Source of the DNA: Collinsella sp. AK_207A
GTDB taxonomy: Bacteria > Actinomycetota > Coriobacteriia > Coriobacteriales > Coriobacteriaceae
Assembly (NCBI RefSeq): GCF_902501965.1
Contig: NZ_CABWID010000014.1
Coordinates: 1 to 64,000 of the forward strand
DNA length: 64,000 nt
Reading direction: 5' to 3'
A model generated the notes under the pieces. That model worked only from the letters and a program-made list of their open reading frames with translations, was not told the origin of the DNA and did not search any database. The first letter of the stretch is position 1. Every line of letters begins with the position of its first letter. Position numbers and translations under genes: made by a program. Below are positions 1-64,000 of the stretch, piece after piece.

Positions 1-67
1 CCTCGATGCGCTCGACCAGCCGCTGACGGCCCCGAGGCGTGAGGCGTGCGTTAGGATGTTGTGACAT
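1..67 (-). CDS. IS481-family-like transposase, N-terminal 22 codons only (runs off the left edge)
   Basis: Read on the minus strand from the ATG at 65-67, the start is MSQHPNARLTPRGRQRLVER. This resembles the opening of IS481-type DDE transposases, in which 'NA.LTP.GR..LV.R' begins the first helix-turn-helix. A GAGG-type ribosome site lies just upstream on the same strand. The catalytic DDE domain would lie outside the window, so activity cannot be judged. The call rests on about twenty residues and on recognition of the family opening; another HTH-bearing transposase or regulator is possible. Confidence 0.6.
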   Translation of the reverse strand, partial: MSQHPNARLTPRGRQRLVERIE

Positions 68-101
68 GGGAGGGCCCCTCTCTTCGCTGCAGACCTAGAC
101 A
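1..101 (-). mobile_element. Right-hand end of an IS481-like insertion sequence (tentative boundary)
   Basis: The transposase start at 67 is preceded on its own strand by a 34-base leader whose outer end reads TGTCTAGGTCTGCAGCGAAG. IS481 elements commonly begin with TGT, so the element may end at about position 101. The partner inverted repeat and any target duplication lie outside the window, so the exact edge is inferred. Confidence 0.35.
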
Positions 102-216
102 ATCCACAGCTTCGCGGAGCCCTCCCTACTTGTCACTAGTCAGACGTAAACAACCTGTTGGCACTAAACAGCTAGGGCTGCCATCCGATTTTCATGTCCG
201 CGCCGGCAGGTAAGCT

Positions 217-272
217 CTCCCCAGGTTGAAAAAGCGCCCGGCAACACGGTCGGGCGAGGAGACCTGGGGAGG
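217..272 (+). promoter_or_regulatory. Nested hairpin that includes the ribosome-binding site of the HIRAN gene
   Basis: Bases 217-226 (CTCCCCAGGT) pair perfectly with 262-271 (ACCTGGGGAG). Inside that stem, 235-240 (CGCCCG) pairs with 251-256 (CGGGCG). The Shine-Dalgarno run GGGGAGG (266-272) lies almost wholly in the 3' arm of the outer stem, six bases before the ATG at 278. If transcribed, the site would be occluded until the hairpin opens. Regulation by this structure is inferred; the pairing is read directly. Confidence 0.45.
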
Positions 273-277
273 TCAAC

Positions 278-610
278 ATGGAGAACAACAGCCGCTCTCG
301 TCTGTACGCGTCGTTCCACATCGCGGGGTTCCAGTACTGGGATGGCGCGCTCGTGCTGGACAGGCTCAAGGTCGGCAAGGCGCTCGAGCTCGTGCCCGAG
401 CCGGGAAATCCCTACGACCCCGACGCCGTCGCCCTGTACAACGAGGGGTCCAAGCTCGGGTTCGTCCCGCGCGAGCTGAACGGGAACCTCGCCCAGCTGC
501 TCGCCTTCGGCCACACGGGGGTGTTCGAGGCCCGCGTCCAGCAGGTCGCCCCCGAGCGCAGCCCGTGGCACCAGGTCCGCGTGGGCCTCTTCGTGGTGGA
601 TGCACGGTAA
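278..610 (+). CDS. Stand-alone HIRAN-domain protein
   Basis: This 110-residue protein is essentially one HIRAN domain (HIP116/Rad5 N-terminal type). It shows the order typical of the family: a strand around 'FHIAGFQYWDG', a 'L..G..L.LVPEPGNPYDPDAVALY' segment (residues about 29-54), then 'LGFVPRELN' and a closing strand. HIRAN domains are small beta-barrels; those in eukaryotic Rad5/HLTF bind DNA 3' ends. Bacterial single-domain versions are of unknown role, often near repair or mobile genes. It sits beside an IS481-like end and is followed by metY on its own promoter, so it is probably monocistronic. The start is fixed by GGGGAGG six bases upstream. Family assignment is fairly firm; function is unknown. 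Confidence 0.75.
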   Translation: MENNSRSRLYASFHIAGFQYWDGALVLDRLKVGKALELVPEPGNPYDPDAVALYNEGSKLGFVPRELNGNLAQLLAFGHTGVFEARVQQVAPERSPWHQVRVGLFVVDAR

Positions 611-685
611 GGGAAGGGGTCTCCGTGCGCCCGCGGACTCAGCAAAGAGGACCCGGCCGCGTTTTGTAACACGCTGGAAATATCG

Positions 686-714
686 TTGACAGGGCATCCT
701 TTGGCACATAAAGT
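686..714 (+). promoter_or_regulatory. Sigma-70-type promoter for the metY leader transcript
   Basis: A perfect -35 TTGACA (686-691) is followed after 17 bases by TAAAGT (709-714), four of six matches to the -10 consensus. The predicted start, near 720, places the transcript about 40 bases before the leader peptide at 759. No other candidate is as good between the HIRAN gene and metY. Confidence 0.65.
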
Positions 715-758
715 AACAACCAACGTGTTAAGTAGGTTTTACCGCGAAAGGAGCCACC

Positions 759-836
759 ATGCTGCAGGCCACCATGGCAATGATGCGAATGCTTTGCTCT
801 CGGCCGTGCTGCATGGACCGGTTCGCTCGCGCCTAG
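759..836 (+). CDS. Met/Cys-rich leader peptide of the metY attenuator (25 aa)
   Basis: The short frame encodes MLQATMAMMRMLCSRPCCMD followed by RFARA and a TAG. Six of 25 residues are Met and three are Cys. It has an ideal ribosome site, AAAGGAG at 747-753, five bases before the ATG. Four Met codons cluster at 774-791 and a Cys-Cys pair lies at 807-812. It sits between a good promoter and an intrinsic terminator in front of a Met/Cys-assembly enzyme, the classic arrangement of an amino-acid attenuator. The coding frame and ribosome site are seen directly; stalling on Met codons is inferred from the codon content. I know of no described family with this sequence. Confidence 0.75.
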   Translation: MLQATMAMMRMLCSRPCCMDRFARA

Positions 837-895
837 GCGCGCTTCGAATCCCCTAACTTGAGCAGCGTGGCCGGGAGACCCCCGGCTTTTTTCTT
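799..895 (+). promoter_or_regulatory. Transcription attenuator: antiterminator 799-812:862-875 versus terminator 870-886
   Basis: Within the leader RNA, 799-812 (inside the Ser-Arg-Pro-Cys-Cys codons) is complementary to 862-875 over 14 consecutive positions, including three G-U wobbles (800:874, 806:868 and 807:867). That pairing takes up the whole 5' arm of the terminator (870-875). A shorter alternative, 764-770 with 802-809 (7 pairs, one bulged base), could act as an anti-antiterminator. A ribosome held at the Met cluster (774-791) would leave 799-812 free and favour read-through. A ribosome held at the Cys codons would cover it and favour termination. Pairings are read from sequence; the switching logic is inferred. 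Confidence 0.65.
870..895 (+). terminator. Intrinsic terminator in the metY leader
   Basis: GCCGGG (870-875) pairs perfectly with CCCGGC (881-886) around the loop AGACC, followed directly by six T (887-892), then CTT. It lies between the leader peptide stop (836) and the metY ATG (938), so it must be overridden for metY transcription. Confidence 0.75.
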
Positions 896-937
896 AATCA
901 GGCTGACACGCCGCTTCCACACCAAAGGAGAACCATC

Positions 938-2248
938 ATGACCGCTTTCGTGAACAACCCCGAGCACACCTTCGGCTTCGACACCCTGCAGCTGCACGTG
1001 GGCCAGGAGAACGCCGACCCGGCGACCGACTCCCGCGCGGTGCCCATCTACCAGACCACGAGCTACGTCTTCCGTAACTCCCAGCATGCCGCCGACCGCT
1101 TTGGCCTGGCCGACGCCGGCAACATCTACGGTCGTCTGACCAACTCCACGCAGAGCGCCTTCGAGGACCGCATCGCCGCGCTCGAGGGCGGCGTGGCCGG
1201 TCTCGCCGTGGCTTCCGGTGCCGCGGCCATCACCTACACCATCCAGGCGCTCGCCCAGGCCGGCGACCACATCGTGGCCCAGAAGACCATCTACGGCGGC
1301 ACCTATAACCTGCTCGAGCACACGCTCGCCCAGTTCGGCGTGGAGACCACCTTCGTGGACGCCCACAACCTGGACGAGGTCGAGGGCGCCATCAAGGACA
1401 ACACCGTCGCCGTGTACCTGGAGACGCTCGGCAACCCCAACTCCGACATCCCCAACGTGGACGCCATCTCCGAGATCGCCCGCAAGCACGGCCTGCCCGT
1501 GGTGGTGGACAACACCTTCGGCACCCCGTACCTCTTCCGTCCGCTCGAGCACGGCGCGAACATCGTCGTCCACTCTGCGACCAAGTTCATCGGCGGCCAC
1601 GGCACCACGCTGGGCGGCGTGATCGTGGACGGCGGTAACTTCGACTGGAAGGCGAGCGGCAAGTACGCGCCCATCGCCGACGCGAACCCCAGCTACCATG
1701 GCGTCTCCTTCGTGGATGCCGCCGGCCCCGCCGCCTTCGCCACCTACGTGCGCGCCATCCTGCTGCGCGACGAGGGCGCCACGATCAGCCCCTTCAACGC
1801 GTTCCTGCTGCTCCAGGGCACCGAGACCCTCTCCCTGCGCGTCGACCGCCACGTTGAGAACACCAAGAAGGTCATCGAGTACCTGGTGAACAGCCCGTAC
1901 GTGGAGAAGGTCAACCACCCGAGCCTGCCGGATCACCCCGATCACGAGCTCTATCAGAAGTACTTCCCCAAGGGCGGTGCCTCCATCTTCACGTTCGAGA
2001 TCAAGGGAGGCAAGGACGCGGCCTGGAAGTTCATCGACCACCTGCAGATCTTCTCCCTGCTCGCCAACGTGGCAGACGTCAAGTCGCTGGTGATTCACCC
2101 CGCCACCACCACGCACAGCCAGCTGACCGAGGAGGAGCTGGCGGACCAGGGCATCACCCCGTCCACCATCCGCCTCTCCATCGGCACGGAGAACGCCGAG
2201 GACATCATCTGGGACCTGGACCAGGCATTCAAGGCTCTGGACGAGTAG
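938..2248 (+). CDS. metY: O-acetylhomoserine sulfhydrylase (O-acetylhomoserine aminocarboxypropyltransferase)
   Basis: This 436-residue PLP enzyme makes homocysteine (or methionine, from methanethiol) directly from O-acetyl-L-homoserine and sulfide in the cytoplasm. Cys/Met-metabolism PLP-family features are clear: 'TLQLHVGQ' and 'ATDSRAVPIYQTTSYVF' at the N-terminus, 'VVDNTFGTPYLFRP' (PLP-phosphate region), and the Schiff-base lysine in 'VHSATKFIGGHG' near residue 216. The 'LVIHPATTTHSQLTEEE' and 'RLSIGTENAEDI' blocks near the C-terminus are typical of MetY rather than cystathionine synthase/lyase. Length is normal. AAAGGAG precedes the ATG. Transcription is probably controlled by the Met/Cys leader attenuator immediately upstream. 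No homoserine acetyltransferase is seen in the window. Confidence 0.93.
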   Translation: MTAFVNNPEHTFGFDTLQLHVGQENADPATDSRAVPIYQTTSYVFRNSQHAADRFGLADAGNIYGRLTNSTQSAFEDRIAALEGGVAGLAVASGAAAITYTIQALAQAGDHIVAQKTIYGGTYNLLEHTLAQFGVETTFVDAHNLDEVEGAIKDNTVAVYLETLGNPNSDIPNVDAISEIARKHGLPVVVDNTFGTPYLFRPLEHGANIVVHSATKFIGGHGTTLGGVIVDGGNFDWKASGKYAPIADANPSYHGVSFVDAAGPAAFATYVRAILLRDEGATISPFNAFLLLQGTETLSLRVDRHVENTKKVIEYLVNSPYVEKVNHPSLPDHPDHELYQKYFPKGGASIFTFEIKGGKDAAWKFIDHLQIFSLLANVADVKSLVIHPATTTHSQLTEEELADQGITPSTIRLSIGTENAEDIIWDLDQAFKALDE

Positions 2249-2297
2249 AACCGGCAGCTCGTGCCATCGCGCGAGAAGCCTGCAAGCAAAACGAGAC

Positions 2298-2338
2298 ACG
2301 GGACGACGCTCTGCGACTCGGGCGCCGTCCCGTTTTTT
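2298..2338 (+). terminator. Intrinsic terminator downstream of metY
   Basis: ACGGGACG (2298-2305) pairs with CGTCCCGT (2326-2333), followed by a run of six T (2333-2338). It separates metY from the ribonuclease gene. Confidence 0.75.
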
Positions 2339-2440
2339 CGTGCGCGGGGCACGGTGATTCCGCGGCGCCGCGATGGGGTATCGTCTGAACGGGGACGCGA
2401 GGGGCCGCGCGTGAAGCGCGGCTCGCAGAAAGGAAACCGC

Positions 2441-4570
2441 ATGGGACGAAAGCACAGCTCGACGGGCGGGCGTAAGGGACCGGCTCGCAGCCGGCGGCAG
2501 CCCGGCCTTGAGGGTACGGTTCATCTGTTCGAGGGTCGCGCCGTGGTCGAGACGCCGGAGGGCTCCTTCCGGGTGGGGTTGAGGAGCCTGGGCGGGGCCA
2601 TGGACGGTGACCGTGCGTTCGTGAGCCTGCACCGCGGACCGGGCGGCAAGCGCCGGGCTCGGGTGGAGGAGGTCACGGAGCGGGCCGTGAAGTCGATCGT
2701 GGGCGAGTTCGCGCAGCTGGGGCCCTTGGGGGCCGTGCGCCCGCTCGACCGTCGCATCAGGCACGACTTCTTCGTGCTGCCCGATGACGACTCCGCCGCG
2801 CACGCGGGCGCTGCCGACGGCGATATCGTGGCGGCGTGGATCCTTCGTTATCCCACGCAGGAGGAGTCCGGCGTGGTGACCATCGAGCGGCGCATCGGCG
2901 GGCAGGATGCGCCCGAGCTTGGCATCGAATGCGTGATGGCGCGCTTTGGCCTGGCGGCGTCGCTGCCTGCTGTCGCGGAGGCCGGGGCAGCGGAGCTCAA
3001 GTTGGATGTTGATGCCGCGCTGGCCGACCCGCTGCGCCGCGATATCCGGGACCGCTTCGTCTTCACGATCGACCCGGTGGATGCCCGCGACTTCGACGAC
3101 GCCGTTTCCATCGAGCGTGCGGAGGCGGGCGGCTGGCGGCTGGGGGTGCACATCGCCGACGTCTCGCATTACGTGACCTGGGGCTCCTCGGTCGATCTTG
3201 AGGCGCGCTCCCGCGCCACGTCCGTCTATCTGGCCGACCGCGTGCTCCCGATGCTCCCCGAGGCGCTATCCGCCGACCTGTGCTCGCTGCGTCCCGACGA
3301 GGACCGTCTGGCCATGACAGTGGACATGGAGCTCGACCGGAACGGGCGCGTGCGCGGCTGCAAGCTTTATCCGAGTGCCATTCGCAGCCGTATTCGCCTG
3401 GATTACGGGGCCGCGGACGCGATTCTGGCGGGGTTGGATGCGGAAACGCCGCACAACCGAACGACTAAAACGGAACATGAGACTGACTCGGTCGAGCGTG
3501 CGGCGCTTGAGCGCGCCACCGCCGCGTGCGACCGCGCGCGGGCCCTCGGGATCGACTTGCGGGCAGTCTTGCAGGCCGCCGATGACCTCGCTCGTGCCCG
3601 GCAGCGCATCCGCTATGCCCGCGGCGCCATCGACTTCGAGACCGTGGAGGTCCACGCGGTCCTCGACGACCAGGGCGTGCCCGTAGACATCGTGGACCGG
3701 CATCGCACGGCAGCGACCTCGCTCATCGAGGAGGCCATGCTGCTCGCCAACGAGTGCGTGGCGGAATACCTGGCAGATCGCGACATCGAGGCAGCCTACC
3801 GCGTGCACGAGCCACCCGAGCCCGACCATCTGGTGGCCGCAGCGCGCGTGCTCTTCGCCGCCGGGTCCTGCACCCAGGACGAGGCCGACGCCATCGCGCT
3901 CGGCGACCCCCACGCCATCGAGCGGGCGCTGGAGCGGGTGCACGGCACGCCCGAGGAGGCCATGGCGAACGCGCTGCTGCTCCGCTCCATGCAGCGCGCC
4001 GTCTACCGTTCCCGCAACGAGGGGCACTTTGCCCTGGGCGCTCCGGCGTACTGCCACTTCACGAGTCCCATCCGCCGCTATCCGGACCTCATCGTGCACC
4101 GCTGCCTCAAGCTCCAGCTGGCCGAGGAGCGCCTGGGCAAGCGCGCGGCGGCCGAGCGGCGGGCGATTCTGCTCGGTACCGGACGGGAGGCCCAGGACCG
4201 CATGCTGCCGCAGCTCTGCCGGCACGCGAGCGAGCGCGAGCGCGTGGCGGACGCCGCGGGGCACGCGTCCCAGAAGGTGAAGGTCGCCCAGTATTACGCG
4301 TGCCGCATGGGCGAGCGGTTCGCGGCCACCGTCAGCTGGATCGACGAGATGGGGGTCTTCGCGCGTCTGGACGATACCGCCGCCGAGGGGCTTCTGCGCC
4401 TGCGCGACCTGGGCGACGAATGGTGGGACTTCGACGAGCGGACCCTTACGCTCACCGGCGAGGCGACCGGGCACACGGTGCGGCCGGGCACGCGGATGAT
4501 CGTTGAGGTCGCGCGTACCGACGTGCTCCGCGGGCACTTGGATCTCAGACTCGTCACCCTCCGCAGCTAG
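2441..4570 (+). CDS. RNase R/VacB-type 3'-5' exoribonuclease (RNB domain)
   Basis: This 709-residue hydrolytic exoribonuclease degrades RNA 3'-5' and is often used for structured RNA decay. It has an N-terminal basic stretch, a cold-shock-like region (about residues 25-180), the RNB catalytic domain with the metal-binding 'DPVDARDFDDA' motif (about residues 210-222), 'GVHIADVSHYV', 'FTSPIRRYPDL', and a C-terminal S1-like barrel from about residue 620. The start is set at 2441 because AGAAAGGA lies just upstream and 'MGRKHSS' begins a plausible basic N-terminus; the frame is open further upstream without a good ribosome site. smpB lies two genes downstream, and RNase R and SmpB-tmRNA cooperate in trans-translation quality control in E. 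coli. RNase R versus RNase II cannot be settled by eye. Confidence 0.85.
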   Translation: MGRKHSSTGGRKGPARSRRQPGLEGTVHLFEGRAVVETPEGSFRVGLRSLGGAMDGDRAFVSLHRGPGGKRRARVEEVTERAVKSIVGEFAQLGPLGAVRPLDRRIRHDFFVLPDDDSAAHAGAADGDIVAAWILRYPTQEESGVVTIERRIGGQDAPELGIECVMARFGLAASLPAVAEAGAAELKLDVDAALADPLRRDIRDRFVFTIDPVDARDFDDAVSIERAEAGGWRLGVHIADVSHYVTWGSSVDLEARSRATSVYLADRVLPMLPEALSADLCSLRPDEDRLAMTVDMELDRNGRVRGCKLYPSAIRSRIRLDYGAADAILAGLDAETPHNRTTKTEHETDSVERAALERATAACDRARALGIDLRAVLQAADDLARARQRIRYARGAIDFETVEVHAVLDDQGVPVDIVDRHRTAATSLIEEAMLLANECVAEYLADRDIEAAYRVHEPPEPDHLVAAARVLFAAGSCTQDEADAIALGDPHAIERALERVHGTPEEAMANALLLRSMQRAVYRSRNEGHFALGAPAYCHFTSPIRRYPDLIVHRCLKLQLAEERLGKRAAAERRAILLGTGREAQDRMLPQLCRHASERERVADAAGHASQKVKVAQYYACRMGERFAATVSWIDEMGVFARLDDTAAEGLLRLRDLGDEWWDFDERTLTLTGEATGHTVRPGTRMIVEVARTDVLRGHLDLRLVTLRS

Positions 4571-4672
4571 GAATTGGCTGCGGCCCGCCTGTGCCCGCGG
4601 CTACCGGCGGCGGTTCGCCTGCCCTCCGTGCCGCCTTGCGCTACACTGGTACGACTGAACAGGGAGGTATAC

Positions 4673-5608
4673 ATGAACCTGACCGTGACCGCTCAAGATA
4701 TCGCCCGCGCCGAGGGCTATCTGGCAGCCGGCGACATAGAATCCGCGCTTCCGCAGCTCCAGGAGCTCACGGGCGCAGTTGAGGACTGGGCTGCGGAGAC
4801 CTGCGCCGATACCAAGGACCGCCAGTGGTTCTCCTTCGACGATGCCTTCGAGCGCCTGGCATATCGCCGCGTTGAGAAGGACCCGCGCGAGCTCGTGCAG
4901 GTCGAGGTCCCGCTCGCGCGGCTCTACTCCGACCTCGCCTTCGCCCGCATCCGCCAGGAGGATTTCGCCGCCGCGCGCGACGCGCTCATGCAGGCGGTTC
5001 GCTGGAACCCCATGAATTGCGGGTACCGTCTCGATCTGGCCGAGGTCTGCCGCATCCTGGGCGATGTGCAGGAATGGGCGGCGCTCAGCTTCTCGGTGCT
5101 CGCGCGCGCTTCGGATGCGCGGTCGGCGGGCCTTGCCTACGCCAACCTTGGTCAGCTCTTCCTGAACGAGAACGACGGTGTGGCGGCGCTCGGCTGCGCG
5201 CGCCTGGCCCAGAGCCTGGCTTCCGGCGAGCAGCGCGTCACGCGGCTCATGAACAGCGTGGGAAAGACGCACCCCGAGGCGCTTTCCGCCACCGAGGACG
5301 CCCTCACGCGCCAGCTCGGTATGCAGGGCATTCCCACTGAACCTTCAGCCGAGATCGCCGTCTGCCTGCTCATGTGCGCTTCGGACGCTGCGCGCGAGGG
5401 GGATACCAAAGCGGCCACCGACTTCACCGTCCGTGCCCGGAACCTGGTGGGGGCGGACAATGCCAAGGCGCTCATCCAGCTCATCAACGAGAGCGATGCT
5501 GAGCTCGCGGCTGAGAAGGAGGCGGGCGAGCGGGGCGAGGCTGCCGCACATGCCGTCGGCCAGCCGGACACCGCCGTGCCGGTCGCGCCCGCGGGGGAGG
5601 ACGCCTAG
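4673..5608 (+). CDS. TPR-like helical-repeat protein of unknown function
   Basis: This is a 311-residue soluble, mostly helical protein. Segments such as 'LYSDLAFARIRQEDFAAARDALMQAVRWNPMN', read in parts, and 'GLAYANLGQLFLNENDGVAAL' have the tetratricopeptide pattern (small residue, Y, A, L spacing) from about residue 85 to 200. The C-terminus (from about 280) is acidic and Ala-rich, probably disordered. The start at 4673 follows GGGAGGT; an upstream in-frame start lacks a ribosome site. It stops three bases before smpB, so the two are likely co-transcribed. TPR arrays usually scaffold protein complexes; no partner is evident here and I do not assign a function. Confidence 0.7.
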   Translation: MNLTVTAQDIARAEGYLAAGDIESALPQLQELTGAVEDWAAETCADTKDRQWFSFDDAFERLAYRRVEKDPRELVQVEVPLARLYSDLAFARIRQEDFAAARDALMQAVRWNPMNCGYRLDLAEVCRILGDVQEWAALSFSVLARASDARSAGLAYANLGQLFLNENDGVAALGCARLAQSLASGEQRVTRLMNSVGKTHPEALSATEDALTRQLGMQGIPTEPSAEIAVCLLMCASDAAREGDTKAATDFTVRARNLVGADNAKALIQLINESDAELAAEKEAGERGEAAAHAVGQPDTAVPVAPAGEDA

Positions 5609-5610
5609 CC

Positions 5611-6084
5611 ATGGCCCAGAAGCGAGAGCGCAAGCTTATCTCCAAGAACCGGTCCGCGCGGCACGAGTACACCATCGAGGAGACCATCGAGTGCGGCATC
5701 GAGCTTGCGGGCGCCGAGGTGAAGAGCCTGCGCGAGCGCGCCGCCCAGATCACGGACACCTTCGCGCTCATCCGGGCCGGTGAGTGCTGGCTCGTCGGCA
5801 TGCACATCCACCCGTACTCCGCCGGCGGTGTGTGGAACCGCGACCCGGATCGTCGGCGCCGGCTGCTCCTCCACAAGAAGGAGATCAGCTACCTGGACGG
5901 CAAGCTCAGGAACCGCGGCTACGCCCTCGTGCCCCTGGAGCTCTACTTCAACCAGGACGGGCGCGTCAAGCTGCTGCTCGGCCTCGGTCGCGGCAAGAAG
6001 CTCTACGATAAGCGCGAGGACATGGCCAAGCGCGATGTCCAGCGCGAGATCGAGCGCGCGCTCAAGCAGCGCACGCGCGAATAG
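5611..6084 (+). CDS. smpB: SsrA-binding protein SmpB
   Basis: This 157-residue protein binds tmRNA (SsrA) and delivers it to stalled ribosomes for trans-translation. It carries the family blocks 'LISKNRSARHEYTIEE', 'GIELAGAEVKSLRE', 'INPY'-equivalent 'IHPYSAGG', 'RRLLLHKKEI' and 'LVPLELYFN.DGRVKL', and a basic C-terminal tail, 'REIERALKQRTRE', which enters the ribosomal mRNA channel in known SmpB. Length is typical. It is coupled to the TPR-like gene (two bases between stop and start). The ssrA gene often lies near smpB, but I could not find a tmRNA in this window. Confidence 0.95.
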   Translation: MAQKRERKLISKNRSARHEYTIEETIECGIELAGAEVKSLRERAAQITDTFALIRAGECWLVGMHIHPYSAGGVWNRDPDRRRRLLLHKKEISYLDGKLRNRGYALVPLELYFNQDGRVKLLLGLGRGKKLYDKREDMAKRDVQREIERALKQRTRE

Positions 6085-6134
6085 CATCGGCGGCGGCGCC
6101 CGCCTGGGCGCCTGCCCAAAGAGAGGAGAGGGCA

Positions 6135-6638
6135 ATGGATCTGACTGCGTTCTTCAAGATGAGCTACGGGCTCTACGTGGTGTCCGCGCAGGAGGGTGAG
6201 CGACGCGCCGCGTGCCTCATCAACACTGCCGTGCAGGTGACGGCCGAGCCACCGCGTATCTCGGTGGCGGTGAACAAGGAGAACGTCACCGCCGACGTCA
6301 TCGCCGACGCGGGTTCCTTCACCGTGACCGCGGTGGACGAGACCGCCGACATGCCGTACCTCGGCAACTTCGGCTTCCGTACCTCGGCGAACTACGACAA
6401 GTTCGAGAAGTACGCGTCTCAGGCGAGCGGGCTCGGCAACCCCTACTGCCCCGAGCACGCGTGCGCGGTCTTCGACTGCAAGCTGGTGGACACGGTGGAC
6501 GTGGGCACGCACTACCTGTTCATCGGCGAGGTGGTGGGCGCTGAGCGCCTGGGAGACGCCGCGCCCATGACGTACTCCTACTACCACACCACGCTGAAGG
6601 GCAAGACCCCGCCCAAGGCGAGCTCCTACCAGGGCTAG
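6135..6638 (+). CDS. Flavin reductase (FMN-binding split-barrel) of the high-molecular-weight-rubredoxin type
   Basis: This 167-residue flavin reductase-like protein is predicted to bind FMN and pass electrons to a rubredoxin or oxygen. 'MSYGLYVVSAQEGER.AACLINTAVQVT' and 'PPRISVAVNKEN' match the FMN-binding start of the family. 'NYDKFEKYA' and 'YSYYHTTLKGKTPPKASSY' are typical of the anaerobe clade, in which the same domain is fused to a C-terminal rubredoxin. Here the rubredoxin is a separate 47-aa gene 150 bases downstream. AGAGGAG precedes the ATG. Likely role: oxygen or flavin handling in an anaerobe; the electron donor is unknown. Confidence 0.82.
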   Translation: MDLTAFFKMSYGLYVVSAQEGERRAACLINTAVQVTAEPPRISVAVNKENVTADVIADAGSFTVTAVDETADMPYLGNFGFRTSANYDKFEKYASQASGLGNPYCPEHACAVFDCKLVDTVDVGTHYLFIGEVVGAERLGDAAPMTYSYYHTTLKGKTPPKASSYQG

Positions 6639-6653
6639 GTTCTCGATGAGGAT

Positions 6654-6678
6654 CCGGCGCGCGTCGCCTGCGCGCCGG
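6654..6678 (+). terminator. GC-rich hairpin after the flavin reductase gene
   Basis: CCGGCGCGC (6654-6662) pairs perfectly with GCGCGCCGG (6670-6678). Only a short T-poor tail follows, so it may pause or stabilise RNA rather than terminate efficiently. Confidence 0.35.
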
Positions 6679-6741
6679 GTTCGTTAGCCTCGACAAACGT
6701 TAGCCGTTTTGTGACATAACGAGAATCTGTCCTGATTTCGC

Positions 6742-6747
6742 TATACT
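6742..6747 (+). promoter_or_regulatory. Candidate -10 element for the rubredoxin gene
   Basis: TATACT (6742-6747) lies 42 bases before the rubredoxin ATG in an otherwise AT-leaning stretch between two hairpins. No convincing -35 hexamer sits 16-18 bases upstream, so this is a weak call. Confidence 0.35.
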
Positions 6748-6788
6748 GCAAGTACACCGTTGTTTCGCCGCAACAGAGAGGATCCAAC

Positions 6789-6932
6789 ATGAGCGACGAG
6801 AAGAAGACCTACAAGTTCGTTTGCCTAGTCTGCGGCTACGAGGTCGAGGTCGACACGCCCGAGCTGCCCGAGGACTACGTGTGCCCCGTGTGCGGCGTGG
6901 GCCCGGATCAGTTCGAGCTCGTGGAGGAGTAG
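6789..6932 (+). CDS. Small rubredoxin-like protein (47 aa)
   Basis: The 47-residue protein carries two CxxC pairs, 'CLVCGYE' (Cys12, Cys15) and '[12 protein letters not shown]' (Cys32, Cys35). This is the Fe(Cys)4 knuckle arrangement of rubredoxin, ending in the acidic 'FELVEE' usual for the fold. It is shorter than classical rubredoxins (about 52-54 aa) and lacks the Trp before the second knuckle ('DYVCPVCG'). It follows the flavin reductase gene, to which this domain is fused in high-molecular-weight rubredoxins, so it is the likely redox partner. An 'AGAGAGGATCC' ribosome site precedes the ATG, and a strong terminator follows. Confidence 0.85.
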
Positions 6933-6974
6933 GCAACCTTGCTCAACCCTTTGTCGGGGAGAGACCGTTGCTTG

Positions 6975-7005
6975 AAGGCCCGCCGAAAGGCGGGCCTTTT
7001 TCTTT
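6975..7005 (+). terminator. Intrinsic terminator after the rubredoxin gene
   Basis: AGGCCCGCC (6976-6984) pairs with GGCGGGCCT (6989-6997) across a GAAA tetraloop, followed by TTTTTCTTT. This is a textbook rho-independent terminator. Confidence 0.9.
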
Positions 7006-7093
7006 GGATGACTATCTTGCTTTGGTCGGCTACTCTGCCGCCTCGTCCGCTCGTGCGGATTCTGTGCACCCGGTTGTCCGCTGCGCTTCCATG

Positions 7094-7125
7094 GTGATAA
7101 TTCCGAATCGGAATCCGATTTCGTA
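7094..7125 (+). promoter_or_regulatory. Fur/Zur-type operator in front of the zinc operon
   Basis: ATTCCGAATCGGAAT (7100-7114) is a perfect 6-3-6 palindrome inside a larger AT-rich dyad (TAAT..ATTA ends). It lies about 60 bases before the Fur-family gene, and AT-rich dyads of this size are typical Fur/Zur sites. Autoregulation by the adjacent repressor is inferred. Confidence 0.6.
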
Positions 7126-7174
7126 TTAGACGGGAGCCATGGCGCTCGGGAGACGACACTGAGGGGGTACGGCC

Positions 7175-7732
7175 ATGACGCGGCAACGGTACAACACGCG
7201 GCAGCGCGGGGTCATCTCCGCGCTCATGGGTTCCTGCAGCGACCGTTACCTCTCCGTCGATGAGGTCTGCGAGCTCCTGCGCGCCCGGGGCGAGGCCGTG
7301 GGCCGCACGACGGTGTACCGCACCCTCGAGCGCCTGGCGGCCGAGGGGTGCGTGGCCAAGGTCTCGGGTATCCGGGGCGAGGCGGCGCAGTACCGGGGCG
7401 TTCCCGTCGCGGACGACGCGGACGCCGTGGGTCCCATGGGACAGCTCCGCTGCGAGCGCTGCGGTCGCGCCTTTCCGCTGGATTGCGACATGCTGCAGAG
7501 CTTCGTCCACCACGTGAGCCACGAGCACGGGTTCCTGGTCGACCAGCGGCGCACCGTCATCTACGGCGTGTGCGCGGCGTGCCAGGCTGCCGAGGTCGCC
7601 GCTGCCGAGGGCGAGGGGGCTGCTGCCGGAACCGCCGCTACGACGGTGGTTGGAGACGAGTGCGCCGCGCCCGCGCCCGATCATGCCGGCTGCTCCGCGC
7701 ATCCGGGTGATGGGGGTTGCTGCCGTGGATAG
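7175..7732 (+). CDS. Fur-family metalloregulator, probably Zur (zinc uptake repressor)
   Basis: This 185-residue Fur-family repressor has an N-terminal winged helix (about residues 5-80, with 'SVDEVCELLRARGEAVGRTTVYRTLERL'-type recognition helices, here residues 27-54). Structural zinc pairs follow: Cys93/Cys96 ('CERCG') and Cys133/Cys136 ('CAACQ'), plus the His-rich 'VHHVSHEHGF'. Position at the head of a ZnuACB operon and a dyad operator upstream point to zinc sensing. The C-terminal tail after residue 140 is unusual: Ala/Glu-rich, then Cys/His-rich ('HAGCSAHPGDGGCC'), perhaps an additional metal ligand site. Zur versus Fur or PerR is inferred from context. Confidence 0.82.
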   Translation: MTRQRYNTRQRGVISALMGSCSDRYLSVDEVCELLRARGEAVGRTTVYRTLERLAAEGCVAKVSGIRGEAAQYRGVPVADDADAVGPMGQLRCERCGRAFPLDCDMLQSFVHHVSHEHGFLVDQRRTVIYGVCAACQAAEVAAAEGEGAAAGTAATTVVGDECAAPAPDHAGCSAHPGDGGCCRG

Positions 7733-8096
7733 CCTGTCGCTCACCTGCGCCGGCGTGCCCGGTGCCGATTCCGCGCCCGACCGCGTGCAGGGTCCGTCCC
7801 CATGGTCATCGCGCTCGGCGGCGATCTTCCTCTCGATCCTGCTCGCGCTCGCGGTGGTGCTCTCGAGCCTCACCGTGGCCGAAGACTTCCATCACCGGTG
7901 CACGGGCGACGGCTGCGTCGTCTGCGCGCAGATCTCTGCCTGCCTGCATCTCGCGCGCGACGGTGCGACCCTTGCGGGCGCCATCGCCACTCCCGGTGTC
8001 CTCACGCTCTCCGCGGCGCCGCTCGTGCTCGGCGAGGAGCGCGTCTGCCTCTCCCTGACCACGCTCGTGGCGCTCAAGGTGCAGCTGAACGATTAA
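7725..8096 (+). CDS. Small membrane protein with a Cys/His metal-binding motif, in the zinc operon
   Basis: This predicted 123-residue protein has one hydrophobic segment (about residues 35-55, 'AAIFLSILLALAVVLSSL'), then an external-looking 'HHRCTGDGCVVCAQISAC' block, and a second hydrophobic stretch. The H-x-C-x4-C-x2-C cluster looks like a zinc or other metal site. I recall similar short 'HDC.GEDCP.C' proteins beside zinc ABC transporters in other anaerobes, but no function is established to my knowledge. The start chosen is GTG 7725, which overlaps the repressor stop and has GGGGG upstream; an ATG at 7710 is the alternative. Operon context is strong; the biochemical role is unknown. Confidence 0.6.
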   Translation: MDSLSLTCAGVPGADSAPDRVQGPSPWSSRSAAIFLSILLALAVVLSSLTVAEDFHHRCTGDGCVVCAQISACLHLARDGATLAGAIATPGVLTLSAAPLVLGEERVCLSLTTLVALKVQLND

Positions 8097-8153
8097 CGCT
8101 TCCGTGGATTTCCGCCGATACAACCAGTTCGACATCCATGGAAGGAAAACTCT

Positions 8154-9188
8154 ATGTTCCAGTTCGTATTCGGCCGCCGTTCGGCGGTGGCCCTCGCCGC
8201 CACGTTCATGCTGGCGGTCCCACTCGCCGGCTGCGGCGCTACCTCCGCGGGCAAAGCGTCCGGTTCCGCCCCAGGGTCCGGTTCGGCGCCCGTGGGCGCA
8301 TCCGGTAAGGTCCGGGTAGTCGCGAGCTTCTACCCCATGGCGGACTTCGCGCAGAAGGTCGGCGGCGACCACGTGGAGGTGGAGAACCTGGTGCCCGCGG
8401 GCACCGAGCCCCACGAGTGGGAGCCCTCGCCCAAGGACATGGCGAAGATCCAGGAATCCCAGGTGTTCGTGTACAACGGTGCCGGCATGGAGGACTGGGT
8501 CGCGGATGCGCTCGATTCCATCGATACCTCGAAAACGCAGGTGGTCGAGGCATCGAAGGGCATCGACCTGCTGCCGGGCGAGGACGACCACGGCCATGGC
8601 GACACCGACGAGCACGCGGCGGACGTCTCCGAGAGCGACGACCATGCGGCGGAGTACAACCCCCACGTGTGGCTCGCGCCCGAGAACGCCAAGCGGGAGC
8701 TCGAGAACATCAAGGACGCGCTCGCGGCTGCCGATCCCGGCCATAAGGACGATTACCAGGCCAACTTCGAGCGCTACGCCGCCGAGTTCGACCGGCTCGA
8801 CCAGGAGTATCGCGAGCAGATCGGTGCCGCCGCGGGCAAGACGCTCGTCGTCTCCCACGACGCGTACGGCTACCTGGCGCAGGCGTACGGCCTCACGGTG
8901 ATGCCGATCGCCGGCATGGACGCCGAGGGCGAGCCGGACGCCAAGACCATGGCGGGCATCATCGAGTTTGTGAAGGAGAGCGGCGTGAAGACCATCTTCT
9001 CCGAGGACCTGGTGAGCCCCAAGGTCGCCCAGCAGATCGCCGATGGCACGGGAGCCGCGTGCCGGACGCTGAACCCGCTCGAGGGCCTGACGGACGAGCA
9101 GCTGAGGGCCGGCGAGGACTACGTCAGCGTGATGCGCTCCAACCTTGCCGAGATCGTGGCCGCGCTCAACGAGGAGAATCATGGTTAG
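8154..9188 (+). CDS. znuA: Zinc ABC transporter substrate-binding lipoprotein (ZnuA-like)
   Basis: This 344-residue cluster A-I (ZnuA/TroA) binding protein captures Zn2+ (or Mn2+) outside the cell. A lipoprotein signal ends at 'PLAGC' with the lipidated Cys near residue 27, followed by a Ser/Gly linker. The metal ligands follow the family pattern: His in 'GTEPHEWEPSPKD', His in 'NPHVWLAPENA', His in 'VVSHDAYGYLAQAYG', and a late Asp/Glu in 'IFSEDLVSPKVA'. A His/Asp-rich loop (about residues 143-168, 'DDHGHGDTDEHAAD') is typical of zinc-specific members. GAAGGA precedes the ATG. Its 3' end overlaps znuC by 8 bases. Confidence 0.93.
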   Translation: MFQFVFGRRSAVALAATFMLAVPLAGCGATSAGKASGSAPGSGSAPVGASGKVRVVASFYPMADFAQKVGGDHVEVENLVPAGTEPHEWEPSPKDMAKIQESQVFVYNGAGMEDWVADALDSIDTSKTQVVEASKGIDLLPGEDDHGHGDTDEHAADVSESDDHAAEYNPHVWLAPENAKRELENIKDALAAADPGHKDDYQANFERYAAEFDRLDQEYREQIGAAAGKTLVVSHDAYGYLAQAYGLTVMPIAGMDAEGEPDAKTMAGIIEFVKESGVKTIFSEDLVSPKVAQQIADGTGAACRTLNPLEGLTDEQLRAGEDYVSVMRSNLAEIVAALNEENHG

Positions 9189-9915
9189 GCGACCGCTGCC
9201 CGGTGCCGCGGTGCCGGTGCTGCTGGATCGCGCCGGGTTCTCGTACGGCACCGCCGGCGGGCGCGCGCAGGTGCTCGCCGACACCTCGTTCATGCTCGAG
9301 CCGGGCGGGTTCGCGATTGTGACGGGCGAGAACGGCGCGGGCAAGTCCACGCTGCTCAAGCTCGTGTTGGGCGAGATCCGGCCTTCGGCGGGGGAGGTCC
9401 GTCTCTTCGGGCGCGACCCGCTACGGTTTCGAGACTGGGGTCGCGTGGGCTACGTGCCCCAGCGGACGGTCGCATCGTACGGTCAGTTTCCTGCGAGCGT
9501 GGAGGAGGTCGTCTGCGCCAACCTGTACGGGAGTGCGCGTCGCTTCCTTCCCTTCGGCCGCGCTGAGCGCCGCCGCGCCCGCGAGGCGCTCGATGCCGTG
9601 GGGCTCGCAGGCACGGAGGAGCGCATGCCGGGCGAGCTTTCGGGCGGGCAGTTCCAGCGCGTGCTGCTCGCCCGCGCCCTCGTGGCGGGTCCGGAGCTCC
9701 TCGTGCTCGACGAGCCCACGAGCGGCCTGGACGAGGAGTCGTGCCGCGCGTTCTGTGCCCTGCTGGCAGGCCTGCGCGTTCGGGATGGGAAGCTCGCCGT
9801 GCTCATGGTTACGCACGACCTGGAGCGCCTGTCCGGCCTGAGCGCCGATGTGTATCGGCTGGCGGGCGGGCGTCTGCAGCCGCCCGCTTATTTGAGGGAG
9901 GTTGCCCGTGCTTGA
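9181..9915 (+). CDS. znuC: Zinc ABC transporter ATP-binding protein (ZnuC-like)
   Basis: This 244-residue ABC ATPase has Walker A 'GENGAGKST', Q-loop 'YVPQRT', signature 'LSGGQFQRVLLARAL', Walker B 'LLVLDEPTSGLD' and switch His in 'MVTHDLERL'. It is the energiser for the ZnuB channel. The ATG at 9181 lies within the last codons of znuA (8-base overlap), which implies translational coupling. Its own 3' end overlaps znuB by 8 bases. Confidence 0.92.
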   Translation: MVRRPLPGAAVPVLLDRAGFSYGTAGGRAQVLADTSFMLEPGGFAIVTGENGAGKSTLLKLVLGEIRPSAGEVRLFGRDPLRFRDWGRVGYVPQRTVASYGQFPASVEEVVCANLYGSARRFLPFGRAERRRAREALDAVGLAGTEERMPGELSGGQFQRVLLARALVAGPELLVLDEPTSGLDEESCRAFCALLAGLRVRDGKLAVLMVTHDLERLSGLSADVYRLAGGRLQPPAYLREVARA

Positions 9916-10756
9916 GTTTGTGGGCGAGATGTTTCGGTACGAGTTCATGCAGCGCGCGTTCATCGCCGGCCTGATGATCGGTATCGTCATCCCGCTCGTG
10001 GGCGTGACGGTGGTGCTCAAGCGCCTCTCCATGATCGGCGACGCTCTCGGCCACGCCTCGCTCGCGGGCGTGGCAGCGGGCCTTATCGGCGGCGTCAACC
10101 CGGTGGCGGGCGCGACGGTCGCCTGCGTGGGCGCGTCGTTCTGCATCGAGGGCATCCGGCGTCGCCTGGAGAGCCGGGCCGACCTGGCGGTGGCCGTCAT
10201 CATGGCAGCGGGGATCGGGCTCGCGGGCGTGCTCTCGGGCTTCGTACCCAACTCGTCCACGTTCTCGAGCTTCCTCTTCGGCAGCATCGTCACCGTGGAC
10301 GATACCGAGCTCTGCCTGGTGATCGGCATTGGTGCCGCGGTGGCGCTCTTCTGCCTAGCGTTCTCGAAGGAGCTGTTCTGGGTCTCGCTGGACGAGCGGG
10401 CCGCGCGCCTCGCCGGCGTGCGCGTGGGCGCCGTGAACGCCGCGTTCGTGCTGGTGTGCGCACTCACGGTCTCCATCGCGTCGCGAACTGTCGGCTCGTT
10501 GATCGTGAGCTCGATGATGACGGTACCGGTTGCCTGTGCGCTCGCGGTCGCCCGCAGCTGGCGACAGGCGTCGCTCGTCGCGTGCGCGGTGGGGGCGGTG
10601 AGCGCCTGCGCGGGGCTCGCGGCCTCGTACGAGTTCGCGCTCAAGCCGGGTGGCACCATCGTGCTCATCGAGGTCGCCGTGCTCGTGGCGCTTCTCGCTG
10701 TCAAGCACTCGGTTGCCCGCCTGCGGAGGGGCCAACGGAGGGGGTCGGCTCGATAG
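9908..10756 (+). CDS. znuB: Zinc ABC transporter permease (ZnuB-like)
   Basis: This 282-residue integral membrane protein of the ABC-3 family has about eight transmembrane segments, with 'GDALGHASLAGVAAG' (the family's conserved loop), 'NSSTFSSFLFGSIVTV' and 'GSLIVSSMMTVPVACA'. GTG 9908 is preferred because GGGAGG lies six bases upstream; a TTG at 9902 is too close. The last codons (from 10738) and the TAG stop lie inside the 87-bp repeat that begins at 10738. The C-terminal 'RRGSAR' is therefore repeat-encoded and may not be original to the gene. Confidence 0.92.
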   Translation: MLEFVGEMFRYEFMQRAFIAGLMIGIVIPLVGVTVVLKRLSMIGDALGHASLAGVAAGLIGGVNPVAGATVACVGASFCIEGIRRRLESRADLAVAVIMAAGIGLAGVLSGFVPNSSTFSSFLFGSIVTVDDTELCLVIGIGAAVALFCLAFSKELFWVSLDERAARLAGVRVGAVNAAFVLVCALTVSIASRTVGSLIVSSMMTVPVACALAVARSWRQASLVACAVGAVSACAGLAASYEFALKPGGTIVLIEVAVLVALLAVKHSVARLRRGQRRGSAR

Positions 10757-10824
10757 ATGTAACAAATCTTGCGTATAACCGGGTTAAATGACGCGAAATA
10801 CGCAGAATCCGTTACATCTGCGAT
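10738..10824 (+). repeat. 87-bp structured repeat, copy 1 (overlaps the znuB stop)
   Basis: This copy shares constant ends with copy 2 at 11918-12004: GAGGGGGTCGGCTCGATAGA plus TGTAAC at the left, and GAAATACGCAGAATCCGTTA plus CATCTGCGAT at the right. The centre is 31 bases. Inside, AGATGTAAC pairs with GTTACATCT. A symmetric 6/6 internal loop follows, then TGCGTA pairs with TACGCA. The two halves are inverted, diverged copies of one ~26-base motif. Confidence 0.8.
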
Positions 10825-10862
10825 ATCGGCGATGTCCGCGTACGATGGTTGCGAATCGACGG

Positions 10863-11867
10863 CTACCGCAGATCGCGTGGATCGGTAGGGAAGCCGAGGC
10901 TCGGGTCCTGCGGGATGCCCGCGGCCTGGAGCTTGCGGGCGAAGAGTGCCGGTCGTCGCAGATCGGCGCTGTTCAGTCGCACCACCGGCATACCGAGGAG
11001 CGTCAGGCGGCTCTCGCGCTGCCGTTCGTCGGCGCGTACCCGCTCGGAGGTGCGACCGTTCGTCATCTCCTTGTCCTCATATTTGGCGAGTCCGTCGAAC
11101 TCTCCGATGACGCGGCGTCCGTCCGCGAGTATCCAGAGGTAGTCGACGCGAAAGCGGCGAGTCGGGTCCACCGGGTCTGGAAACTCCACTTGCAACTCCG
11201 GCACCATGAAGCCCTGTTCGATCATGGCGGCGCGGGCGAGGGATTCTCCGCCGCTTTCGGCCCGCCCGTCGGCGAGTTGCGCGATCATACGGGCCCGCGC
11301 CGCTCCCTGCTTGTTTCTTGTGACGGCTCCCACATACGCCACGAGCGCCTCCTTCGATAGCAGGCCTCGGTGGATGGTAGAGTCGGCGATGGCGAGTCCC
11401 GCGCGAAACGGTGCATCGAGCAGGCATTCCGCCACGGTGTACATGATTTCGGTGACGAGCACGCCCTGCGCGTGGCTCGGGAGCAGGAGGCTTCGGAATC
11501 GATGGTACCGAACGGCCTTGCTGTCTCGTCCGCACCCGCCGTCGGGAAGGGCGAGGTGTACCCGGTCGAGTAGCGAATGGGAGACGGAGAGCCCCTGGAG
11601 CACGGCCGCGGAGTAGGAGCAGAACATCCAGGCGGGATGAAGCTTCGCGAGGGTCCGAAGTCGGCAAATCTCCTGCTCGGTGCGCGACATCGCGCTCCAG
11701 TATTCCGGTCGGGCGAAGAGACCCGGGTGCGGGCTGATGAGCCGTCCCTGCTCCGTCCAGCGTCGGAGCGTGCGCCGCCTGGTACCGTCTGGGGTGCTCA
11801 ATAGAAGGCCCTCCCGCTCAACCGGCTCGAAGGCGGACATGATCTCGGTAATCGACGAGCGCGGCAT
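10863..11867 (-). CDS. Orphan AbiEi-like protein with a C-terminal nuclease-like domain
   Basis: This 334-residue protein looks like a type IV antitoxin of the AbiEi family. An N-terminal winged helix (residues about 10-55, 'RRRTLRRWTEQGRLISPHPG') is followed by the AbiEi core ('FCSYSAAVLQGLSVS', 'RVHLALPDGG', 'VRYHRF'). The C-terminal part (about 235-325) has 'RFRVDYLWILADGRRVIGEF' then 'DGLAKYEDKEM', resembling a DUF559/Vsr-like PD-(D/E)xK fold with D, E-x-D and K candidates. No AbiEii nucleotidyltransferase toxin is adjacent, so it is an orphan. The start at 11867 gives correct spacing to AAAGGAG. It is framed by two direct 87-bp repeats, suggesting it moved as a cassette. Function unknown. 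Confidence 0.65.
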   Translation of the reverse strand: MPRSSITEIMSAFEPVEREGLLLSTPDGTRRRTLRRWTEQGRLISPHPGLFARPEYWSAMSRTEQEICRLRTLAKLHPAWMFCSYSAAVLQGLSVSHSLLDRVHLALPDGGCGRDSKAVRYHRFRSLLLPSHAQGVLVTEIMYTVAECLLDAPFRAGLAIADSTIHRGLLSKEALVAYVGAVTRNKQGAARARMIAQLADGRAESGGESLARAAMIEQGFMVPELQVEFPDPVDPTRRFRVDYLWILADGRRVIGEFDGLAKYEDKEMTNGRTSERVRADERQRESRLTLLGMPVVRLNSADLRRPALFARKLQAAGIPQDPSLGFPTDPRDLR

Positions 11868-11917
11868 GGGCATATCTCCTTTAGATTGAACGCAGCGGCA
11901 TGCGATGCATGGACTAC

Positions 11918-12004
11918 GAGGGGGTCGGCTCGATAGATGTAACGGGATGTGCGCAAATCGGCCTGTATCGAGGTGAAATACGCAGAATCCGTTACATCTG
12001 CGAT
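11918..12004 (+). repeat. 87-bp structured repeat, copy 2 (upstream of the AbiEi-like gene)
   Basis: Same orientation, length and constant ends as copy 1 (10738-10824). The 31-base centre is different in sequence but equal in length. The outer stem AGATGTAAC/GTTACATCT and an inner TGCG/CGCA stem are kept. It lies between the start of the AbiEi-like gene and dnaE. Confidence 0.8.
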
Positions 12005-12291
12005 GGTAGGGGGTCGGTGCGGTCTCTCACCGGGGCAGGGGCCAGCGTTGCGGCAATATCGGCGAGGTGCGTAAACGCTGCTTGACATGTTGCCGCTCTG
12101 CGGCCGCCGCCCAGCTGCCGCCCCGCCGCCGTCCCGTCGCGGTCCGCCCCACTCATTCGACCCCTCGAACACGCTATGAGCTTCCCGCGGGCGCGCCCCC
12201 GGCACGGGCCGCCGCGTCCGGGCCGTGCGGTAGAATCGAAGCCCGAAAAACACCGAGAGCATAGCCGCACATCACGAGGGAGCCCGCGCCC

Positions 12292-15200
12292 ATGGCATTC
12301 GTTCACCTGCACAACCACACCGAGTACTCCATGCTGGACGGCGCCACGCGTATCGGCGACATGGTCAAGCGCGCCGTGGACCTCGGCATGCCCGCGGTGG
12401 CCATCACGGACCACGGCTACATGTACGGCGTGCCCGAGCTGGACCTTGCCTGCTCGGCCGTGAACCACGGCACACCCGAGTACAAGACCTGGAGCCACGA
12501 TCGCTCCTTTTTGGAGAAGGGCCGTCGCGACGAGCTCAAGGAGCCCGACCCCGAGAAGGAGCCGCGCGAGTACGCCCAGTTCCACAAGGACATGGAGCTC
12601 TGGGACAAGCAGGGCAACATCGACGAGCTGGAGCCGCCGCTCGTCATCAAGCCCATCTTCGGCTGCGAGGTCTACTTCACGCCCGATGACGAGCTGCGCC
12701 GCGACCGCAAGCCCGAGCTCTACCACATGATCCTCCTCGCCAAGGACAACGAGGGCTACGTGAACCTCATGCAGCTGGTGTCCGAGGCCGCCGTGGAGGG
12801 CTTCTACTACAAGCCGCGCGTGACGCTCGACAACCTGCGCCGCCATGCCAAGGGCGTCATCGGCACCTCGGCGTGCATCGCCGGCATCATCCCCAAGATG
12901 ATCGACCGCGGCGACATGCCGGCGGCCATCGAGTGGGCCACCACGCTGCGCGACACCTTTGCCCCCGGCGACTTCTACATCGAGATCCAGGACCACGGCA
13001 TCACCACCAACAGCGGCATAACCGACGAGGAGCTCGACCGCCAGCTCATCGACATCGCGCGCCAGATCGGGGTCAAGGTCATCGCCACCAACGACTTCCA
13101 CTACCTCACGCGCGACGACGCCTCGGTGCAGGACATCATGATGTGCATCGGCATGAACACCAAGGTGGACGACCCCAACCGCCTGCGTATGCAGGGCTCC
13201 GAGTTCTACATGAAGAACGAGGACGAGATGCGCGCGCTCTTCCCGTACTGCCCGGAGGCGTGCGACAACACGCTCGAGATCGCCGAGAAGTGCAACGTTA
13301 CGCTCGACTGGGATAGCATCATCCTGCCGAACTTCCCCCTGCTCGACCCCGGCGAGACCCACGAGAGCCAGTTCCGCCGCGAGTGCGAGAAGGGCCTCGC
13401 TAAGTACTACGGCGAGGACTGGGCCACGCGCGAGATCAACGGCGTCAACATCAAGGAGCGCTTTGAGTACGAGTACAAGGTCATCTGCGACAAGGGCTTT
13501 GCGGCGTACTTCCTGATCGTGGCCGAGTACGTGCAGTGGGCCAAGGAGAACGGCATCGGCGTGGGCCCGGGCCGTGGTTCCGCCGCCGGCGCCATCGTGG
13601 CCTACGCCATGAACATCACCACGTTCGACCCGCTCGAGAACGGCCTGATGTTCGAGAGGTTCCTCTCCCCGCAGCGTACCGAGATGCCCGATATCGATAT
13701 GGACTTCGACGATGAGCGGCGCCTGGAGGTGGTGGAGCACGTCCGCCAGCTCTACGGCCCCGAGAAGGTGACGCACGTCATCACCTACTCCACCATCAAG
13801 GCCAAGCAGGCCATCAACGACGCCGCCCGCGTGCTGGACTATCCCGTCTACGTGGGCCAGCGCCTCTCGAAGATGATCTCGAGCGACCCCTCCGTCAAGC
13901 TCAAGCAGGTGCTCGAGCAGGTGCCGGGCAAGGAGGACAACTACAACCCCGACTTCGCCGAGGCCTACCGCTCGGACGAGGACGCGCGCCGCATCATCGA
14001 CTCCGCCCTCGCCATCGAGGGCCTCACCCGCGGCGAGGGCGTGCACGCGTGCGCGGTCCTCATCTGCCGCGACCCGGTGAACGAGCACGTGCCCACCAAG
14101 CTGGACACCAAGGGCGGCGTGGAGATCACCCAGTACGAGGGCCATACCGTGGCCGACATGGGCCTCCTCAAGATGGACTTCCTGGGTCTGCGCACCCTCA
14201 CGGTCATCTCCAAGGCCAAGGCGAACATCAAGGCCAACTACGGCATCGACATCGACGTGGACTCCATTCCCTTCGACGACCCCGCGATCTTCAAGCTCAT
14301 GGGCTCCGGCCACACAGCCGGCGTCTTCCAGGTGGAGTCCGCCGGCATGACGGCCACCATCAAGAACATGAAGCCCACCGAGTACAAGCACGTGGTCGCT
14401 CTGATCGCCCTGTACCGCCCGGGCCCGCTCGGCGCCGGCATGGTCTCCTCCTACATCAACCGCATGAACGGCAAGGAGCCCGCCGTCTCCTACGACCCGC
14501 GTCTGGACGGCATCCTGGGCGAGACCTACGGCACCATGGTCTACCAGGAGCAGGTTATGCTCATCTCCGTCGAGATGTGCGGCTTCTCCAAGGGCGAATC
14601 GGACTCCCGCGTGCGCAAGCCCGTGGCCAAGAAGAAGATCAAGCTCCTGACCTCCACCGTGTTCCACTGGGAGGACGGCTCGGACGAGACGACCTACGAC
14701 CACTGGATGAACGGCGCCGAGAAGAACGGCTACAAGCGCGAGGTCGCCCAGAAGATCTGGGACGACGTGCTCGAGTTCGCGTCCTACGCCTTCAACAAGA
14801 GCCACTCGGCCGGCTACGCCATCCTCGTCATGCAGACGGCCTGGCTGAAGGCCCATTACCCCAATGAGTACATGGCCGCCGTGCTCACCTCCTACACGGG
14901 TAAGACCGAAAAGATCGTGCACTACGTCTCGGCCTGCCGTCATGACGGCATCGCGGTGCTCCCGCCGGACATCAACGAGTCCGGTACCGAGTTCACCGCC
15001 GTCAAGGAGGGCGTGCGCTTTGGCTTGGCTGGCATCCGCGGTGTGGGCGAGGGCGTGGCCCAGGTCATCATGGACGAGCGCGCCAAGAACGGCCCCTTCA
15101 AGAACCTGCACGACTTCGTGGACCGCGTGGACTCCAGCCAGGCCAACCGCCGCGTGATCGAGGCCCTCATCAAGGCTGGCGCCTTCGACGCCACAGGCTA

Positions 15201-16104
15201 CCCGCGCCGGCAGCTCATGCACTTCGTGGACAAGGCGAACCCCGAGAACATCCTGGATGCGGCGGCCAAGCGACAGAAGGACCGCGCGAGCGGCCAGACC
15301 TCGCTCTTCGATGTGTTCGGCGACGTGGAGGGCTCGGGTTTCGAGGTCGTGGTGCCGGAGCCGGACGGCAACGAGTGGGACCGTCACATGAAGCTCTCCG
15401 CCGAGCGCGAGGTGCTGGGCATCTACGTTTCCGACCATCCGCTGCGCCCGTACGAGTACGCGCTCGGCAAGGCGCGCGAGTTCTCGCTCTCGCAGATCGA
15501 GAACGGCTACGAGACCATGAACCCCGCAGGCGGCGGTACGGTGAACGCGGAGATTCCCGAGGGCAAGCCCTTCTGGTTCGCCGGCATGGTCTCCGAGGTG
15601 AGCAAGCGCGTCACCAAGAACGGCGACCCCATGGCCATCGTCACGTTGGAGGACATGGAGGGCGAGGCCACGGTGGTGGTCTTCCCCAAGACGTACAAGG
15701 AGTGCGAGTCGCTGCTCTACGGCGACGTGGACCCGGAGACGGGCACCGTGCTCTCCGATGCCTTCGTGCGTGTGCGCGGCAAGCTGGAGCGCAGCGACCG
15801 CGGCGACCAGATCATCGCCCAGGAGGTGCAGGCCCTCGAGCTCTCGGACGAGGCGAACCGCCCCAAGGTCTTCGAGGTCATGGTGCCGAGCAACCGCTTC
15901 TCCCAGTCCAACATGGCGCGTCTGGCCACGGTGCTCGCCACCTGTCCGGGCGGCGACCGCGTGGAGCTCTTCATCGAGCAGAGCGACGGCCAGACCATGC
16001 GCGCCGAGATCCCCACGCGGGTGAACGCCCGGAGCATCCCGTTGATCGCCGAGGTCAAGGGTATCGTCGGCAACAAGGGCCGCGTCAGCGTGATCCAGGG
16101 GTGA
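12292..16104 (+). CDS. dnaE: DNA polymerase III alpha subunit (DnaE)
   Basis: This 1270-residue replicative polymerase has an N-terminal PHP domain opening with 'FVHLHNHTEYSMLDG' and 'AITDHGYMYG' (metal-binding His/Asp). The C-family catalytic core contains 'GVGPGRGSAAGAIVAY' and 'MPDIDMDFDDERR' (catalytic Asp pair near residue 467), and a third acidic site further on. There follow a tandem helix-hairpin-helix region ('GLAGIRGVGEGVAQVI') and a C-terminal OB fold around residues 1095-1180 ('FAGMVSEVSKRVTKNGDPMA'). Length is normal for DnaE1-type enzymes. GAGGGAG precedes the ATG by about ten bases. The 287 bases upstream, after the repeat, hold a possible -10 (TAGAAT at 12231) but no clear -35. 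Confidence 0.96.
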   Translation: MAFVHLHNHTEYSMLDGATRIGDMVKRAVDLGMPAVAITDHGYMYGVPELDLACSAVNHGTPEYKTWSHDRSFLEKGRRDELKEPDPEKEPREYAQFHKDMELWDKQGNIDELEPPLVIKPIFGCEVYFTPDDELRRDRKPELYHMILLAKDNEGYVNLMQLVSEAAVEGFYYKPRVTLDNLRRHAKGVIGTSACIAGIIPKMIDRGDMPAAIEWATTLRDTFAPGDFYIEIQDHGITTNSGITDEELDRQLIDIARQIGVKVIATNDFHYLTRDDASVQDIMMCIGMNTKVDDPNRLRMQGSEFYMKNEDEMRALFPYCPEACDNTLEIAEKCNVTLDWDSIILPNFPLLDPGETHESQFRRECEKGLAKYYGEDWATREINGVNIKERFEYEYKVICDKGFAAYFLIVAEYVQWAKENGIGVGPGRGSAAGAIVAYAMNITTFDPLENGLMFERFLSPQRTEMPDIDMDFDDERRLEVVEHVRQLYGPEKVTHVITYSTIKAKQAINDAARVLDYPVYVGQRLSKMISSDPSVKLKQVLEQVPGKEDNYNPDFAEAYRSDEDARRIIDSALAIEGLTRGEGVHACAVLICRDPVNEHVPTKLDTKGGVEITQYEGHTVADMGLLKMDFLGLRTLTVISKAKANIKANYGIDIDVDSIPFDDPAIFKLMGSGHTAGVFQVESAGMTATIKNMKPTEYKHVVALIALYRPGPLGAGMVSSYINRMNGKEPAVSYDPRLDGILGETYGTMVYQEQVMLISVEMCGFSKGESDSRVRKPVAKKKIKLLTSTVFHWEDGSDETTYDHWMNGAEKNGYKREVAQKIWDDVLEFASYAFNKSHSAGYAILVMQTAWLKAHYPNEYMAAVLTSYTGKTEKIVHYVSACRHDGIAVLPPDINESGTEFTAVKEGVRFGLAGIRGVGEGVAQVIMDERAKNGPFKNLHDFVDRVDSSQANRRVIEALIKAGAFDATGYPRRQLMHFVDKANPENILDAAAKRQKDRASGQTSLFDVFGDVEGSGFEVVVPEPDGNEWDRHMKLSAEREVLGIYVSDHPLRPYEYALGKAREFSLSQIENGYETMNPAGGGTVNAEIPEGKPFWFAGMVSEVSKRVTKNGDPMAIVTLEDMEGEATVVVFPKTYKECESLLYGDVDPETGTVLSDAFVRVRGKLERSDRGDQIIAQEVQALELSDEANRPKVFEVMVPSNRFSQSNMARLATVLATCPGGDRVELFIEQSDGQTMRAEIPTRVNARSIPLIAEVKGIVGNKGRVSVIQG

Positions 16105-16108
16105 GGGG

Positions 16109-16349
16109 GTAGCCCCGCCAGCCGGCGCGGGCCGGGGCGCACCCGAAGCGCCGAGCGTCCTTGAGAGCGAGCTGCGAAAACCCTGGGGAGAAACCCAGGA
16201 ACGGGCAGCGGTCTCAGGGGACGCCTCAACAGTGTCATCATCCTCGTTCTGCCCGTTCCTGCGGTTTCTCCCCAGGGTTTTCCAGCCTCGCGAACTCGGC
16301 GCACCGGCGCTTCGGGTGCGCCCGGGCCCGCGCCGGCTGGCGGGGCTAC
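16109..16349. repeat. 241-bp near-perfect palindrome after dnaE (long hairpin element A)
   Basis: The outer arms 16109-16133 and 16325-16349 are perfectly complementary (25 bp, GTAGCCCC ... GGGGCTAC). Next, 16135-16152 pairs with 16306-16323 (18 bp), followed by an asymmetric loop. Then 16176-16208 pairs with 16249-16282 (33 bp, one bulged C at 16262), closing a 40-base loop. The core stem contains CAGGAACGG/CCGTTCCTG, also present in the 32.1-kb element. It starts four bases after the dnaE stop. No open frame inside looks like a gene. Confidence 0.85.
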
Positions 16350-16442
16350 TAGGTCCATGGCCTGTATAACTTCTGTGCAGCTCGGCGGTTCTTGATACAA
16401 TCGATGAGCTCATGTAGTTCAAACGCACACGAAGGAGCTCAG

Positions 16443-17588
16443 GTGGGTAGCCACTTCCGTACACCCGGGGATGAGCAGCCGGCATCTGGTGCACAGACAC
16501 CGCAGCCAGCCGCCGCTACGCCCCCGGCAACTCATTTTCAGCAGAATCAACAGGTAGACGGGGTCAACCCCTTGGCTGGCGCTCCCGTCGCCAATTCGGC
16601 GGTCCCCGTTGTCCCCAACCCGGCCGCTCCGTCGTCCACGGCGAACGTGTTCATGCCGCAGCCGACGGCTCAGACCCCGACGCAGGCCCCGGCCGACCCG
16701 TTCGACCCGGCCACGTTCCGCACGCGCGACGGTTCCGCCGCGCCCTCCACGGACGTGAACGAGCAGCGCCAGGTTGCCGACTTGGACGCCGCGCTCGCCA
16801 GCCCGGACTTCACCACGGTCTTCGCGCCGCAGGACCTGGACCGCGACGCCGACCAGCGCCGTGCCGCCCAGCAGGCGGGCGTGGAGCCGGTGATCCTCTG
16901 CGAGCACCTCACCAAGATCTATCCCGCGCAGCCCAACAAGCCCGCGCTGGACGACATCAACATCGCCATCTATCCCGGTGAGTTCGTCTTCCTGGTGGGC
17001 CACTCGGGCTCCGGCAAGACCACGCTGCTGAACACCATGCTCCGGAACGTGCGACCCACGAGCGGTCGCGTGCTCGTGGCGGGCCAGGATCTCATGCGTA
17101 TCAAGAACCGCCGCATCCCGTTTTTGCGCCGCCAGATCGGTGCCGTGTTCCAGGACTACAAGCTCCTGCCGAACAAGACCGCCTACGAGAACGTGGCCTT
17201 CGCGCTCGAGTGCATCGGCAAGCCGCGCGGCGTCATCCGCGCGCAGGTGCCCGAGGTGCTGCGCCTGGTGGGCCTGGGCGACCAGATGGACTCCCTGCCC
17301 GACCAGCTCTCCGGTGGCGAGCAGCAACGCGTCTCCGTGGCGCGCGCCATGGTCAACCGTCCGCCGCTGCTCATCTGCGACGAGCCCACGGGCAACCTGG
17401 ACCCGGCCATCAGCCTGGGCATCATGAAGCTCCTGGAGCGCATCAACCGCACCGGCACCACCGTCGTGGTGGCCACGCACGACCGCGAGATGGTCGATTC
17501 CATGCACCGTCGCGTCATCGCCCTCGAGGGCGGTCGCGTGATCCGCGACCAGGAGAGGGGAGGCTACGGTAACTATGGCTCCTTCTAA
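16443..17588 (+). CDS. ftsE: Cell-division ATPase FtsE with a long N-terminal extension
   Basis: This 381-residue protein has the ABC ATPase FtsE as its C-terminal ~230 residues: Walker A 'GHSGSGKTTLL' (about 186-196), 'VFQDYKLLPNKTAYENVAFA', signature 'LSGGEQQRVSVARAM' (about 288-302) and Walker B 'LLICDEPTGNLD' (about 308-319). FtsE pairs with FtsX to gate peptidoglycan hydrolases at division. The first ~150 residues are Pro/Ala/Thr/Gln-rich and probably disordered; canonical FtsE has no such region. GTG 16443 is chosen because GAAGGAG lies five bases upstream. It overlaps ftsX by 14 bases. An NlpC/P60 hydrolase with a coiled coil, a typical FtsX client, lies at 26.7 kb. Confidence 0.92.
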   Translation: MGSHFRTPGDEQPASGAQTPQPAAATPPATHFQQNQQVDGVNPLAGAPVANSAVPVVPNPAAPSSTANVFMPQPTAQTPTQAPADPFDPATFRTRDGSAAPSTDVNEQRQVADLDAALASPDFTTVFAPQDLDRDADQRRAAQQAGVEPVILCEHLTKIYPAQPNKPALDDINIAIYPGEFVFLVGHSGSGKTTLLNTMLRNVRPTSGRVLVAGQDLMRIKNRRIPFLRRQIGAVFQDYKLLPNKTAYENVAFALECIGKPRGVIRAQVPEVLRLVGLGDQMDSLPDQLSGGEQQRVSVARAMVNRPPLLICDEPTGNLDPAISLGIMKLLERINRTGTTVVVATHDREMVDSMHRRVIALEGGRVIRDQERGGYGNYGSF

Positions 17589-18501
17589 CTTCACCTACTC
17601 GATCCGAGAGGCCAACAAGCACTTCTTCCGCAACTGGACCACCTCGTTCGGCGCCGTCATCACCATCTTCCTGTCGCTGTTCATCATCGGTCTGTTCATC
17701 GTCGGCTCGGCGCTCGTGAACTCCGTCATCGGCAACGTCGAGGACCAGGTGACCATCAACGCCTACATCGATGACAGCGCGTCCGACAGCGACGTGGAGG
17801 CCTTCAAGTCCGAGCTCGAGACGTGGGACAACGTCAAGTCCGTCAAGCTCAAGAGCAAGGATGAGGCGCTGAAGGGCTACAAGGAGAGCGGCAGCGACCA
17901 GGCCGATGCCAGCATCGCCGCGCTCGACGGCGAGAACCCGCTGCCCCGTTCCTACACCATCGAGATGAACGAGCCCTCGCAGGTTGCCTCGACCGCCGAG
18001 AAGATCAAGTCCAACGACGACTTCCTGAAGATCGTGGACGGCGGCTCCGATAAGGCGGACGAGTCCGTGCAGTACGGCAGCGAGGTGGTGGGCCGCCTGT
18101 TCCAGGTGACCAACTACATCCGCATCGCCGCCGTGGTGCTCGTGGCGCTGCTCACCTTCGTGGCGTTCATCTTCATGAACAACACAATCCGCCTCTCCAT
18201 CACCGCGCGCCGTCGCGAGATCGCGATCATGCGCCTGGTGGGTGCCTCCAACGGATTCATCCGCGGGCCGTTCATCACCGAGGGTGTCATGCAGGCCGCT
18301 CTCGGCTCGGTGCTCGCCATCGGCGCGCTCGAGCTCGTGCGAAACCTCCTCATGCCCAAGGTGCAGGCCAGCCTGCAGTTCCTTCCCATGGGCGTGCCGA
18401 TGGAGCTCTACCTGGTGACCTATGGCGCGCTGGTGCTCGTGGGCGTGGTGATCGGCCTCTTTGGCTCCGCCATCGCCATGCGCCGCTACCTCAAGGTGTA
18501 G
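17575..18501 (+). CDS. ftsX: Cell-division permease-like protein FtsX
   Basis: This 308-residue membrane protein partners FtsE. The N-terminal cytoplasmic start 'NFTYSIREANKHFFRNWTTS' is followed by one transmembrane helix (about 23-48) and an extracellular domain (about 50-175) that in other bacteria binds coiled-coil hydrolase activators. Three further helices lie at about 180-300, with 'TIRLSITARRREIAIMRLVGAS' between the second and third. This is the standard FtsX layout. The ATG lies inside the last codons of ftsE, so the two are translationally coupled. Confidence 0.95.
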   Translation: MAPSNFTYSIREANKHFFRNWTTSFGAVITIFLSLFIIGLFIVGSALVNSVIGNVEDQVTINAYIDDSASDSDVEAFKSELETWDNVKSVKLKSKDEALKGYKESGSDQADASIAALDGENPLPRSYTIEMNEPSQVASTAEKIKSNDDFLKIVDGGSDKADESVQYGSEVVGRLFQVTNYIRIAAVVLVALLTFVAFIFMNNTIRLSITARRREIAIMRLVGASNGFIRGPFITEGVMQAALGSVLAIGALELVRNLLMPKVQASLQFLPMGVPMELYLVTYGALVLVGVVIGLFGSAIAMRRYLKV

Positions 18502-18531
18502 CGCAGGCGCTCGTATCTTGTTTTTGTTGCG

Positions 18532-18575
18532 ACGGGGCGCGTTCCCAGCGGGGCGCGTCCCGTTGTCTTGTCTGT
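18532..18575 (+). terminator. Probable terminator after ftsX
   Basis: ACGGGGCGCG (18532-18541) pairs with CGCGTCCCGT (18554-18563) with one wobble, followed by the T-rich TGTCTTGTCT. The tail is interrupted by G and C, so efficiency is uncertain. Confidence 0.5.
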
Positions 18576-18626
18576 CTGCGGCGGGGGAGCGTTCCCGCGC
18601 CGCGCAACCGAAATGGAATTGGACCT

Positions 18627-20363
<1,737 letters not shown>

Positions 20364-20406
20364 CGTCGCCGCCTGAGCGGTGCGCGGCGCGGGGGAGAGG
20401 GGCTTC

Positions 20407-21519
20407 ATGGACGCGGACAAGCCAGTACCTGACGGGGACATCGCCCGGGAACAGCCCATGCTGGCGGGCGCGGACACCCGTGACGGCGGCCAGGGAGGAC
20501 CCGTTCCGCCGGAGGGTTTCTCGCCCGCAGCCGCCCCCGCCATGTCGGCCGGCCCTCGCGTCGCCCCGACCGCGTCTGAGCCGCCAACCGATCCTGCGCC
20601 GCGTCCGCGCACCTTTTGGTCCACGATCGGCTGGACACTTGCCGGCATCGGCTCCGGCGCGCTCCTCCTCGGTCTCATGATCGCAGGTCAGGTTATCTTC
20701 TACCTGTTCGCCCACACGGAGGGTTCCCCCCTCTCGGCCGATGTGGAGCTCGGTGCGAGCATCGCCGGCCAGCTCGCGGCTTTCGCGGCGATCTGGCCGC
20801 TCTGGCGCCGCGTGCGCCGCCGGGCGTTCGGACCGCTGCGCTCTCGGCGCGCCGATGCCCGGACGCGTTGCCGCCGCGTTGCCGCCATCGCGGTCATGGG
20901 CGTGGCCGGCCAGCTCTTCCTCGGCTACATCTTGACGGTGGCCTTTGAGTACGCGCCGACCCTCGCCCGGGAGTACGAGGGCGTCATGGACGGGGCATCG
21001 AGCCAGTTCAGCCTGCCCTCCGTGCTCACTGTGGCCATCCTCGCCCCGCTCATCGAGGAGATGGGCTGCCGCGGCCTCATGTTCGAGTTCTTCCTGCGCG
21101 CCTTCGAGCCGCGCTGGAACGGCCGCACGGGCGCTCGCGGCATCGCGCCCCGCCGCTCCGCCGTGGCGGTTGCCATCGTGCTGCAGGCGCTCGTCTTCGC
21201 GGTGCTGCATATGAACGTGGTCCAGAGCAGCTACGCGTTCTTCATGGGACTCCTCTTTGGCTGGGTCTACTGGCGCACGGGAAGCCTCGTCTGGAGCATG
21301 GGTCTGCATCTCGTCATCAACTTCAGCTCCTATGCGGTGGAGCCGTTGAGCGCGCTCTTCGGCCCCTTGAGCTACGCCTCCTGCATCGCCATCTCGGGAG
21401 TCATGTTGTACCTAGGGATTCGCGCGTTCGGGCGAACCACGGGCAACGTCGTTTTGGGGGAGCGGGCGCTTTCGGCTAGTATGGAGGGCGCATCGGACCA
21501 CCGGGCGACAGAGGAGTAG
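20407..21519 (+). CDS. CPBP-family intramembrane metalloprotease (Abi/CAAX-like)
   Basis: This 370-residue membrane protein begins with a disordered Pro/Ala/Gly-rich N-terminus of about 75 residues, then six to eight helices. The three CPBP motifs are present: 'EEMGCRG' (EExxxR), 'FAVLHMN' (FxxxH) and 'HLVINF' (HxxxN). Members include eukaryotic CAAX proteases and bacterial proteins involved in bacteriocin immunity or maturation. No bacteriocin gene is visible nearby, so the substrate is unknown. The start is at 20407 after GGGGGAGAGGGG. Confidence 0.85.
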   Translation: MDADKPVPDGDIAREQPMLAGADTRDGGQGGPVPPEGFSPAAAPAMSAGPRVAPTASEPPTDPAPRPRTFWSTIGWTLAGIGSGALLLGLMIAGQVIFYLFAHTEGSPLSADVELGASIAGQLAAFAAIWPLWRRVRRRAFGPLRSRRADARTRCRRVAAIAVMGVAGQLFLGYILTVAFEYAPTLAREYEGVMDGASSQFSLPSVLTVAILAPLIEEMGCRGLMFEFFLRAFEPRWNGRTGARGIAPRRSAVAVAIVLQALVFAVLHMNVVQSSYAFFMGLLFGWVYWRTGSLVWSMGLHLVINFSSYAVEPLSALFGPLSYASCIAISGVMLYLGIRAFGRTTGNVVLGERALSASMEGASDHRATEE

Positions 21520-21525
21520 GGGCGC

Positions 21526-22188
21526 ATGCAGCTGGAGCGCGCGAAGCAGACATCGGAGTCCATCGAGCTCGGCATCTTGCTCGCGCTCGTGGGCGGGTTC
21601 ATGGACGCCTACTCCTACATCGGCCGCGACCACGTGTTCTCCAACGCCCAGACCGGTAACATCCTGCTTACCGCGGTGCACCTCTCCCAGGGCGATTTCC
21701 CCGTGGCGGCGCGCTACCTGCTGCCCGTGCTCGCCTTTGCCGCGGGCATCATGCTCTCCGATTTCATTCATGCGCGCTTTGTGAGCCGGCTCCACTGGCG
21801 GCAGGCGGCGCTCCTGTTCGAGGTCGTCGTCATGGCCGTGGTGGCCTTCATTCCCGCCGCGTACAACGTGGGAGCCAACTGCCTGCTCTCGCTCGCGTGC
21901 GGGACCCAGGTCGAGACCTTCCGCAAGATCCACGGCAAGGGCATGGCCACCACCATGTGCATCGGCAACCTGCGCAACGCTCTGCACAACGTGGACGACT
22001 ACATCATCAACCACGATCGGGGCTTCCTGTACAACGGCGGCCTCTACTTTGGTGCCATCGGCTGCTTCATGGTGGGCGCCGTGCTGGGCAACTGGTGCAT
22101 CGACGTCCTGGGGCTTCACGCCATCCTGGTCTGCACCCCGCTGCTCGCCGCCGCCTTTCTCATTATGTTCATCGATCGCGAGCATTAG
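21526..22188 (+). CDS. DUF1275 (YoaK-type) membrane protein
   Basis: This 220-residue protein has about six transmembrane segments. The DUF1275 hallmarks are present: 'LALVGGFMDAYSYIGRDHVFSNAQTGN' (quoted as residues 18-44), 'ACGTQVETFRKIHGKGMATT' and 'CIGNLRNAL'. The family is widespread and uncharacterised; the 'Q-x-GN' and 'T...GN' motifs suggest a transporter-like fold. The gene lies six bases after the CPBP protease stop, so they are probably co-transcribed. Confidence 0.85.
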   Translation: MQLERAKQTSESIELGILLALVGGFMDAYSYIGRDHVFSNAQTGNILLTAVHLSQGDFPVAARYLLPVLAFAAGIMLSDFIHARFVSRLHWRQAALLFEVVVMAVVAFIPAAYNVGANCLLSLACGTQVETFRKIHGKGMATTMCIGNLRNALHNVDDYIINHDRGFLYNGGLYFGAIGCFMVGAVLGNWCIDVLGLHAILVCTPLLAAAFLIMFIDREH

Positions 22189-22376
22189 CAGCCGCGAGTT
22201 GCCGCGCGGCGCCTGCCGCCGCGTGCCGGTCCCCTCAAATTACTTTGGCGGAAGGGGGTCGACCGTTCGCAGATCAGAAATGTTTACGTACTCATGGGCG
22301 GGGTAGGATGTCGCGCGGAGCCCGCGGGGCGTGCCATCCGCGCGGGTGTGTACATCCGCTTCCACAAGGAGGAATC

Positions 22377-23537
22377 ATGGCTGATCGCATCGTTCTCAAC
22401 ACCATCTCCTACCACGGCGCCGGCGCCATCAAGGAGATCCCCGGCGAGATCCAGCGTCGCGGCTACAAAAAGGTCTTCGTGTGCTCCGACCCCGACCTGG
22501 TGAAGTTCGGCGTGACCGCTAAGGTGACCGACTTGCTCGACGAGGCCGGCATCGACCACGCCCTCTACTCCGAGATCAAACCCAACCCCACGATCCAGAA
22601 CGTGGTGGACGGTGTGGAGGCCTTCAAGGCCGCGGGCGCCGACTGCATCGTGACCATCGGCGGCGGCTCCTCCATGGACACGGCCAAGGCCATCGGCGTC
22701 ATCATCAACAACCCCGAGTTCGCCGACGTGCGCTCGCTCGAGGGCGTGGCGCCCACCAAGAACCATGCCGTGTTCACCATTGCCGTGCCCACCACCGCCG
22801 GTACCGCGGCCGAGGTCACCATCAACTACGTGATCACCGACGTCGAGAAGGTCCGCAAGTTCGTGTGCGTGGACACCAACGACGCCCCCGAGGTCGCCGT
22901 TGTCGACCCCGATATGATGGCGTCCATGCCCGCCGGCCTCACCGCCGCCACCGGCATGGACGCGCTGACCCATGCCATCGAGGGTTACACCACTAAGGCC
23001 GCTTGGGAGCTCACCGACATGTTCCATCTGGAGGCCATCAAGCTCATCTCCGAGAACCTGCGCGATTCCGTGGCCGAGGCCAAGGAGCACAAGGGAGGTT
23101 CCGGCCGCGAGGGCATGGCGCTCGCCCAGTACATCGCCGGCATGGGCTTCTCCAACGTGGGCCTGGGCGTGGACCACGCCATGGCGCACACGCTGTCCGC
23201 GCACTACGACACCCCGCACGGCGTGGCCTGCGCCATGCTGCTGCCCATCGCCATGGAGTTCAACAAGCCCGTTGTGACGGAGCGCCTGGCCAGGGTCGCC
23301 GTCGCCATGGGCGTTGACACCGCGGGCATGAGCGTCGAGGAGGCGGCCGACGCCGCCATCGCCGCGGTGAAGCAGCTCTCCGAGGATGTGAACATCCCCA
23401 AGGTGTGCGAGGCCATCACGGAGGACGAGCTGGACCAGATCACGCGTGACGCCATGGCCGACGCGTGCTTCCCGGGCAACCCGCGCGAGGCGACCTTCGA
23501 CGACGTGAAGGATATGTTCCGGAAGATCATGAAGTAG
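22377..23537 (+). CDS. fucO: Lactaldehyde reductase / 1,2-propanediol oxidoreductase (iron-containing alcohol dehydrogenase)
   Basis: This 386-residue group III alcohol dehydrogenase is very like E. coli FucO as I recall it: 'NPEFADVRSLEG', 'PTTAGTAAEVTINYVITD', 'RKFVCVD' and 'GNPREAT' are shared. NAD-binding is by 'IGGGSSMDTAKAIG'. Fe ligands are Asp/His in 'GMDALTHAIEGY' and His in 'GVDHAMAHTLSAHYDTPHG'. It reduces lactaldehyde to 1,2-propanediol in anaerobic fucose or rhamnose breakdown, regenerating NAD+. AAGGAGG precedes the ATG. No fucose genes are adjacent, so the in vivo substrate could be another aldehyde. The 188 bases upstream show no clear promoter. Confidence 0.9.
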   Translation: MADRIVLNTISYHGAGAIKEIPGEIQRRGYKKVFVCSDPDLVKFGVTAKVTDLLDEAGIDHALYSEIKPNPTIQNVVDGVEAFKAAGADCIVTIGGGSSMDTAKAIGVIINNPEFADVRSLEGVAPTKNHAVFTIAVPTTAGTAAEVTINYVITDVEKVRKFVCVDTNDAPEVAVVDPDMMASMPAGLTAATGMDALTHAIEGYTTKAAWELTDMFHLEAIKLISENLRDSVAEAKEHKGGSGREGMALAQYIAGMGFSNVGLGVDHAMAHTLSAHYDTPHGVACAMLLPIAMEFNKPVVTERLARVAVAMGVDTAGMSVEEAADAAIAAVKQLSEDVNIPKVCEAITEDELDQITRDAMADACFPGNPREATFDDVKDMFRKIMK

Positions 23538-23566
23538 GTTCGCCGGGGCGTAAGCGCTTGGCGTTT

Positions 23567-23601
23567 CAGAGGGGGCGGCTCCGCGAGGGCCGTCCCCTCT
23601 G
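23567..23601. terminator. Hairpin between convergent fucO and the small ferredoxin-like gene
   Basis: CAGAGGGG (23567-23574) pairs with CCCCTCTG (23594-23601), extended inside by GGC/GCC pairing. It lies between two convergent stops and may end transcripts from both sides, although T-tracts are short. Confidence 0.5.
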
Positions 23602-23627
23602 CGTTTGCGGGCACTTGCCCCGAGGCC

Positions 23628-23852
23628 CTACAGTTGGGCGGCGGCCTTCTTGGCGAGCTTCTTCTTGGAATCGGCGGCGATAAGCTTGCTGTTCACCTTG
23701 ACGTACGCCATGCCGGCGAGTTCGGGGTGCTTCTTCAGGCAGGCCCCGATGCACCCGGTGGCGATCTCGTCTTTGGGAATACCGGCCTCCACCAGCTTCT
23801 TCTTCTTGATGCCCGAGCATTTAGGGCAGAGCTTCACGTGCACTTTCGACAT
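23628..23852 (-). CDS. Small four-cysteine ferredoxin-like protein (DUF1450-like)
   Basis: This 74-residue protein has cysteines at 9, 12, 34 and 38 ('CPKCSG' and 'GCIGACLKKHPELAG'). The spacing and 'GC.G.C' block resemble the thioredoxin-fold [2Fe-2S] or DUF1450 type. The C-terminus is Lys-rich ('DSKKKLAKKAAAQL'). A GGGAGG ribosome site lies upstream of the ATG. It is convergent with fucO and divergent from rnhA. Cofactor and partner are inferred from cysteine spacing only. Confidence 0.65.
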   Translation of the reverse strand: MSKVHVKLCPKCSGIKKKKLVEAGIPKDEIATGCIGACLKKHPELAGMAYVKVNSKLIAADSKKKLAKKAAAQL

Positions 23853-23941
23853 CTGGACCTCCCGTCCGCGTTAACTGAGACTAACCCTATAGCATTTCTG
23901 ATGGTATAGAATCGTGCGCAGGCAAACGGCGAAAGGAATTC

Positions 23942-24424
23942 ATGGACGTCATCGCGTACACGGACGGCTCTGCGCGCGGCAACCCCGGTCCCGGCGGGTA
24001 CGGGGCCGTGCTCACCTGCACCGTCGCGTCGGGTAAGCAGCACAAGCTCGAGCTCAGCGGCGGATACCGGCGCACGACCAACAACCGCATGGAGCTCATG
24101 GGGGTCATCGTGGCCCTCGAGGCGCTCAACCGCCCCTGCAACGTGACGCTGCACTCGGATTCGCAGTACGTGGTGAAGGCGTTCAACGACCACTGGATCG
24201 AGGGATGGGTCCGCCGCGGCTGGAAGACGGCGGCGAAGAAGCCCGTGAAGAACGTTGACCTGTGGCAGCGACTGCTCGCCGCCAAGGAGCCCCATCAGGT
24301 CTCGTTCGTCTGGGTGAAGGGGCACGCCGGCAACCCGCTGAACGAGCGCTGCGACGAGCTGGCGACCACGGCGGCCGATTCCGACGAGCTGATCGACGAT
24401 ATCGGGTTCGCCGACGCGGACTGA
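23942..24424 (+). CDS. rnhA: Ribonuclease HI
   Basis: This 160-residue enzyme cleaves the RNA strand of RNA-DNA hybrids. It has the DEDD catalytic set: Asp in '[15 protein letters not shown]', Glu in '[14 protein letters not shown]', Asp in '[11 protein letters not shown]' and Asp in '[12 protein letters not shown]', plus the basic handle '[16 protein letters not shown]'. Length is standard. It heads a tight four-gene run with the oxidoreductase, acylphosphatase and YbaK. Confidence 0.96.
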
Positions 24425-24451
24425 GCGGGGCCAACAGGGAGGAATGACGCC

Positions 24452-25555
24452 ATGATCTCTATCGCAACCGTGGGAACGAGCATGATCACCCGCGATTTCC
24501 TGGACGTGCTGCGGCAGCGCGACGACGCCCGCTTCATCGGCACGTGCTCGCGCGACGCCGGGCGCGCCGCGGCGTTTACCGCGGAGCTCGGCGGCACGGT
24601 ACCGTTTACCTCGGTGGAGGAGCTCGCCGCCAGCCCCGAGGTAGACGCCGTCTACCTCGGCAGTCCGAATGCGCTCCATGCCGAGCAGGCGCTCGCGTGC
24701 ATCCACGCGGGTAAGCACGTGCTGGTGGAGAAGCCCTTCGCGGCGAACGAGCGCGAGGCTCGCCGGGTCTTCGAGGCGGCTGGCACGGCCGGCGTGGTCG
24801 CGCTCGAGGCCATGCGTCCGCTCCACGACCCGGCATTCCGCGCGTGCGCGGCGGCGTTCAACGAGCTTGGCCGCATCCGTCGCGCCACCCTGCGCTTCGG
24901 TAAGTACTCCTCCCGCTACGACGAGATCCTCGCCGGGCGCCGTACCAACATCTTCGACTGCGCGCTCGCGTCGGGCGGGCTCATGGACATGGGCGTCTAC
25001 AGCGTGGAGCCCCTGATCGAGCTCTTTGGCGAACCCGAGCGCATCCAGGCGGCGGGCGTGCTGCTCGATGCGTCCACGCGGCGGCTCACCAACGGCCCCA
25101 TCGACGGCGCGGGCACGATCCTCGCCAGCTATCCCGGCATGGTCGCCTCGCTCAATTGGTCCAAGATCTCGGCTGATCTGGCAGAGAGCCAGATCGAGGG
25201 GGAGCGTGGGACCCTCACCATCGACGCCATCTCCACGCCTCATCGCGCACGCGTGGGCCTGCGCGAGGAGGCGCGCCGCCGTTCGGCCAAGCAGGTGCCG
25301 GGTTATTCCGACAACGGGACGCAGACCTGCGAACTCGAGCTGCCGGCTTGCGACAACACCATGTGCTACGAGCTCGACGACTTCCTGGAGGCCGTGCGGG
25401 CGGTGAGGGACGGCGCTCCGGCGGAGGAGGCCCCGGCAGGCCCGTACGGCACCGTCGGGCATTTCCGCGATGTCACGCTCGCGTCGCTTCGCGTGATGGA
25501 CGAGGCGCGCCGTCAGATGGGCGTGCGCTTCCCGGCGGACGAGCAGGAAGAATAG
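24452..25555 (+). CDS. Gfo/Idh/MocA-family NAD(P)-dependent oxidoreductase
   Basis: This 367-residue protein has an N-terminal Rossmann fold ('[17 protein letters not shown]', where the usual GxGxxG is reduced to G-T-S, then '[15 protein letters not shown]' and '[11 protein letters not shown]'). The C-terminal substrate domain carries '[14 protein letters not shown]'. The VEKP lysine and the 'D.G.Y' motif of the family are present. Family members oxidise or reduce sugars, inositols and bilins; the substrate cannot be read here. GGAGG precedes the ATG. Spacing to the neighbours is 27 and 7 bases. Confidence 0.85.
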
Positions 25556-25562
25556 GGGAACC

Positions 25563-26039
25563 ATGGGCTTCTTTGATACGGTCAAGAATCGGTGGCGCAA
25601 CCCGGACAAGGTCCCCGGTGACCCGGCGGGCGCGCGGAGCCCTGAGGAGCAGACCCTGCTCGCACGGCTGCGCGGTGACGCGGACGGCGCCGTTCGCGCG
25701 GACGACGAACCGGCGGGGGCAAGCGCGCCCGACGGTGCCCAGACCGCCGACCGGTCTCCCATCCGCCTCTTCCTGCTCTGGACGGGCACGGTGCAGGGCG
25801 TGGGCTTCCGGTGGACCAACCAGGGGCTCGCACGCGAGCTCGGGCTCACGGGCTGGGCGCGCAACCTGGAGGACGGCTCCGTCGCCATGGAGGTGCAGGG
25901 TGCGCCCGCGGCGATCGCGCTCGAGTTCGACCGGCTGCACGAGTCGTACCAGCGCCTCTCGATCGGGCGCGTGTGGCTGAAGGAGTCGCGCCAGCTGCCC
26001 GTGAACCATACGGAAACCGACTTCGAGATCTGGTACTGA
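25563..26039 (+). CDS. Acylphosphatase domain protein with an N-terminal extension
   Basis: This 158-residue protein has, as its last ~92 residues, an acylphosphatase: '[20 protein letters not shown]' with the catalytic Arg, then '[17 protein letters not shown]' with the catalytic Asn. The enzyme hydrolyses acyl phosphates such as carbamoyl or acetyl phosphate. The first ~66 residues are hydrophilic and low-complexity ('[15 protein letters not shown]'), unlike the usual 90-residue stand-alone enzyme; they may be a tether. It starts seven bases after the oxidoreductase stop. Confidence 0.87.
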
Positions 26040-26116
26040 TCGCGGCCGGCCGCGCGCAGCGCCCGCGCCAGGCGTCCGCGGCGCGCGGCATGCGGCAAGG
26101 GGAAGGGAAGGGATCC

Positions 26117-26626
26117 ATGGCCCGGAAGGACAAGGTCCAGAAGACGAACGCCATGCGCGAGCTCGACCGCGCCGGCATCTCGTACACCGTGCACGTCTAC
26201 GAGGTGGACGAGTCCGATCTTTCGGGCGTCCACGTGGCTGAGCAACTCGGCGAGGAGCCCGGTCAGGGCTTCAAGACGCTCGTGACCGTCTCGCCTGCGG
26301 GCGAGCACGTGGTGTGCTGCATCCCCGTGGCGGAGGAACTGGACCTCAAGGCCGCGGCGCGCGTGGCGGGGCAGAAGGCGCTCTCCATGATGCACGTGCG
26401 CGACCTGCTGCCCACCACCGGCTACGTGCGCGGCGGCTGCTCGCCCGTGGGCATGAAGAAGCGCTTTCCCACGCTCGTCGACGAGACCGCCGAGCTCTGG
26501 GATACCGTCTACATCTCCGGCGGGCGCCGGGGCCTTCAGCTGGAGCTCGTGCCCGCGGACCTGGTGCGCTTTTGCGACGCGACGCTCGCCGATATCTGTT
26601 CCTCCGGTGGAGATGTCACGGCGTGA
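26117..26626 (+). CDS. ybaK: Cys-tRNA(Pro)/Cys-tRNA(Cys) deacylase, YbaK/EbsC type
   Basis: This 169-residue trans-editing enzyme hydrolyses mischarged Cys-tRNA(Pro). Family features are 'TNAMRELDRAGISYTVHVYE', the catalytic-site 'GFKTLVTVSPAGEHVV', 'DLKAAARVAGQKALSMMHV' and 'YVRGGCSPVGMKKRFPT'. Length is typical. The start at 26117 follows GGGAAGGG. It is the last gene of the rnhA run; the next gene has its own secreted role. Confidence 0.92.
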   Translation: MARKDKVQKTNAMRELDRAGISYTVHVYEVDESDLSGVHVAEQLGEEPGQGFKTLVTVSPAGEHVVCCIPVAEELDLKAAARVAGQKALSMMHVRDLLPTTGYVRGGCSPVGMKKRFPTLVDETAELWDTVYISGGRRGLQLELVPADLVRFCDATLADICSSGGDVTA

Positions 26627-26748
26627 CGCCGCGAAGCCCCTGCTCAGAGGGCCGCTTGCGGGAATGTGCCTAGAACGGCCCGGAGAGAGCTGATAGTATG
26701 GCACGAAACACTGGTACCTGTTATCGATGCGATAAGAAGGTTCACGCA

Positions 26749-27963
26749 ATGAAGCTCAAACGCACCAACGCCGTTTTGGCACTTGGCCTTGCCGCCACCA
26801 TAGCGCTGTCGTCGTTCCCTGTGTCCGCGCAGGCGGACCCCACGAGTTCCGAGCTGCAGCAGCGCGTGAACGAGGCCTATGCCCAGCTCCTCGATTACTC
26901 CCAGCAAGCCGAGGTGGCGGGCAACCAGCTCGAGCAGGTCAAGTCCGACCTCGCCTCCGTGCAGGATCAGATCGCCCAGACCAAGCAGGAGATCGCCGAC
27001 AAGCAGGCTGAGCTCGAGCAGGATCAGAAGGCCCTCTCCTCTCGCTTGAGCTCCTCCTACAAGCGAGGCGACGCGTCCCTGCTCGGCGTGGTGCTCGGGT
27101 CCTCCGATTTCGGTGAGCTCTTCTCCAACCTGTTCTACGCCAACAAGGTCGCCGCGCGCGACCGCGACGCGATCGACACCGTGCGCACCGCCAAGCAGGA
27201 GCTGACCGACCAGCAGACCGCGCTCGAGCAGCAAGAGGCGGAGAAGAAGCAGCTTGTTGCCGAGCAGGAGCAGAAGACCGCGGCGGTTCAGCAGCGCGCC
27301 TCCCAAATGCAGTCCTACTACCAGGGGCTCGACAGCGACCTGCAGGCAGCCCTTGCCAACGAGGCCGCCGTCCAGGCCGCACAGGACGCCCTGACCAAGC
27401 AGCAGGCGCAGGAGGCCGGCTCCAATTCCGGCGCCACCAACAGCGGCAACGCGAGCTCGAACACCGGCTCCAACAGCAATGCCAACACGAATACGAACAC
27501 CAACACCAACGCGGGTTCGAATTCGAATCCCTCGAGCAAGCCGTCCCAGAACACCGGGAGCAGCTCCTCGGGCAACACCAACTCCGGAAGCGCGCCTTCC
27601 GGCATCCTTGCCTTCGCCCAGTCCAAGATCGGCTGCGCTTACAGCTACGGCGGCGTCGGCCCGAGCGCGTACGACTGCTCCGGTCTGGTCTACGCCGCGT
27701 ACAAGAACGCCGGTCTGAGCATCGCGCGCACCGCGGACGCCCAGTACCGCCAGGTTGCCGCTGCCGGGCACCTCGTGAAGGACGTCTCGAGCCTGAAGCC
27801 CGGCGACCTCGTGTTCTTCTATCCCGGCATCGGCCACGTGGGCGTCTACGAGGGCAACGGTAGCTTCGTCCACGCCAGCACCTACGGCGTCGGCGTCATC
27901 CGCTCCAGCCTGTACTCCGCCTACTACGCCTCCGCATTCCAGGGCGGCGGCTCCCCGTACTAG
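26749..27963 (+). CDS. Secreted coiled-coil NlpC/P60 peptidoglycan hydrolase
   Basis: This 404-residue secreted endopeptidase cuts cell-wall peptides. A signal peptide (residues 1-30, 'AVLALGLAATIALSSFPVSA') is followed by a long coiled coil of the PcsB/RipC type (about 34-215). A flexible Asn/Ser/Gly/Thr linker with NTNTNTN-like repeats (about 222-285) leads to an NlpC/P60 domain with catalytic Cys in 'YDCSGLVY' (near 310), His in 'IGHVGVYEG' (near 363) and 'FVHAST' (near 374). Coiled-coil hydrolases of this build are activated by FtsEX, which is encoded at 16.4-18.5 kb, so a division role is plausible. Start chosen at 26749 after AGAAGG; an upstream in-frame ATG at 26698 would bury the signal peptide. 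Confidence 0.9.
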   Translation: MKLKRTNAVLALGLAATIALSSFPVSAQADPTSSELQQRVNEAYAQLLDYSQQAEVAGNQLEQVKSDLASVQDQIAQTKQEIADKQAELEQDQKALSSRLSSSYKRGDASLLGVVLGSSDFGELFSNLFYANKVAARDRDAIDTVRTAKQELTDQQTALEQQEAEKKQLVAEQEQKTAAVQQRASQMQSYYQGLDSDLQAALANEAAVQAAQDALTKQQAQEAGSNSGATNSGNASSNTGSNSNANTNTNTNTNAGSNSNPSSKPSQNTGSSSSGNTNSGSAPSGILAFAQSKIGCAYSYGGVGPSAYDCSGLVYAAYKNAGLSIARTADAQYRQVAAAGHLVKDVSSLKPGDLVFFYPGIGHVGVYEGNGSFVHASTYGVGVIRSSLYSAYYASAFQGGGSPY

Positions 27964-27981
27964 TTTGGTGCGTTTGAAGGT

Positions 27982-30018
27982 ATGAGGGAAGCAACAGACA
28001 GGCGGTTTACCGCCGCACATGGCAACGCTTCGCTGAACGGCACGGCTCCTTCGGGGGCCATGCCTGTGACGGGGGAGCGCGGGGAGCGGTTCGCCCGACC
28101 GCAGGGCGCTCACTGGCGCACGGACGATGCGGAGACCGCGGGTTTTGCGACCCCGGCTGCCGCGCCGGGGCCGGGGTCGATCCCGGCTTCGTTCTCGCCC
28201 GACACCACGGCCATGTTCGTCATGGCCGCCGAGCGCTCGCGCCGCGAGGTTGGGGAGCTCTCCGCTCCCGCGGTGACCTCCGAGCTCGATGCCCGTGTCC
28301 TTGCCTCCGAGATGCGCCTTGACGCCCCGGCCGACGTAACCGCGGTGTCCGCCATCCCGTCCGGCGAGCTTGCCGCCGAGGGAGCCGAGCGGGCAGCGGG
28401 GCAAGCCGCGGAGGAGGAGCCCTCCGAGGTGCTCGACCGCGCCGACCGCTCCTCCAACATGGTCTCGGTGCTCGTGATCATCAGCCGTCTGACGGGCTTC
28501 CTCCGCACCGCCGCCCAGGCTTGGGCTATCGGCGTCACCATGTTCGCCAGCTGCTACACCATCGCCGACCAGCTGCCCAACATGCTCTATGAGTTCGTGG
28601 TGGGCGGCATGCTCGTCACGTCCTTCCTTCCCGTGTACGTCAAGGTGCGCTCGCGCCTGGGCCGGGAGGGGGCGAGCGCCTATGCCTCGAACATCCTCTC
28701 CATCATCACCTTGTTCATGGTGGTGCTCACGGTTCTCTCGTTCATCTTCGCCTATCCCATCATCTGGACGCAGTCGGCCGGTGCCTCGAGCGCCTTCGAT
28801 ACCGATATGGCCGTATGGCTCTTCCGCTGGTTCTCGGTGGAGATCGTGCTCTACGCGCTGTCCTCGATCTTCTCGGGCGTCCTGAACGCCGAGCGCGACT
28901 ACCTGTGGAGCAACGCCGCGCCCATCATGAACAACGTGGTCATCATCGGCGCCTTCGCGCTCTACGGCATGCTGACGCGCGCCGGCGTCCTCACGACCCA
29001 GCAGGCCATGATCCTCCTGGCCGTCGGCAACCCCCTGGGCGTCGCCGCGCAGGTACTCGTGCAGGTTCCCGTCCTCAAGCGCCGGGGCGTGCGCTTGAGC
29101 GCGCACCTCGACTTCCACGACCCGGCGCTCCGCGAGACCCTCTCCATCGGGTTGCCCACCATCATCGTGGTCTTCGCCACCTACTTCATGTTCTCCGTCT
29201 CCTCGAGCTGGGCGCTGTCGGTGACCGAGGTGGGCGCCGCCGTGACGTACTACGCGAACGTCTGGTACGTGCTCCCGTTCTCGATCTTTGTGATCCCCAT
29301 CTCCACGACCATGTTCACGGAGCTCTCCAACTACTTCGTGGCGCACGACGAATCCTCGTTCCGGGCGAGCTTTGCCCGCGGCGCGGTGAAGATCCTCTTC
29401 ACGATCGTGCCATTCACCTTCCTCTTCTTCGTCTTCTCGCCGTATCTGGTGCAGATCATCGCGGGCGGCTCCTTCTCCGCCGAGTCCGCGGAGCTCACCT
29501 CCACCTACTTGATCTGCCTCGCGGTCGCGCTGCCGTTCTACAGCCTCTTCATCTACCTCGAGAAGGTCTGCTCGGCCATGCTCCGCATGAAGACGCTCGC
29601 CGTGGCCACCATCGTGGGCGTGGCGCTGCACTTCCTGTTCTGCATGGCCTTCACCCCGGCCCTCGGCCTGCCCGCCGTCGCCTTTGCCCGCGCGCTCTTC
29701 TACGGCGTCATCGATCTGGTGGTCCTCGTGAGCGTACGGGAGCATCTGGGACTTGCCGGCGTCCGGTCGATTCTCGGCGCGGTGCTCCGGGCGTGCGTGT
29801 TCGGGTTTCTGGGTGCCGCAGTGGGCTGGGGCATCTGCCAGGGCCTGGTGCTCGCGCTCGGGCCGGCCCAGGGCACGCTCCAAGCGATTCTCTACGCGGC
29901 TGCCGGCGGCCTGCCGGCGCTCGCGGCGATCTACGGCGTGGCCTATGCCCTGGGTAAGTCCGACGCACCGTTCTTCGATTCCATCTTCGGGCGCGTGGCG
30001 CGCCGGTTCGCCCGATGA
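27982..30018 (+). CDS. murJ: Lipid II flippase MurJ (MviN family) with a long N-terminal tail
   Basis: This 678-residue MOP-superfamily flippase moves lipid II across the membrane. The transmembrane core (about 155-675, around 14 helices) begins 'NMVSVLVIISRLTGFLRTAA' and contains 'PNMLYEFVVGGMLVTSFLPV' and 'LLAVGNPLGVAAQVLVQ'. The first ~150 residues are hydrophilic, Ala/Glu-rich and probably disordered, which is unusual for MurJ. ATG 27982 has GAAGG only one base upstream, so the true start may be further inside the tail. The gene overlaps uvrC by ATGA. Confidence 0.88.
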   Translation: MREATDRRFTAAHGNASLNGTAPSGAMPVTGERGERFARPQGAHWRTDDAETAGFATPAAAPGPGSIPASFSPDTTAMFVMAAERSRREVGELSAPAVTSELDARVLASEMRLDAPADVTAVSAIPSGELAAEGAERAAGQAAEEEPSEVLDRADRSSNMVSVLVIISRLTGFLRTAAQAWAIGVTMFASCYTIADQLPNMLYEFVVGGMLVTSFLPVYVKVRSRLGREGASAYASNILSIITLFMVVLTVLSFIFAYPIIWTQSAGASSAFDTDMAVWLFRWFSVEIVLYALSSIFSGVLNAERDYLWSNAAPIMNNVVIIGAFALYGMLTRAGVLTTQQAMILLAVGNPLGVAAQVLVQVPVLKRRGVRLSAHLDFHDPALRETLSIGLPTIIVVFATYFMFSVSSSWALSVTEVGAAVTYYANVWYVLPFSIFVIPISTTMFTELSNYFVAHDESSFRASFARGAVKILFTIVPFTFLFFVFSPYLVQIIAGGSFSAESAELTSTYLICLAVALPFYSLFIYLEKVCSAMLRMKTLAVATIVGVALHFLFCMAFTPALGLPAVAFARALFYGVIDLVVLVSVREHLGLAGVRSILGAVLRACVFGFLGAAVGWGICQGLVLALGPAQGTLQAILYAAAGGLPALAAIYGVAYALGKSDAPFFDSIFGRVARRFAR

Positions 30019-32156
30019 GCGATGAGGAGCGGGTCTCGGTTGAGTATGTGCACGGCGAGCTGAAGCCCGCTGATTCCGTTGACGCGGCCGGCGCTGACGA
30101 TATCGCCTGCGGAAGCCCCCAAGCCGCTTCCGCAACGGACCCTCGCCCCGTAGAAAGCGCCTCCCACCGCTTCTTCCACGCTGGTCTCCCCGGCATCGAG
30201 CTACCCGTGGCTCCGCTCTCCGGAGCCGCTGCCGCCGCGCACGTGGGCGCCACAGGTGTGAACGGCGCCCCCTCGCTTGCCGAGCAGGTGGCCCGCGTGC
30301 CCACCGATCCCGGCTGCTACCTCTGGAAAGACGCCGCAGGCGAGGTCATCTACGTGGGCAAGGCCAAGAACCTGCGCGCCCGCATGAAGCAGTACGTGCA
30401 GCTCACGGACGACCGCGAGAAGATCCCGCTCATGATGCAGCTGGTGGCGAGCTTCGACTACCTGGTGGTCTCCAATGAGCACGAGGCCCTGGTGCTCGAG
30501 CGCAACCTCATCGCGCAGTACCACCCCTACTTCAACGTGGACTTCAAGGACGACAAGTCCTACCCCTTCATCGCGCTCACCAAGGGCGACCTCTTCCCGG
30601 CCATCAAGTACACGCGGGAGAAGCATCGCGCCGGTACCCGGTACTTCGGTCCCTACACCGACAGCCGTGCGGCGCGCGACACCATCGACACGCTCCGCAA
30701 GGTGGTTCCCCTCTGCTCGGCCTCCTGCGCGGAGTGGAAGCGCGTGAAGCGCCTCATCGAGCGCCATCCTGAGGAGCGCGAGCTCCTGCAGCTCACCTGC
30801 GCCCAGAACGGCCGTCCCTGCTTCGACTTCCACGTGGGCCGTGGTCCCGGCGTGTGCGCGGGTGCCGTCTCGCCCGAGGAGTACGCCGCCAACGTGCGCC
30901 GCGTGGAGCGCTTTCTCTCCGGACACCGCAGCGATGTGGTGCGCGAGCTCCGTGAGGACATGGCGCAGGCTGCCGAGGAGCTGGACTTCGAGCGCGCCGG
31001 GCGCATCAAGCGGCGCCTGGAGGTCATCTCCGGTCTGGACGACCGCCAGCAGGTCGTCTTCCCCTCGAGCGTCGACATCGACGTGGTGGGTTTCTTCCGC
31101 GAGGAGACCATCGCCGGCGCGTGCGTGTTCTGCGTACGCGAGGGCCGCGTGGTGCGCAGCTGCGAGTTCATCCTGGACAAGGGCCTGGACGTCTCCGTGG
31201 AGGAGCTGACCGAGGGCTTCCTCAAGCGCTACTACGACGAGACGGCCGACATCCCCTCCGAGGTGGATGTGGCCGTGGAGCTCGCCGACGCTGAGCTGCT
31301 CGGAACCTGGCTCACCGAGAAGCGCGGTCGCGTGTGCCGGCTCCACCACCCCCAGCGCGGTGAGAAGCGCCATCTCCTGGACATGTGCGAGCGCAACGCC
31401 CGTCACGCCCTCATGCGCTACAGCATGCGCACCGGCTACGCCGATGACCGCACGAATCAGGCGCTCCTGCAGCTGGAAAGCGCGCTCGCCCTGCCCGCGG
31501 CGCCGTTGCGCATCGAGTGCTTCGACATCTCCACCCTGCACGGCAACTTCACCGTTGCCTCCATGGTGGTCTTCACCAACGGACGTCCCGACAAGTCCCA
31601 GTACCGCCGTTTCAAGATCCGCGCCGAGCTGGACGAGGCCAACGACTTCGTCTCCATGCAGGAGGTGCTCGGCCGTCGCTACGCGCCGGAGCGCATGGCC
31701 GACGAGCGCTTCGGCAGCCGTCCCGACCTGCTCGTGGTTGACGGTGGCAAGCCCCAGCTCTCGGCGGCGCTCACGCAGCTGAACGCCCTTGGTCTCGACA
31801 TCCCCGTCTGCGGCCTCGCCAAGTCCGACGAGGAGGTCTTCGTTCCCTGGGACGACACCCCCGTGGTGCTGCCCAACGGCTCCGCCTCGCTCTACCTCAT
31901 CAAGCAGGTGCGCGACGAGAGCCATCGTTTCGCCATCACCTTCCACCGCGAGCTGCGTGACAAGGCCATGACCATCTCCGTGCTGGACGAGGTCCCCGGC
32001 GTCGGCCCCACGCGCAAGCGTGCGATCATGCGGCACTTCGGCAGCATGAAGCGTCTGCGCGCGGCGAGCGCGGAAGACATCGCCGCCGTGAAGGGTGTGC
32101 CGGCAGATGTGGCGCGGGCGGTCTGGCAGACGCTCCAGGCGACGCAGCGGGCGTAG
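30015..32156 (+). CDS. uvrC: Excinuclease ABC subunit C (UvrC)
   Basis: This 713-residue nuclease makes both incisions in nucleotide-excision repair. An N-terminal extension of about 85 residues precedes the GIY-YIG domain ('DPGCYLWKDAAGEVIYVGKA', about 97-116). There follow a UVR/coiled-coil segment ('ELDFERAGRIKRRLEVI'), the RNase H-like domain ('IECFDISTLHGNFTVASMVV', 'DLLVVDGGKPQLSAAL') and tandem helix-hairpin-helix repeats ('EVPGVGPTRKRAIMRHFGS'). It begins at an ATGA overlap with murJ. The last four codons and the stop lie inside the left arm of the 256-bp palindrome. Confidence 0.95.
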   Translation: MSDEERVSVEYVHGELKPADSVDAAGADDIACGSPQAASATDPRPVESASHRFFHAGLPGIELPVAPLSGAAAAAHVGATGVNGAPSLAEQVARVPTDPGCYLWKDAAGEVIYVGKAKNLRARMKQYVQLTDDREKIPLMMQLVASFDYLVVSNEHEALVLERNLIAQYHPYFNVDFKDDKSYPFIALTKGDLFPAIKYTREKHRAGTRYFGPYTDSRAARDTIDTLRKVVPLCSASCAEWKRVKRLIERHPEERELLQLTCAQNGRPCFDFHVGRGPGVCAGAVSPEEYAANVRRVERFLSGHRSDVVRELREDMAQAAEELDFERAGRIKRRLEVISGLDDRQQVVFPSSVDIDVVGFFREETIAGACVFCVREGRVVRSCEFILDKGLDVSVEELTEGFLKRYYDETADIPSEVDVAVELADAELLGTWLTEKRGRVCRLHHPQRGEKRHLLDMCERNARHALMRYSMRTGYADDRTNQALLQLESALALPAAPLRIECFDISTLHGNFTVASMVVFTNGRPDKSQYRRFKIRAELDEANDFVSMQEVLGRRYAPERMADERFGSRPDLLVVDGGKPQLSAALTQLNALGLDIPVCGLAKSDEEVFVPWDDTPVVLPNGSASLYLIKQVRDESHRFAITFHRELRDKAMTISVLDEVPGVGPTRKRAIMRHFGSMKRLRAASAEDIAAVKGVPADVARAVWQTLQATQRA

Positions 32157-32394
32157 GCGGGCGGCCGGCCCGGAGGGGCGCGGGCGCGGGCCCTCGTGTT
32201 CTCGCGAGACTGGAAAACGCTCCCGCGAAGCCGCAGGAACGGATTGAACGAGTATGGCCCCATGGTTTCAGGCTGGGACTGAGCCGCAATCCGTTCCTGG
32301 ACTTCGCGGGAGCGTTCTCACAGTTCGCTCGAAATACTTCGGCCCGCGCCCGCGCCCCTCCGGGCCGGCCGCCCGCCTACGCCCGCTGCGTCGC
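32139..32394. repeat. 256-bp palindrome overlapping the uvrC stop (long hairpin element B)
   Basis: The arms 32139-32192 and 32341-32394 are perfectly complementary over 54 bp, starting inside the uvrC C-terminus. After an unpaired stretch, GAAAACGCTCCCGCGAAG (from 32213) can pair with CTTCGCGGGAGCGTTCTC (32302-32319; one G-U), then CAGGAACGGATTG (32234-32246) with CAATCCGTTCCTG (32287-32299). The GTAG/CTAC boundary and the CAGGAACGG/CCGTTCCTG core are shared with the element at 16109. Confidence 0.85.
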
Positions 32395-32586
32395 GCACAG
32401 CTTCTCCATGCTTTTAAAACGTCTCCCTTTCCATGTTAGGAAGATGTAAAGGCCCCATCTGCTTTGCATCAAGACGAGTCATTGACCAGTAAACAAACGC
32501 AGGTAACGGCCTCGTTGAAGGGGGGAGGGCCGTATTCTCCTTCCTGACAGGCGCAGACCGCGCCTCCTCGAAAGGAGATTATCCAC
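32395..32586 (+). other. Leader region of the pst operon, no firm signal
   Basis: The 192 bases between element B and pstS are AT-richer than average. TTGACC (32482-32487) is a possible -35, but the -10 position is poor. I see no clear repeated Pho box. A strong AAAGGAG ribosome site precedes the pstS ATG. Confidence 0.4.
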
Positions 32587-33534
32587 ATGTTCGATCAAGC
32601 CGTTTCTCGTCGCCAGTTCCTCGGCCTTGCCGGTGGTCTCGCCGCCTTCGCCGGTCTCGGTCTCGCCGGTTGCGGTAACTCCGCTTCCACCGGTACCTCT
32701 GCCGGCTCCGCCGCTGGCTCCGCTGCCGCCAGCTCGCTGAGCGGCGACATCACCTACGAGGGCGCCTCCTCCTTCCAGGCGCTCGTCGAGGCTGCTGCTG
32801 AGAAGTTCATGGATGAGAACCCGGACGTGTCCATCACCGGTTCCGGCAACGGTTCCGGCAAGGGCCTGACCGCCGTCTCCGAGGGCACCGTGCAGATCGG
32901 TAACTCCGACGTCTTCGCCGAGACCAAGCTCGACGCCGACGCTGCCGCCAAGCTCGTCGACCACGAGGTCGCCGTCGTGGGCATGGGTCCCGTGGTGTCC
33001 AAGAACGTCAAGGTCGACGACCTGTCCCTCGAGCAGCTGAAGGGCATCTTCTCCGGCCAGATCACCAACTGGAAGGACCTGGGCGGTGACGACGCCAAGA
33101 TCGTCGTCTTCAACCGTAAGGCCGGCTCCGGTACGCGTGCCACCTTCGAGGCTGCCGTCTTCGGCACCGAGAAGAACGAGTTCAAGGGCGACGCCGAGCT
33201 CGACAAGTCCGGCGACGTGGCCACCAACATGGGCTCCACGGACAATGCCATCTCCTACCTTGACTTCTCGCACTTCGATGACTCCAAGTTCACCGCCGTC
33301 AAGGTGGAGGGTGTCGAGCCCAAGAGCGAGAACGTCTTCGACAACAAGTTCCCCATCTGGGCTACCGAGCACATGTACTGCGCCAAGGATGCCGACGACG
33401 TCACCAAGGCGTTCCTGGACTACATGCTCTCCAAGGACGTCCAGGGCAAGCTGGTCGAGAAGCAGGGCTTCATCCCCGTGTCCGAGATGAAGGTCGCGAA
33501 GGACGCCAACGGTAAGGTTACGGAGAAGAAGTAA
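32587..33534 (+). CDS. pstS: Phosphate ABC transporter substrate-binding lipoprotein PstS
   Basis: This 315-residue phosphate-binding protein has an N-terminus, 'SRRQFLGLAGGLAAFAGLGL' then AGC, that combines a twin-arginine motif with a lipobox. This suggests Tat export and lipidation at about Cys29. A Ser/Ala/Gly linker follows. The binding fold carries 'SSFQALVEAAAEKF', 'GSGNGSGKGLTAVSEGTVQI' (phosphate-contact Ser/Gly), 'FNRKAGSGTRATFEAAVF' and 'GSTDNAISYLDFS'. It heads pstSCAB with three bases to pstC. High expression is suggested by AAAGGAG and preferred codons. Confidence 0.95.
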   Translation: MFDQAVSRRQFLGLAGGLAAFAGLGLAGCGNSASTGTSAGSAAGSAAASSLSGDITYEGASSFQALVEAAAEKFMDENPDVSITGSGNGSGKGLTAVSEGTVQIGNSDVFAETKLDADAAAKLVDHEVAVVGMGPVVSKNVKVDDLSLEQLKGIFSGQITNWKDLGGDDAKIVVFNRKAGSGTRATFEAAVFGTEKNEFKGDAELDKSGDVATNMGSTDNAISYLDFSHFDDSKFTAVKVEGVEPKSENVFDNKFPIWATEHMYCAKDADDVTKAFLDYMLSKDVQGKLVEKQGFIPVSEMKVAKDANGKVTEKK

Positions 33535-33537
33535 AAC

Positions 33538-34440
33538 ATGGTCAAGACGATGCCTAAACGTCGTCTCGAGAAGGTTGGACTCTCGGTCACGGGTGCGTGC
33601 GTCGCACTCGTGACCCTTGTCGTGCTCGCACTAATTTTCATGGTTGCGGGCAAGGGCATTTCCGCGTTCTTGAAGGACGGCGTCAATCCCGTTGAGTTCT
33701 TTACGGGTACCAAATGGGACCTGCAGAACACTAATGATGCCGGCATGCCCTTCACGGGCGCTCTGCCGCTCATCGTCACCTCCTTTACGGTGATGGTGCT
33801 GTCCACGCTCTTCGCGCTGCCGATCGCCATCGGCTCCGCGATTTTCGCCGTTGAGATCCACCCGGACTTCGGTCGTAAGGTCTTCCAGCCGTTGGTGGAG
33901 CTCCTGGTGGGTATTCCGTCCGTCGTGTTCGGCCTCATCGGCTTCCACGTGGTGGTCGCCGCGATGAAGCTCTTCTTCGGCGCGTCCACTGGTCTGGGCA
34001 TCCTGCCCGGTGCCATCGTGCTGGCCGTGATGATTCTGCCGACCATTACCACCTTCTCTATCGACGCGTTGCGCGCCGTGCCGGCGAGCTATCGTCAAGG
34101 TTCCCTCGCTCTCGGGTGCACGCGCTGGCAGACGATTTGGCACGTGGTGCTCTACGCCGCCCGTCCGTCGCTCATCACCGCGACCATCCTGGGCATGACC
34201 CGTGCCTTCGGTGAGACCCTCGCCGTGCGCATGGTCATCGGCGGTATCGAGGCGATGCCGCAGGGCCTGCTCTCGCCGGCCTCGACCATCACGACAACGC
34301 TGACCACCAGCATGGCCGTCTACGCGGACGGCACGCCCCAGGCTGACGTGCTCTGGGCCCTGGGCCTGCTGCTCATGGCCATGTCACTCGTGTTCATTCT
34401 GATCATCCATCTCATTGGAAAGGGGCCCCAACGTGCTTAA
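33538..34440 (+). CDS. pstC: Phosphate ABC transporter permease PstC
   Basis: This 300-residue inner-membrane permease has six transmembrane helices. The conserved EAA-like loop is 'ALRAVPASYRQGSLALGCTR', with 'TRAFGETLAVRMVIG' (the charged Arg/Glu translocation residues of Pst permeases) and 'VELLVGIPSVVFGLIGF'. It forms a heterodimer with PstA. Its stop overlaps the pstA GTG start by eight bases. Confidence 0.93.
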   Translation: MVKTMPKRRLEKVGLSVTGACVALVTLVVLALIFMVAGKGISAFLKDGVNPVEFFTGTKWDLQNTNDAGMPFTGALPLIVTSFTVMVLSTLFALPIAIGSAIFAVEIHPDFGRKVFQPLVELLVGIPSVVFGLIGFHVVVAAMKLFFGASTGLGILPGAIVLAVMILPTITTFSIDALRAVPASYRQGSLALGCTRWQTIWHVVLYAARPSLITATILGMTRAFGETLAVRMVIGGIEAMPQGLLSPASTITTTLTTSMAVYADGTPQADVLWALGLLLMAMSLVFILIIHLIGKGPQRA

Positions 34441-35446
34441 TCCCGTAGAATCCGTTTCTGGTGCAAACGGTGCCGCCGGCGTTGGCACGTCTGGCTCCGG
34501 CAGCGTTGGTTCCGTCTACGATCCGCGTGCCGAGCGTGCGCGCCGCGATGCCCTGCGTCGTCGCGCAATCGCCCAGGACAAGTTCGCGACCGGCGTGCTC
34601 ACGGTGATCATCGCGCTCGTGCTCGCTATCGTCGGTGCCATGGTGTTCTACATTCTCTTCGAGGGCGTGGGTACGCTCGTGCAGCCCGGTTTTCTTACCG
34701 AGCGCGCCCGTGCGAACGGCACGGCCGGCGGAGTTGCCTACCAGCTCTTCGACTCCTTCTTCCTGCTGGTGCTGACGCTGCTCATCTCCGTTCCCGTATC
34801 TCTTGGTGCGGCCGTCTTCCTTGTTGAGTACGCTCCGGATGGCCCGGTGAAGCGCATCGCCTCCACGGCTGTCGAGACGCTTTCCAGCCTGCCCTCCATC
34901 GTGGTCGGCATGTTCGGCTTCCTCGTCTTCTCCGTGGGCTTTGGCTGGAAGTACTCCATCATCTCCGGCGCCGTGGCGCTGACGATGTTCAACATCCCCA
35001 TCCTGGTGCGCGCCATTCAGCAGGCGCTCGAGGATGTTCCCCGCGCCCAGCGCGATGCGTGCCTTGCCATGGGTCTCACCCGCTGGGAGGCGACGGTCCA
35101 CGTGCTGATTCCGAGCGCCATGTCCGCGATCGTGACAGGCGTCGTGCTGTCCGCCGGCCGTGTCTTCGGCGAGGCCGCGGCCCTGCTCTTCACCTCCGGT
35201 ATGTCCAGCCCGGTGCGCCTGAATTTCCTCTCGCTGAACTTCAACAGCCCCAGCTGCGCTTGGAACATCTTCCGTCCCGGTGAGTCGCTCGCCGTGCACA
35301 TCTACAAGATCTACGGCGAGGGCAGTGCCGAGGCGCAGCAGATCGTGTGGGGTACCGCTGCTCTGCTGATGATTTGCGTGCTCATCTTCAACGTGGCGGC
35401 GCGCATCGCCGGTCGCGCGATTTCTAGAAAGGTTACGGGTCAGTAG
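34433..35446 (+). CDS. pstA: Phosphate ABC transporter permease PstA
   Basis: This 337-residue permease has a hydrophilic N-terminus of about 60 residues and then six helices. 'STAVETLSSLPSIVVGMFGF' and 'ALEDVPRAQRDACLAMGLTR' are the family blocks, and 'SAGRVFGEAAALLFTSGMS' carries the conserved Arg/Glu pair. GTG 34433 is chosen because GGAAAGGGG lies upstream and gives the 8-base overlap with pstC. The pstB ATG is two bases after the stop. Confidence 0.93.
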   Translation: MLNPVESVSGANGAAGVGTSGSGSVGSVYDPRAERARRDALRRRAIAQDKFATGVLTVIIALVLAIVGAMVFYILFEGVGTLVQPGFLTERARANGTAGGVAYQLFDSFFLLVLTLLISVPVSLGAAVFLVEYAPDGPVKRIASTAVETLSSLPSIVVGMFGFLVFSVGFGWKYSIISGAVALTMFNIPILVRAIQQALEDVPRAQRDACLAMGLTRWEATVHVLIPSAMSAIVTGVVLSAGRVFGEAAALLFTSGMSSPVRLNFLSLNFNSPSCAWNIFRPGESLAVHIYKIYGEGSAEAQQIVWGTAALLMICVLIFNVAARIAGRAISRKVTGQ

Positions 35447-35447
35447 C

Positions 35448-36287
35448 ATGAACGATTCCAAGCAGACCGCTGCCTCCGGCGCCGCCGTGGCCGATGCGTT
35501 CGCGAGCGAGCAGGCCGGCAGCAAGCTGGTCGAGAAGCCGGTCCTCTACACGCACAACGTCAACGTGTGGTACAACGACCACCACGCGCTGGACGACACG
35601 TCGCTCACGTTCAACAAGGGCGAGATTACCGCGCTCATCGGGCCTTCCGGCTGCGGCAAGTCCACGTTCCTGCGGTGCCTGAACCTCATGAACCGCGAGA
35701 TCGACGGCTGCCAGATCACCGGTGACATCATCTACCGCGATCACAACATCAATACGCCGGAAGAGGACCTCTACGAGCTGCGCCGGAGCATCGGTATGGT
35801 GTTCCAGCAGCCGAACCCGTTCCCCAAGAGCATCTACGAGAACATCGCCTTCGCCCCGCGTTGCCACGGTCTGCGCGACAAGGCGTCCCTCGACCAGCTC
35901 GTCGAGGAATCGCTCCGCGGTGCCGCGCTGTGGGACGAGGTCAAGGACAAGCTTAAGAAGAGCGCCCAGGATCTTTCCGGTGGCCAACAGCAGCGTCTGT
36001 GCATCGCGCGCGCCCTGGCCCTTAAGCCGGACGTCATCCTACTCGACGAGCCCTGCTCGGCCTTGGACCCGATTTCCACGCTGGCGATCGAGCAGCTGAT
36101 GACGAGCATCGCCGATGGTCGCGCCATCATCATCGTCACCCACAACATGGAGCAGGCCACGCGCGTGAGTAACCGCACCGCCTTCTTCTACATGGGCGAG
36201 ATGGTCGAGACCGGCGAGACCGAGCAGATCTTCAACGCGCCGCGCACCGAGAAGTTGCAGGACTACCTGAACGGCCGCTTCAGCTAA
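35448..36287 (+). CDS. pstB: Phosphate ABC transporter ATP-binding protein PstB
   Basis: This 279-residue ATPase of the Pst importer has Walker A '[15 protein letters not shown]', Q-loop '[19 protein letters not shown]' (diagnostic for PstB), signature '[15 protein letters not shown]', Walker B '[13 protein letters not shown]' and switch '[14 protein letters not shown]'. The operon ends here at a strong terminator; phoU, usually next, is absent from the window. Confidence 0.97.
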
Positions 36288-36314
36288 GTCTTTCCGGGCA
36301 TTCGCGAACCCTTT

Positions 36315-36378
36315 CACCGCACTATCGAACGACTCAACCTCCTTTTTGGTTTTAGTCTTTCGGTAGTGCGGTGTTTTG
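36315..36378 (+). terminator. Intrinsic terminator of the pst operon
   Basis: CACCGCACTA (36315-36324) pairs with TAGTGCGGTG (36364-36373), extended inside by CGA/TCG, and followed by TTTTGCG. The loop is long (about 30-40 bases) and T-rich. Confidence 0.7.
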
Positions 36379-36420
36379 CGTCCTGCTAGGATGGATAGCC
36401 GGTGAAAGGAGTGCTGAACC

Positions 36421-38238
36421 ATGGCTATTCTGCTGGGGTGCGACAGCGTGCATCTTGAATATCCCACCAAGCTCGTGCTGGGCGACGTGACGCTCGGCGT
36501 CTTCGAGGGCGACCGCGTGGGCATCGTGGGTCGCAATGGGGACGGCAAGTCCTCGCTGCTTCGCGTGCTCGCCGGCGTGCAGGAGCCGGATGCCGGCCGC
36601 GTGACGCGCACACGTGGCGTCGAGGTGGGGCTTCTCGGCCAGCGCGATCAGCTCTCGGATGACGAGACGGTGCACCATGCCGTGGTGGGGGATGCTCCCG
36701 AGTACGAATGGGCCGCGAGCCCGCGCATCCGCGAGGTGCTGGACGGGCTCATCGCCGATGTCCCCTGGGAAGGGCTCGTGGGCGAGCTTTCGGGCGGCCA
36801 GCGCCGACGGGTGGACCTGGCCCGGCTCCTCGTGGGCACTTGGGACGTGCTCGCGCTCGACGAGCCGACCAACCATCTGGACATGCGGACCATTAACTGG
36901 CTTGCCAACCACCTGAAGACCCGCTGGCAGCGTGGCCAGGGGGCGCTCCTGGTGGTGACCCACGACCGCTGGTTTCTCGACGAGGTGTGCGAGCGCATGT
37001 GGGAGGTCCATGACGGCGAGGTGGATCCCTTCGAGGGCGGCTATTCCGCCTATATCCTGCAGCGCGTTGAGCGCGACCGCCAGGCCGCCGTCATCGAAGA
37101 TCGGCGGCGCAACATGGCGCGCAAGGAGCTCGCGTGGCTGAGCCGGGGCGCTCAGGCGCGCAGCAGCAAGCCGCGGTTCCGCGTGGAGGCTGCGCGCGAC
37201 CTGATCGCCGACGTGCCGCCCGTGCGCAATGAGCTCGAGCTCAAGCGCTTGGCTGTTGCGCGACTTGGCAAGCAGGTCGTGGATGTCTTGGACGTCACGG
37301 CGGGCTACCAAAACGTCGACGGCGCTGCCGCCAGGCCCGTTTTGGATGATGTGACCTGGCTTATCGGCGCGGGCGACCGATTCGGTCTGCTCGGTGCCAA
37401 CGGCGCGGGCAAGACGACGCTCCTCGAGGTCGTTCAAGGCAAGCTCGCCCCCTCGCGTGGTCGGGTGAAGATCGGGCAGACCGTCCGCTTCGGCGTGCTC
37501 TCGCAGCAATTGGACGAGCTGCGTCCGCACGAGCAGGAGACGATTCGCGAGGTGCTCTCGGGCTTCAAGCGCGTCTATGTGGTGGACGGCAAGGAGACGA
37601 GCCCCGAGAAGCTCTGCGAGCGGCTGGGATTTACCACGCAGCAGCTCTGGAGCCGCATCTGCGACCTTTCGGGCGGCCAGAAGCGTCGCCTCTCGCTGCT
37701 GCTCACCATCTTGGCTGAGCCGAACGTGCTGATCTTGGACGAGCCGGGTAACGACCTGGATACGGATATGCTCGCCATCGTCGAGGACCTGCTCGATGGC
37801 TGGCCGGGCACGCTGATTCTCGTCACGCACGACCGCTTCCTGATGGAGCGCGTGACCGACCAGCAGTTCGCGCTCATCAACGGGCATCTGCGCCATGTGC
37901 CGGGCGGGGTGGACGAGTACCTGCGACTGGCAGAGCACGCCGGCGCGGTTGGGGACGATTCGCCTGCCGCGGCGCCGAGCAAGAAGCAGGCTCCTGCACA
38001 GCCGACGGGGCTCTCGAATGCCGAGCGTCAGCGGCTCAAGAAGGAGGTTTCCTCCATCGAGCGGCGACTTGCGAGCAAGCGCGAGCGGGCAGAGCAGCTC
38101 AAGGCGTCCATGGCCGAGGTTGATCCGACGGATTACCAAGCCCTCGAGGCGCGTCAGCAGGAGATCGATGCCGCGTTTGCGGAGGTCGACGAGCTCGAGA
38201 CGGCTTGGCTCGAGGCAAGCGAGCGGTTGGGGGAGTGA
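36421..38238 (+). CDS. ABC-F family ATPase (Uup-like)
   Basis: This 605-residue soluble protein has two fused ABC domains and no membrane segment. Domain 1: 'GRNGDGKSSLLRVL', 'LSGGQRRRVDLARLL', 'LALDEPTNHLDM'. Domain 2 (from about 285): 'GANGAGKTTLLEVV', 'LSGGQKRRLSLLLTI', 'LILDEPGNDLDTD'. An inter-domain linker (about 210-280) and a C-terminal coiled coil (about 530-605, 'SSIERRLASKRERAEQLKAS') match the Uup subgroup. ABC-F proteins act on the ribosome, in translation regulation or antibiotic protection; which applies here cannot be told by eye. GAAAGGAG is upstream. Confidence 0.9.
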   Translation: MAILLGCDSVHLEYPTKLVLGDVTLGVFEGDRVGIVGRNGDGKSSLLRVLAGVQEPDAGRVTRTRGVEVGLLGQRDQLSDDETVHHAVVGDAPEYEWAASPRIREVLDGLIADVPWEGLVGELSGGQRRRVDLARLLVGTWDVLALDEPTNHLDMRTINWLANHLKTRWQRGQGALLVVTHDRWFLDEVCERMWEVHDGEVDPFEGGYSAYILQRVERDRQAAVIEDRRRNMARKELAWLSRGAQARSSKPRFRVEAARDLIADVPPVRNELELKRLAVARLGKQVVDVLDVTAGYQNVDGAAARPVLDDVTWLIGAGDRFGLLGANGAGKTTLLEVVQGKLAPSRGRVKIGQTVRFGVLSQQLDELRPHEQETIREVLSGFKRVYVVDGKETSPEKLCERLGFTTQQLWSRICDLSGGQKRRLSLLLTILAEPNVLILDEPGNDLDTDMLAIVEDLLDGWPGTLILVTHDRFLMERVTDQQFALINGHLRHVPGGVDEYLRLAEHAGAVGDDSPAAAPSKKQAPAQPTGLSNAERQRLKKEVSSIERRLASKRERAEQLKASMAEVDPTDYQALEARQQEIDAAFAEVDELETAWLEASERLGE

Positions 38239-38321
38239 GGCCCGCAGGCGAACGGCGAAACGTGATAGCTCGTTTTGCTCGATCGGTCGTGCGGTGATGT
38301 ACGCGAAGGAGGGTGTCTGAG

Positions 38322-38654
38322 ATGGCGGACTCGGACCGCGAGGGCTTCTTTCAGCGGGTCTACAACATGGTGAAGCAGGTGCCGGAGGGGATGGTCGCCA
38401 CGTACGGGCAGATTGCGCGGTTGGTGGGTTCGCCGCACCGAGCCCGCTACGTCGGCTTCGCCTTGCACGTCAACCCGGAGCCCGGCGCCATTCCCTGTCA
38501 TCGCATCGTCTTTGCCGACGGGCGTTTGGCGGACGGGTTCGCATTTGGCGGGCCGGATGTCCAGCGCCATCTGCTTGAAGAGGAGGGCGTCTCCTTTCTG
38601 CCCGATGGTCGGGTCGACCTCAAGGAGTGCCGCTGGCCAGCGGGTACCGAGTAG
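38322..38654 (+). CDS. Short MGMT-fold protein (alkyltransferase-like) retaining the active Cys
   Basis: This 110-residue protein corresponds only to the DNA-binding/active-site domain of O6-alkylguanine-DNA alkyltransferase: 'FFQRVYNMVKQVPEGMVATY', 'GQIARLVGSPHRARYVGFAL', then 'GAIPCHRIVFADG'. True alkyltransferase-like (ATL) proteins replace the Cys by Trp or Ala; here the P-C-H-R motif with Cys is intact. It may be catalytic or an ATL-like lesion sensor. The start at ATG 38322 has GGAGG at correct distance, unlike the GTG at 38313. Confidence 0.85.
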   Translation: MADSDREGFFQRVYNMVKQVPEGMVATYGQIARLVGSPHRARYVGFALHVNPEPGAIPCHRIVFADGRLADGFAFGGPDVQRHLLEEEGVSFLPDGRVDLKECRWPAGTE

Positions 38655-38711
38655 GGTCGAGGGCCGCGGAAGGAAGAGCGGCATCCTCCCACATGCAAAC
38701 CGTCCCCGAAA

Positions 38712-38757
38712 CAGGAAAACGCCCGCAAGCCTAAGCCAGCGGGCGTTTTCCTGAAGT
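38712..38757. terminator. Bidirectional terminator hairpin after the MGMT-like gene
   Basis: CAGGAAAACGCCCGC (38712-38726) pairs perfectly over 15 bp with GCGGGCGTTTTCCTG (38739-38753) around a 12-base loop. The GTTTTC in each arm gives a T-tract in both directions. Confidence 0.7.
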
Positions 38758-38848
38758 ACACCGTTGATACGCACAGAGGGGAGGGATGCGTAACAAACTG
38801 GCAGCTGAAAGGCTTTTTCATCGCCTGTTGCCTTCCTGCTGTTGAGTT

Positions 38849-38876
38849 AACTATAGCAAACAATTAACCAAGGGCA
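38849..38876 (-). promoter_or_regulatory. Candidate minus-strand promoter ending at the 38.71-kb terminator
   Basis: On the minus strand, TTGCCC (38871-38876) and TATAGT (38849-38854) are 16 bases apart in an AT-rich stretch. A transcript from about 38842 would reach the terminator hairpin after about 130 bases. An ATG at 38821 with AGGAAGG upstream opens a frame that runs through the hairpin, so a non-coding product is likelier. Unproven. Confidence 0.35.
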
Positions 38877-38953
38877 ACTATGTGAATCTGCTCCATAGGG
38901 TCTTCACAAGTTAGCCTCAGCTGACCCAAGCTGCTGGAAACCCCGCGGGCGCA

Positions 38954-39805
38954 TCAGGCGGCCTCGCCAGCACCTTCTCCAGGCTCCAGGAACCGCTCGA
39001 CCAGCTCTCCGAAGGCGCCTTGATCGGATCGCGTGTCCAGCACCGCGTCGCAAAGGGGGCGAACGTCGTCCGTCACGTTGGCCACGCCCACGCCCAGCCC
39101 CGCAAGCTCGATCATCTGCGCATCGTTGGAGGCATCGCCCACGCCGATGGTCTCCTCGCGGGGGATGCCGAGCATCTTCGCCAGATGGAGGAGTCCCGTG
39201 CCCTTGTTCACGCCGGCGGGCATGAACTCGAGGTAGCGGGAGGAGGAGTAGGTGACGGAACCGCCCTTGGCGGCTACCTCGGGCTTCAGCTGCGCGCCCA
39301 GTTCCCGAAGCCCGGAGAAGTCATCGCTCATGTAGAGCAGCTTGACCACGTCGTCGCCGAGGAACGAGAGGTTCTTCTCGTCGGCGGGGTCAAAGTAGAC
39401 GATGCCGCTCAGCGTGGACAGGTAGCGCCGCTCGGATTCCGGCAGGTTGCAGACGTAGATGAGGCCGTCGGGCGCGTACACGTGCATGCAGTAGCCGTGC
39501 TCGCGCCCGAGCGCGTAGAGCTCCTCGGCGAGTTCGTGGTTGAGGGAGCAGGTGAGCAGCGGCTTGGGATCCCCGTAGCGGTTGATGAAGCCCCCGTTGA
39601 AGCTGATGACGTAGCCGCCTTCCATGAGCTTGGGATCCAGTTCGCGAATGCTCTCCATGATGGACGCGTAGGGGCGCCCGGAAGAGGGGACGAACAGCAC
39701 GCCCAGCTCGCGCATACGTCGAACAGCCCGCACGTTGACCTCGGGAATCTTGTGCTCGGTATCCAGGAACGTCTCGTCCATGTCGGATGCGACCAGTCGG
39801 TACAT
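38954..39805 (-). CDS. Cof-type HAD-superfamily phosphatase
   Basis: This 283-residue HAD phosphatase of the Cof/YbiV subclass has the nucleophile Asp in 'VASDMDETFLDTE' (residues about 5-17), motif II 'FVPSSGRPY', a C2-type cap (about 85-190) and the metal-binding 'GVGDASNDAQMIELAG' near the C-terminus. Such enzymes dephosphorylate sugar phosphates, nucleotides or cofactors; the substrate is open. The start is ATG 39805; a run of ten G lies 8-17 bases before it and doubles as the ribosome-site region, so its length could affect translation. Confidence 0.88.
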   Translation of the reverse strand: MYRLVASDMDETFLDTEHKIPEVNVRAVRRMRELGVLFVPSSGRPYASIMESIRELDPKLMEGGYVISFNGGFINRYGDPKPLLTCSLNHELAEELYALGREHGYCMHVYAPDGLIYVCNLPESERRYLSTLSGIVYFDPADEKNLSFLGDDVVKLLYMSDDFSGLRELGAQLKPEVAAKGGSVTYSSSRYLEFMPAGVNKGTGLLHLAKMLGIPREETIGVGDASNDAQMIELAGLGVGVANVTDDVRPLCDAVLDTRSDQGAFGELVERFLEPGEGAGEAA

Positions 39806-39858
39806 CGTCTGCGCCCCCCCCCCTCGCGGTGATTCGGTCAAATGGCGGCAAGCGGCCG

Positions 39859-40908
39859 CTAGTAGACCATGCCCATGGCCTCGCGGACCTCAGCGAGCGT
39901 GGCCTCGGCGATCTGGTTGGCGCGACGGTTGCCCTCATGCAGCACGTCCTTCACGTAGTCCAGGTCGTTCTCATAGGCGTGGCGACGCTCGCGGATCTCG
40001 GCGAAGCGGTTGTTCACGGCCTCGGTGACGTACTTCTTGAGCTGGCCCGAACCGCCCATGCCGATTTCCTCGGCGATTTCCACCTCGGAGCGCCCGGTGC
40101 AGATGGCGGCGGTGGAGAGCAGACCCGACACGCCGGGACGGTTCTCAGGATCGAAGGTGATCATGCGCTCGCCGTCGGTCTGGCTCTTCTTGATGCGCTT
40201 GGCCGTCTCCTCGGGCGTCATGGAGATGCTGATGGCGTTGCCATAGCTCTTGGACATCTTGCGGCCGTCCAGACCGGGCAGCAGCGGGGTCTCGGAGAGC
40301 AGGGCGTCCACCTCGGGGAAGACCTTGCCATAGCGGTTGTTGAACTTGCGTGCGATGAGACGCGTGAGCTCGATGTGGGGCAGCTGATCGCGGCCCACGG
40401 GGATCACGTTGCCCTTGCAGAAGAGGATGTCGCAGGCCTGGTGCACGGGATAGGTGAGCAAAAGGCCGGTGAGCTCGTGGCCCGAGGCCTCCATCTCAGC
40501 TTTCACCGTGGGATTGCGCTGGAGTTCCGCCTCGGAAACGAGCGAGAGGAAGGGGAGCATGAGCTGGTTGGCCGCGGGTACCGCTGAGTGCGCGTAGATC
40601 ATGGTCTTCTCGGGGTCGATGCCGCAGGCCAGGTAATCCATGATCATGTTGTAGACGTTGTCCTGGATGTGGTCGGTGGTGTCGCGGTCGGTGATCACCT
40701 GGTAGTCGGCGATGAGCACGTTGGTGCGCACGCCCAGGTTCTGCAGCTCCACGCGGCCCTTGATGGTGCCGAAGTAATGGCCCAGGTGCAGGCGCCCGGT
40801 GGGACGGTCGCCGGTGAGCATGGTGTAGCCCTCGGGATGGAGCGGCAGATCGGCGCGAATCTGGTCGCTGCGCTTCTGGGCGGTCTCGTAGCTGCGCTCG
40901 TTGGGCAT
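39859..40908 (-). CDS. trpS: Tryptophanyl-tRNA synthetase
   Basis: This 349-residue class I synthetase charges tRNA(Trp). It has the HIGH-type motif in 'RPTGRLHLGHYFG' (about 35-47), 'LIADYQVITDRD', the Trp-pocket block 'YPVHQACDILFCKGNVIPVG' and the KMSKS loop 'LDGRKMSKSYGNAI' (about 215). The C-terminal anticodon-binding helices end in 'EATLAEVREAMGMVY'. AAAGGAG precedes the ATG. No T-box is seen in the 54 bases upstream, so it is probably co-transcribed with the WecA-like gene. Confidence 0.96.
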   Translation of the reverse strand: MPNERSYETAQKRSDQIRADLPLHPEGYTMLTGDRPTGRLHLGHYFGTIKGRVELQNLGVRTNVLIADYQVITDRDTTDHIQDNVYNMIMDYLACGIDPEKTMIYAHSAVPAANQLMLPFLSLVSEAELQRNPTVKAEMEASGHELTGLLLTYPVHQACDILFCKGNVIPVGRDQLPHIELTRLIARKFNNRYGKVFPEVDALLSETPLLPGLDGRKMSKSYGNAISISMTPEETAKRIKKSQTDGERMITFDPENRPGVSGLLSTAAICTGRSEVEIAEEIGMGGSGQLKKYVTEAVNNRFAEIRERRHAYENDLDYVKDVLHEGNRRANQIAEATLAEVREAMGMVY

Positions 40909-40962
40909 GGGTACTCCTTTTCGTTTGAGCGGAATGCGGTGCGATGCGTGTGAAGCTGAGAA

Positions 40963-42249
40963 TCAGCTTGGGTTGGAATCCTGGCCGACGGAGGTCTTCT
41001 CGTTGGTCGAATCGCTTCGATGCTCCGGGGATTCATGATGCGGCAGGATCTTCGCCAGCAGCTCCTCGTGCTCCTCGTGGGCGGCGCGGGCCTCCTCGGC
41101 AAAGGCGGGGTTATCGGGCGTGACGATCTCGTCGCGGCGCGTCTTGGGGTTGTAGTGGTGGCGGAGCACCGGCTCGAAGAGGTGGAGCCGCAGGGCAAAG
41201 GCCACGGAGCAGGCCACGAGCGCGGCGAAGATCACCACGCGCCACCAGACCGTCACCTGGTTGATGGCGGCGGCGCCGGCGGAGAGGATCGCGCTCCACC
41301 CGTACATGAGCAGCACCGCCTGGCGCTGGTCGAACCCCTCCTGGATCAGGCGGTGGTGGATGTGACCCTTGTCGGCCTGGCCGATGCTCACGTGCGCCCG
41401 CTTGCGGCGGATGATGGCCGAGAACGTGTCGAGGATAGGCACGCCCGCCACGATGAGGGGCAGTGCGAGCGAGGTGAGGGCGGCGATGCGCGAGACGTTC
41501 AGCAGCGAGATGGAGCCGAGCGAGAAGCCGAGCAGGAGGGAGCCGGAATCTCCCAGGAAGATGCTCGCGGGGTTGAAGTTGTAGCGCAGGAAGGCGAGGC
41601 AGGAGCCGATGAGCGCGATGGAGAGCGCGGCGGCGTCCGAGCGGCCCGCCAGCACGGCGAACAGGAACATAGAGGCGCCCGCGATGGCGGAGATGCCGCA
41701 GGCGAGGCCGTCGAGGCCGTCGATGAGGTTGATGATGTTGGTGTATGCCACCAGGTAGATGACGGTGATGGGGTAGGCGAGCCAGCCGAGCTGGATCTCG
41801 GCGCCGGTACTGAAGGGGTTCACGATCACGTGGATGAGGAGGCCGCTCGCGGCGGCGACGCAGGCGGCGAGGAGCTGACCGGCGAGCTTCATCTTGGGCG
41901 AGAGCGAGACGATGTCGTCCACCGTGCCGGTGATGACGATCATGAGGAACGAGATGGCGAGCATGGGGTAGTTGATGGCCATGCTCGGGTGCGGCACAAG
42001 AGCGGAGGGCCAGTCCCAGAGTATGGTGCCGGCGACCTGCAGGATGCAGGCGACGGCGAGACCGGCGAACACAGCGAGCCCGCCCAGGCGGGGGATGGGG
42101 CGCTTGTTGATGCGGCGCTTGGAGGGGTAGTCCACCGCGTCGAGGCGGATCGCCAGGCGCTTGGCCAGGGGCGTGAGCAGCAACGTTGTTGCGAACGCCG
42201 CCGCCATGAGCCATATGTAGTGAACCGGAATGCCCACGTTCACCGCCAT
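40963..42249 (-). CDS. Undecaprenyl-phosphate GlcNAc-1-phosphate transferase (WecA/TagO-like)
   Basis: This 428-residue polyprenol-phosphate sugar-1-P transferase has about eleven membrane helices. Family motifs are present: 'RRINKRPIPRLGGLAVF', 'GTVDDIVSLSPKMKLAGQ' (catalytic Asp pair), 'TNIINLIDGLDGLACG' and 'FLGDSGSLLLGFSLG'. The cytoplasmic loop 'GQADKGHIHHRLIQ' carries the His motif of the WecA/TagO group. It would prime lipid-linked surface glycan or teichoic-type polymers, matching the polysaccharide locus from 47 kb. The C-terminal tail is long and charged. ATG 42249 (GGAG upstream) is preferred; the frame stays open into the repeat array. Confidence 0.88.
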   Translation of the reverse strand: MAVNVGIPVHYIWLMAAAFATTLLLTPLAKRLAIRLDAVDYPSKRRINKRPIPRLGGLAVFAGLAVACILQVAGTILWDWPSALVPHPSMAINYPMLAISFLMIVITGTVDDIVSLSPKMKLAGQLLAACVAAASGLLIHVIVNPFSTGAEIQLGWLAYPITVIYLVAYTNIINLIDGLDGLACGISAIAGASMFLFAVLAGRSDAAALSIALIGSCLAFLRYNFNPASIFLGDSGSLLLGFSLGSISLLNVSRIAALTSLALPLIVAGVPILDTFSAIIRRKRAHVSIGQADKGHIHHRLIQEGFDQRQAVLLMYGWSAILSAGAAAINQVTVWWRVVIFAALVACSVAFALRLHLFEPVLRHHYNPKTRRDEIVTPDNPAFAEEARAAHEEHEELLAKILPHHESPEHRSDSTNEKTSVGQDSNPS

Positions 42250-42345
42250 TCGCGCTCCGTTCGTACAAAACCCATTCATTTTACCTGCCGGGGTGTGATT
42301 GTGCGAGACGGGGACGGTGCCTGCATGAAAGGGACAGGGTGGCAG

Positions 42346-42802
42346 CGCCCTGTCGGGTTCGATTCCCATGCATGGGTAACAAAAAAGCCCGCAACCGATG
42401 GCTGCGGGCTCTCAGGTTCCTGTGGTGGAGACGAAGGGAAGTCCGCGGCCGCTTCGCGGCGCTCGTGCGCCGCTCGCGCGCTCCGCTGGGAAATGCATAC
42501 GCATTTCCTCAGCTCCGCGCCCTGTCGGGTTCGATTCCCGTGCATGGGTAACAAAATAGCCTGCAACCGGTGGCTGCGGGCTCTCAGGTTCCTGTGGTGG
42601 AGACGAAGGGAAGTCCGCGGCCGGCTTCGCCGCCCGCGGCCGCTTCGCGGCGCTCGTGCGCCGCTCGCGCGCTCCGCTAGGAAATGCATACGCATTTCCT
42701 CAGCTTCGCGCCCTGTCGGGTTCGATTCCCTGCCCGGGTAACAAAATAGCCTGCAACCGGTGGCTGCAGGCTCTCAGGTTCCTGTGGTGGAGACGAAGGG
42801 AA
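42346..42802. repeat. Tandem array derived from the 3' end of tRNA-Ala, three cores
   Basis: A ~95-base core recurs at 42346-42440, 42520-42612 and 42709-42802. Each core, on the plus strand, runs from CCCTGTCGGGTTCGATTCCC through a hairpin (GCCTGCAACCGGTGGCTGCA-like) to TGTGGTGGAGACGAAGGGAA, which is the tRNA 3' end in reverse. Only the last core continues into the full tRNA. Period is 172 then 190 bases; the spacers are GC-rich palindromic sequence with GAAATGC/GCATTTC. Each core keeps a minus-strand terminator-like hairpin with a T-tract. Confidence 0.85.
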
Positions 42803-42860
42803 TCGAACCCTCGGCCTCTGCCATGCGACGGCAGCGCTCTCCCAGCTGAGCTACGTCCCC
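42785..42860 (-). tRNA. tRNA-Ala (anticodon CGC), CCA encoded
   Basis: The 76-base cloverleaf reads GGGGACG (acceptor), D-arm GCTC..GAGC, anticodon stem CTGCC/GGCAG with loop GTCGCAT (anticodon CGC, reading GCG = Ala), and T-arm GAGGG-TTCGATT-CCCTT. The acceptor 3' strand CGTCTCC is followed by discriminator A and encoded CCA (42785-42787). Identity base pair G3-U70 of alanine tRNAs is present. A terminator hairpin follows within the repeat array. Confidence 0.95.
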
Positions 42861-42873
42861 AGGACAAGTGACT

Positions 42874-42901
42874 ATTGTAGCGGCGCGGCGCGCGGTGTCA
42901 A
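42874..42901 (-). promoter_or_regulatory. Strong promoter of tRNA-Ala
   Basis: On the minus strand, a perfect TTGACA (42896-42901) and TACAAT (42874-42879) are separated by 16 bases. The predicted start is about seven bases before the tRNA 5' end. Confidence 0.85.
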
Positions 42902-42929
42902 CGGGTTTTCTTGACGCTTCTGTTCGGGC

Positions 42930-43892
42930 TCACGATTGCCCGCGGCGAGCGGTGGGGGCGATGGCGGGTGAGAGGACGCCGGTGGTGTCGAAGGCCGGGG
43001 TGAAGCTTTCGTCAACCGCGCCGCCCTGCTGCCAGTACATGGTGGTAAAGCCCAGGTCATCGGCGTGGTCGAGCACGCGCTCGTACTCCTCGTCGGTGAC
43101 GGCGCGGGCAAGCTCCCCGCCTTGCCGCCTCATCGCGGCGTTAGGGGTGTACTGGTTCATGACGGAGATGGGGACGTCGCCCACACTGTTCCAGATGCGG
43201 TCGAGCACGCGGAGGGAATCGGCCACATGCCCCGGTAGCACGAGATGGCGCACGATGATGCCCTGACGCATCAGGCCGTCATCATCGAAGCGGGTGCCGC
43301 CGCGCCGCTCGATTTCGCGGGCCATCTGAGCGAGCGCCGCCTCGGCGATTGCGGGGTAATCCGCCACATTAGAGAGTGACGCGGCCAAGCCCGCGCTCGC
43401 GTACTTGAAGTCGGTGAGCCACACGTCCACAAGGTCGCCCAGCTCGGCCACGGCGTCCACCAGCTCGTAGCCACTCGTGTTGTAGACGATGGGGATGGTG
43501 AGGCCGCGCGCTCGCGCCGCGCGAATGGAGTGGGGAAGCAGGTGCGCCCACTGGGTCGCGGTGACGAGGTTGATGTTGTTCGCACCCTGTTCCTGGAGTT
43601 CCAGCATGATCTGCACGAGGCGTTCCTCAGGGACCTCGAGGCCGAAGTTGCCGGTCGAGATCTCATGGTTCTGGCAGAAGACGCATTTGAGGGGGCAGCT
43701 GCTGAAGAAGATGGTGCCCGAACCGGACTCACCGGAGATGGGCGGTTCCTCCCACAGGTGAAGCGCGGCACGGGCGAGCTTGAGAGTGCCGCCGGCTCCG
43801 CAGATGCCGCGTCCGCCGTGCGCGCGATCGGCGCTGCAACGGCGAGGGCAGAGCTCGCAGTGCGCGAGCGTATCGGGTGAGAGGAGGGGCAT
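42930..43892 (-). CDS. PflX-like radical SAM protein
   Basis: This 320-residue radical SAM enzyme has the [4Fe-4S]/SAM motif C-x3-C-x2-C at Cys66/70/73 ('SSCPLKCVFCQNHEIS'), preceded by an N-terminal Cys cluster 'HCELCPRRCSADR' (Cys12/15/19). This matches COG1313 (PflX), a pyruvate-formate-lyase-activase-related group of unknown target. 'VYNTSGYE', 'WLTDFKYA' and 'IVRHLVLPGH' are further family blocks. ATG 43892 has AAAGGA upstream; an in-frame ATG lies 26 codons earlier. No glycyl-radical enzyme is nearby. Confidence 0.85.
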   Translation of the reverse strand: MPLLSPDTLAHCELCPRRCSADRAHGGRGICGAGGTLKLARAALHLWEEPPISGESGSGTIFFSSCPLKCVFCQNHEISTGNFGLEVPEERLVQIMLELQEQGANNINLVTATQWAHLLPHSIRAARARGLTIPIVYNTSGYELVDAVAELGDLVDVWLTDFKYASAGLAASLSNVADYPAIAEAALAQMAREIERRGGTRFDDDGLMRQGIIVRHLVLPGHVADSLRVLDRIWNSVGDVPISVMNQYTPNAAMRRQGGELARAVTDEEYERVLDHADDLGFTTMYWQQGGAVDESFTPAFDTTGVLSPAIAPTARRGQS

Positions 43893-43979
43893 GGGTTCCT
43901 TTCTCAGCGGGTTGGTGCGCGGGGCGGCGAGCCCAGCAGGGTCGCTGCCGTTGCCCCGGTAGCGGTGCATCGGTTGCCA

Positions 43980-46514
43980 CTATAGCGCGAGATAGCGTCC
44001 CGTCACGCTTTCCGGAACGGCGGCTATCTCGTCAGGCTTGCCGGTCGCCACGATTCTGCCGCCGCGCTCGCCACCGCCCGGTCCCAGGTCGATGAGGTAA
44101 TCGGCATTGCGGATGACGTCGAGGTCGTGCTCGATGACGAGCACCGTGGCCCCCTGCGCCACCAAGCGGTCGAACACGGCGAGCAGGGTTTCAACGTCGA
44201 GCGGGTGCAGGCCGATCGTGGGCTCGTCGAACACGAAGACCGCGTCGTCCTGCGCGCGCCCCATCTCGCTTGCGAGCTTGAGCCGCTGGGCCTCGCCGCC
44301 CGAGAGCGCGGGCGTGGCCTCGCCGAGGGTGAGATAGCCGAGGCCCAGGTCGTGCAGCGTTTGCAGGCGCGTCTGAACGCGTTTGATACCGAGACCCGCA
44401 TCGAGCGCCTCGTCCACGGAAAGCTCCATGACCTGCGGGAGCGAAAGTTCGCTGCCGTCCGCACAGGCACGGGTGAACCCCGAGGCGGCCTTCCCGTACC
44501 GGCTGCCGCCGCAGTCGGGGCAGGGGATGTCCACATCGGGTAGGAACTGCACATCGAGCGAGATCTGCCCCGTGCCGTCGCAGGTGGGGCAGCGGAGCTT
44601 GCCCGTGTTGTAGGAGAAATCGCCGGCCCGATAGCCGGCTTCCTTGGCCGTGGCGGTGCGGGCATATGCCCGCCTGAGCTCGTCGTGGATATCGGCGTAG
44701 GTCGCCACGGTGCTTCGCACGTTGACGCCGATGGGCGTGGCGTCGATGAGCTGGGCCCGCGTGATCTCCTCGGCGTCCACGCACTTCACGTGGGCGGGGA
44801 GCGGTGCGCCGGCGGCCGCGGCATTGATCGCGGGAACGAGGCTCTCCAGCACGAGCGTGGTCTTGCCCGAGCCCGAGACGCCCGTCACGGCCACGAGCTC
44901 ACTGCGCGGGATGTCAACGGAAAGCGGCTTCACGGTGTGAATGGCGTCCGTCTCCAGGCGGATGCGACCGTGCTCGAACGGTTCGGGGACGCCGCCGCGC
45001 TCAATCCCTCCGGCCCCCTGCCGCACCACGCTCCTCGTCCCGGAGAGAAACGGCCCGATGCGGCTTTCCGGCGCGCGTTCCACATCTGCAACCGTGCCCT
45101 GTGCGATCACGTGCCCGCCGCCGGCGCCGGCCGCCGGTCCCATCTCGATGAGCCAGTCCGTTTGGGCGAGGATGCGCTCGTCGTGGTCCACCATCACCAC
45201 GGAGTTGCCATCGGAGAGGAGGTCGCGCATGACGCCCATGAGACCGTCGATGTTCGCGGGATGGAGGCCGATCGAGGGCTCGTCCAGCACGTAGAGCACG
45301 CCGGTGGTGCGGTTGCGCACGGAGCGCGCGAGCTGCACGCGCTGGCGCTCGCCGGTGGAGAGGGTGGCACCTGCGCGGTCGAGCGAGAGGTAGCCGAGCC
45401 CTAGGTCAAGCAGCCGGCGCGCGGTGTCGGCGAAGCTCTCGCAGATGCGCGTGGCCATGGGGCGCATCTCGGCGGGCAGGCTCGCGGGCACGCCGGCTAC
45501 CCAGATAGACAGGTCGTCGAGCGTCATCGTGCTGGCCTGGGCGAGGTTGATGCCCCGTATCTCGGGCGCCCGCGCGGCAGCGGAGAGCCGGGTGCCGCCG
45601 CAATCCGGGCAGGGGCCCTCCGTGAGGAAGCGGGCAACGCGCTTCATCCCCTTCTCGTCCTTGACCTTGGCGAGTGCGTTCTCCACGGAGTAGACGGCGT
45701 TGTAGTAGGTGAAGTCCAGCTCGGCGAAGTCGTCGCCCTTCTTCGACCGGTAGAGGATGTGGCGCTTCTCGGGCGGTCCGTTGAAGACGATGTCGCGCTC
45801 GCGGGGCGTGAGCTGGTTGAAGGGCACGTTCGTGCGCACGCCCATGGCTCCGCAGACCTGCTTCATGAGGTCCCACATCAGGCTGCCCCAGGGCTTGACG
45901 GCGCCCTCGTCTATGGAGAGGGTCTCGTCGGGCACGAGTGCCGCGCGGTTCACCGTGCGCGAGATGCCGGTGCCGCCGCAGGTAGGGCAGGCGCCGCCGC
46001 TGTTGAAGGCGAGGTCTTCCGCACCCGGCCCGTGAAACACGGCTCTGCAGGAAGGGCAGGTGATGGGTTGCTCGGCAGCGACGGCGAGCGTGGACGGCAC
46101 GCGCGCTCCGCAGTGCGGGCACACGTGGCTGCCGCAGCGCGAGAAGAGTAGGCGGAGGCTGTTCAACAGCTCGGACATGGTGCCGAAGGTGGAGCGCACG
46201 CCGGGGACGCTCGGGCGCTGGTGGAGCGCGAGAGCTGCGGGCACGTGGAGCACCTCGTCTACCTGGGCGCGCCCGGCCTGCGTGAGGCGGCGACGCGTAT
46301 ACGTGGAGAGCGCCTCCAGGTAGCGCCGCGATCCCTCGGCGTAGAGCACGCCGAGGGCGAGCGAGCTCTTGCCCGACCCCGAGACGCCCGCGATGCCCAC
46401 GAGCTTGCCGAGCGGCACGTCGACGTCGATGTCCTTCAGGTTGTGGACGCGAGCGCCCCGCACTTCAATGTGGGAAGGGTTGCCAGATCGCGCGCGTGTC
46501 GGAGAATCGCCCAT
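43980..46514 (-). CDS. UvrA2-like (class II) excinuclease ATPase
   Basis: This 844-residue protein has two ABC modules with the UvrA layout: Walker A 'GVSGSGKSSLALGVL' and 'GVSGSGKTTLVLESL', signatures 'LSTGERQRVQLARSV' and 'LSGGEAQRLKLASEM', and Walker B 'VLDEPSIGLHPANI' and 'VFDEPTIGLHPLDV'. Zinc-knuckle pairs are 'CPHCGARV', 'CPTCGGTG', 'CPDCGGTR', 'CPTCDGTG' and 'CPDCGGSR'. Canonical UvrA is about 950 residues. The missing ~100 residues correspond to the UvrB-binding domain after the first ATPase half, as in UvrA2/DrrC proteins linked to tolerance of DNA-damaging drugs. Whether it works with UvrB is doubtful. The housekeeping uvrA is not in this window. Confidence 0.88.
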   Translation of the reverse strand: MGDSPTRARSGNPSHIEVRGARVHNLKDIDVDVPLGKLVGIAGVSGSGKSSLALGVLYAEGSRRYLEALSTYTRRRLTQAGRAQVDEVLHVPAALALHQRPSVPGVRSTFGTMSELLNSLRLLFSRCGSHVCPHCGARVPSTLAVAAEQPITCPSCRAVFHGPGAEDLAFNSGGACPTCGGTGISRTVNRAALVPDETLSIDEGAVKPWGSLMWDLMKQVCGAMGVRTNVPFNQLTPRERDIVFNGPPEKRHILYRSKKGDDFAELDFTYYNAVYSVENALAKVKDEKGMKRVARFLTEGPCPDCGGTRLSAAARAPEIRGINLAQASTMTLDDLSIWVAGVPASLPAEMRPMATRICESFADTARRLLDLGLGYLSLDRAGATLSTGERQRVQLARSVRNRTTGVLYVLDEPSIGLHPANIDGLMGVMRDLLSDGNSVVMVDHDERILAQTDWLIEMGPAAGAGGGHVIAQGTVADVERAPESRIGPFLSGTRSVVRQGAGGIERGGVPEPFEHGRIRLETDAIHTVKPLSVDIPRSELVAVTGVSGSGKTTLVLESLVPAINAAAAGAPLPAHVKCVDAEEITRAQLIDATPIGVNVRSTVATYADIHDELRRAYARTATAKEAGYRAGDFSYNTGKLRCPTCDGTGQISLDVQFLPDVDIPCPDCGGSRYGKAASGFTRACADGSELSLPQVMELSVDEALDAGLGIKRVQTRLQTLHDLGLGYLTLGEATPALSGGEAQRLKLASEMGRAQDDAVFVFDEPTIGLHPLDVETLLAVFDRLVAQGATVLVIEHDLDVIRNADYLIDLGPGGGERGGRIVATGKPDEIAAVPESVTGRYLAL

Positions 46515-46993
46515 GGTCGCTCCAAAAACAGAACAAATGTTTGCATGAGTATACGGCAGAAGACAGCACGAAACCAGCGAACAAGTTATGTGTTTTGGCG
46601 GGGCTGCTCGGCGTTGGCATGCCGGAATAGCGGCAACTCAAACGCCGCCCGAGAAAAAAGAGCCGCACCCCAGCTTCACGAAATGAACCCACCTATTCCA
46701 GGTGGGTGCCCTCATCGTCCCCTCCAGCTTCCTTAACAACGAAGGATGCCTGTACACGAACGACCTGTGTGGGCTCCCTAAATAAACGCGACGGTTCACC
46801 CAGTTGCTCCGCTGGGGTGCGGAACACCTTCATAATAGCCCGCCGTCCAGCCGATACCAGTCTTGACTTTGCCGTGTGTTGTGGGGACGATAAACAAAGG
46901 TGCCGATTCCGTTGACCGCCCGTTCCATGCCGGGCAAAATTCCTTCCTGCGCTATCATGAACGGGTTATACCCAGCGTATTGAGAGGTCAGGG
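46515..46993. other. Divergent intergenic region between the UvrA2-like gene and the glycan locus
   Basis: Of 479 bases, 46655-46825 hold the 6S RNA candidate. Bases 46515-46654 include an imperfect dyad (GGCGGCG-type against CGCCGCC-type around 46600-46650) and no frame with coding character. Bases 46826-46993 hold the 6S promoter and, on the plus strand, TATCAT (46953) as a weak -10 for the glycosyltransferase gene. Short open frames here look like chance. Confidence 0.6.
46655..46825 (-). ncRNA. ssrS: 6S RNA (SsrS) candidate
   Basis: On the minus strand, CCGCACCCCAGC (46811-46822) pairs perfectly over 12 bp with GCTGGGGTGCGG (46663-46674) to close a rod of about 170 nt. Inside, TGAACC (46793-46798) can pair with GGTTCA (46684-46689). 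Alternatively CACCCACCT/AGGTGGGT forms a 3' hairpin, the competing structure typical of 6S central bubbles. CTCTTTTTTCTC follows the closing stem as a terminator. TATTAT (46832-46837) is a good -10, placing the start near 46825. 6S RNA holds RNA polymerase by mimicking an open promoter. No covariance search was possible. Confidence 0.7.
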
Positions 46994-47704
46994 ATGGGTT
47001 CTAAGCCAAGGGTGCTCGTCATCATTCCGGCGTACAACGAGGAAGAGAGCATCGTTGCCACGGTGGAGAGCGTCGTCGCCGCGGGCTACGACTACATCGT
47101 GGTGAACGACGGTTCCCGCGACGCCACGCTCGCCGAATGCCGCAGCCATGGCATCAACGTGCTCAACCTGCCCCAGAACCTCGGTATCGGTGGCGCGGTC
47201 CAAGCGGGCCACAAGTACGCGCTCGAGCGCGAGTACGACGTGGACGTGCAGGTGGACGGCGACGGCCAGCACGATCCAGCCTACATCGCCGATCTGGTGA
47301 AGCTCATTCAGAATGGTGCGGACCTCGCCATCGGTTCGCGCTTCGTGCAGAAGACCGACGGCTTCCAGTCCACGTTCATGCGCCGGGTGGGTATCACCTG
47401 GCTCTCGTTCTGGATCCATCTGTTCACGGGCGAGTGCGTCACCGATCCCACCTCGGGTTTCCGTGCCTGCGGACGGGAGACCATCGAGTTCTTCTGCTCT
47501 TATTACCCCACGGACTATCCCGAGCCGGAGTCCATCGCCATGGTGCTCAAGCGCGGCCTCTCGGTGCGCGAGGCGCCCGTCAAGATGCGCGAGCGCCAGG
47601 GCGGCCGCTCCTCCATCGGCGGGCTTTCCACGGTGTACTACATGGTGAAGGTCTCGCTCGCCATCTGGGTCGCGTGTTGGACGAGCGCGACGCGCGCCAA
47701 GTAG
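46994..47704 (+). CDS. Family 2 glycosyltransferase (polyprenyl-phosphate sugar transferase type)
   Basis: This 236-residue GT-A enzyme has 'VIIPAYNEEESI', 'IVVNDGSRDAT' and the metal-binding 'VQVDGDGQHDP', then 'AIGSRFV' and 'DPTSGFRACGR'. These are typical of dolichol-phosphate-mannose-like and related family 2 transferases that charge a polyprenyl phosphate. It is followed ten bases later by a DUF2304 membrane protein, a frequent pairing in which the small protein is thought to anchor or assist. Substrate unknown. Confidence 0.9.
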   Translation: MGSKPRVLVIIPAYNEEESIVATVESVVAAGYDYIVVNDGSRDATLAECRSHGINVLNLPQNLGIGGAVQAGHKYALEREYDVDVQVDGDGQHDPAYIADLVKLIQNGADLAIGSRFVQKTDGFQSTFMRRVGITWLSFWIHLFTGECVTDPTSGFRACGRETIEFFCSYYPTDYPEPESIAMVLKRGLSVREAPVKMRERQGGRSSIGGLSTVYYMVKVSLAIWVACWTSATRAK

Positions 47705-47713
47705 GAGGTTCCC

Positions 47714-48061
47714 ATGACGCTTCCGATGATGATTCTCGCCATCGCGTTCTGCGTGGCGTTCCTCTACGCGGTGCTCCGCCTGGTGGCGCGCGGGCGCCTG
47801 CTGCTCCGCTACTCGCTGCTCTGGTTGTTCCTGGGCATCGTCATGCTGCTGTGCGTGCTCTTTCCCAACGCGGTGTTCTCGCTCTCCACGCTCGTTGGCT
47901 TTGTGACCCCGGCGAATTTCATGCTGTTGGTGGGGCTCCTCATGGTGCTCGCCATCGCGCTCTCCATGAGCGTGGCGCTTAGCCGTCAGAACACCATGAT
48001 CAAGAACCTCACGCAGAAGGTTGCGTTGCTGGAGAAGGACATCGAGGACGGTTGCAAGTAG
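47714..48061 (+). CDS. DUF2304 small membrane protein
   Basis: This 115-residue protein has three hydrophobic helices (about 4-22, 34-54, 62-88) and a short basic/charged C-terminal coiled segment ('LTQKVALLEKDIEDG'). The 'LRYSLLWLFLGIVMLLCVLF' block is characteristic of DUF2304. It is coupled to the preceding glycosyltransferase, so it probably functions with it at the membrane. Confidence 0.85.
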   Translation: MTLPMMILAIAFCVAFLYAVLRLVARGRLLLRYSLLWLFLGIVMLLCVLFPNAVFSLSTLVGFVTPANFMLLVGLLMVLAIALSMSVALSRQNTMIKNLTQKVALLEKDIEDGCK

Positions 48062-48291
48062 CCGATTCTTGGGCGCCGCGCGTTCGCCGCCGTGCGATTA
48101 CGTCGCAAACAGGTATCAAAAAGATGTCGTTTACGTCGCAGCGCCTTCGTTGAACTGCTGTTTATATCCTGGACTCCCAAGTTCCGGATAAACGGTGCCA
48201 TGACGTAACCCGCGGTGCCCTATGCGAGACGTCCATTTCCGTGTGCTAGGATGATTTGGCATTTTCAGACGGCAAAAGGATGTTGAATCGC

Positions 48292-49362
48292 ATGCAAGTT
48301 TCCTTGATTATGGACAACATCGTCTTCTCCCTGCAGCGCATGGGAGGCGCGTCGGTCTACTGGGGTCATCTACTCGAGGCCGCTCAGGCGGACCCGACGA
48401 TCGATTTAACAGTGATCGAGCGCTCCGATGGCCTGAACAACAAGGTCCGGAGCAATCTGAACGTTACCGCGCCTGTCATCCTCCAGGACAGAGTCCCTCG
48501 ACGCGTCGCCCAATTTGTGCGCGCTTCGGTTCCGGCAGCCGAGTCTCTCTTCCACTCGAGCTGCTACCGGCTTTCGCGGGGTAAGAGCTGCCACGACATT
48601 ACGACCGTTCACGATTTTATCTGGGCGTACTACACGCACGGTCTCAACAGGGCGATTCACATGGCCCAGATCCGCGATGCGGTGCTGGGGGCCGAAGGGG
48701 TCATCTGCGTTTCGGAGAGTACGAAGCGCGACATGCTCCGCTTCATCCCGGGTGCGTCGAATAAACGCATCAAGGTGGTTTACCAGGGCTACGATGAGGC
48801 GAGCTACACTTACGCTCCCGCAGAGCGTAAGGATCAGGTCGTCTACGTCGGAAGCCGCGTGGCATTCTACAAGAACTTCTGGCTTTCTGCAGAAGCGGTG
48901 GCTGCGAGTAGCGATGTCACCCTGGTCATCGTTGGCGCTCCGCTCACCGATGCGGAGAAGACGAGACTCGACGCCCTGCTCCCACATCGTTACGTTTCCA
49001 AGGTCTTCCCATCATCCGCCGAGGTGTGCCAGATTCTCCGCGAATCGATCGCCTTGCTCTACCTGTCCGAATACGAGGGCTTCGGCATCCCTGTTCTCGA
49101 GGGTATGGCCTCCGGCGCTCCGGTCATTGCCAAGAACGTTAGCTCCATTCCCGAGGTTGCCGGCGAAGCGGGCATCCTCCTCGATGAACCTACCGCCGAC
49201 GGTGTTGCTAGGGAGATTGAGCGCCTCCGTCAAGACCGAAGCTACCGGGATGACGTGGTCCAGAAGGGTCTGCAGCAGGTCAAGGGGTTCTCATGGGACA
49301 GGACGACACGCGAGACGCTCGATTTCTACCACGAGATGTTCCAGTCCCGAGCGAATCGGTAA
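48292..49362 (+). CDS. Family 4 (GT-B) glycosyltransferase
   Basis: This 356-residue retaining glycosyltransferase has an N-terminal acceptor half ('[20 protein letters not shown]', '[14 protein letters not shown]', '[14 protein letters not shown]'). The C-terminal nucleotide-sugar half carries '[14 protein letters not shown]' and the E-x7-E signature '[20 protein letters not shown]'. It probably adds a hexose to a surface glycan. Start ATG 48292 has AAAAGGA 11 bases upstream; ATG 48280 overlaps that site and is less likely. Confidence 0.88.
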
Positions 49363-49566
49363 CCGTCTTTTCTGAGAAAAGCCGACAAACGCATCGGGGT
49401 GGCCGCCGATCGGTCTGGACATAGGGCCGTGAGATCGTTTCGTCGATATCGCGTCGTGGCTTTGGGCTCGCTCTAGCATGGCGCGGTCTACCTGCATCTC
49501 TGTGCTGCTGAGTTGCACGTGTTGTATAGTGTTTTAAGGCTCAGTCATTTTTGAGAGGATTGAACG

Positions 49567-52275
49567 TTGACGCACCTTATCATGCTGTCGGGTGGTTCTG
49601 GTACGCGGCTGTGGCCGCTTTCCAACGGTGTCCGGTCCAAGCAGTTCCTGAAGGTTCTGCGCGACGGCACGGGCAAGCACGTATCGATGGTCCAGCGCAC
49701 GTTCTCGAAGGTGCGCGACTATATCCCCGACGCGGACGTGACCATCGCAACCTGCGCCGAGCAGGCCAGCATGATCGCCGAGCAGGTGCAAGGAAGCTTT
49801 GCCCTGGCCGTTGAGCCCTCTCGTCGCGATACGGCACCCGCTATCATGCTCGCGTGCGCGCACGTGTTGTGGGAGCAGCACGCCGATCCAGCTGATCCGG
49901 TTATCGTTCTGCCCATAGACTCGTACGTTGATGATGCCTACTACGAGGGCCTTTCCAAGGCTGCGGACGCCGTGCAGCAAGATGCGTCCGATCTCGTTCT
50001 GATTGGCGTCGAGCCAACCTATCCGTCCGAGAAGTACGGCTACATCGTGCCGCGCGTACCGACGGGCCCGCTTCGTCCGGTCGATCGCTTCGTCGAGAAG
50101 CCGTCGGCGGACAAAGCCGAGTTTCTTATTCAGAACGGCGCGCTTTGGAACTGCGGTGTCTTCGCGTTTAGGCTCGAGTACGTCATGCGCATCCTGGGAG
50201 CGTACGGAAACTACGAAGGGTATGCCGACTTGCGGAGTCGCTACAGCGAGCTTCCCAAGAATAGTTTTGATTACGAGGTCGTTGAACGGGCGCATTCCAT
50301 TTCAGTCGTCCCCTATGCGGGCAATTGGAAGGATCTGGGCACGTGGAGCACGCTGACCGAGGAGATGCCCGACACCACATCGGGACGCGTCGTCGTTGAC
50401 GGCTCCTCTAACACCCATGTGATCAACGAGCTTGATCTGCCGCTCGTGGTCTCGGGAGTCCCGAACGCGGTCGTGGTGGCCACGGTGGGCGGAATCCTCG
50501 TATGCGCAAAGGACAAAAGCGCTGGCATTAAGCCGCTCGTCGAGCAGGCGTGCTCGAGCGTTGACCCTCGCTGGCAGCGTTGGTATCAAAACGTCGACGA
50601 GGAGGGGAGAGCCCAGCTCGATGCCCTCGTGAATGATAAGCAGGCCTTTGGCGAGGCCTTCGATCGCGAGCTCCATTTTGGAACGGGCGGTATTCGCGAG
50701 CCCATGGGCATCGGCCCGGCCCTGCTCAATCGCTATACCATCGCGCGTATTTCCCAAGGTCTTGCGAACTGGCTCGTTGCACAGGGCGATGCTCGGCCGA
50801 GCGTTGTCATAGCCCGCGATACGAGAGAGCACGGCGAGGAGTTCGAGCGGGAAACCACGCATGTCCTTGCTGCAAACGGGGCGCGTCCGCTGTGCTTTTC
50901 AGGTCCCGTTCCCACTCCCGTGCTGTCTTTCGCGGTCCGCGAACTCGGTTGCGCGGCTGGCGTTGTGATTACGGCATCGCACAACGCGCGTCAGTACAAC
51001 GGCTTCAAGGTGTACGGACCGGATGGATGCCAAGCCACGACCGAGATGTGCTCTCAAATCCAGGCTGCGATTGAAGCGGTTGATATCTTCAAGGATGTGA
51101 AGCGTTCCGACGCCGCCGCGACTATCGTTCCCGACGATGTGCTCGGCCACTATCGCGACGCGGTGCTGGGCAGCGCTGGTTCTGCGGACTGCTCCGGCCT
51201 GAGGATTGCGTACAGCCCGTTGTGCGGGACGGGGCTTAAGCCGGTCCTTGCCGCCTTCGCCAATCTGGGTGTTTCTCGCGAATGGGGCAACCTCTTCATC
51301 GTGTCCGAGCAAGAGCATGAAGACGGGGTATTTTCGACGTGTCCTAAGCCCAACCCCGAGCTCGCCGAAGCCATGGACCAGGTCATAGCGCTTGCTCAAC
51401 GTGAAGGTTGTGACCTCGCCCTGGCGACCGATCCGGACGCCGACCGACTTGGCGTTGCCGTGCCCGATGGGGATAGTTGGCGCTTGCTGACCGGAAACGA
51501 GGTTGGCGTCCTGCTGCTTTCCTGGCTCGTGCTGCGCGCTGAGCGGGAGGGCGCTGACCTTTCCCAACGCGTGGCCGCTACCACGATCGTAACGACTCCG
51601 CTGGCAGACGTGGTCGCGGAGCGTCATGGGTTCGAGCTGCGTCGCACGCTCACCGGCTTCAAGTTCATCGGTGAGCAGATTGGCTCTCTGGAGCGTCAGG
51701 GACGGGAGTCTGACTTCCTCTTCGGCCTCGAGGAGAGTCTCGGCTATCTTGCGGGCAGCTACGTTCGGGATAAGGATGGCGTCGAGGCGGCGGTCCTCAT
51801 CTCGCAGCTCGCCGCCGAGTTGAAGCAGCGGGGCGTATCGCTCACGCAGGCGCTTGACGAATTGGGTAAAGCCTATGGTTTCTGCGCCGGGAAGCAGCTC
51901 TCGATTCCGTTCGAGGGTAAAGAGGGCGCCTCACGTATGAGCGGAATCATGGCGACGTTTCGCACGAGCCCGCTTGACGAATTCGCCGGCTGCAAGGTGG
52001 TCAAGACCATCGACTACCTTCCGGGAACGCCGATGCCGGTCGTCAACGCGACGGGTCGGGGAGGGGAGCAGCTGCCTCCGTCCAATGTCATCGAATGGCG
52101 TCTCGAGGGCGGCTCTCGGGTCCTTCTGCGCCCCAGCGGTACGGAGCCCAAGCTCAAGGCCTACCTCTATGCCTATGGGGCAACGGAGGATGACGCCTCA
52201 GCATTGCTCGACGCGATGGCGACAACGCTTCGATCGCTCATAAGCGAGATGGAATTCGGAGCTGGCAGGGCATAG
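49567..52275 (+). CDS. Fused mannose-1-phosphate guanylyltransferase and phosphomannomutase/phosphoglucomutase
   Basis: This 902-residue bifunctional enzyme has as residues about 1-345 a nucleotidyltransferase of the ManC type ('GGSGTRLWPLS', 'SRRDTAPAIMLA', 'FVEKPSADKAEF', 'WNCGVFAFR', 'GNWKDLGTWSTL'). From about 355 it is an alpha-D-phosphohexomutase: 'FGTGGIREPMGIGP', the phosphoserine loop 'ITASHNARQYNG' (near 468-479), the metal loop 'ATDPDADRLGVA' (near 623) and the phosphate site 'RPSGTEPKLKAY' (near 857-868). Together these could convert mannose-6-P to GDP-mannose. The mutase half resembles the PgcA/ManB large type, so glucose-1-P production is also possible. It starts at TTG 49567, with GAGAGGA seven bases upstream. 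Confidence 0.9.
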   Translation: MTHLIMLSGGSGTRLWPLSNGVRSKQFLKVLRDGTGKHVSMVQRTFSKVRDYIPDADVTIATCAEQASMIAEQVQGSFALAVEPSRRDTAPAIMLACAHVLWEQHADPADPVIVLPIDSYVDDAYYEGLSKAADAVQQDASDLVLIGVEPTYPSEKYGYIVPRVPTGPLRPVDRFVEKPSADKAEFLIQNGALWNCGVFAFRLEYVMRILGAYGNYEGYADLRSRYSELPKNSFDYEVVERAHSISVVPYAGNWKDLGTWSTLTEEMPDTTSGRVVVDGSSNTHVINELDLPLVVSGVPNAVVVATVGGILVCAKDKSAGIKPLVEQACSSVDPRWQRWYQNVDEEGRAQLDALVNDKQAFGEAFDRELHFGTGGIREPMGIGPALLNRYTIARISQGLANWLVAQGDARPSVVIARDTREHGEEFERETTHVLAANGARPLCFSGPVPTPVLSFAVRELGCAAGVVITASHNARQYNGFKVYGPDGCQATTEMCSQIQAAIEAVDIFKDVKRSDAAATIVPDDVLGHYRDAVLGSAGSADCSGLRIAYSPLCGTGLKPVLAAFANLGVSREWGNLFIVSEQEHEDGVFSTCPKPNPELAEAMDQVIALAQREGCDLALATDPDADRLGVAVPDGDSWRLLTGNEVGVLLLSWLVLRAEREGADLSQRVAATTIVTTPLADVVAERHGFELRRTLTGFKFIGEQIGSLERQGRESDFLFGLEESLGYLAGSYVRDKDGVEAAVLISQLAAELKQRGVSLTQALDELGKAYGFCAGKQLSIPFEGKEGASRMSGIMATFRTSPLDEFAGCKVVKTIDYLPGTPMPVVNATGRGGEQLPPSNVIEWRLEGGSRVLLRPSGTEPKLKAYLYAYGATEDDASALLDAMATTLRSLISEMEFGAGRA

Positions 52276-52321
52276 GAACCGTCTACGCCATCCGCGACCG
52301 CTTCGCCTCAATCGTGAATTA

Positions 52322-53548
52322 CTACGTGGCGCTTCTTCTCAGGAGCGCCACGTTGCAGACGATGAACGCGACGAGCCCGGCGATGTAGACGAGCGTCGCC
52401 CCGTTGGGCCCGAACAGGTCGATGCAGGGCACCGAGCCCGCGATCGCGATGGCACAGATGAGCACGCTGCTGATGACGAGCCCTCGTAACCGGCGCAGGA
52501 CCATGACAACGGTTGCAAGGAACCAGCATGCCGCAACGAGTGCGCAGCTGAGTACCAGGGGAATCGACAGCCCAACGTAGGGAGCGATGGCATCTCCGAA
52601 GAGAAGCGTGTAGAACCACTCGCCGAGGACCGCGAACCCCGCGACGCCCGCAACCGCTATCGCGACGATGGAGATGACCACCTTCTTGATCATGGAGGAG
52701 AACGCTTTCATGTCTCCCGTGGTATAGGCCTCCGCGAGCGGTGTGGCAAGGGGCGCGAAGATGAAGTTGGCCGATACCTGGATGATGGTGACGGGCATGG
52801 CGATCGAGCTGTAGTAGCCGAGCATCGTGGAGCCGAGCATGCTTTCCAGGACGATGCGGGGGATCTGTCCCGCGGCGGTAAAGAGCAGGCTGTATACGGC
52901 AACGGGCAGGCAAGCCTTCAGGAGGCTCAAAACCAGCTTGAGGGGTTCGGCCTGGGGGCGGTAGAACAGATGGGCGCGCCGGGCATCGTAGCAAGCCACC
53001 ACGAGCAACGACGTGAGGAATAGCACGCCGAGCGAGAGGGTGAGGTCGCGGGAGATGAAGAGGCAGGAGCCGAACGTGGCGAGCTCGAGGACCCCCTTTG
53101 CGATGAACGACTTCCCCACGTAGTCCATGCGCATGCGCAGCTGCACGACGCCCTGGTAGACATCGGAGACGCTCTCCGTGAGCTTGAAGAGCATGTAGAG
53201 TGCGATGCAGCAGAGCGTTTGCCATGCATAGCCGGTGAGCAGGGAGAACAGGGCGCATCCCACAAGCGCGATGAGCGAGGTCAGGTAACGCGATTCAACA
53301 TAGGTTGAATCGGCGTATTCATGTGAGATATCGGACGCCTGGTAGTTTCGCATGCCATAAGCGGAAATTGTGTAGAACGTCGTGCAGATGCTCACGGCGA
53401 GCGAGTAGATGCCGGCACCCTCAAAACCGAGGGCGATAGTCACCAGATAGGTGAATAGCCATTGCGAAATCAGATAGATGAAGTTGCCGACCGAGTTCCA
53501 GATGAGATTGGATTTGAGCGTTAGCGCTTCGGGCTGTTTTGCTTCCAC
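52322..53548 (-). CDS. Wzx-type polysaccharide flippase
   Basis: This 408-residue MATE/MOP-fold membrane protein has about 12 helices, starting '[20 protein letters not shown]', the usual opening of oligosaccharide flippases. It would move lipid-linked repeat units to the outer face. A GTG start at 53548 overlaps the end of the acyltransferase gene by 28 bases, giving coupling. A short hairpin (52325-52352) lies at its 3' end. Confidence 0.87.
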
Positions 53549-54135
53549 GTGCCATCGCTTTCGTCGTAGAGCTTGAGGGGCCGCGCCGGGATGCCGGCGA
53601 CGATCGTGTTCTCGGGTACGTCACGTGTGACGACCGCGTTGGCGCCGATGACCGCCCCGTCGCCGACCGTGACGCCCGAGAGGATGCAGGCGTTCTCTCC
53701 CACCCACACGTTGTCTCCAATGCGCACGGGCGAGGAGATGAGCGGCCGCGCGGACGGGTCGGTGTCTGGTGAGCAGGGATCCGCGATGCCGTAGTTGCCA
53801 TGCGAGCTATCGCTGATGAACACCTTCGAGGCAGCGAGGAAGTTATCGCCGATGCTCACGCGTTCCACCGCGGCAATGTGCACGTTGTCGCCCAGATGGC
53901 AGTTCTTGCCAAAGCTAATCTTGGTGACGCGGTCCCCCCGTCCGTTCCCAAAAGCCTCGATACGGCAGCGATACCCGGTGGTGAAGCCACGGCCAAAGCT
54001 CACGCGCGGCTTGCCGCGCAGGTAGAAGGGGCGGCGGATAAGCAGGGCGCTGGGGTAGAAGAGCCTAGTGCACACGGTGGCGTGCACCATACGGAGAATC
54101 TCCGAGAGCGTGTAGTAGTTGTCGATGATGTACAT
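53521..54135 (-). CDS. Hexapeptide-repeat acyltransferase (left-handed beta-helix)
   Basis: This 204-residue protein has hexapeptide repeats from about residue 70 on: '[20 protein letters not shown]', '[20 protein letters not shown]', '[20 protein letters not shown]' and '[20 protein letters not shown]', then '[15 protein letters not shown]'. This matches WbbJ/WcaF-like O-acetyltransferases of surface polysaccharide loci, with the catalytic His in 'DSSHGNYG'. ATG 54135 has GGAG upstream. It is operonic with the flippase and divergent from the next glycosyltransferase. Confidence 0.9.
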
Positions 54136-54317
54136 GCGAGGACTCCATCTGTCGGACAGGGGAGAAGTATATCGTTCACCCGCCCGGTCCAACCGCTGCG
54201 GACAGAAAGACCATCCGACGTCTGTTTATCCTTTGGTAACGAGACCGCACGGACGGCGCTCCGCGCTTGGTGCTCTAGAATTCCAAAGGTAATGGGTACC
54301 GCTCTGAGAGGTCGTGC

Positions 54318-55118
54318 ATGTATACCGAGCAAGATCACACGTTTGTTATCTGCGCCTATGGCGAGAATCCCTATGTTGAGGAGACGCTCGTATCCCTTGA
54401 GCAGCAGACCGTGCGCTCGCAGATTAAGCTCTCGACCTCCACGCCGAACGATTACCTTAAGGACATCTGTGCGCGGCACGGGGTGGAGATGCTCGTGAAC
54501 CCTGAGAAGAAGGGCGCGGGCGCTGACTGGAACTACGCGTACGATCATGCCGGCACGCCGCTCGTCACCCTGGCCCATCAGGACGATTACTATGAGCCCA
54601 CGTTCACCGAGGAGGTGCTCGCGGAGGCTCGCCGCTACGAGGGCGAGCGCGTCCAGATGTACTTCACCGACTACTTCGAGATGCGCAAGGGCGCCCGCGT
54701 GGCCTCCAACAAGATCCTCAAGGTCAAGCGTATTCTCAACGCCCCGCTCGCTAAGCGCTTCTGGAACGGGAGGATCTGGCTCAAGCGGCGCATCCTTGCG
54801 TTCGGCGATCCCATTTGTTGTCCTGCTTGCACCTACGACCGCACTGTGCTCGGACCGAGTATCTTCGATACCCACTATGTGAACAGCTGCGATTACATGA
54901 CCTACGTTGAGCTGGCGTCCCGGGCGGGGCGATTCGTATTCATCCCCAAGCTGCTCATGGGTCACCGGATCTACGAGGGTTCGGCGACGACCAAGAATCT
55001 GAGCGAGAACATCCGCAAGCGCGAGGACGGCGAGATTCTGGCGACGCTCTGGCCCAAGCCGATCGCCGCCATGGTGAATAACGTGTATGCTACGAGCGAA
55101 TCCAGCAACGAGCTCTAG
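54318..55118 (+). CDS. Family 2 glycosyltransferase
   Basis: This 266-residue GT-A fold protein has 'HTFVICAYGENPYVEETLVS', 'LSTSTPNDYLK', the metal-site region 'VTLAHQDDYYEPTFTEEVL' and a C-terminal acceptor part with several basic residues ('GRIWLKRRILAFGDP'). It lacks the classic D-x-D but has D-D-Y, common in rhamnan or galactan-type transferases. It is followed after 15 bases by a sugar epimerase/dehydratase. Confidence 0.85.
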   Translation: MYTEQDHTFVICAYGENPYVEETLVSLEQQTVRSQIKLSTSTPNDYLKDICARHGVEMLVNPEKKGAGADWNYAYDHAGTPLVTLAHQDDYYEPTFTEEVLAEARRYEGERVQMYFTDYFEMRKGARVASNKILKVKRILNAPLAKRFWNGRIWLKRRILAFGDPICCPACTYDRTVLGPSIFDTHYVNSCDYMTYVELASRAGRFVFIPKLLMGHRIYEGSATTKNLSENIRKREDGEILATLWPKPIAAMVNNVYATSESSNEL

Positions 55119-55133
55119 AAAGAGGACTGCGAT

Positions 55134-55967
55134 ATGAAGACCGTGCTGATAACGGGCGCCTCGGGCTACATCGGAAGCCACGTGACGCGCGCCCTGGCAA
55201 AGAATGGCGTTCGCGTCATCGCGCTCGACCAGCGGAAGGGAGAGGAGCTCGAGGGCGTCCAATGGGTGGTTGCCAACCTCTTCAGCGACGAGTTCGCGCT
55301 GTCCGATTATGTTGACGCTGTTCCCGACGTGTGCCTCCACATGGCTTGGCGGAACGGCTTCGACCATAACAACGAGTCCCACATGCTCGACCTTTCCGGG
55401 CACTACCGGTTCCTCCTCAAGATGATGAACCTCGGCGTGCAGCAGATCGCCGTCATGGGCAGCATGCACGAGGTCGGTTACTGGGAGGGTGCCATCGCTG
55501 AGGACACGCCGTGCAACCCCCAGAGCCTCTACGGCATCTCTAAGGACTCGCTGCGTCGCGCCTTCCTGCTCGAGGCAGCCCGCAAGGGCGTGGTGGCGCA
55601 GTGGCTGCGCGGGTTCTACATCTACGGCGACGACGAGGGCTCGCAGTCCATCTTCGGCAAGATCATCCGTGCGGCGAAGGCGGGGGAGACCCACTTCCCG
55701 TTCACGTCCGGTAAGAACAAGTACGACTTCCTGAGCGTTCAGGAGCTGAGCGAGCAGATAGCGGCATGTGTGCTGCAGGACGAGGTAGCGGGCATCATCA
55801 ACTGCTGCTCCGGCAAGCCGCTCAGCCTGGGCGAGATGATCGAGCGCTTCATCGCCGACCATGGCCTGAACATCACGCTCGATTACGGCAAGTACCCCGA
55901 CCGTCCGTACGATTCTCCCGGTGTATGGGGCGATGCGACGAAGATCGATAAGGTTCTGGGCAGGTAG
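55134..55967 (+). CDS. NAD-dependent epimerase/dehydratase (extended SDR)
   Basis: This 277-residue nucleotide-sugar-modifying SDR has the Rossmann motif 'LITGASGYIGSHVTRAL', catalytic Tyr-x3-Lys in 'SLYGISKDSLRR' and 'RGFYIYGDDEG'. It is shorter than GalE/RmlB (about 330), resembling reductases that make deoxysugars such as dTDP-rhamnose or CDP-abequose-like products. The exact product is unassigned. AAAGAGGA precedes the ATG. Confidence 0.87.
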   Translation: MKTVLITGASGYIGSHVTRALAKNGVRVIALDQRKGEELEGVQWVVANLFSDEFALSDYVDAVPDVCLHMAWRNGFDHNNESHMLDLSGHYRFLLKMMNLGVQQIAVMGSMHEVGYWEGAIAEDTPCNPQSLYGISKDSLRRAFLLEAARKGVVAQWLRGFYIYGDDEGSQSIFGKIIRAAKAGETHFPFTSGKNKYDFLSVQELSEQIAACVLQDEVAGIINCCSGKPLSLGEMIERFIADHGLNITLDYGKYPDRPYDSPGVWGDATKIDKVLGR

Positions 55968-56002
55968 CCTGCTCTCTCCGTTTATCTGAAGGGGTATCTG
56001 GT

Positions 56003-57535
56003 TTGCGTACAGAGGATCGAGAAACGGCGGCTGCGGACGAGCGCGGCAGTGTGTCCTGCCCTGTCTGTTCCCACGATGTTCCGAGAGGCTGGCTTCTGCT
56101 TGCGTATAGCGCGCTGTCCGTCATCGTCATGTCCGTTGCCTTCTGGAGCGTGCTCGACTATGCCGCGAATGCTTCCGTCTCGGCTTTGCAACCCCTCGCG
56201 CTCGTCCTGCTCTTTCTCTTGGGCTGGTTCTTCTTCCGGCTGTGCCGCGTCTTCTCGAGCGATGCGGCCTCGATGTTCCTACTGATCGCCGTTCCGGCCG
56301 TCTCCGCTTTCGGGTTGTTTATTCTGCCCGGCTGGGTTCCCGACGAACAGGTTCATCTTGCCCAGGCCTTCTCCCTTTTCGGGCGTCACGATGGGGCCTG
56401 GCGCATACCGTCAGCGCTCGCTTCCGAAGACGTTATGCCCGGTACCTATCGGGATGCGTATCGGCTGCTCGCCCAGTCCGATACATGGGGCAGCTTGTCG
56501 ACGTTCTCCCGGTATCTTTCTAGCTACTACGACCATCTCTATGCACTGCCCGCTTTGATCGTCACGGTCTGTCGATCTCTCGGAGTCAATGCCTATCTCG
56601 CCTGCTTCGCGTGCCGGATCGCCAACGGCTTGTTGTTCATCGCGTGCGGGTATTGGATGATCCGGGTTATGCCGTTCGGCAAGACGGCCCTGTTCGTCTT
56701 CTTGCTGAACCCCATGCTCGTTCAGCAAGAAGCCTCTTTCTCGGCTGATTGTGTGGCGAACATCGTTTCCCTGGCCTTCGTGGTCTACTTTATCGCGGTG
56801 TTCTGCTCGAAGGCGATTTCTCGCCGGCAGGTCTTGGTCCTTATCGCGCTCGGGGTGCTCGTGCTCGTTTCCAAGTACATGTTCGCGCCGCTTCTCCTGC
56901 TTCCGCTTCTATTTCTCAAGCGTCGTTTCGACGGCAGGACGTGCCTGAAGATCTATATCGGACTGTTCGCGCTCATGATGCTGATGGCGGGTGCGGTCGT
57001 CATCCTCTATCATGGTTCGTTCATGGCGGATGCTTTCGAGCTCATGCGAAGCCCCAAGGCGTTCCTGCGCATCATGCTGAATACGTTCTACATCATGGTT
57101 CCTACTTGGATGCGGTGGTATTTCGGGTCGAATCTGGGCCGCCTCTCAATCGGGCTATGGGAGCCGGCTCTCTGGGCGTACGCCGCCATGCAGTTCGTTG
57201 TCCTCTTCTACAACGATGAGGACAACGAGCGGGTTTTCGATACGATCGACAAGGTCGTCGTGTGCGTGCTCTGCTTCGTCAACTTCGTGCTTATCATCCT
57301 GACCATGCGCGGTTGGACGCTGACCGTGGACAAGGTATCCGATTACATCATGGGCGTGCAGGGGCGGTATCTGTTCCCGCTCGGACTGTTGCTCTTGATG
57401 TGCGTGTTGAGACCCCATAAGAAAATGTCTCAGGGGGGGGTCTTGGTAACTGTTGCGTGTTTGATCGTGGCGTGCTATGTCATGAACATGCCGTGCATCC
57501 TTGCGAGCTTTGGAGTCGCTCTCTTTCCGCTCTAG
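56003..57535 (+). CDS. DUF2142-type polytopic membrane protein (glycan-locus)
   Basis: This 510-residue protein has about twelve hydrophobic helices. After the second or third comes 'LPGWVPDEQVHLAQAFSLFG', the P-D-E-x-x-H block of DUF2142, a GT-C-like family thought to include sugar transferases that use polyprenyl-phosphate donors. The extracellular loop 'SYYDHLYALPAL' and the late 'VQGRYLFPLGLLLLM' are also family features. TTG 56003 is chosen with GAAGGGG upstream. Function inferred only. Confidence 0.75.
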   Translation: MRTEDRETAAADERGSVSCPVCSHDVPRGWLLLAYSALSVIVMSVAFWSVLDYAANASVSALQPLALVLLFLLGWFFFRLCRVFSSDAASMFLLIAVPAVSAFGLFILPGWVPDEQVHLAQAFSLFGRHDGAWRIPSALASEDVMPGTYRDAYRLLAQSDTWGSLSTFSRYLSSYYDHLYALPALIVTVCRSLGVNAYLACFACRIANGLLFIACGYWMIRVMPFGKTALFVFLLNPMLVQQEASFSADCVANIVSLAFVVYFIAVFCSKAISRRQVLVLIALGVLVLVSKYMFAPLLLLPLLFLKRRFDGRTCLKIYIGLFALMMLMAGAVVILYHGSFMADAFELMRSPKAFLRIMLNTFYIMVPTWMRWYFGSNLGRLSIGLWEPALWAYAAMQFVVLFYNDEDNERVFDTIDKVVVCVLCFVNFVLIILTMRGWTLTVDKVSDYIMGVQGRYLFPLGLLLLMCVLRPHKKMSQGGVLVTVACLIVACYVMNMPCILASFGVALFPL

Positions 57536-57648
57536 CTTCAGCTCCGGAGTTCTCTAACGCAAAGCTCCTAAGCTCAAAGCCCCCTGACCCTTCATCGAGT
57601 CGTTGCTGTGGGATAAAGCTTTCGGCTTTCGTTGGAGGTCTGTATTAA

Positions 57649-59685
57649 ATGAAAACAGGTGAGTTGGGACCAAGGACCCTGTCGAGCGGGTTCATTATCC
57701 GTGTGTGCGGGACGATGATGCTCGCCATGGACGTTTACTGCCTATTCCGCTTCACTATCATCGCATCCATGCTCGTCTGCTGCCTATCGGCCGTTGCGTT
57801 CATGCTGGTTTATGGGGCGGTAAAAAAATCGTTTCCCCTTGCCGGGCACATGAGCATCTTTGGGTTGTTGACCGCGCTTGCACCGATGGCGCTCATCTCG
57901 CTCGTTGCGGGGCTGCTGCTCGAGCTTCTCACGCTCTTCGGGCTATCGGATTCTCTTGCCGGCGGAGCACTGCTCTGGAGCAGGGAAAGATTAGCGATCT
58001 TTGTTGTAACGGCGTTCTTTTTCCAGGTGGGTTTTATTTACATTCGCGCGTATCTGAGGAACTCGTATCCTGAAGCTGCTGCGGATTCTCTTTTCGACAG
58101 AAAGGGCATCGCCTTTCTTGGCACATGTGTTTCTTCTGCAGCGCTTATCGCGGTTCTACTTGCAGTGATGCTTGGGGGTACGTACTCGGTTATCTATCGA
58201 TCGCTGCTGCTGGTGCTCGAGCTCCTGCTCTCCATAGCGTTCGTTTTCCTCGCCATCAAGTTTCTTGGAAGGAAGGTCGAGTTTCTCTTTCTCGCTCTCG
58301 CTATCACGTTGGGCTCCTACCTATCGTTCGCATTGCCGCCTGTCACCAATCTCGCTCCCGACGATCAAATTCATTACGAGCGTGCGCTAGGGCTCTCATT
58401 TCTCGGACATGGCGAGGTCGGTGCTCTCGAGGGAGAACTGGTAGATGTTCCCTGGGGCCGAGGAGGGGGTCTTAACCATGAGCGTATCGACGAGTTTTGC
58501 AAGCGCATGGAAGAGGTTGGTTCCGATTCAAATGCAACGGACAACGGGCGCGAGAGCATAGGCTTCGTAGTGCCGGTTTCAGGCGAATTGTATCTTTTTG
58601 TGCCGATCGTCGGGGCGATACCCTCCGCACTCGGGCTCTGGATGGGCAGGCTGCTGCATCTTTCGTTTGTCGGGACATTTATACTCGGCAGATGGTTCAA
58701 TCTGCTCTTTTATGTGCTGGTCGTATTTGGTGCAATTGGCATCACGCCGGTAAAGAAGGTGCTCTTCGCGGTGGTGGGGCTGCTCCCAACAGCCCTTTTC
58801 TTGGCTTCCGGCTACTCCTACGATCCCTGGTTGCTTGCTCTGAGCATGCTGGGGCTGGCGTTGTTCGCGAGACTCTATTGCGGTTCGCCGGCAGGTTCGG
58901 TAACGGTCGTTTCGTTCGTTCCCTGTCTTATTGTTTTTACGTTGGCGATCATGGTCAAGGCAGTTTACTTTCCGCTCATCGGCCTTTTGTTCCTGATTCC
59001 CGCGAGACAATGTGCGAGTCGTGAGGAGGCAAGGCGATGTCGGGTGTCGGTGCTCGTCCTTGCGCTTCTCCTCGTCTTGTCCTTTGTGTTGCCCATGCTC
59101 TTTTCTCCCGCGGCGCAGGCAGGCGATGTGCGCGGTGGTACAGATGTGAATGCCTTGGGGCAAGTTTCCTATATCCTGCACCATCCGCTTGCCTATACGG
59201 GGACCTTGCTGCGCTTCATGCTGAACTATGTCTCGCCGGCGTCATCGAACGGCTATTCGATTTACTACGCCTATGTTGGGAGCGATATATCGGTCTTTCC
59301 CCTGTCCGCCTTCTCAACGGTGCCGTTTATCATTCTGCTGCTGAGTGCCCAGGTCATATTTGGGGATGAAACGTCCCCCATCTTCACGTTCAAATCGAAA
59401 TGCTGGATCTCCCTTTTGGTCTTCTTGATGATCTCCCTCTCGGCCACGGCTCTCTATGTCTCCTTCACCGGCGTTGGGAGTGGGGAGATTGCAGGGATGC
59501 AGCCCCGGTATCTTCTTCCTCTCTTGTGCCCTGCGTTCATGATGGTGCGAACTCGATGCGTTGGGGAGGAGCCCCTCGCCTCCCTGTTGGAATCAAGGAT
59601 TCATGTGATAACGCTACCTGGAGTCATAGCAGCCATATCAGGGCTATCCGTGTTGCTCGATTTCGTCTGGGTTGCTTCTTGGTAG
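57649..59685 (+). CDS. Second DUF2142-type membrane protein
   Basis: This 678-residue protein has about fourteen helices. The diagnostic loop is 'PPVTNLAPDDQIHYERALGL' (D-D-Q-x-H in place of P-D-E-x-x-H), and 'GMQPRYLLPLLCPAFM' marks the C-terminal part. It is longer than the 56-kb paralogue by an N-terminal multi-helix block of about 200 residues. The pair may act as GT-C transferases or in export. GGAGG lies ten bases before the ATG. The DNA is more AT-rich than in the first half of the window. Confidence 0.75.
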   Translation: MKTGELGPRTLSSGFIIRVCGTMMLAMDVYCLFRFTIIASMLVCCLSAVAFMLVYGAVKKSFPLAGHMSIFGLLTALAPMALISLVAGLLLELLTLFGLSDSLAGGALLWSRERLAIFVVTAFFFQVGFIYIRAYLRNSYPEAAADSLFDRKGIAFLGTCVSSAALIAVLLAVMLGGTYSVIYRSLLLVLELLLSIAFVFLAIKFLGRKVEFLFLALAITLGSYLSFALPPVTNLAPDDQIHYERALGLSFLGHGEVGALEGELVDVPWGRGGGLNHERIDEFCKRMEEVGSDSNATDNGRESIGFVVPVSGELYLFVPIVGAIPSALGLWMGRLLHLSFVGTFILGRWFNLLFYVLVVFGAIGITPVKKVLFAVVGLLPTALFLASGYSYDPWLLALSMLGLALFARLYCGSPAGSVTVVSFVPCLIVFTLAIMVKAVYFPLIGLLFLIPARQCASREEARRCRVSVLVLALLLVLSFVLPMLFSPAAQAGDVRGGTDVNALGQVSYILHHPLAYTGTLLRFMLNYVSPASSNGYSIYYAYVGSDISVFPLSAFSTVPFIILLLSAQVIFGDETSPIFTFKSKCWISLLVFLMISLSATALYVSFTGVGSGEIAGMQPRYLLPLLCPAFMMVRTRCVGEEPLASLLESRIHVITLPGVIAAISGLSVLLDFVWVASW

Positions 59686-59854
59686 GGGGAGCCGCATCTT
59701 TTGATGCCAAGCGCCCGTTCTCCTGGCACGACCTTTTTCTGGTTTTGAATCGGTTCGCGTAGATGCCGTTTGATTACCTATAAAATGGCTTCGCATACTT
59801 GAACATGAGGGCTGAACCTCTGCCGTCATCTCGATTGAGGGTTGTGAAATAAAG

Positions 59855-62155
59855 ATGTCTCGTTTCGCTGAGTTGAAAGAGGGCCTTTCCTACACCCTGC
59901 GCGAGGAAGGCCTGTACTTTGCCGTCGACAAGACGAAGCGGGTCATCCGTGAGCAATGGGGAGGCTTCACGCAGCGGTTCTTCCATGAGGAAAAGCCGGA
60001 CAACTCATTTTTCGACGTCATCTTCATCAACGGATGCGATTACAGCGTCCCTCACCCCATTCGCTATCGGATCGATCATCAGCGGGAGCAGCTGCAAGCC
60101 GCCGGTATCTTCACCGGTTTCGCCAACGCATGGGATGTCACCGACGACCTGCTTCGGCACGGTCGCGTCTTCGTTATCTTCCGTTGTCCGCTCACGGATA
60201 CGATCTCCCAGTTTATCCGCAAGGCAAAGGCGCTGAACAAGCGCGTGATCTACGATATCGACGACCTTGTCATCGATACCTCGTACACTGACCTCATTCC
60301 CTATGTCGCGGCCATGAAACCCGAAGACAAGGCGCTTTATGATGATGGCGTCCGGAGGATGGGCGAGACGCTCAAGCTCTGCGATGCCGCGATTACGACG
60401 ACCGAGGATTTGGCGGCTGAACTTAGGAGATACGTTCCCCGCGTCTACGTCAACCGGAATACCGCTTCGGAGCTGATGCTTCGCTACTCCGATATCGCGG
60501 TCCGCCGGCGCGATGTCCTTCCAAAACTTGACCCGTCGAGAATCGATCGTCACGAGCACAAGCAATATCAGAATGCCTGCGCGCGCGAGGCTCGGCGCAA
60601 ACAGGGTGAGGTTCGTATCGGATACTTCAGCGGCAGCATTACGCACAATGCTGATTTCGACCTTGTGCTCGAGGCGCTTGTACGGGTCCTTCAGGATCGA
60701 TCACAGGTGAAGCTCGTCATCGTCGGCGACCTCGATCTTCCCGAGGCGCTCGTTCCGTTTTCCGATCGCATCATCGCAACTCCGTTTTGCGAGTGGAAAC
60801 GTCTCCCCATGCTTATCGCAGATTGCGATATCAACATCGCACCTTTAGGGGACTCGATTTTTAATCGGGCGAAATCCGAGAATAAATGGGTCGAGGCTTC
60901 GCTGGTGAAGGTTCCCACGGTCGCGAGCAACGTGGGTGCGTTCAAGACCATGATCGATGACGGCGTCACGGGTCTTTTATGCGACAACGTTCCCGATGCG
61001 TGGTACCAGACCTTGGTGAGCTTGGTCGACGATTCCGACAAGCGCCTTCAAATCGCTTCCGCTGCCTCGTCGTTCTGTCGAAAGAACTGCACGACGGTGG
61101 GGAGTTGCCAGAACATCGCTCACATCATCCAGCAGGAAATGACGCCCAACCTTGCTATGTTCTTCCCGTCGCTGAAGACCAGCGGCGGGGTGCTGGTTGC
61201 GCTCAAGCACCTTGCCATGCTGCAAGATGCCGGCGTGGACGTCCTCCTTGTCAATACGGACGATACGACGGCGTGGAAAACGTTCGAGGGGCATGAGTTC
61301 CCCGTCCTGAACCGCAGGGTGCCTTCGGGCAAGATGGATGATTGCCAGTTCAGGGGAACGATCGACAAGGGCGTGGCGACGCTGTGGGACACACTCGATT
61401 TCCTCGAGCGCTATCCGCGCATGAAGAAGAAGTACTACTTCGTCCAGAATTTCGAAACCGATTTCTATCTGCCGGGAGACGCGCTGAAGCTCGATGCGAA
61501 CGCGACGTACGTCGCCCCTGACGATGTGACCTACGTTACGATTTCGCGGTGGTGCGAGGGTTGGCTCAAGAGTGATTTCAATCGCGTTGTCCGCTTTGCC
61601 CCCAATGGCATCGACCTCGCTTCGTTCCCGCACGTCAGGCGCGACTTCTCCTCTGGCAAGATTCGTATCCTCATCGAGGGGGACTGCGATTCCGAGTACA
61701 AGAACGTTGACGAGAGCTTCTTCATCACCAATACGCTTGATCCCGAGAAGTACGAGATTTGGTACATGTCGTACACGGCGACGACGAAACCCTTCTACCG
61801 CATCGACCGGAATCTTGGCTCGGTGCCACACAGCGAGATCGCCGACGTCTATCGACAGTGCCATATCCTGCTCAAGACGAGCATCCTGGAGAGCTTCTCC
61901 TACCCGCCGCTCGAGATGATGGCGACGGGTGGGTACGTCGTGGCGGTCCCCAACGGGGGCAACGCCGAGTTCCTGGAGAACGAGGTGAACTGCCTGCTCT
62001 ATAAGCAGGGAGACTACCGGGCCGGTGTGGAGGCGATCGAGCGGATCGTGGATGATGCGGACCTGAGGGAGCGACTCTATAAAGGTGGAGTAGACACAGC
62101 GAAAGATCGCGATTGGCACGTTTTGAAAAAGCAGATTATTGCTCTGTATGAATAA
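59855..62155 (+). CDS. Large protein with two tandem GT-B glycosyltransferase domains
   Basis: This 766-residue cytoplasmic protein has an N-terminal unit (about 50-430) with 'RCPLTDTISQFIRKAKALNK', 'VIYDIDDLVIDTSYTD', 'IGYFSGSITHNADFDLVLEA' and 'NIAPLGDSIFNRAKSENKWV'. The C-terminal unit (about 435-766) starts 'LAMFFPSLKTSGGVLVALKH' and ends with 'SILESFSYPPLEMMATGG' (E-x7-E). Both look like family 4 transferases, so one chain may add two sugars. Fusion of this kind is common in capsule and rhamnan loci. GGGTTGTGAAATAAAG upstream contains only a weak ribosome site. Confidence 0.85.
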   Translation: MSRFAELKEGLSYTLREEGLYFAVDKTKRVIREQWGGFTQRFFHEEKPDNSFFDVIFINGCDYSVPHPIRYRIDHQREQLQAAGIFTGFANAWDVTDDLLRHGRVFVIFRCPLTDTISQFIRKAKALNKRVIYDIDDLVIDTSYTDLIPYVAAMKPEDKALYDDGVRRMGETLKLCDAAITTTEDLAAELRRYVPRVYVNRNTASELMLRYSDIAVRRRDVLPKLDPSRIDRHEHKQYQNACAREARRKQGEVRIGYFSGSITHNADFDLVLEALVRVLQDRSQVKLVIVGDLDLPEALVPFSDRIIATPFCEWKRLPMLIADCDINIAPLGDSIFNRAKSENKWVEASLVKVPTVASNVGAFKTMIDDGVTGLLCDNVPDAWYQTLVSLVDDSDKRLQIASAASSFCRKNCTTVGSCQNIAHIIQQEMTPNLAMFFPSLKTSGGVLVALKHLAMLQDAGVDVLLVNTDDTTAWKTFEGHEFPVLNRRVPSGKMDDCQFRGTIDKGVATLWDTLDFLERYPRMKKKYYFVQNFETDFYLPGDALKLDANATYVAPDDVTYVTISRWCEGWLKSDFNRVVRFAPNGIDLASFPHVRRDFSSGKIRILIEGDCDSEYKNVDESFFITNTLDPEKYEIWYMSYTATTKPFYRIDRNLGSVPHSEIADVYRQCHILLKTSILESFSYPPLEMMATGGYVVAVPNGGNAEFLENEVNCLLYKQGDYRAGVEAIERIVDDADLRERLYKGGVDTAKDRDWHVLKKQIIALYE

Positions 62156-62159
62156 CAGC

Positions 62160-62198
62160 GATGCCGCCACATGCAATATGTGACGGCATCGTTTTTTG
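62160..62198 (+). terminator. Intrinsic terminator after the tandem glycosyltransferase
   Basis: GATGCCG (62160-62166) pairs with CGGCATC (62184-62190), extended by CACAT/ATGTG, followed by GTTTTTTG. It lies between convergent genes. Confidence 0.85.
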
Positions 62199-64000
62199 TC
62201 AGTGCAGGAAAAGGTCTCGTATTGCTCGCAGAGGCTTGGTCAATGCGCGACCGAGCCTGAATGATATTGAGCCCTCAATCTTTGAAATCACATCTTCTAA
62301 TTCATGTATAAGAACATCTTTATCATGTATGGCTTCTTGACAACCATTTAGCGTCACATGCAAGGATGCTGTCTCATTCTCTATATCTGATAGATGCTGT
62401 CGATAAGTGGAGAGCAGCTCCGACCAAAGCCTTGACTCTCTCGAGCCATTACTTATCAGTCTCTTGCTGTCAAGTTGGGCGTTCTGAAAGACATCGAGCC
62501 AAAAGCCCCGATAGTCCCAGTTTGAAAGAGCGGCTATCTTCTGCCGCCCCTTTTCACCCATTGCATGCGCGAGGTTTTTATCGATTAATACTTGAGCCAA
62601 TGCTTTTGCTGCGGCTTTGTAATTGTCCTGCTCAATGGTTAGTACGGCAGGGTTCTGCTCGGCGAGAGTCAAATTGGGAAGATCAAAGGAAACACATGGG
62701 AGGCCGTGTGCCAACGCCTCGCCGAGGGCAAGGCACCATCCCTCCCGTCGTGAGGTAAGAAGAAAAGCATCTGATTTCTCGTACCATCTGCCCATCGCGC
62801 TTTCAATTTGAGGGCCACATAGCTGGATGTGTTTTGTTACATGCAACTCATGCGCTTTTTGGAGTATGACTTCTTCATATCCTGGATCGATAGGACCGAC
62901 CATGAGCAGCTGGGCATCGGGTATCATCTTAACGAGTTCGGCCATTATGTATAGAGCTTTTACAGGGCATTTATCCGGGGCGACTCGTGCCGGCCAGAGA
63001 ACAGTATGTCCCGAAAGAGGGGCCGCTGTTTTTGTGACGGGGCATGTAATGGGGTTTTGGGCTACTCGTATATTCGAATTGAAATGAATCCAGAAGAGGG
63101 CATCCAGTTCGCTGAGGCAGATAATCCCCGTTGCAAGCTTATACTGCAGTGGAAGATCTGCATGAATGGAGGGGAGATCTTTATCAAGAAAGAACTGGGT
63201 GAAAGAGGTTTGTATAAAAAGCTGAACGGGAATACCCAACGTTCTGATTGTCAACAGGTCAAACGTTAGAGCTTCTGAAAACCAGTGAGCAAAGACGACG
63301 TAGTCGACCTTGTTATCGATCAATGTCTCCCTCAGCGCTTTTCCTCGTGTCCAGTAGGTTTCACGCCCATAGTGGAAGAAGCTGGGAATCACGACACGTT
63401 TAACTTGAGAAGGAAGTGCGTAATCGTTTATTTCGGGTTCCTTGTTTGTAATTAGCAGGACTTCTTTTCCCATGTCGAGCCATAGTCTAGTGAGGTCCCT
63501 CGTTACCCGCTCTCCTCCTCCAATTCCAAGTGAATGGAAGAAGATTGCGACCGAATTTGTCTCATTGCTTATCGGCTGCAGTGATTTTGCCCCATCAATT
63601 CGATTGACTAAGGTGCTTGGCTTAGACCAGAAGTCAATTGCCAGGCGCGGGATTACCCTTTCGGCGCCATATTTCTCAATAAGATGGTCGAAATCCTGTG
63701 GGTTGCCAATGTTGATGCAACCATCTTCCAGCATAGAGCAATCCATGTATGTGACCCCTTCTAAATTGGCTGCCGTAGTATAGGACCATCGGGCAACACT
63801 GCTTAATTGTATATCGCTGTTTCTTTTCCCATGTAGGTTATTCGCAATATGTTTGTTCAACAGAGCGTATAGCACGTAAGCCGGTTGTTGCAATTCAATT
63901 TGCCGTAGGGCTTGTGTTAAAAATGCTGCTAATTTATTGAAAGGTATCATAACTGCAATAATTGAATCCATGGTTTTATTCGTATCGAGGATGAAATGGA
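62199..64000 (-). CDS. Family 4 glycosyltransferase in AT-richer DNA (5' end beyond the window)
   Basis: At least 599 codons are visible; the frame is open from the right edge through an internal ATG at 63971, so the start is probably outside. The visible part contains an N-terminal region of unknown fold. A GT-B domain follows ('VAIFFHSLGIGGGERVTRDL', 'TVLWPARVAPDKCPVKAL', 'TSRREGWCLALGEALAHGLP' with E-x7-E) and a C-terminal coiled region ('SDIENETASLHVTLNGCQEA'). Base composition is about 45-50% GC against about 60% or more in most of the window, and codons ending in A/T are common, suggesting recent acquisition. Confidence 0.82.
   Translation of the reverse strand, partial: HFILDTNKTMDSIIAVMIPFNKLAAFLTQALRQIELQQPAYVLYALLNKHIANNLHGKRNSDIQLSSVARWSYTTAANLEGVTYMDCSMLEDGCINIGNPQDFDHLIEKYGAERVIPRLAIDFWSKPSTLVNRIDGAKSLQPISNETNSVAIFFHSLGIGGGERVTRDLTRLWLDMGKEVLLITNKEPEINDYALPSQVKRVVIPSFFHYGRETYWTRGKALRETLIDNKVDYVVFAHWFSEALTFDLLTIRTLGIPVQLFIQTSFTQFFLDKDLPSIHADLPLQYKLATGIICLSELDALFWIHFNSNIRVAQNPITCPVTKTAAPLSGHTVLWPARVAPDKCPVKALYIMAELVKMIPDAQLLMVGPIDPGYEEVILQKAHELHVTKHIQLCGPQIESAMGRWYEKSDAFLLTSRREGWCLALGEALAHGLPCVSFDLPNLTLAEQNPAVLTIEQDNYKAAAKALAQVLIDKNLAHAMGEKGRQKIAALSNWDYRGFWLDVFQNAQLDSKRLISNGSRESRLWSELLSTYRQHLSDIENETASLHVTLNGCQEAIHDKDVLIHELEDVISKIEGSISFRLGRALTKPLRAIRDLFLH

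Follow-up and report, generated by a model that had tools for sequence, protein, structure and literature searches.

A probable ribosome-mediated attenuator with methionine control codons upstream of metY in Collinsella

The region upstream of metY

The window, by which we mean the whole 64,000-nucleotide stretch of Collinsella sp. AK_207A DNA that was analysed, encodes near its start an O-acetylhomoserine/O-acetylserine sulfhydrylase (MetY), whose sequence matches PF01053 and scores 614.9 bits against TIGR01326 (cut-off 495.1). A small HIRAN-domain protein (PF08797; 278-610) is encoded directly upstream of the metY promoter. The elements that precede and include metY are as follows.

686-714, + strand: sigma-70-type promoter, TTGACA-17 nt-TAAAGT, matching the consensus at 10 of 12 positions (shuffled sequences: 0.1 expected)
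717-738, + strand: imperfect inverted repeat CAACCAACGTGTTAAGTAGGTT directly 3′ of the -10 box, candidate operator (its sequence and the sites of relatives)
747-753, + strand: Shine-Dalgarno-like site of the leader ORF (AAAGGAG) in the AAAGGAGCC region; AGGAG-type sites in relatives
757-770, + strand: arm 1 of the putative protector hairpin, overlapping the leader start codon (folding and partner swapping)
759-836, + strand: leader peptide ORF, MLQATMAMMRMLCSRPCCMDRFARA and stop codon (translation; frame, start and R-M core kept in relatives)
786-791, + strand: core codon pair Arg(CGA)-Met(ATG), proposed stall point (conservation in relatives)
797-816, + strand: arm 2, with 797-812 as the antiterminator side (with arm 3) and 802-816 as the protector side (with arm 1)
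862-877, + strand: arm 3, which closes the antiterminator helix on its 3′ side and overlaps the terminator's 5′ side (pairing, covariation and folding)
869-893, + strand: intrinsic terminator, stem 869-875:881-887, loop of 5, T-run 888-893 (hairpin search and folding)
938-2248, + strand: metY, 436 amino acids

Much of this layout had been proposed in the original prediction from the sequence of this one locus, and it has stood up well. The promoter with its TTGACA box and the near-ideal ribosome site ahead of the leader start are present, translation confirmed a 25-codon leader with six Met (the start counted) and three Cys codons, and the intrinsic terminator, then placed at 870-895, comprises a stem at 869-887 followed by the T-run.

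Alternative RNA structures in the leader

The antiterminator, predicted as 14 pairs (799-812:862-875), proved slightly longer, with 16 continuous pairs between 797-812 and 862-877. The segment 796-880 folds with -44.3 kcal/mol (z = -3.8), a stability equalled in 0 of 200 shuffles; the antiterminator duplex reaches -31.7 compared with -22.1 ± 2.8 when the downstream sequence is shuffled (1 of 400 as good), and the terminator fold has a z-score of -2.1.

A weaker pairing of 764-770 with 802-809, predicted to oppose the antiterminator, is likewise present and forms part of a larger hairpin, 757-770:802-816, in which 757-762 pairs with 811-816 in addition. By itself this protector hairpin does not fall below shuffles in the window (z = -0.6) and comparative support was therefore needed; across leaders, the 1:2 pairing is better with own than with swapped partners (P = 0.004). 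Moderately supported by such sequence comparisons, the protector would be the weakest link of the mechanism. The leader stop lies about 25-35 nt 5′ of arm 3, so that a ribosome at the stop leaves arm 2 uncovered, unlike in trp.

Conservation of the leader in Coriobacteriia

Comparison with relatives, a check chosen beforehand, revealed conservation of both the leader frame and the alternative pairings across genera, with compensatory changes at arm 2 and arm 3. Of the 32 same-genus loci that have this metY (the window included), 30 retain the leader frame and the R-M core upstream of it, and two same-genus genomes with this metY, G040 and G039, have no such leader there. Orthologous Collinsella metY genes (79-90% identity) are preceded by R-M core leaders, such as MNCLPRRMPGSCLRPSA in the C. 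aerofaciens group and MQLTAMFMMRMPSSRP.., MQFTLMSMMRMPSSRP.., MTARTLMMMRMPSSRP.., MRMLRMPSSRLP.. and MCQTERMHSSRLP.. in other Collinsella. In other Coriobacteriia, where metY is 75-89% identical, the leaders include MTTTTMMMCMRMLSSRAP.., ..TQMRCMMAGRMMCSRAF.., MDCQMCRMCQRMPASRA.., ..SNRFMMWCRMPYSRM.. and ..TLMCWCMRLPFSWA.., among others. Several Coriobacteriia genera with metY were examined and have no such leader. The leader screen found none at a metY paralog in G000 (45% identical) or at that paralog's counterparts elsewhere in the genus. The leader peptides matched no NCBIfam or Pfam model.

Throughout the Coriobacteriia leaders CGA is always the first codon of the core, the sequence CTCYCGG (or CTCCTG) lies 5 nt past the next codon, and a complementary CCGGGAG-type arm precedes the gene. 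A pattern joining the core with arms 2 and 3 at long spacing was found in 12 of 25 Coriobacteriia genomes with 0 control matches, all but one at metY; such two-arm patterns were used in place of the looser CGNATGN5CTCYCGG, which in 298 Coriobacteriia genomes gave mostly chance matches. Two Coriobacteriia genomes carry a second copy of the leader. One copy, with the control region RMMCSRMCC, precedes an ABC ATPase of MetN-like type (TIGR02314 is its best NCBIfam match, below cut-off); the other, with MMMMCCCRMPNSR, precedes an MFS transporter. Both are extreme cases of Met/Cys enrichment.

Two individual loci deserve mention. The metY of Slackia isoflavoniconvertens (L020 / L193) is 89% identical to the Collinsella enzyme despite the different family, and its leader is the shortest (MRHTKRMPNSR); gene and leader were probably acquired by transfer. 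At L237 the core reads CGA-CTG (Arg-Leu) instead of CGA-ATG, and the CTCCTGGG:CCCAGGAG pairing is kept by a compensatory change.

Covariation of the antiterminator and the distribution of terminators

Arm 2 pairs with its own downstream region at a mean of -27.7 kcal/mol, compared with -22.4 kcal/mol for swapped regions, in a control that repeated the choice of arm 3 (0 of 20000 permutations). Arm 3 was picked as the best complement or by a CGGGAG anchor, and by hand for L229. Among 18 distinct arm pairs, 96.9% of cells are in standard pairs and 18 cells have changed on both sides. The covariation score of arms 2 and 3 is 0.434 compared with 0.212 in shuffles (0 of 500), a control from which the arm 3 choice step was absent; slid registers score 0.03-0.17. 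In the own-versus-swapped set the C. aerofaciens arms were matched to coding sequence by accident, and their local CTCCTG:CAGGAG pairing was used in the later test.

Intrinsic terminators were found in about half of the distinct related leaders. Arm 3 forms the 5′ side of such a terminator in the window and in L194, L195, L236, L253, L034, L191, L172, L171 and L176, and by eye a terminator overlaps arm 3 in L237 and L188. Among the Collinsella examined, a clear intrinsic terminator occurs only in the window's species. The leaders of L109, L110, L112, L114 and C. aerofaciens retain the ORF and the 2:3 helix and have no T-run hairpin at arm 3; some other output device must therefore serve in these Collinsella.

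Control codons and the CGA-ATG core

The proposal that Met and Cys act as control codons is supported by codon usage, with a correction. In 19 leaders that lack NFRxG (a peptide motif described below), 26% of codons from the start to the core specify Met or Cys; the share is 9.5% past the core and 5.6% in the two alternative frames (P = 5e-13). In the leaders of L229, L193 and C. aerofaciens, Met/Cys codons ahead of the core are few or absent. In the window leader, the Met codons at 774, 780, 783 and 789 lie 5′ of arm 2. Cys17, Cys18 and Met19 fall within arm 2, where stalling would be of no help to read-through, and their identity is probably set by pairing. The well-placed control codons are Met6, Met8, Met9 and Met11, with Cys13 as a further candidate, and sensing would depend mainly on the Met codons upstream of arm 2.

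The first codon of the core merits separate consideration. The genome's tRNA-Arg genes have the anticodons ACG, CCG, TCT (UCU) and CCT (CCU) only; a tRNA-Arg with the TCG (UCG) anticodon was not found in the genome, so CGA is decoded by an inosine tRNA. CGA accounts for 13% of Arg codons in the window. When the class-wide search was left open to other Arg codons, the real leaders all had CGA and the chance matches mostly other codons. According to an assay in the his leader of Salmonella, ribosomes take longer over CGA than over CGU or CGC (PMC4046918). These observations suggest that CGA may act as a built-in pause element of the leader core.

A wider family of leaders in Clostridia and Treponema

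On sequence grounds the leader is a member of a wider CGA-ATG core family, which takes it beyond the single-sequence view of the original prediction. Among 60 metY loci outside Collinsella, sampled with metY as the sole criterion, 30 carry a leader whose end lies at or close to NFRxG(R/V)M, in Clostridia and Treponema forms. The residues N, F/Y, R, G, R/V and M are conserved while synonymous codons vary freely, with one exception: the Arg preceding Met is CGA in 24 of 24 such leaders in the metY-sampled set (40 of 40 in a larger, pattern-derived set), whereas the Arg at -4, three codons earlier, uses all six codons. An SRA..MAG segment in some Clostridia peptides was rejected as peptide conservation, being explained by arm 2/arm 3 pairing.

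The genes downstream of NFRxG(R/V)M leaders are mostly metY, but also encode NlpA/MetQ-type lipoproteins (PF03180), cystine-type ABC components (best matches below cut-off), a cystathionine gamma-synthase/lyase-like enzyme, a YeiH-type protein, a GST-domain protein and a LanC-like protein. In Treponema and relatives (L028, L038, L039, L050, L056, L058), Val (GTC/GTG) stands before Met instead of Arg(CGA), poly-Cys often follows, and no terminator is obvious. A further locus, L057, has two leaders in tandem ahead of a single metY, at a distance of about 400 nt: first a Met-rich ORF (MNKLYSENLNMAMWMVMYMCAMYMRF..), which has a terminator of its own, and next MQYYFQRLVRANFRFGRM, ending at its stop codon.

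The window leader shares with this family a CGA-ATG core before an arm upstream of a sulfur amino acid gene; the NFRxG peptide is absent, and MAMMRM is found in its stead. In four loci, L171, L172 (with the intermediate-type leader NFRFGRMCRSRAENMAG), L188 and L191, the NFRxG(R/V)M peptide occurs together with arms 2 and 3 of the Collinsella kind, and these loci thereby link the two leader forms. A tentative reading, which we consider possible without favouring it, is that NFRxG(R/V)M leaders constitute a new class of arrest peptide sensing sulfur amino acid supply at Arg(CGA)-Met(ATG), and that the Collinsella attenuator is a descendant in which runs of Met/Cys codons have replaced the arrest peptide. 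If true, codon counting and nascent-peptide sensing would be swappable front ends of one switch.

A model of attenuation and alternative explanations

The locus combines the hallmarks of an attenuator, namely a ribosome site with a short ORF of conserved frame, control codons enriched ahead of arm 2, a covarying antiterminator and an intrinsic terminator. Taken together, the evidence makes it probable that the metY leader is a ribosome-mediated transcription attenuator that responds to shortage of Met, and in relatives also of Cys. From this arrangement we infer that the leader is translated, that ribosomes stall on it, that Met is the signal (joined by Cys in relatives) and in which order the arms fold. 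With ample Met-tRNA, the ribosome would traverse the leader and arm 2 would refold on arm 1; with the protector formed, arm 3 would be free for the terminator and most transcripts would end near 890. The same outcome is expected of a ribosome at the stop codon (834-836), where 1:2 would close and 3:4 terminate. When Met-tRNA is short, the ribosome would pause at the Met codons 5′ of arm 2, chiefly at 786-791 (P site CGA, A site ATG), CGA having slowed it right before the sensing codon by virtue of its decoding by inosine-tRNA-Arg. A ribosome stalled in this position presumably covers roughly 771-803, if a standard footprint is assumed. Situated within the loop of hairpin 757-816, it would keep 1:2 from closing and leave 804-812 free for 862-870; arms 2 and 3 would pair, the terminator would be blocked and metY transcribed. 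Features that count against this model are the missing clear terminator in the other Collinsella examined, the moderate support for the protector, the placement of the stop codon, which differs from trp, and the scarcity of Met/Cys codons ahead of the core in a few leaders.

An unlikely alternative is a nascent-peptide sensor, in which a small molecule (Met, SAM, homocysteine or Cys) triggers the Arg-Met stall, rather than the counting of charged tRNA, and the Collinsella form is derived; nascent-peptide sensing is known from TnaC, which senses Trp. Such a sensor would account for the conserved peptide with freely varying synonymous codons at half of the metY loci sampled outside Collinsella, and for the four linking loci, which have peptide, arms 2 and 3 and terminator with one internal Met before arm 2. 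However, NFRxG is missing from the window leader and most Coriobacteriia leaders, whose Met/Cys codon runs suit codon sensing, and the codon-specificity of CGA points to decoding speed. It is less probable still that leader translation acts through Rho-dependent termination or metY translation, with the hairpin at 869-893 playing a minor part. The Collinsella leaders that keep the ORF and the 2:3 helix without an intrinsic terminator would fit such a mode of action, as would the short NFRxGRM leaders, in which no terminator is visible, but the overlap of terminator and arm 3 is just what an attenuator requires, both in the window and in about ten further leaders.

Control by a DNA-binding regulator of the Rrf2/CymR type at 717-738 alone, with the leader ORF a product of chance and the hairpin a leftover terminator, is very improbable in view of the cross-genus conservation of reading frame, core codons and covarying pairs. 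An Rrf2-type gene (PF02082) does lie divergently beside metY in leader-less Coriobacteriia, together with ACCTAC/GTAGGT-like sites, and the window promoter carries a related inverted repeat, which may be an operator resembling the ACCTAC..GTAGGT sites at the metY genes of relatives. The repeat by the metY promoter has the form AACC..GTAGGTT; the loci in this comparison were the window, L224, L233, L234 and L238. Coexistence is possible, and leader and Rrf2-type repressor may be alternative or double controls.

If it operates as proposed here, Met (and Cys) attenuation of this kind would be widespread among common gut bacteria. Whether inosine-adenosine decoding serves purposefully to make ribosomes pause can be tested directly on the invariant CGA-ATG pair, and NFRxG(R/V)M is a testable candidate for nascent-chain sensing of sulfur amino acids.

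Relation to known regulatory systems

Methionine control in Gram-positive bacteria is usually ascribed to SAM riboswitches, T-boxes and repressors. The original prediction had set the leader apart from the first two, and indeed neither the window leader nor 20 related loci gave an Rfam match. Terminator control of Gram-positive methionine genes is shared with SAM riboswitches and Met T-boxes; the window has a translated ORF instead. In the comparative work of Seliverstov et al. (2005; PMC1262725), methionine operons of Actinobacteria are reported to lack conserved RNA structures upstream. As the original prediction had supposed, no description of this leader and no counterpart in Coriobacteriia emerged from a literature search that had subscription papers outside its scope; nor were the leader peptide strings, or an experimentally described attenuator with Met (or Cys) specificity, found in the literature searched.

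The closest report is metL of Streptomyces lividans, a predicted Met attenuator before metNIQ (MSTTSDRTPATEATTTPGARCMCRRMCAF, ending CMCRRMCAF; PMC8079986). Like the window leader, it is an actinobacterial Met/Cys-rich leader with R-R-M-C near its end, in this case before a methionine transporter. Unlike the window leader, it is reported as leaderless and without a typical terminator, and no arm 2/arm 3 is reported (PMC8079986); the likeness is confined to the peptide end. When 296 Actinomycetota genomes were searched for leaders resembling metL, four matches with one mismatch were obtained, none of them leader-like before a methionine gene. Mycobacterial cysteine leader ORFs (PMC1262725; see also Canestrari et al. 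2020) also place sulfur amino acid genes behind a short Cys-codon ORF, and some NFRxGRM leaders end in poly-Cys. The mycobacterial leaders have Cys runs near the stop, are leaderless and lack a conserved terminator, whereas the window has Met control codons and a terminator; its ORF contains one CysCys pair, within arm 2, and a ribosome site, and so falls outside the polycysteine type.

The kind of control, ribosome-mediated attenuation, is already known, while a Met/Cys leader with a CGA-ATG core appears undescribed. The trp, his, leu and thr attenuators (e.g. PMC1183508) have in common with the window a short translated ORF, control codons, mutually exclusive protector, antiterminator and terminator arms, and a cognate gene downstream. 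The window differs in its Met codons (Cys in relatives), in the conserved CGA-ATG core and in a stop codon past arm 2, an arm that must then be silenced by the 1:2 pairing forming again. Its relatives, moreover, carry a conserved nascent peptide; the NFRxG(R/V)M leaders resemble TnaC-type arrest peptides in peptide-level conservation that ends at a fixed residue, whereas the window leader is without that peptide.
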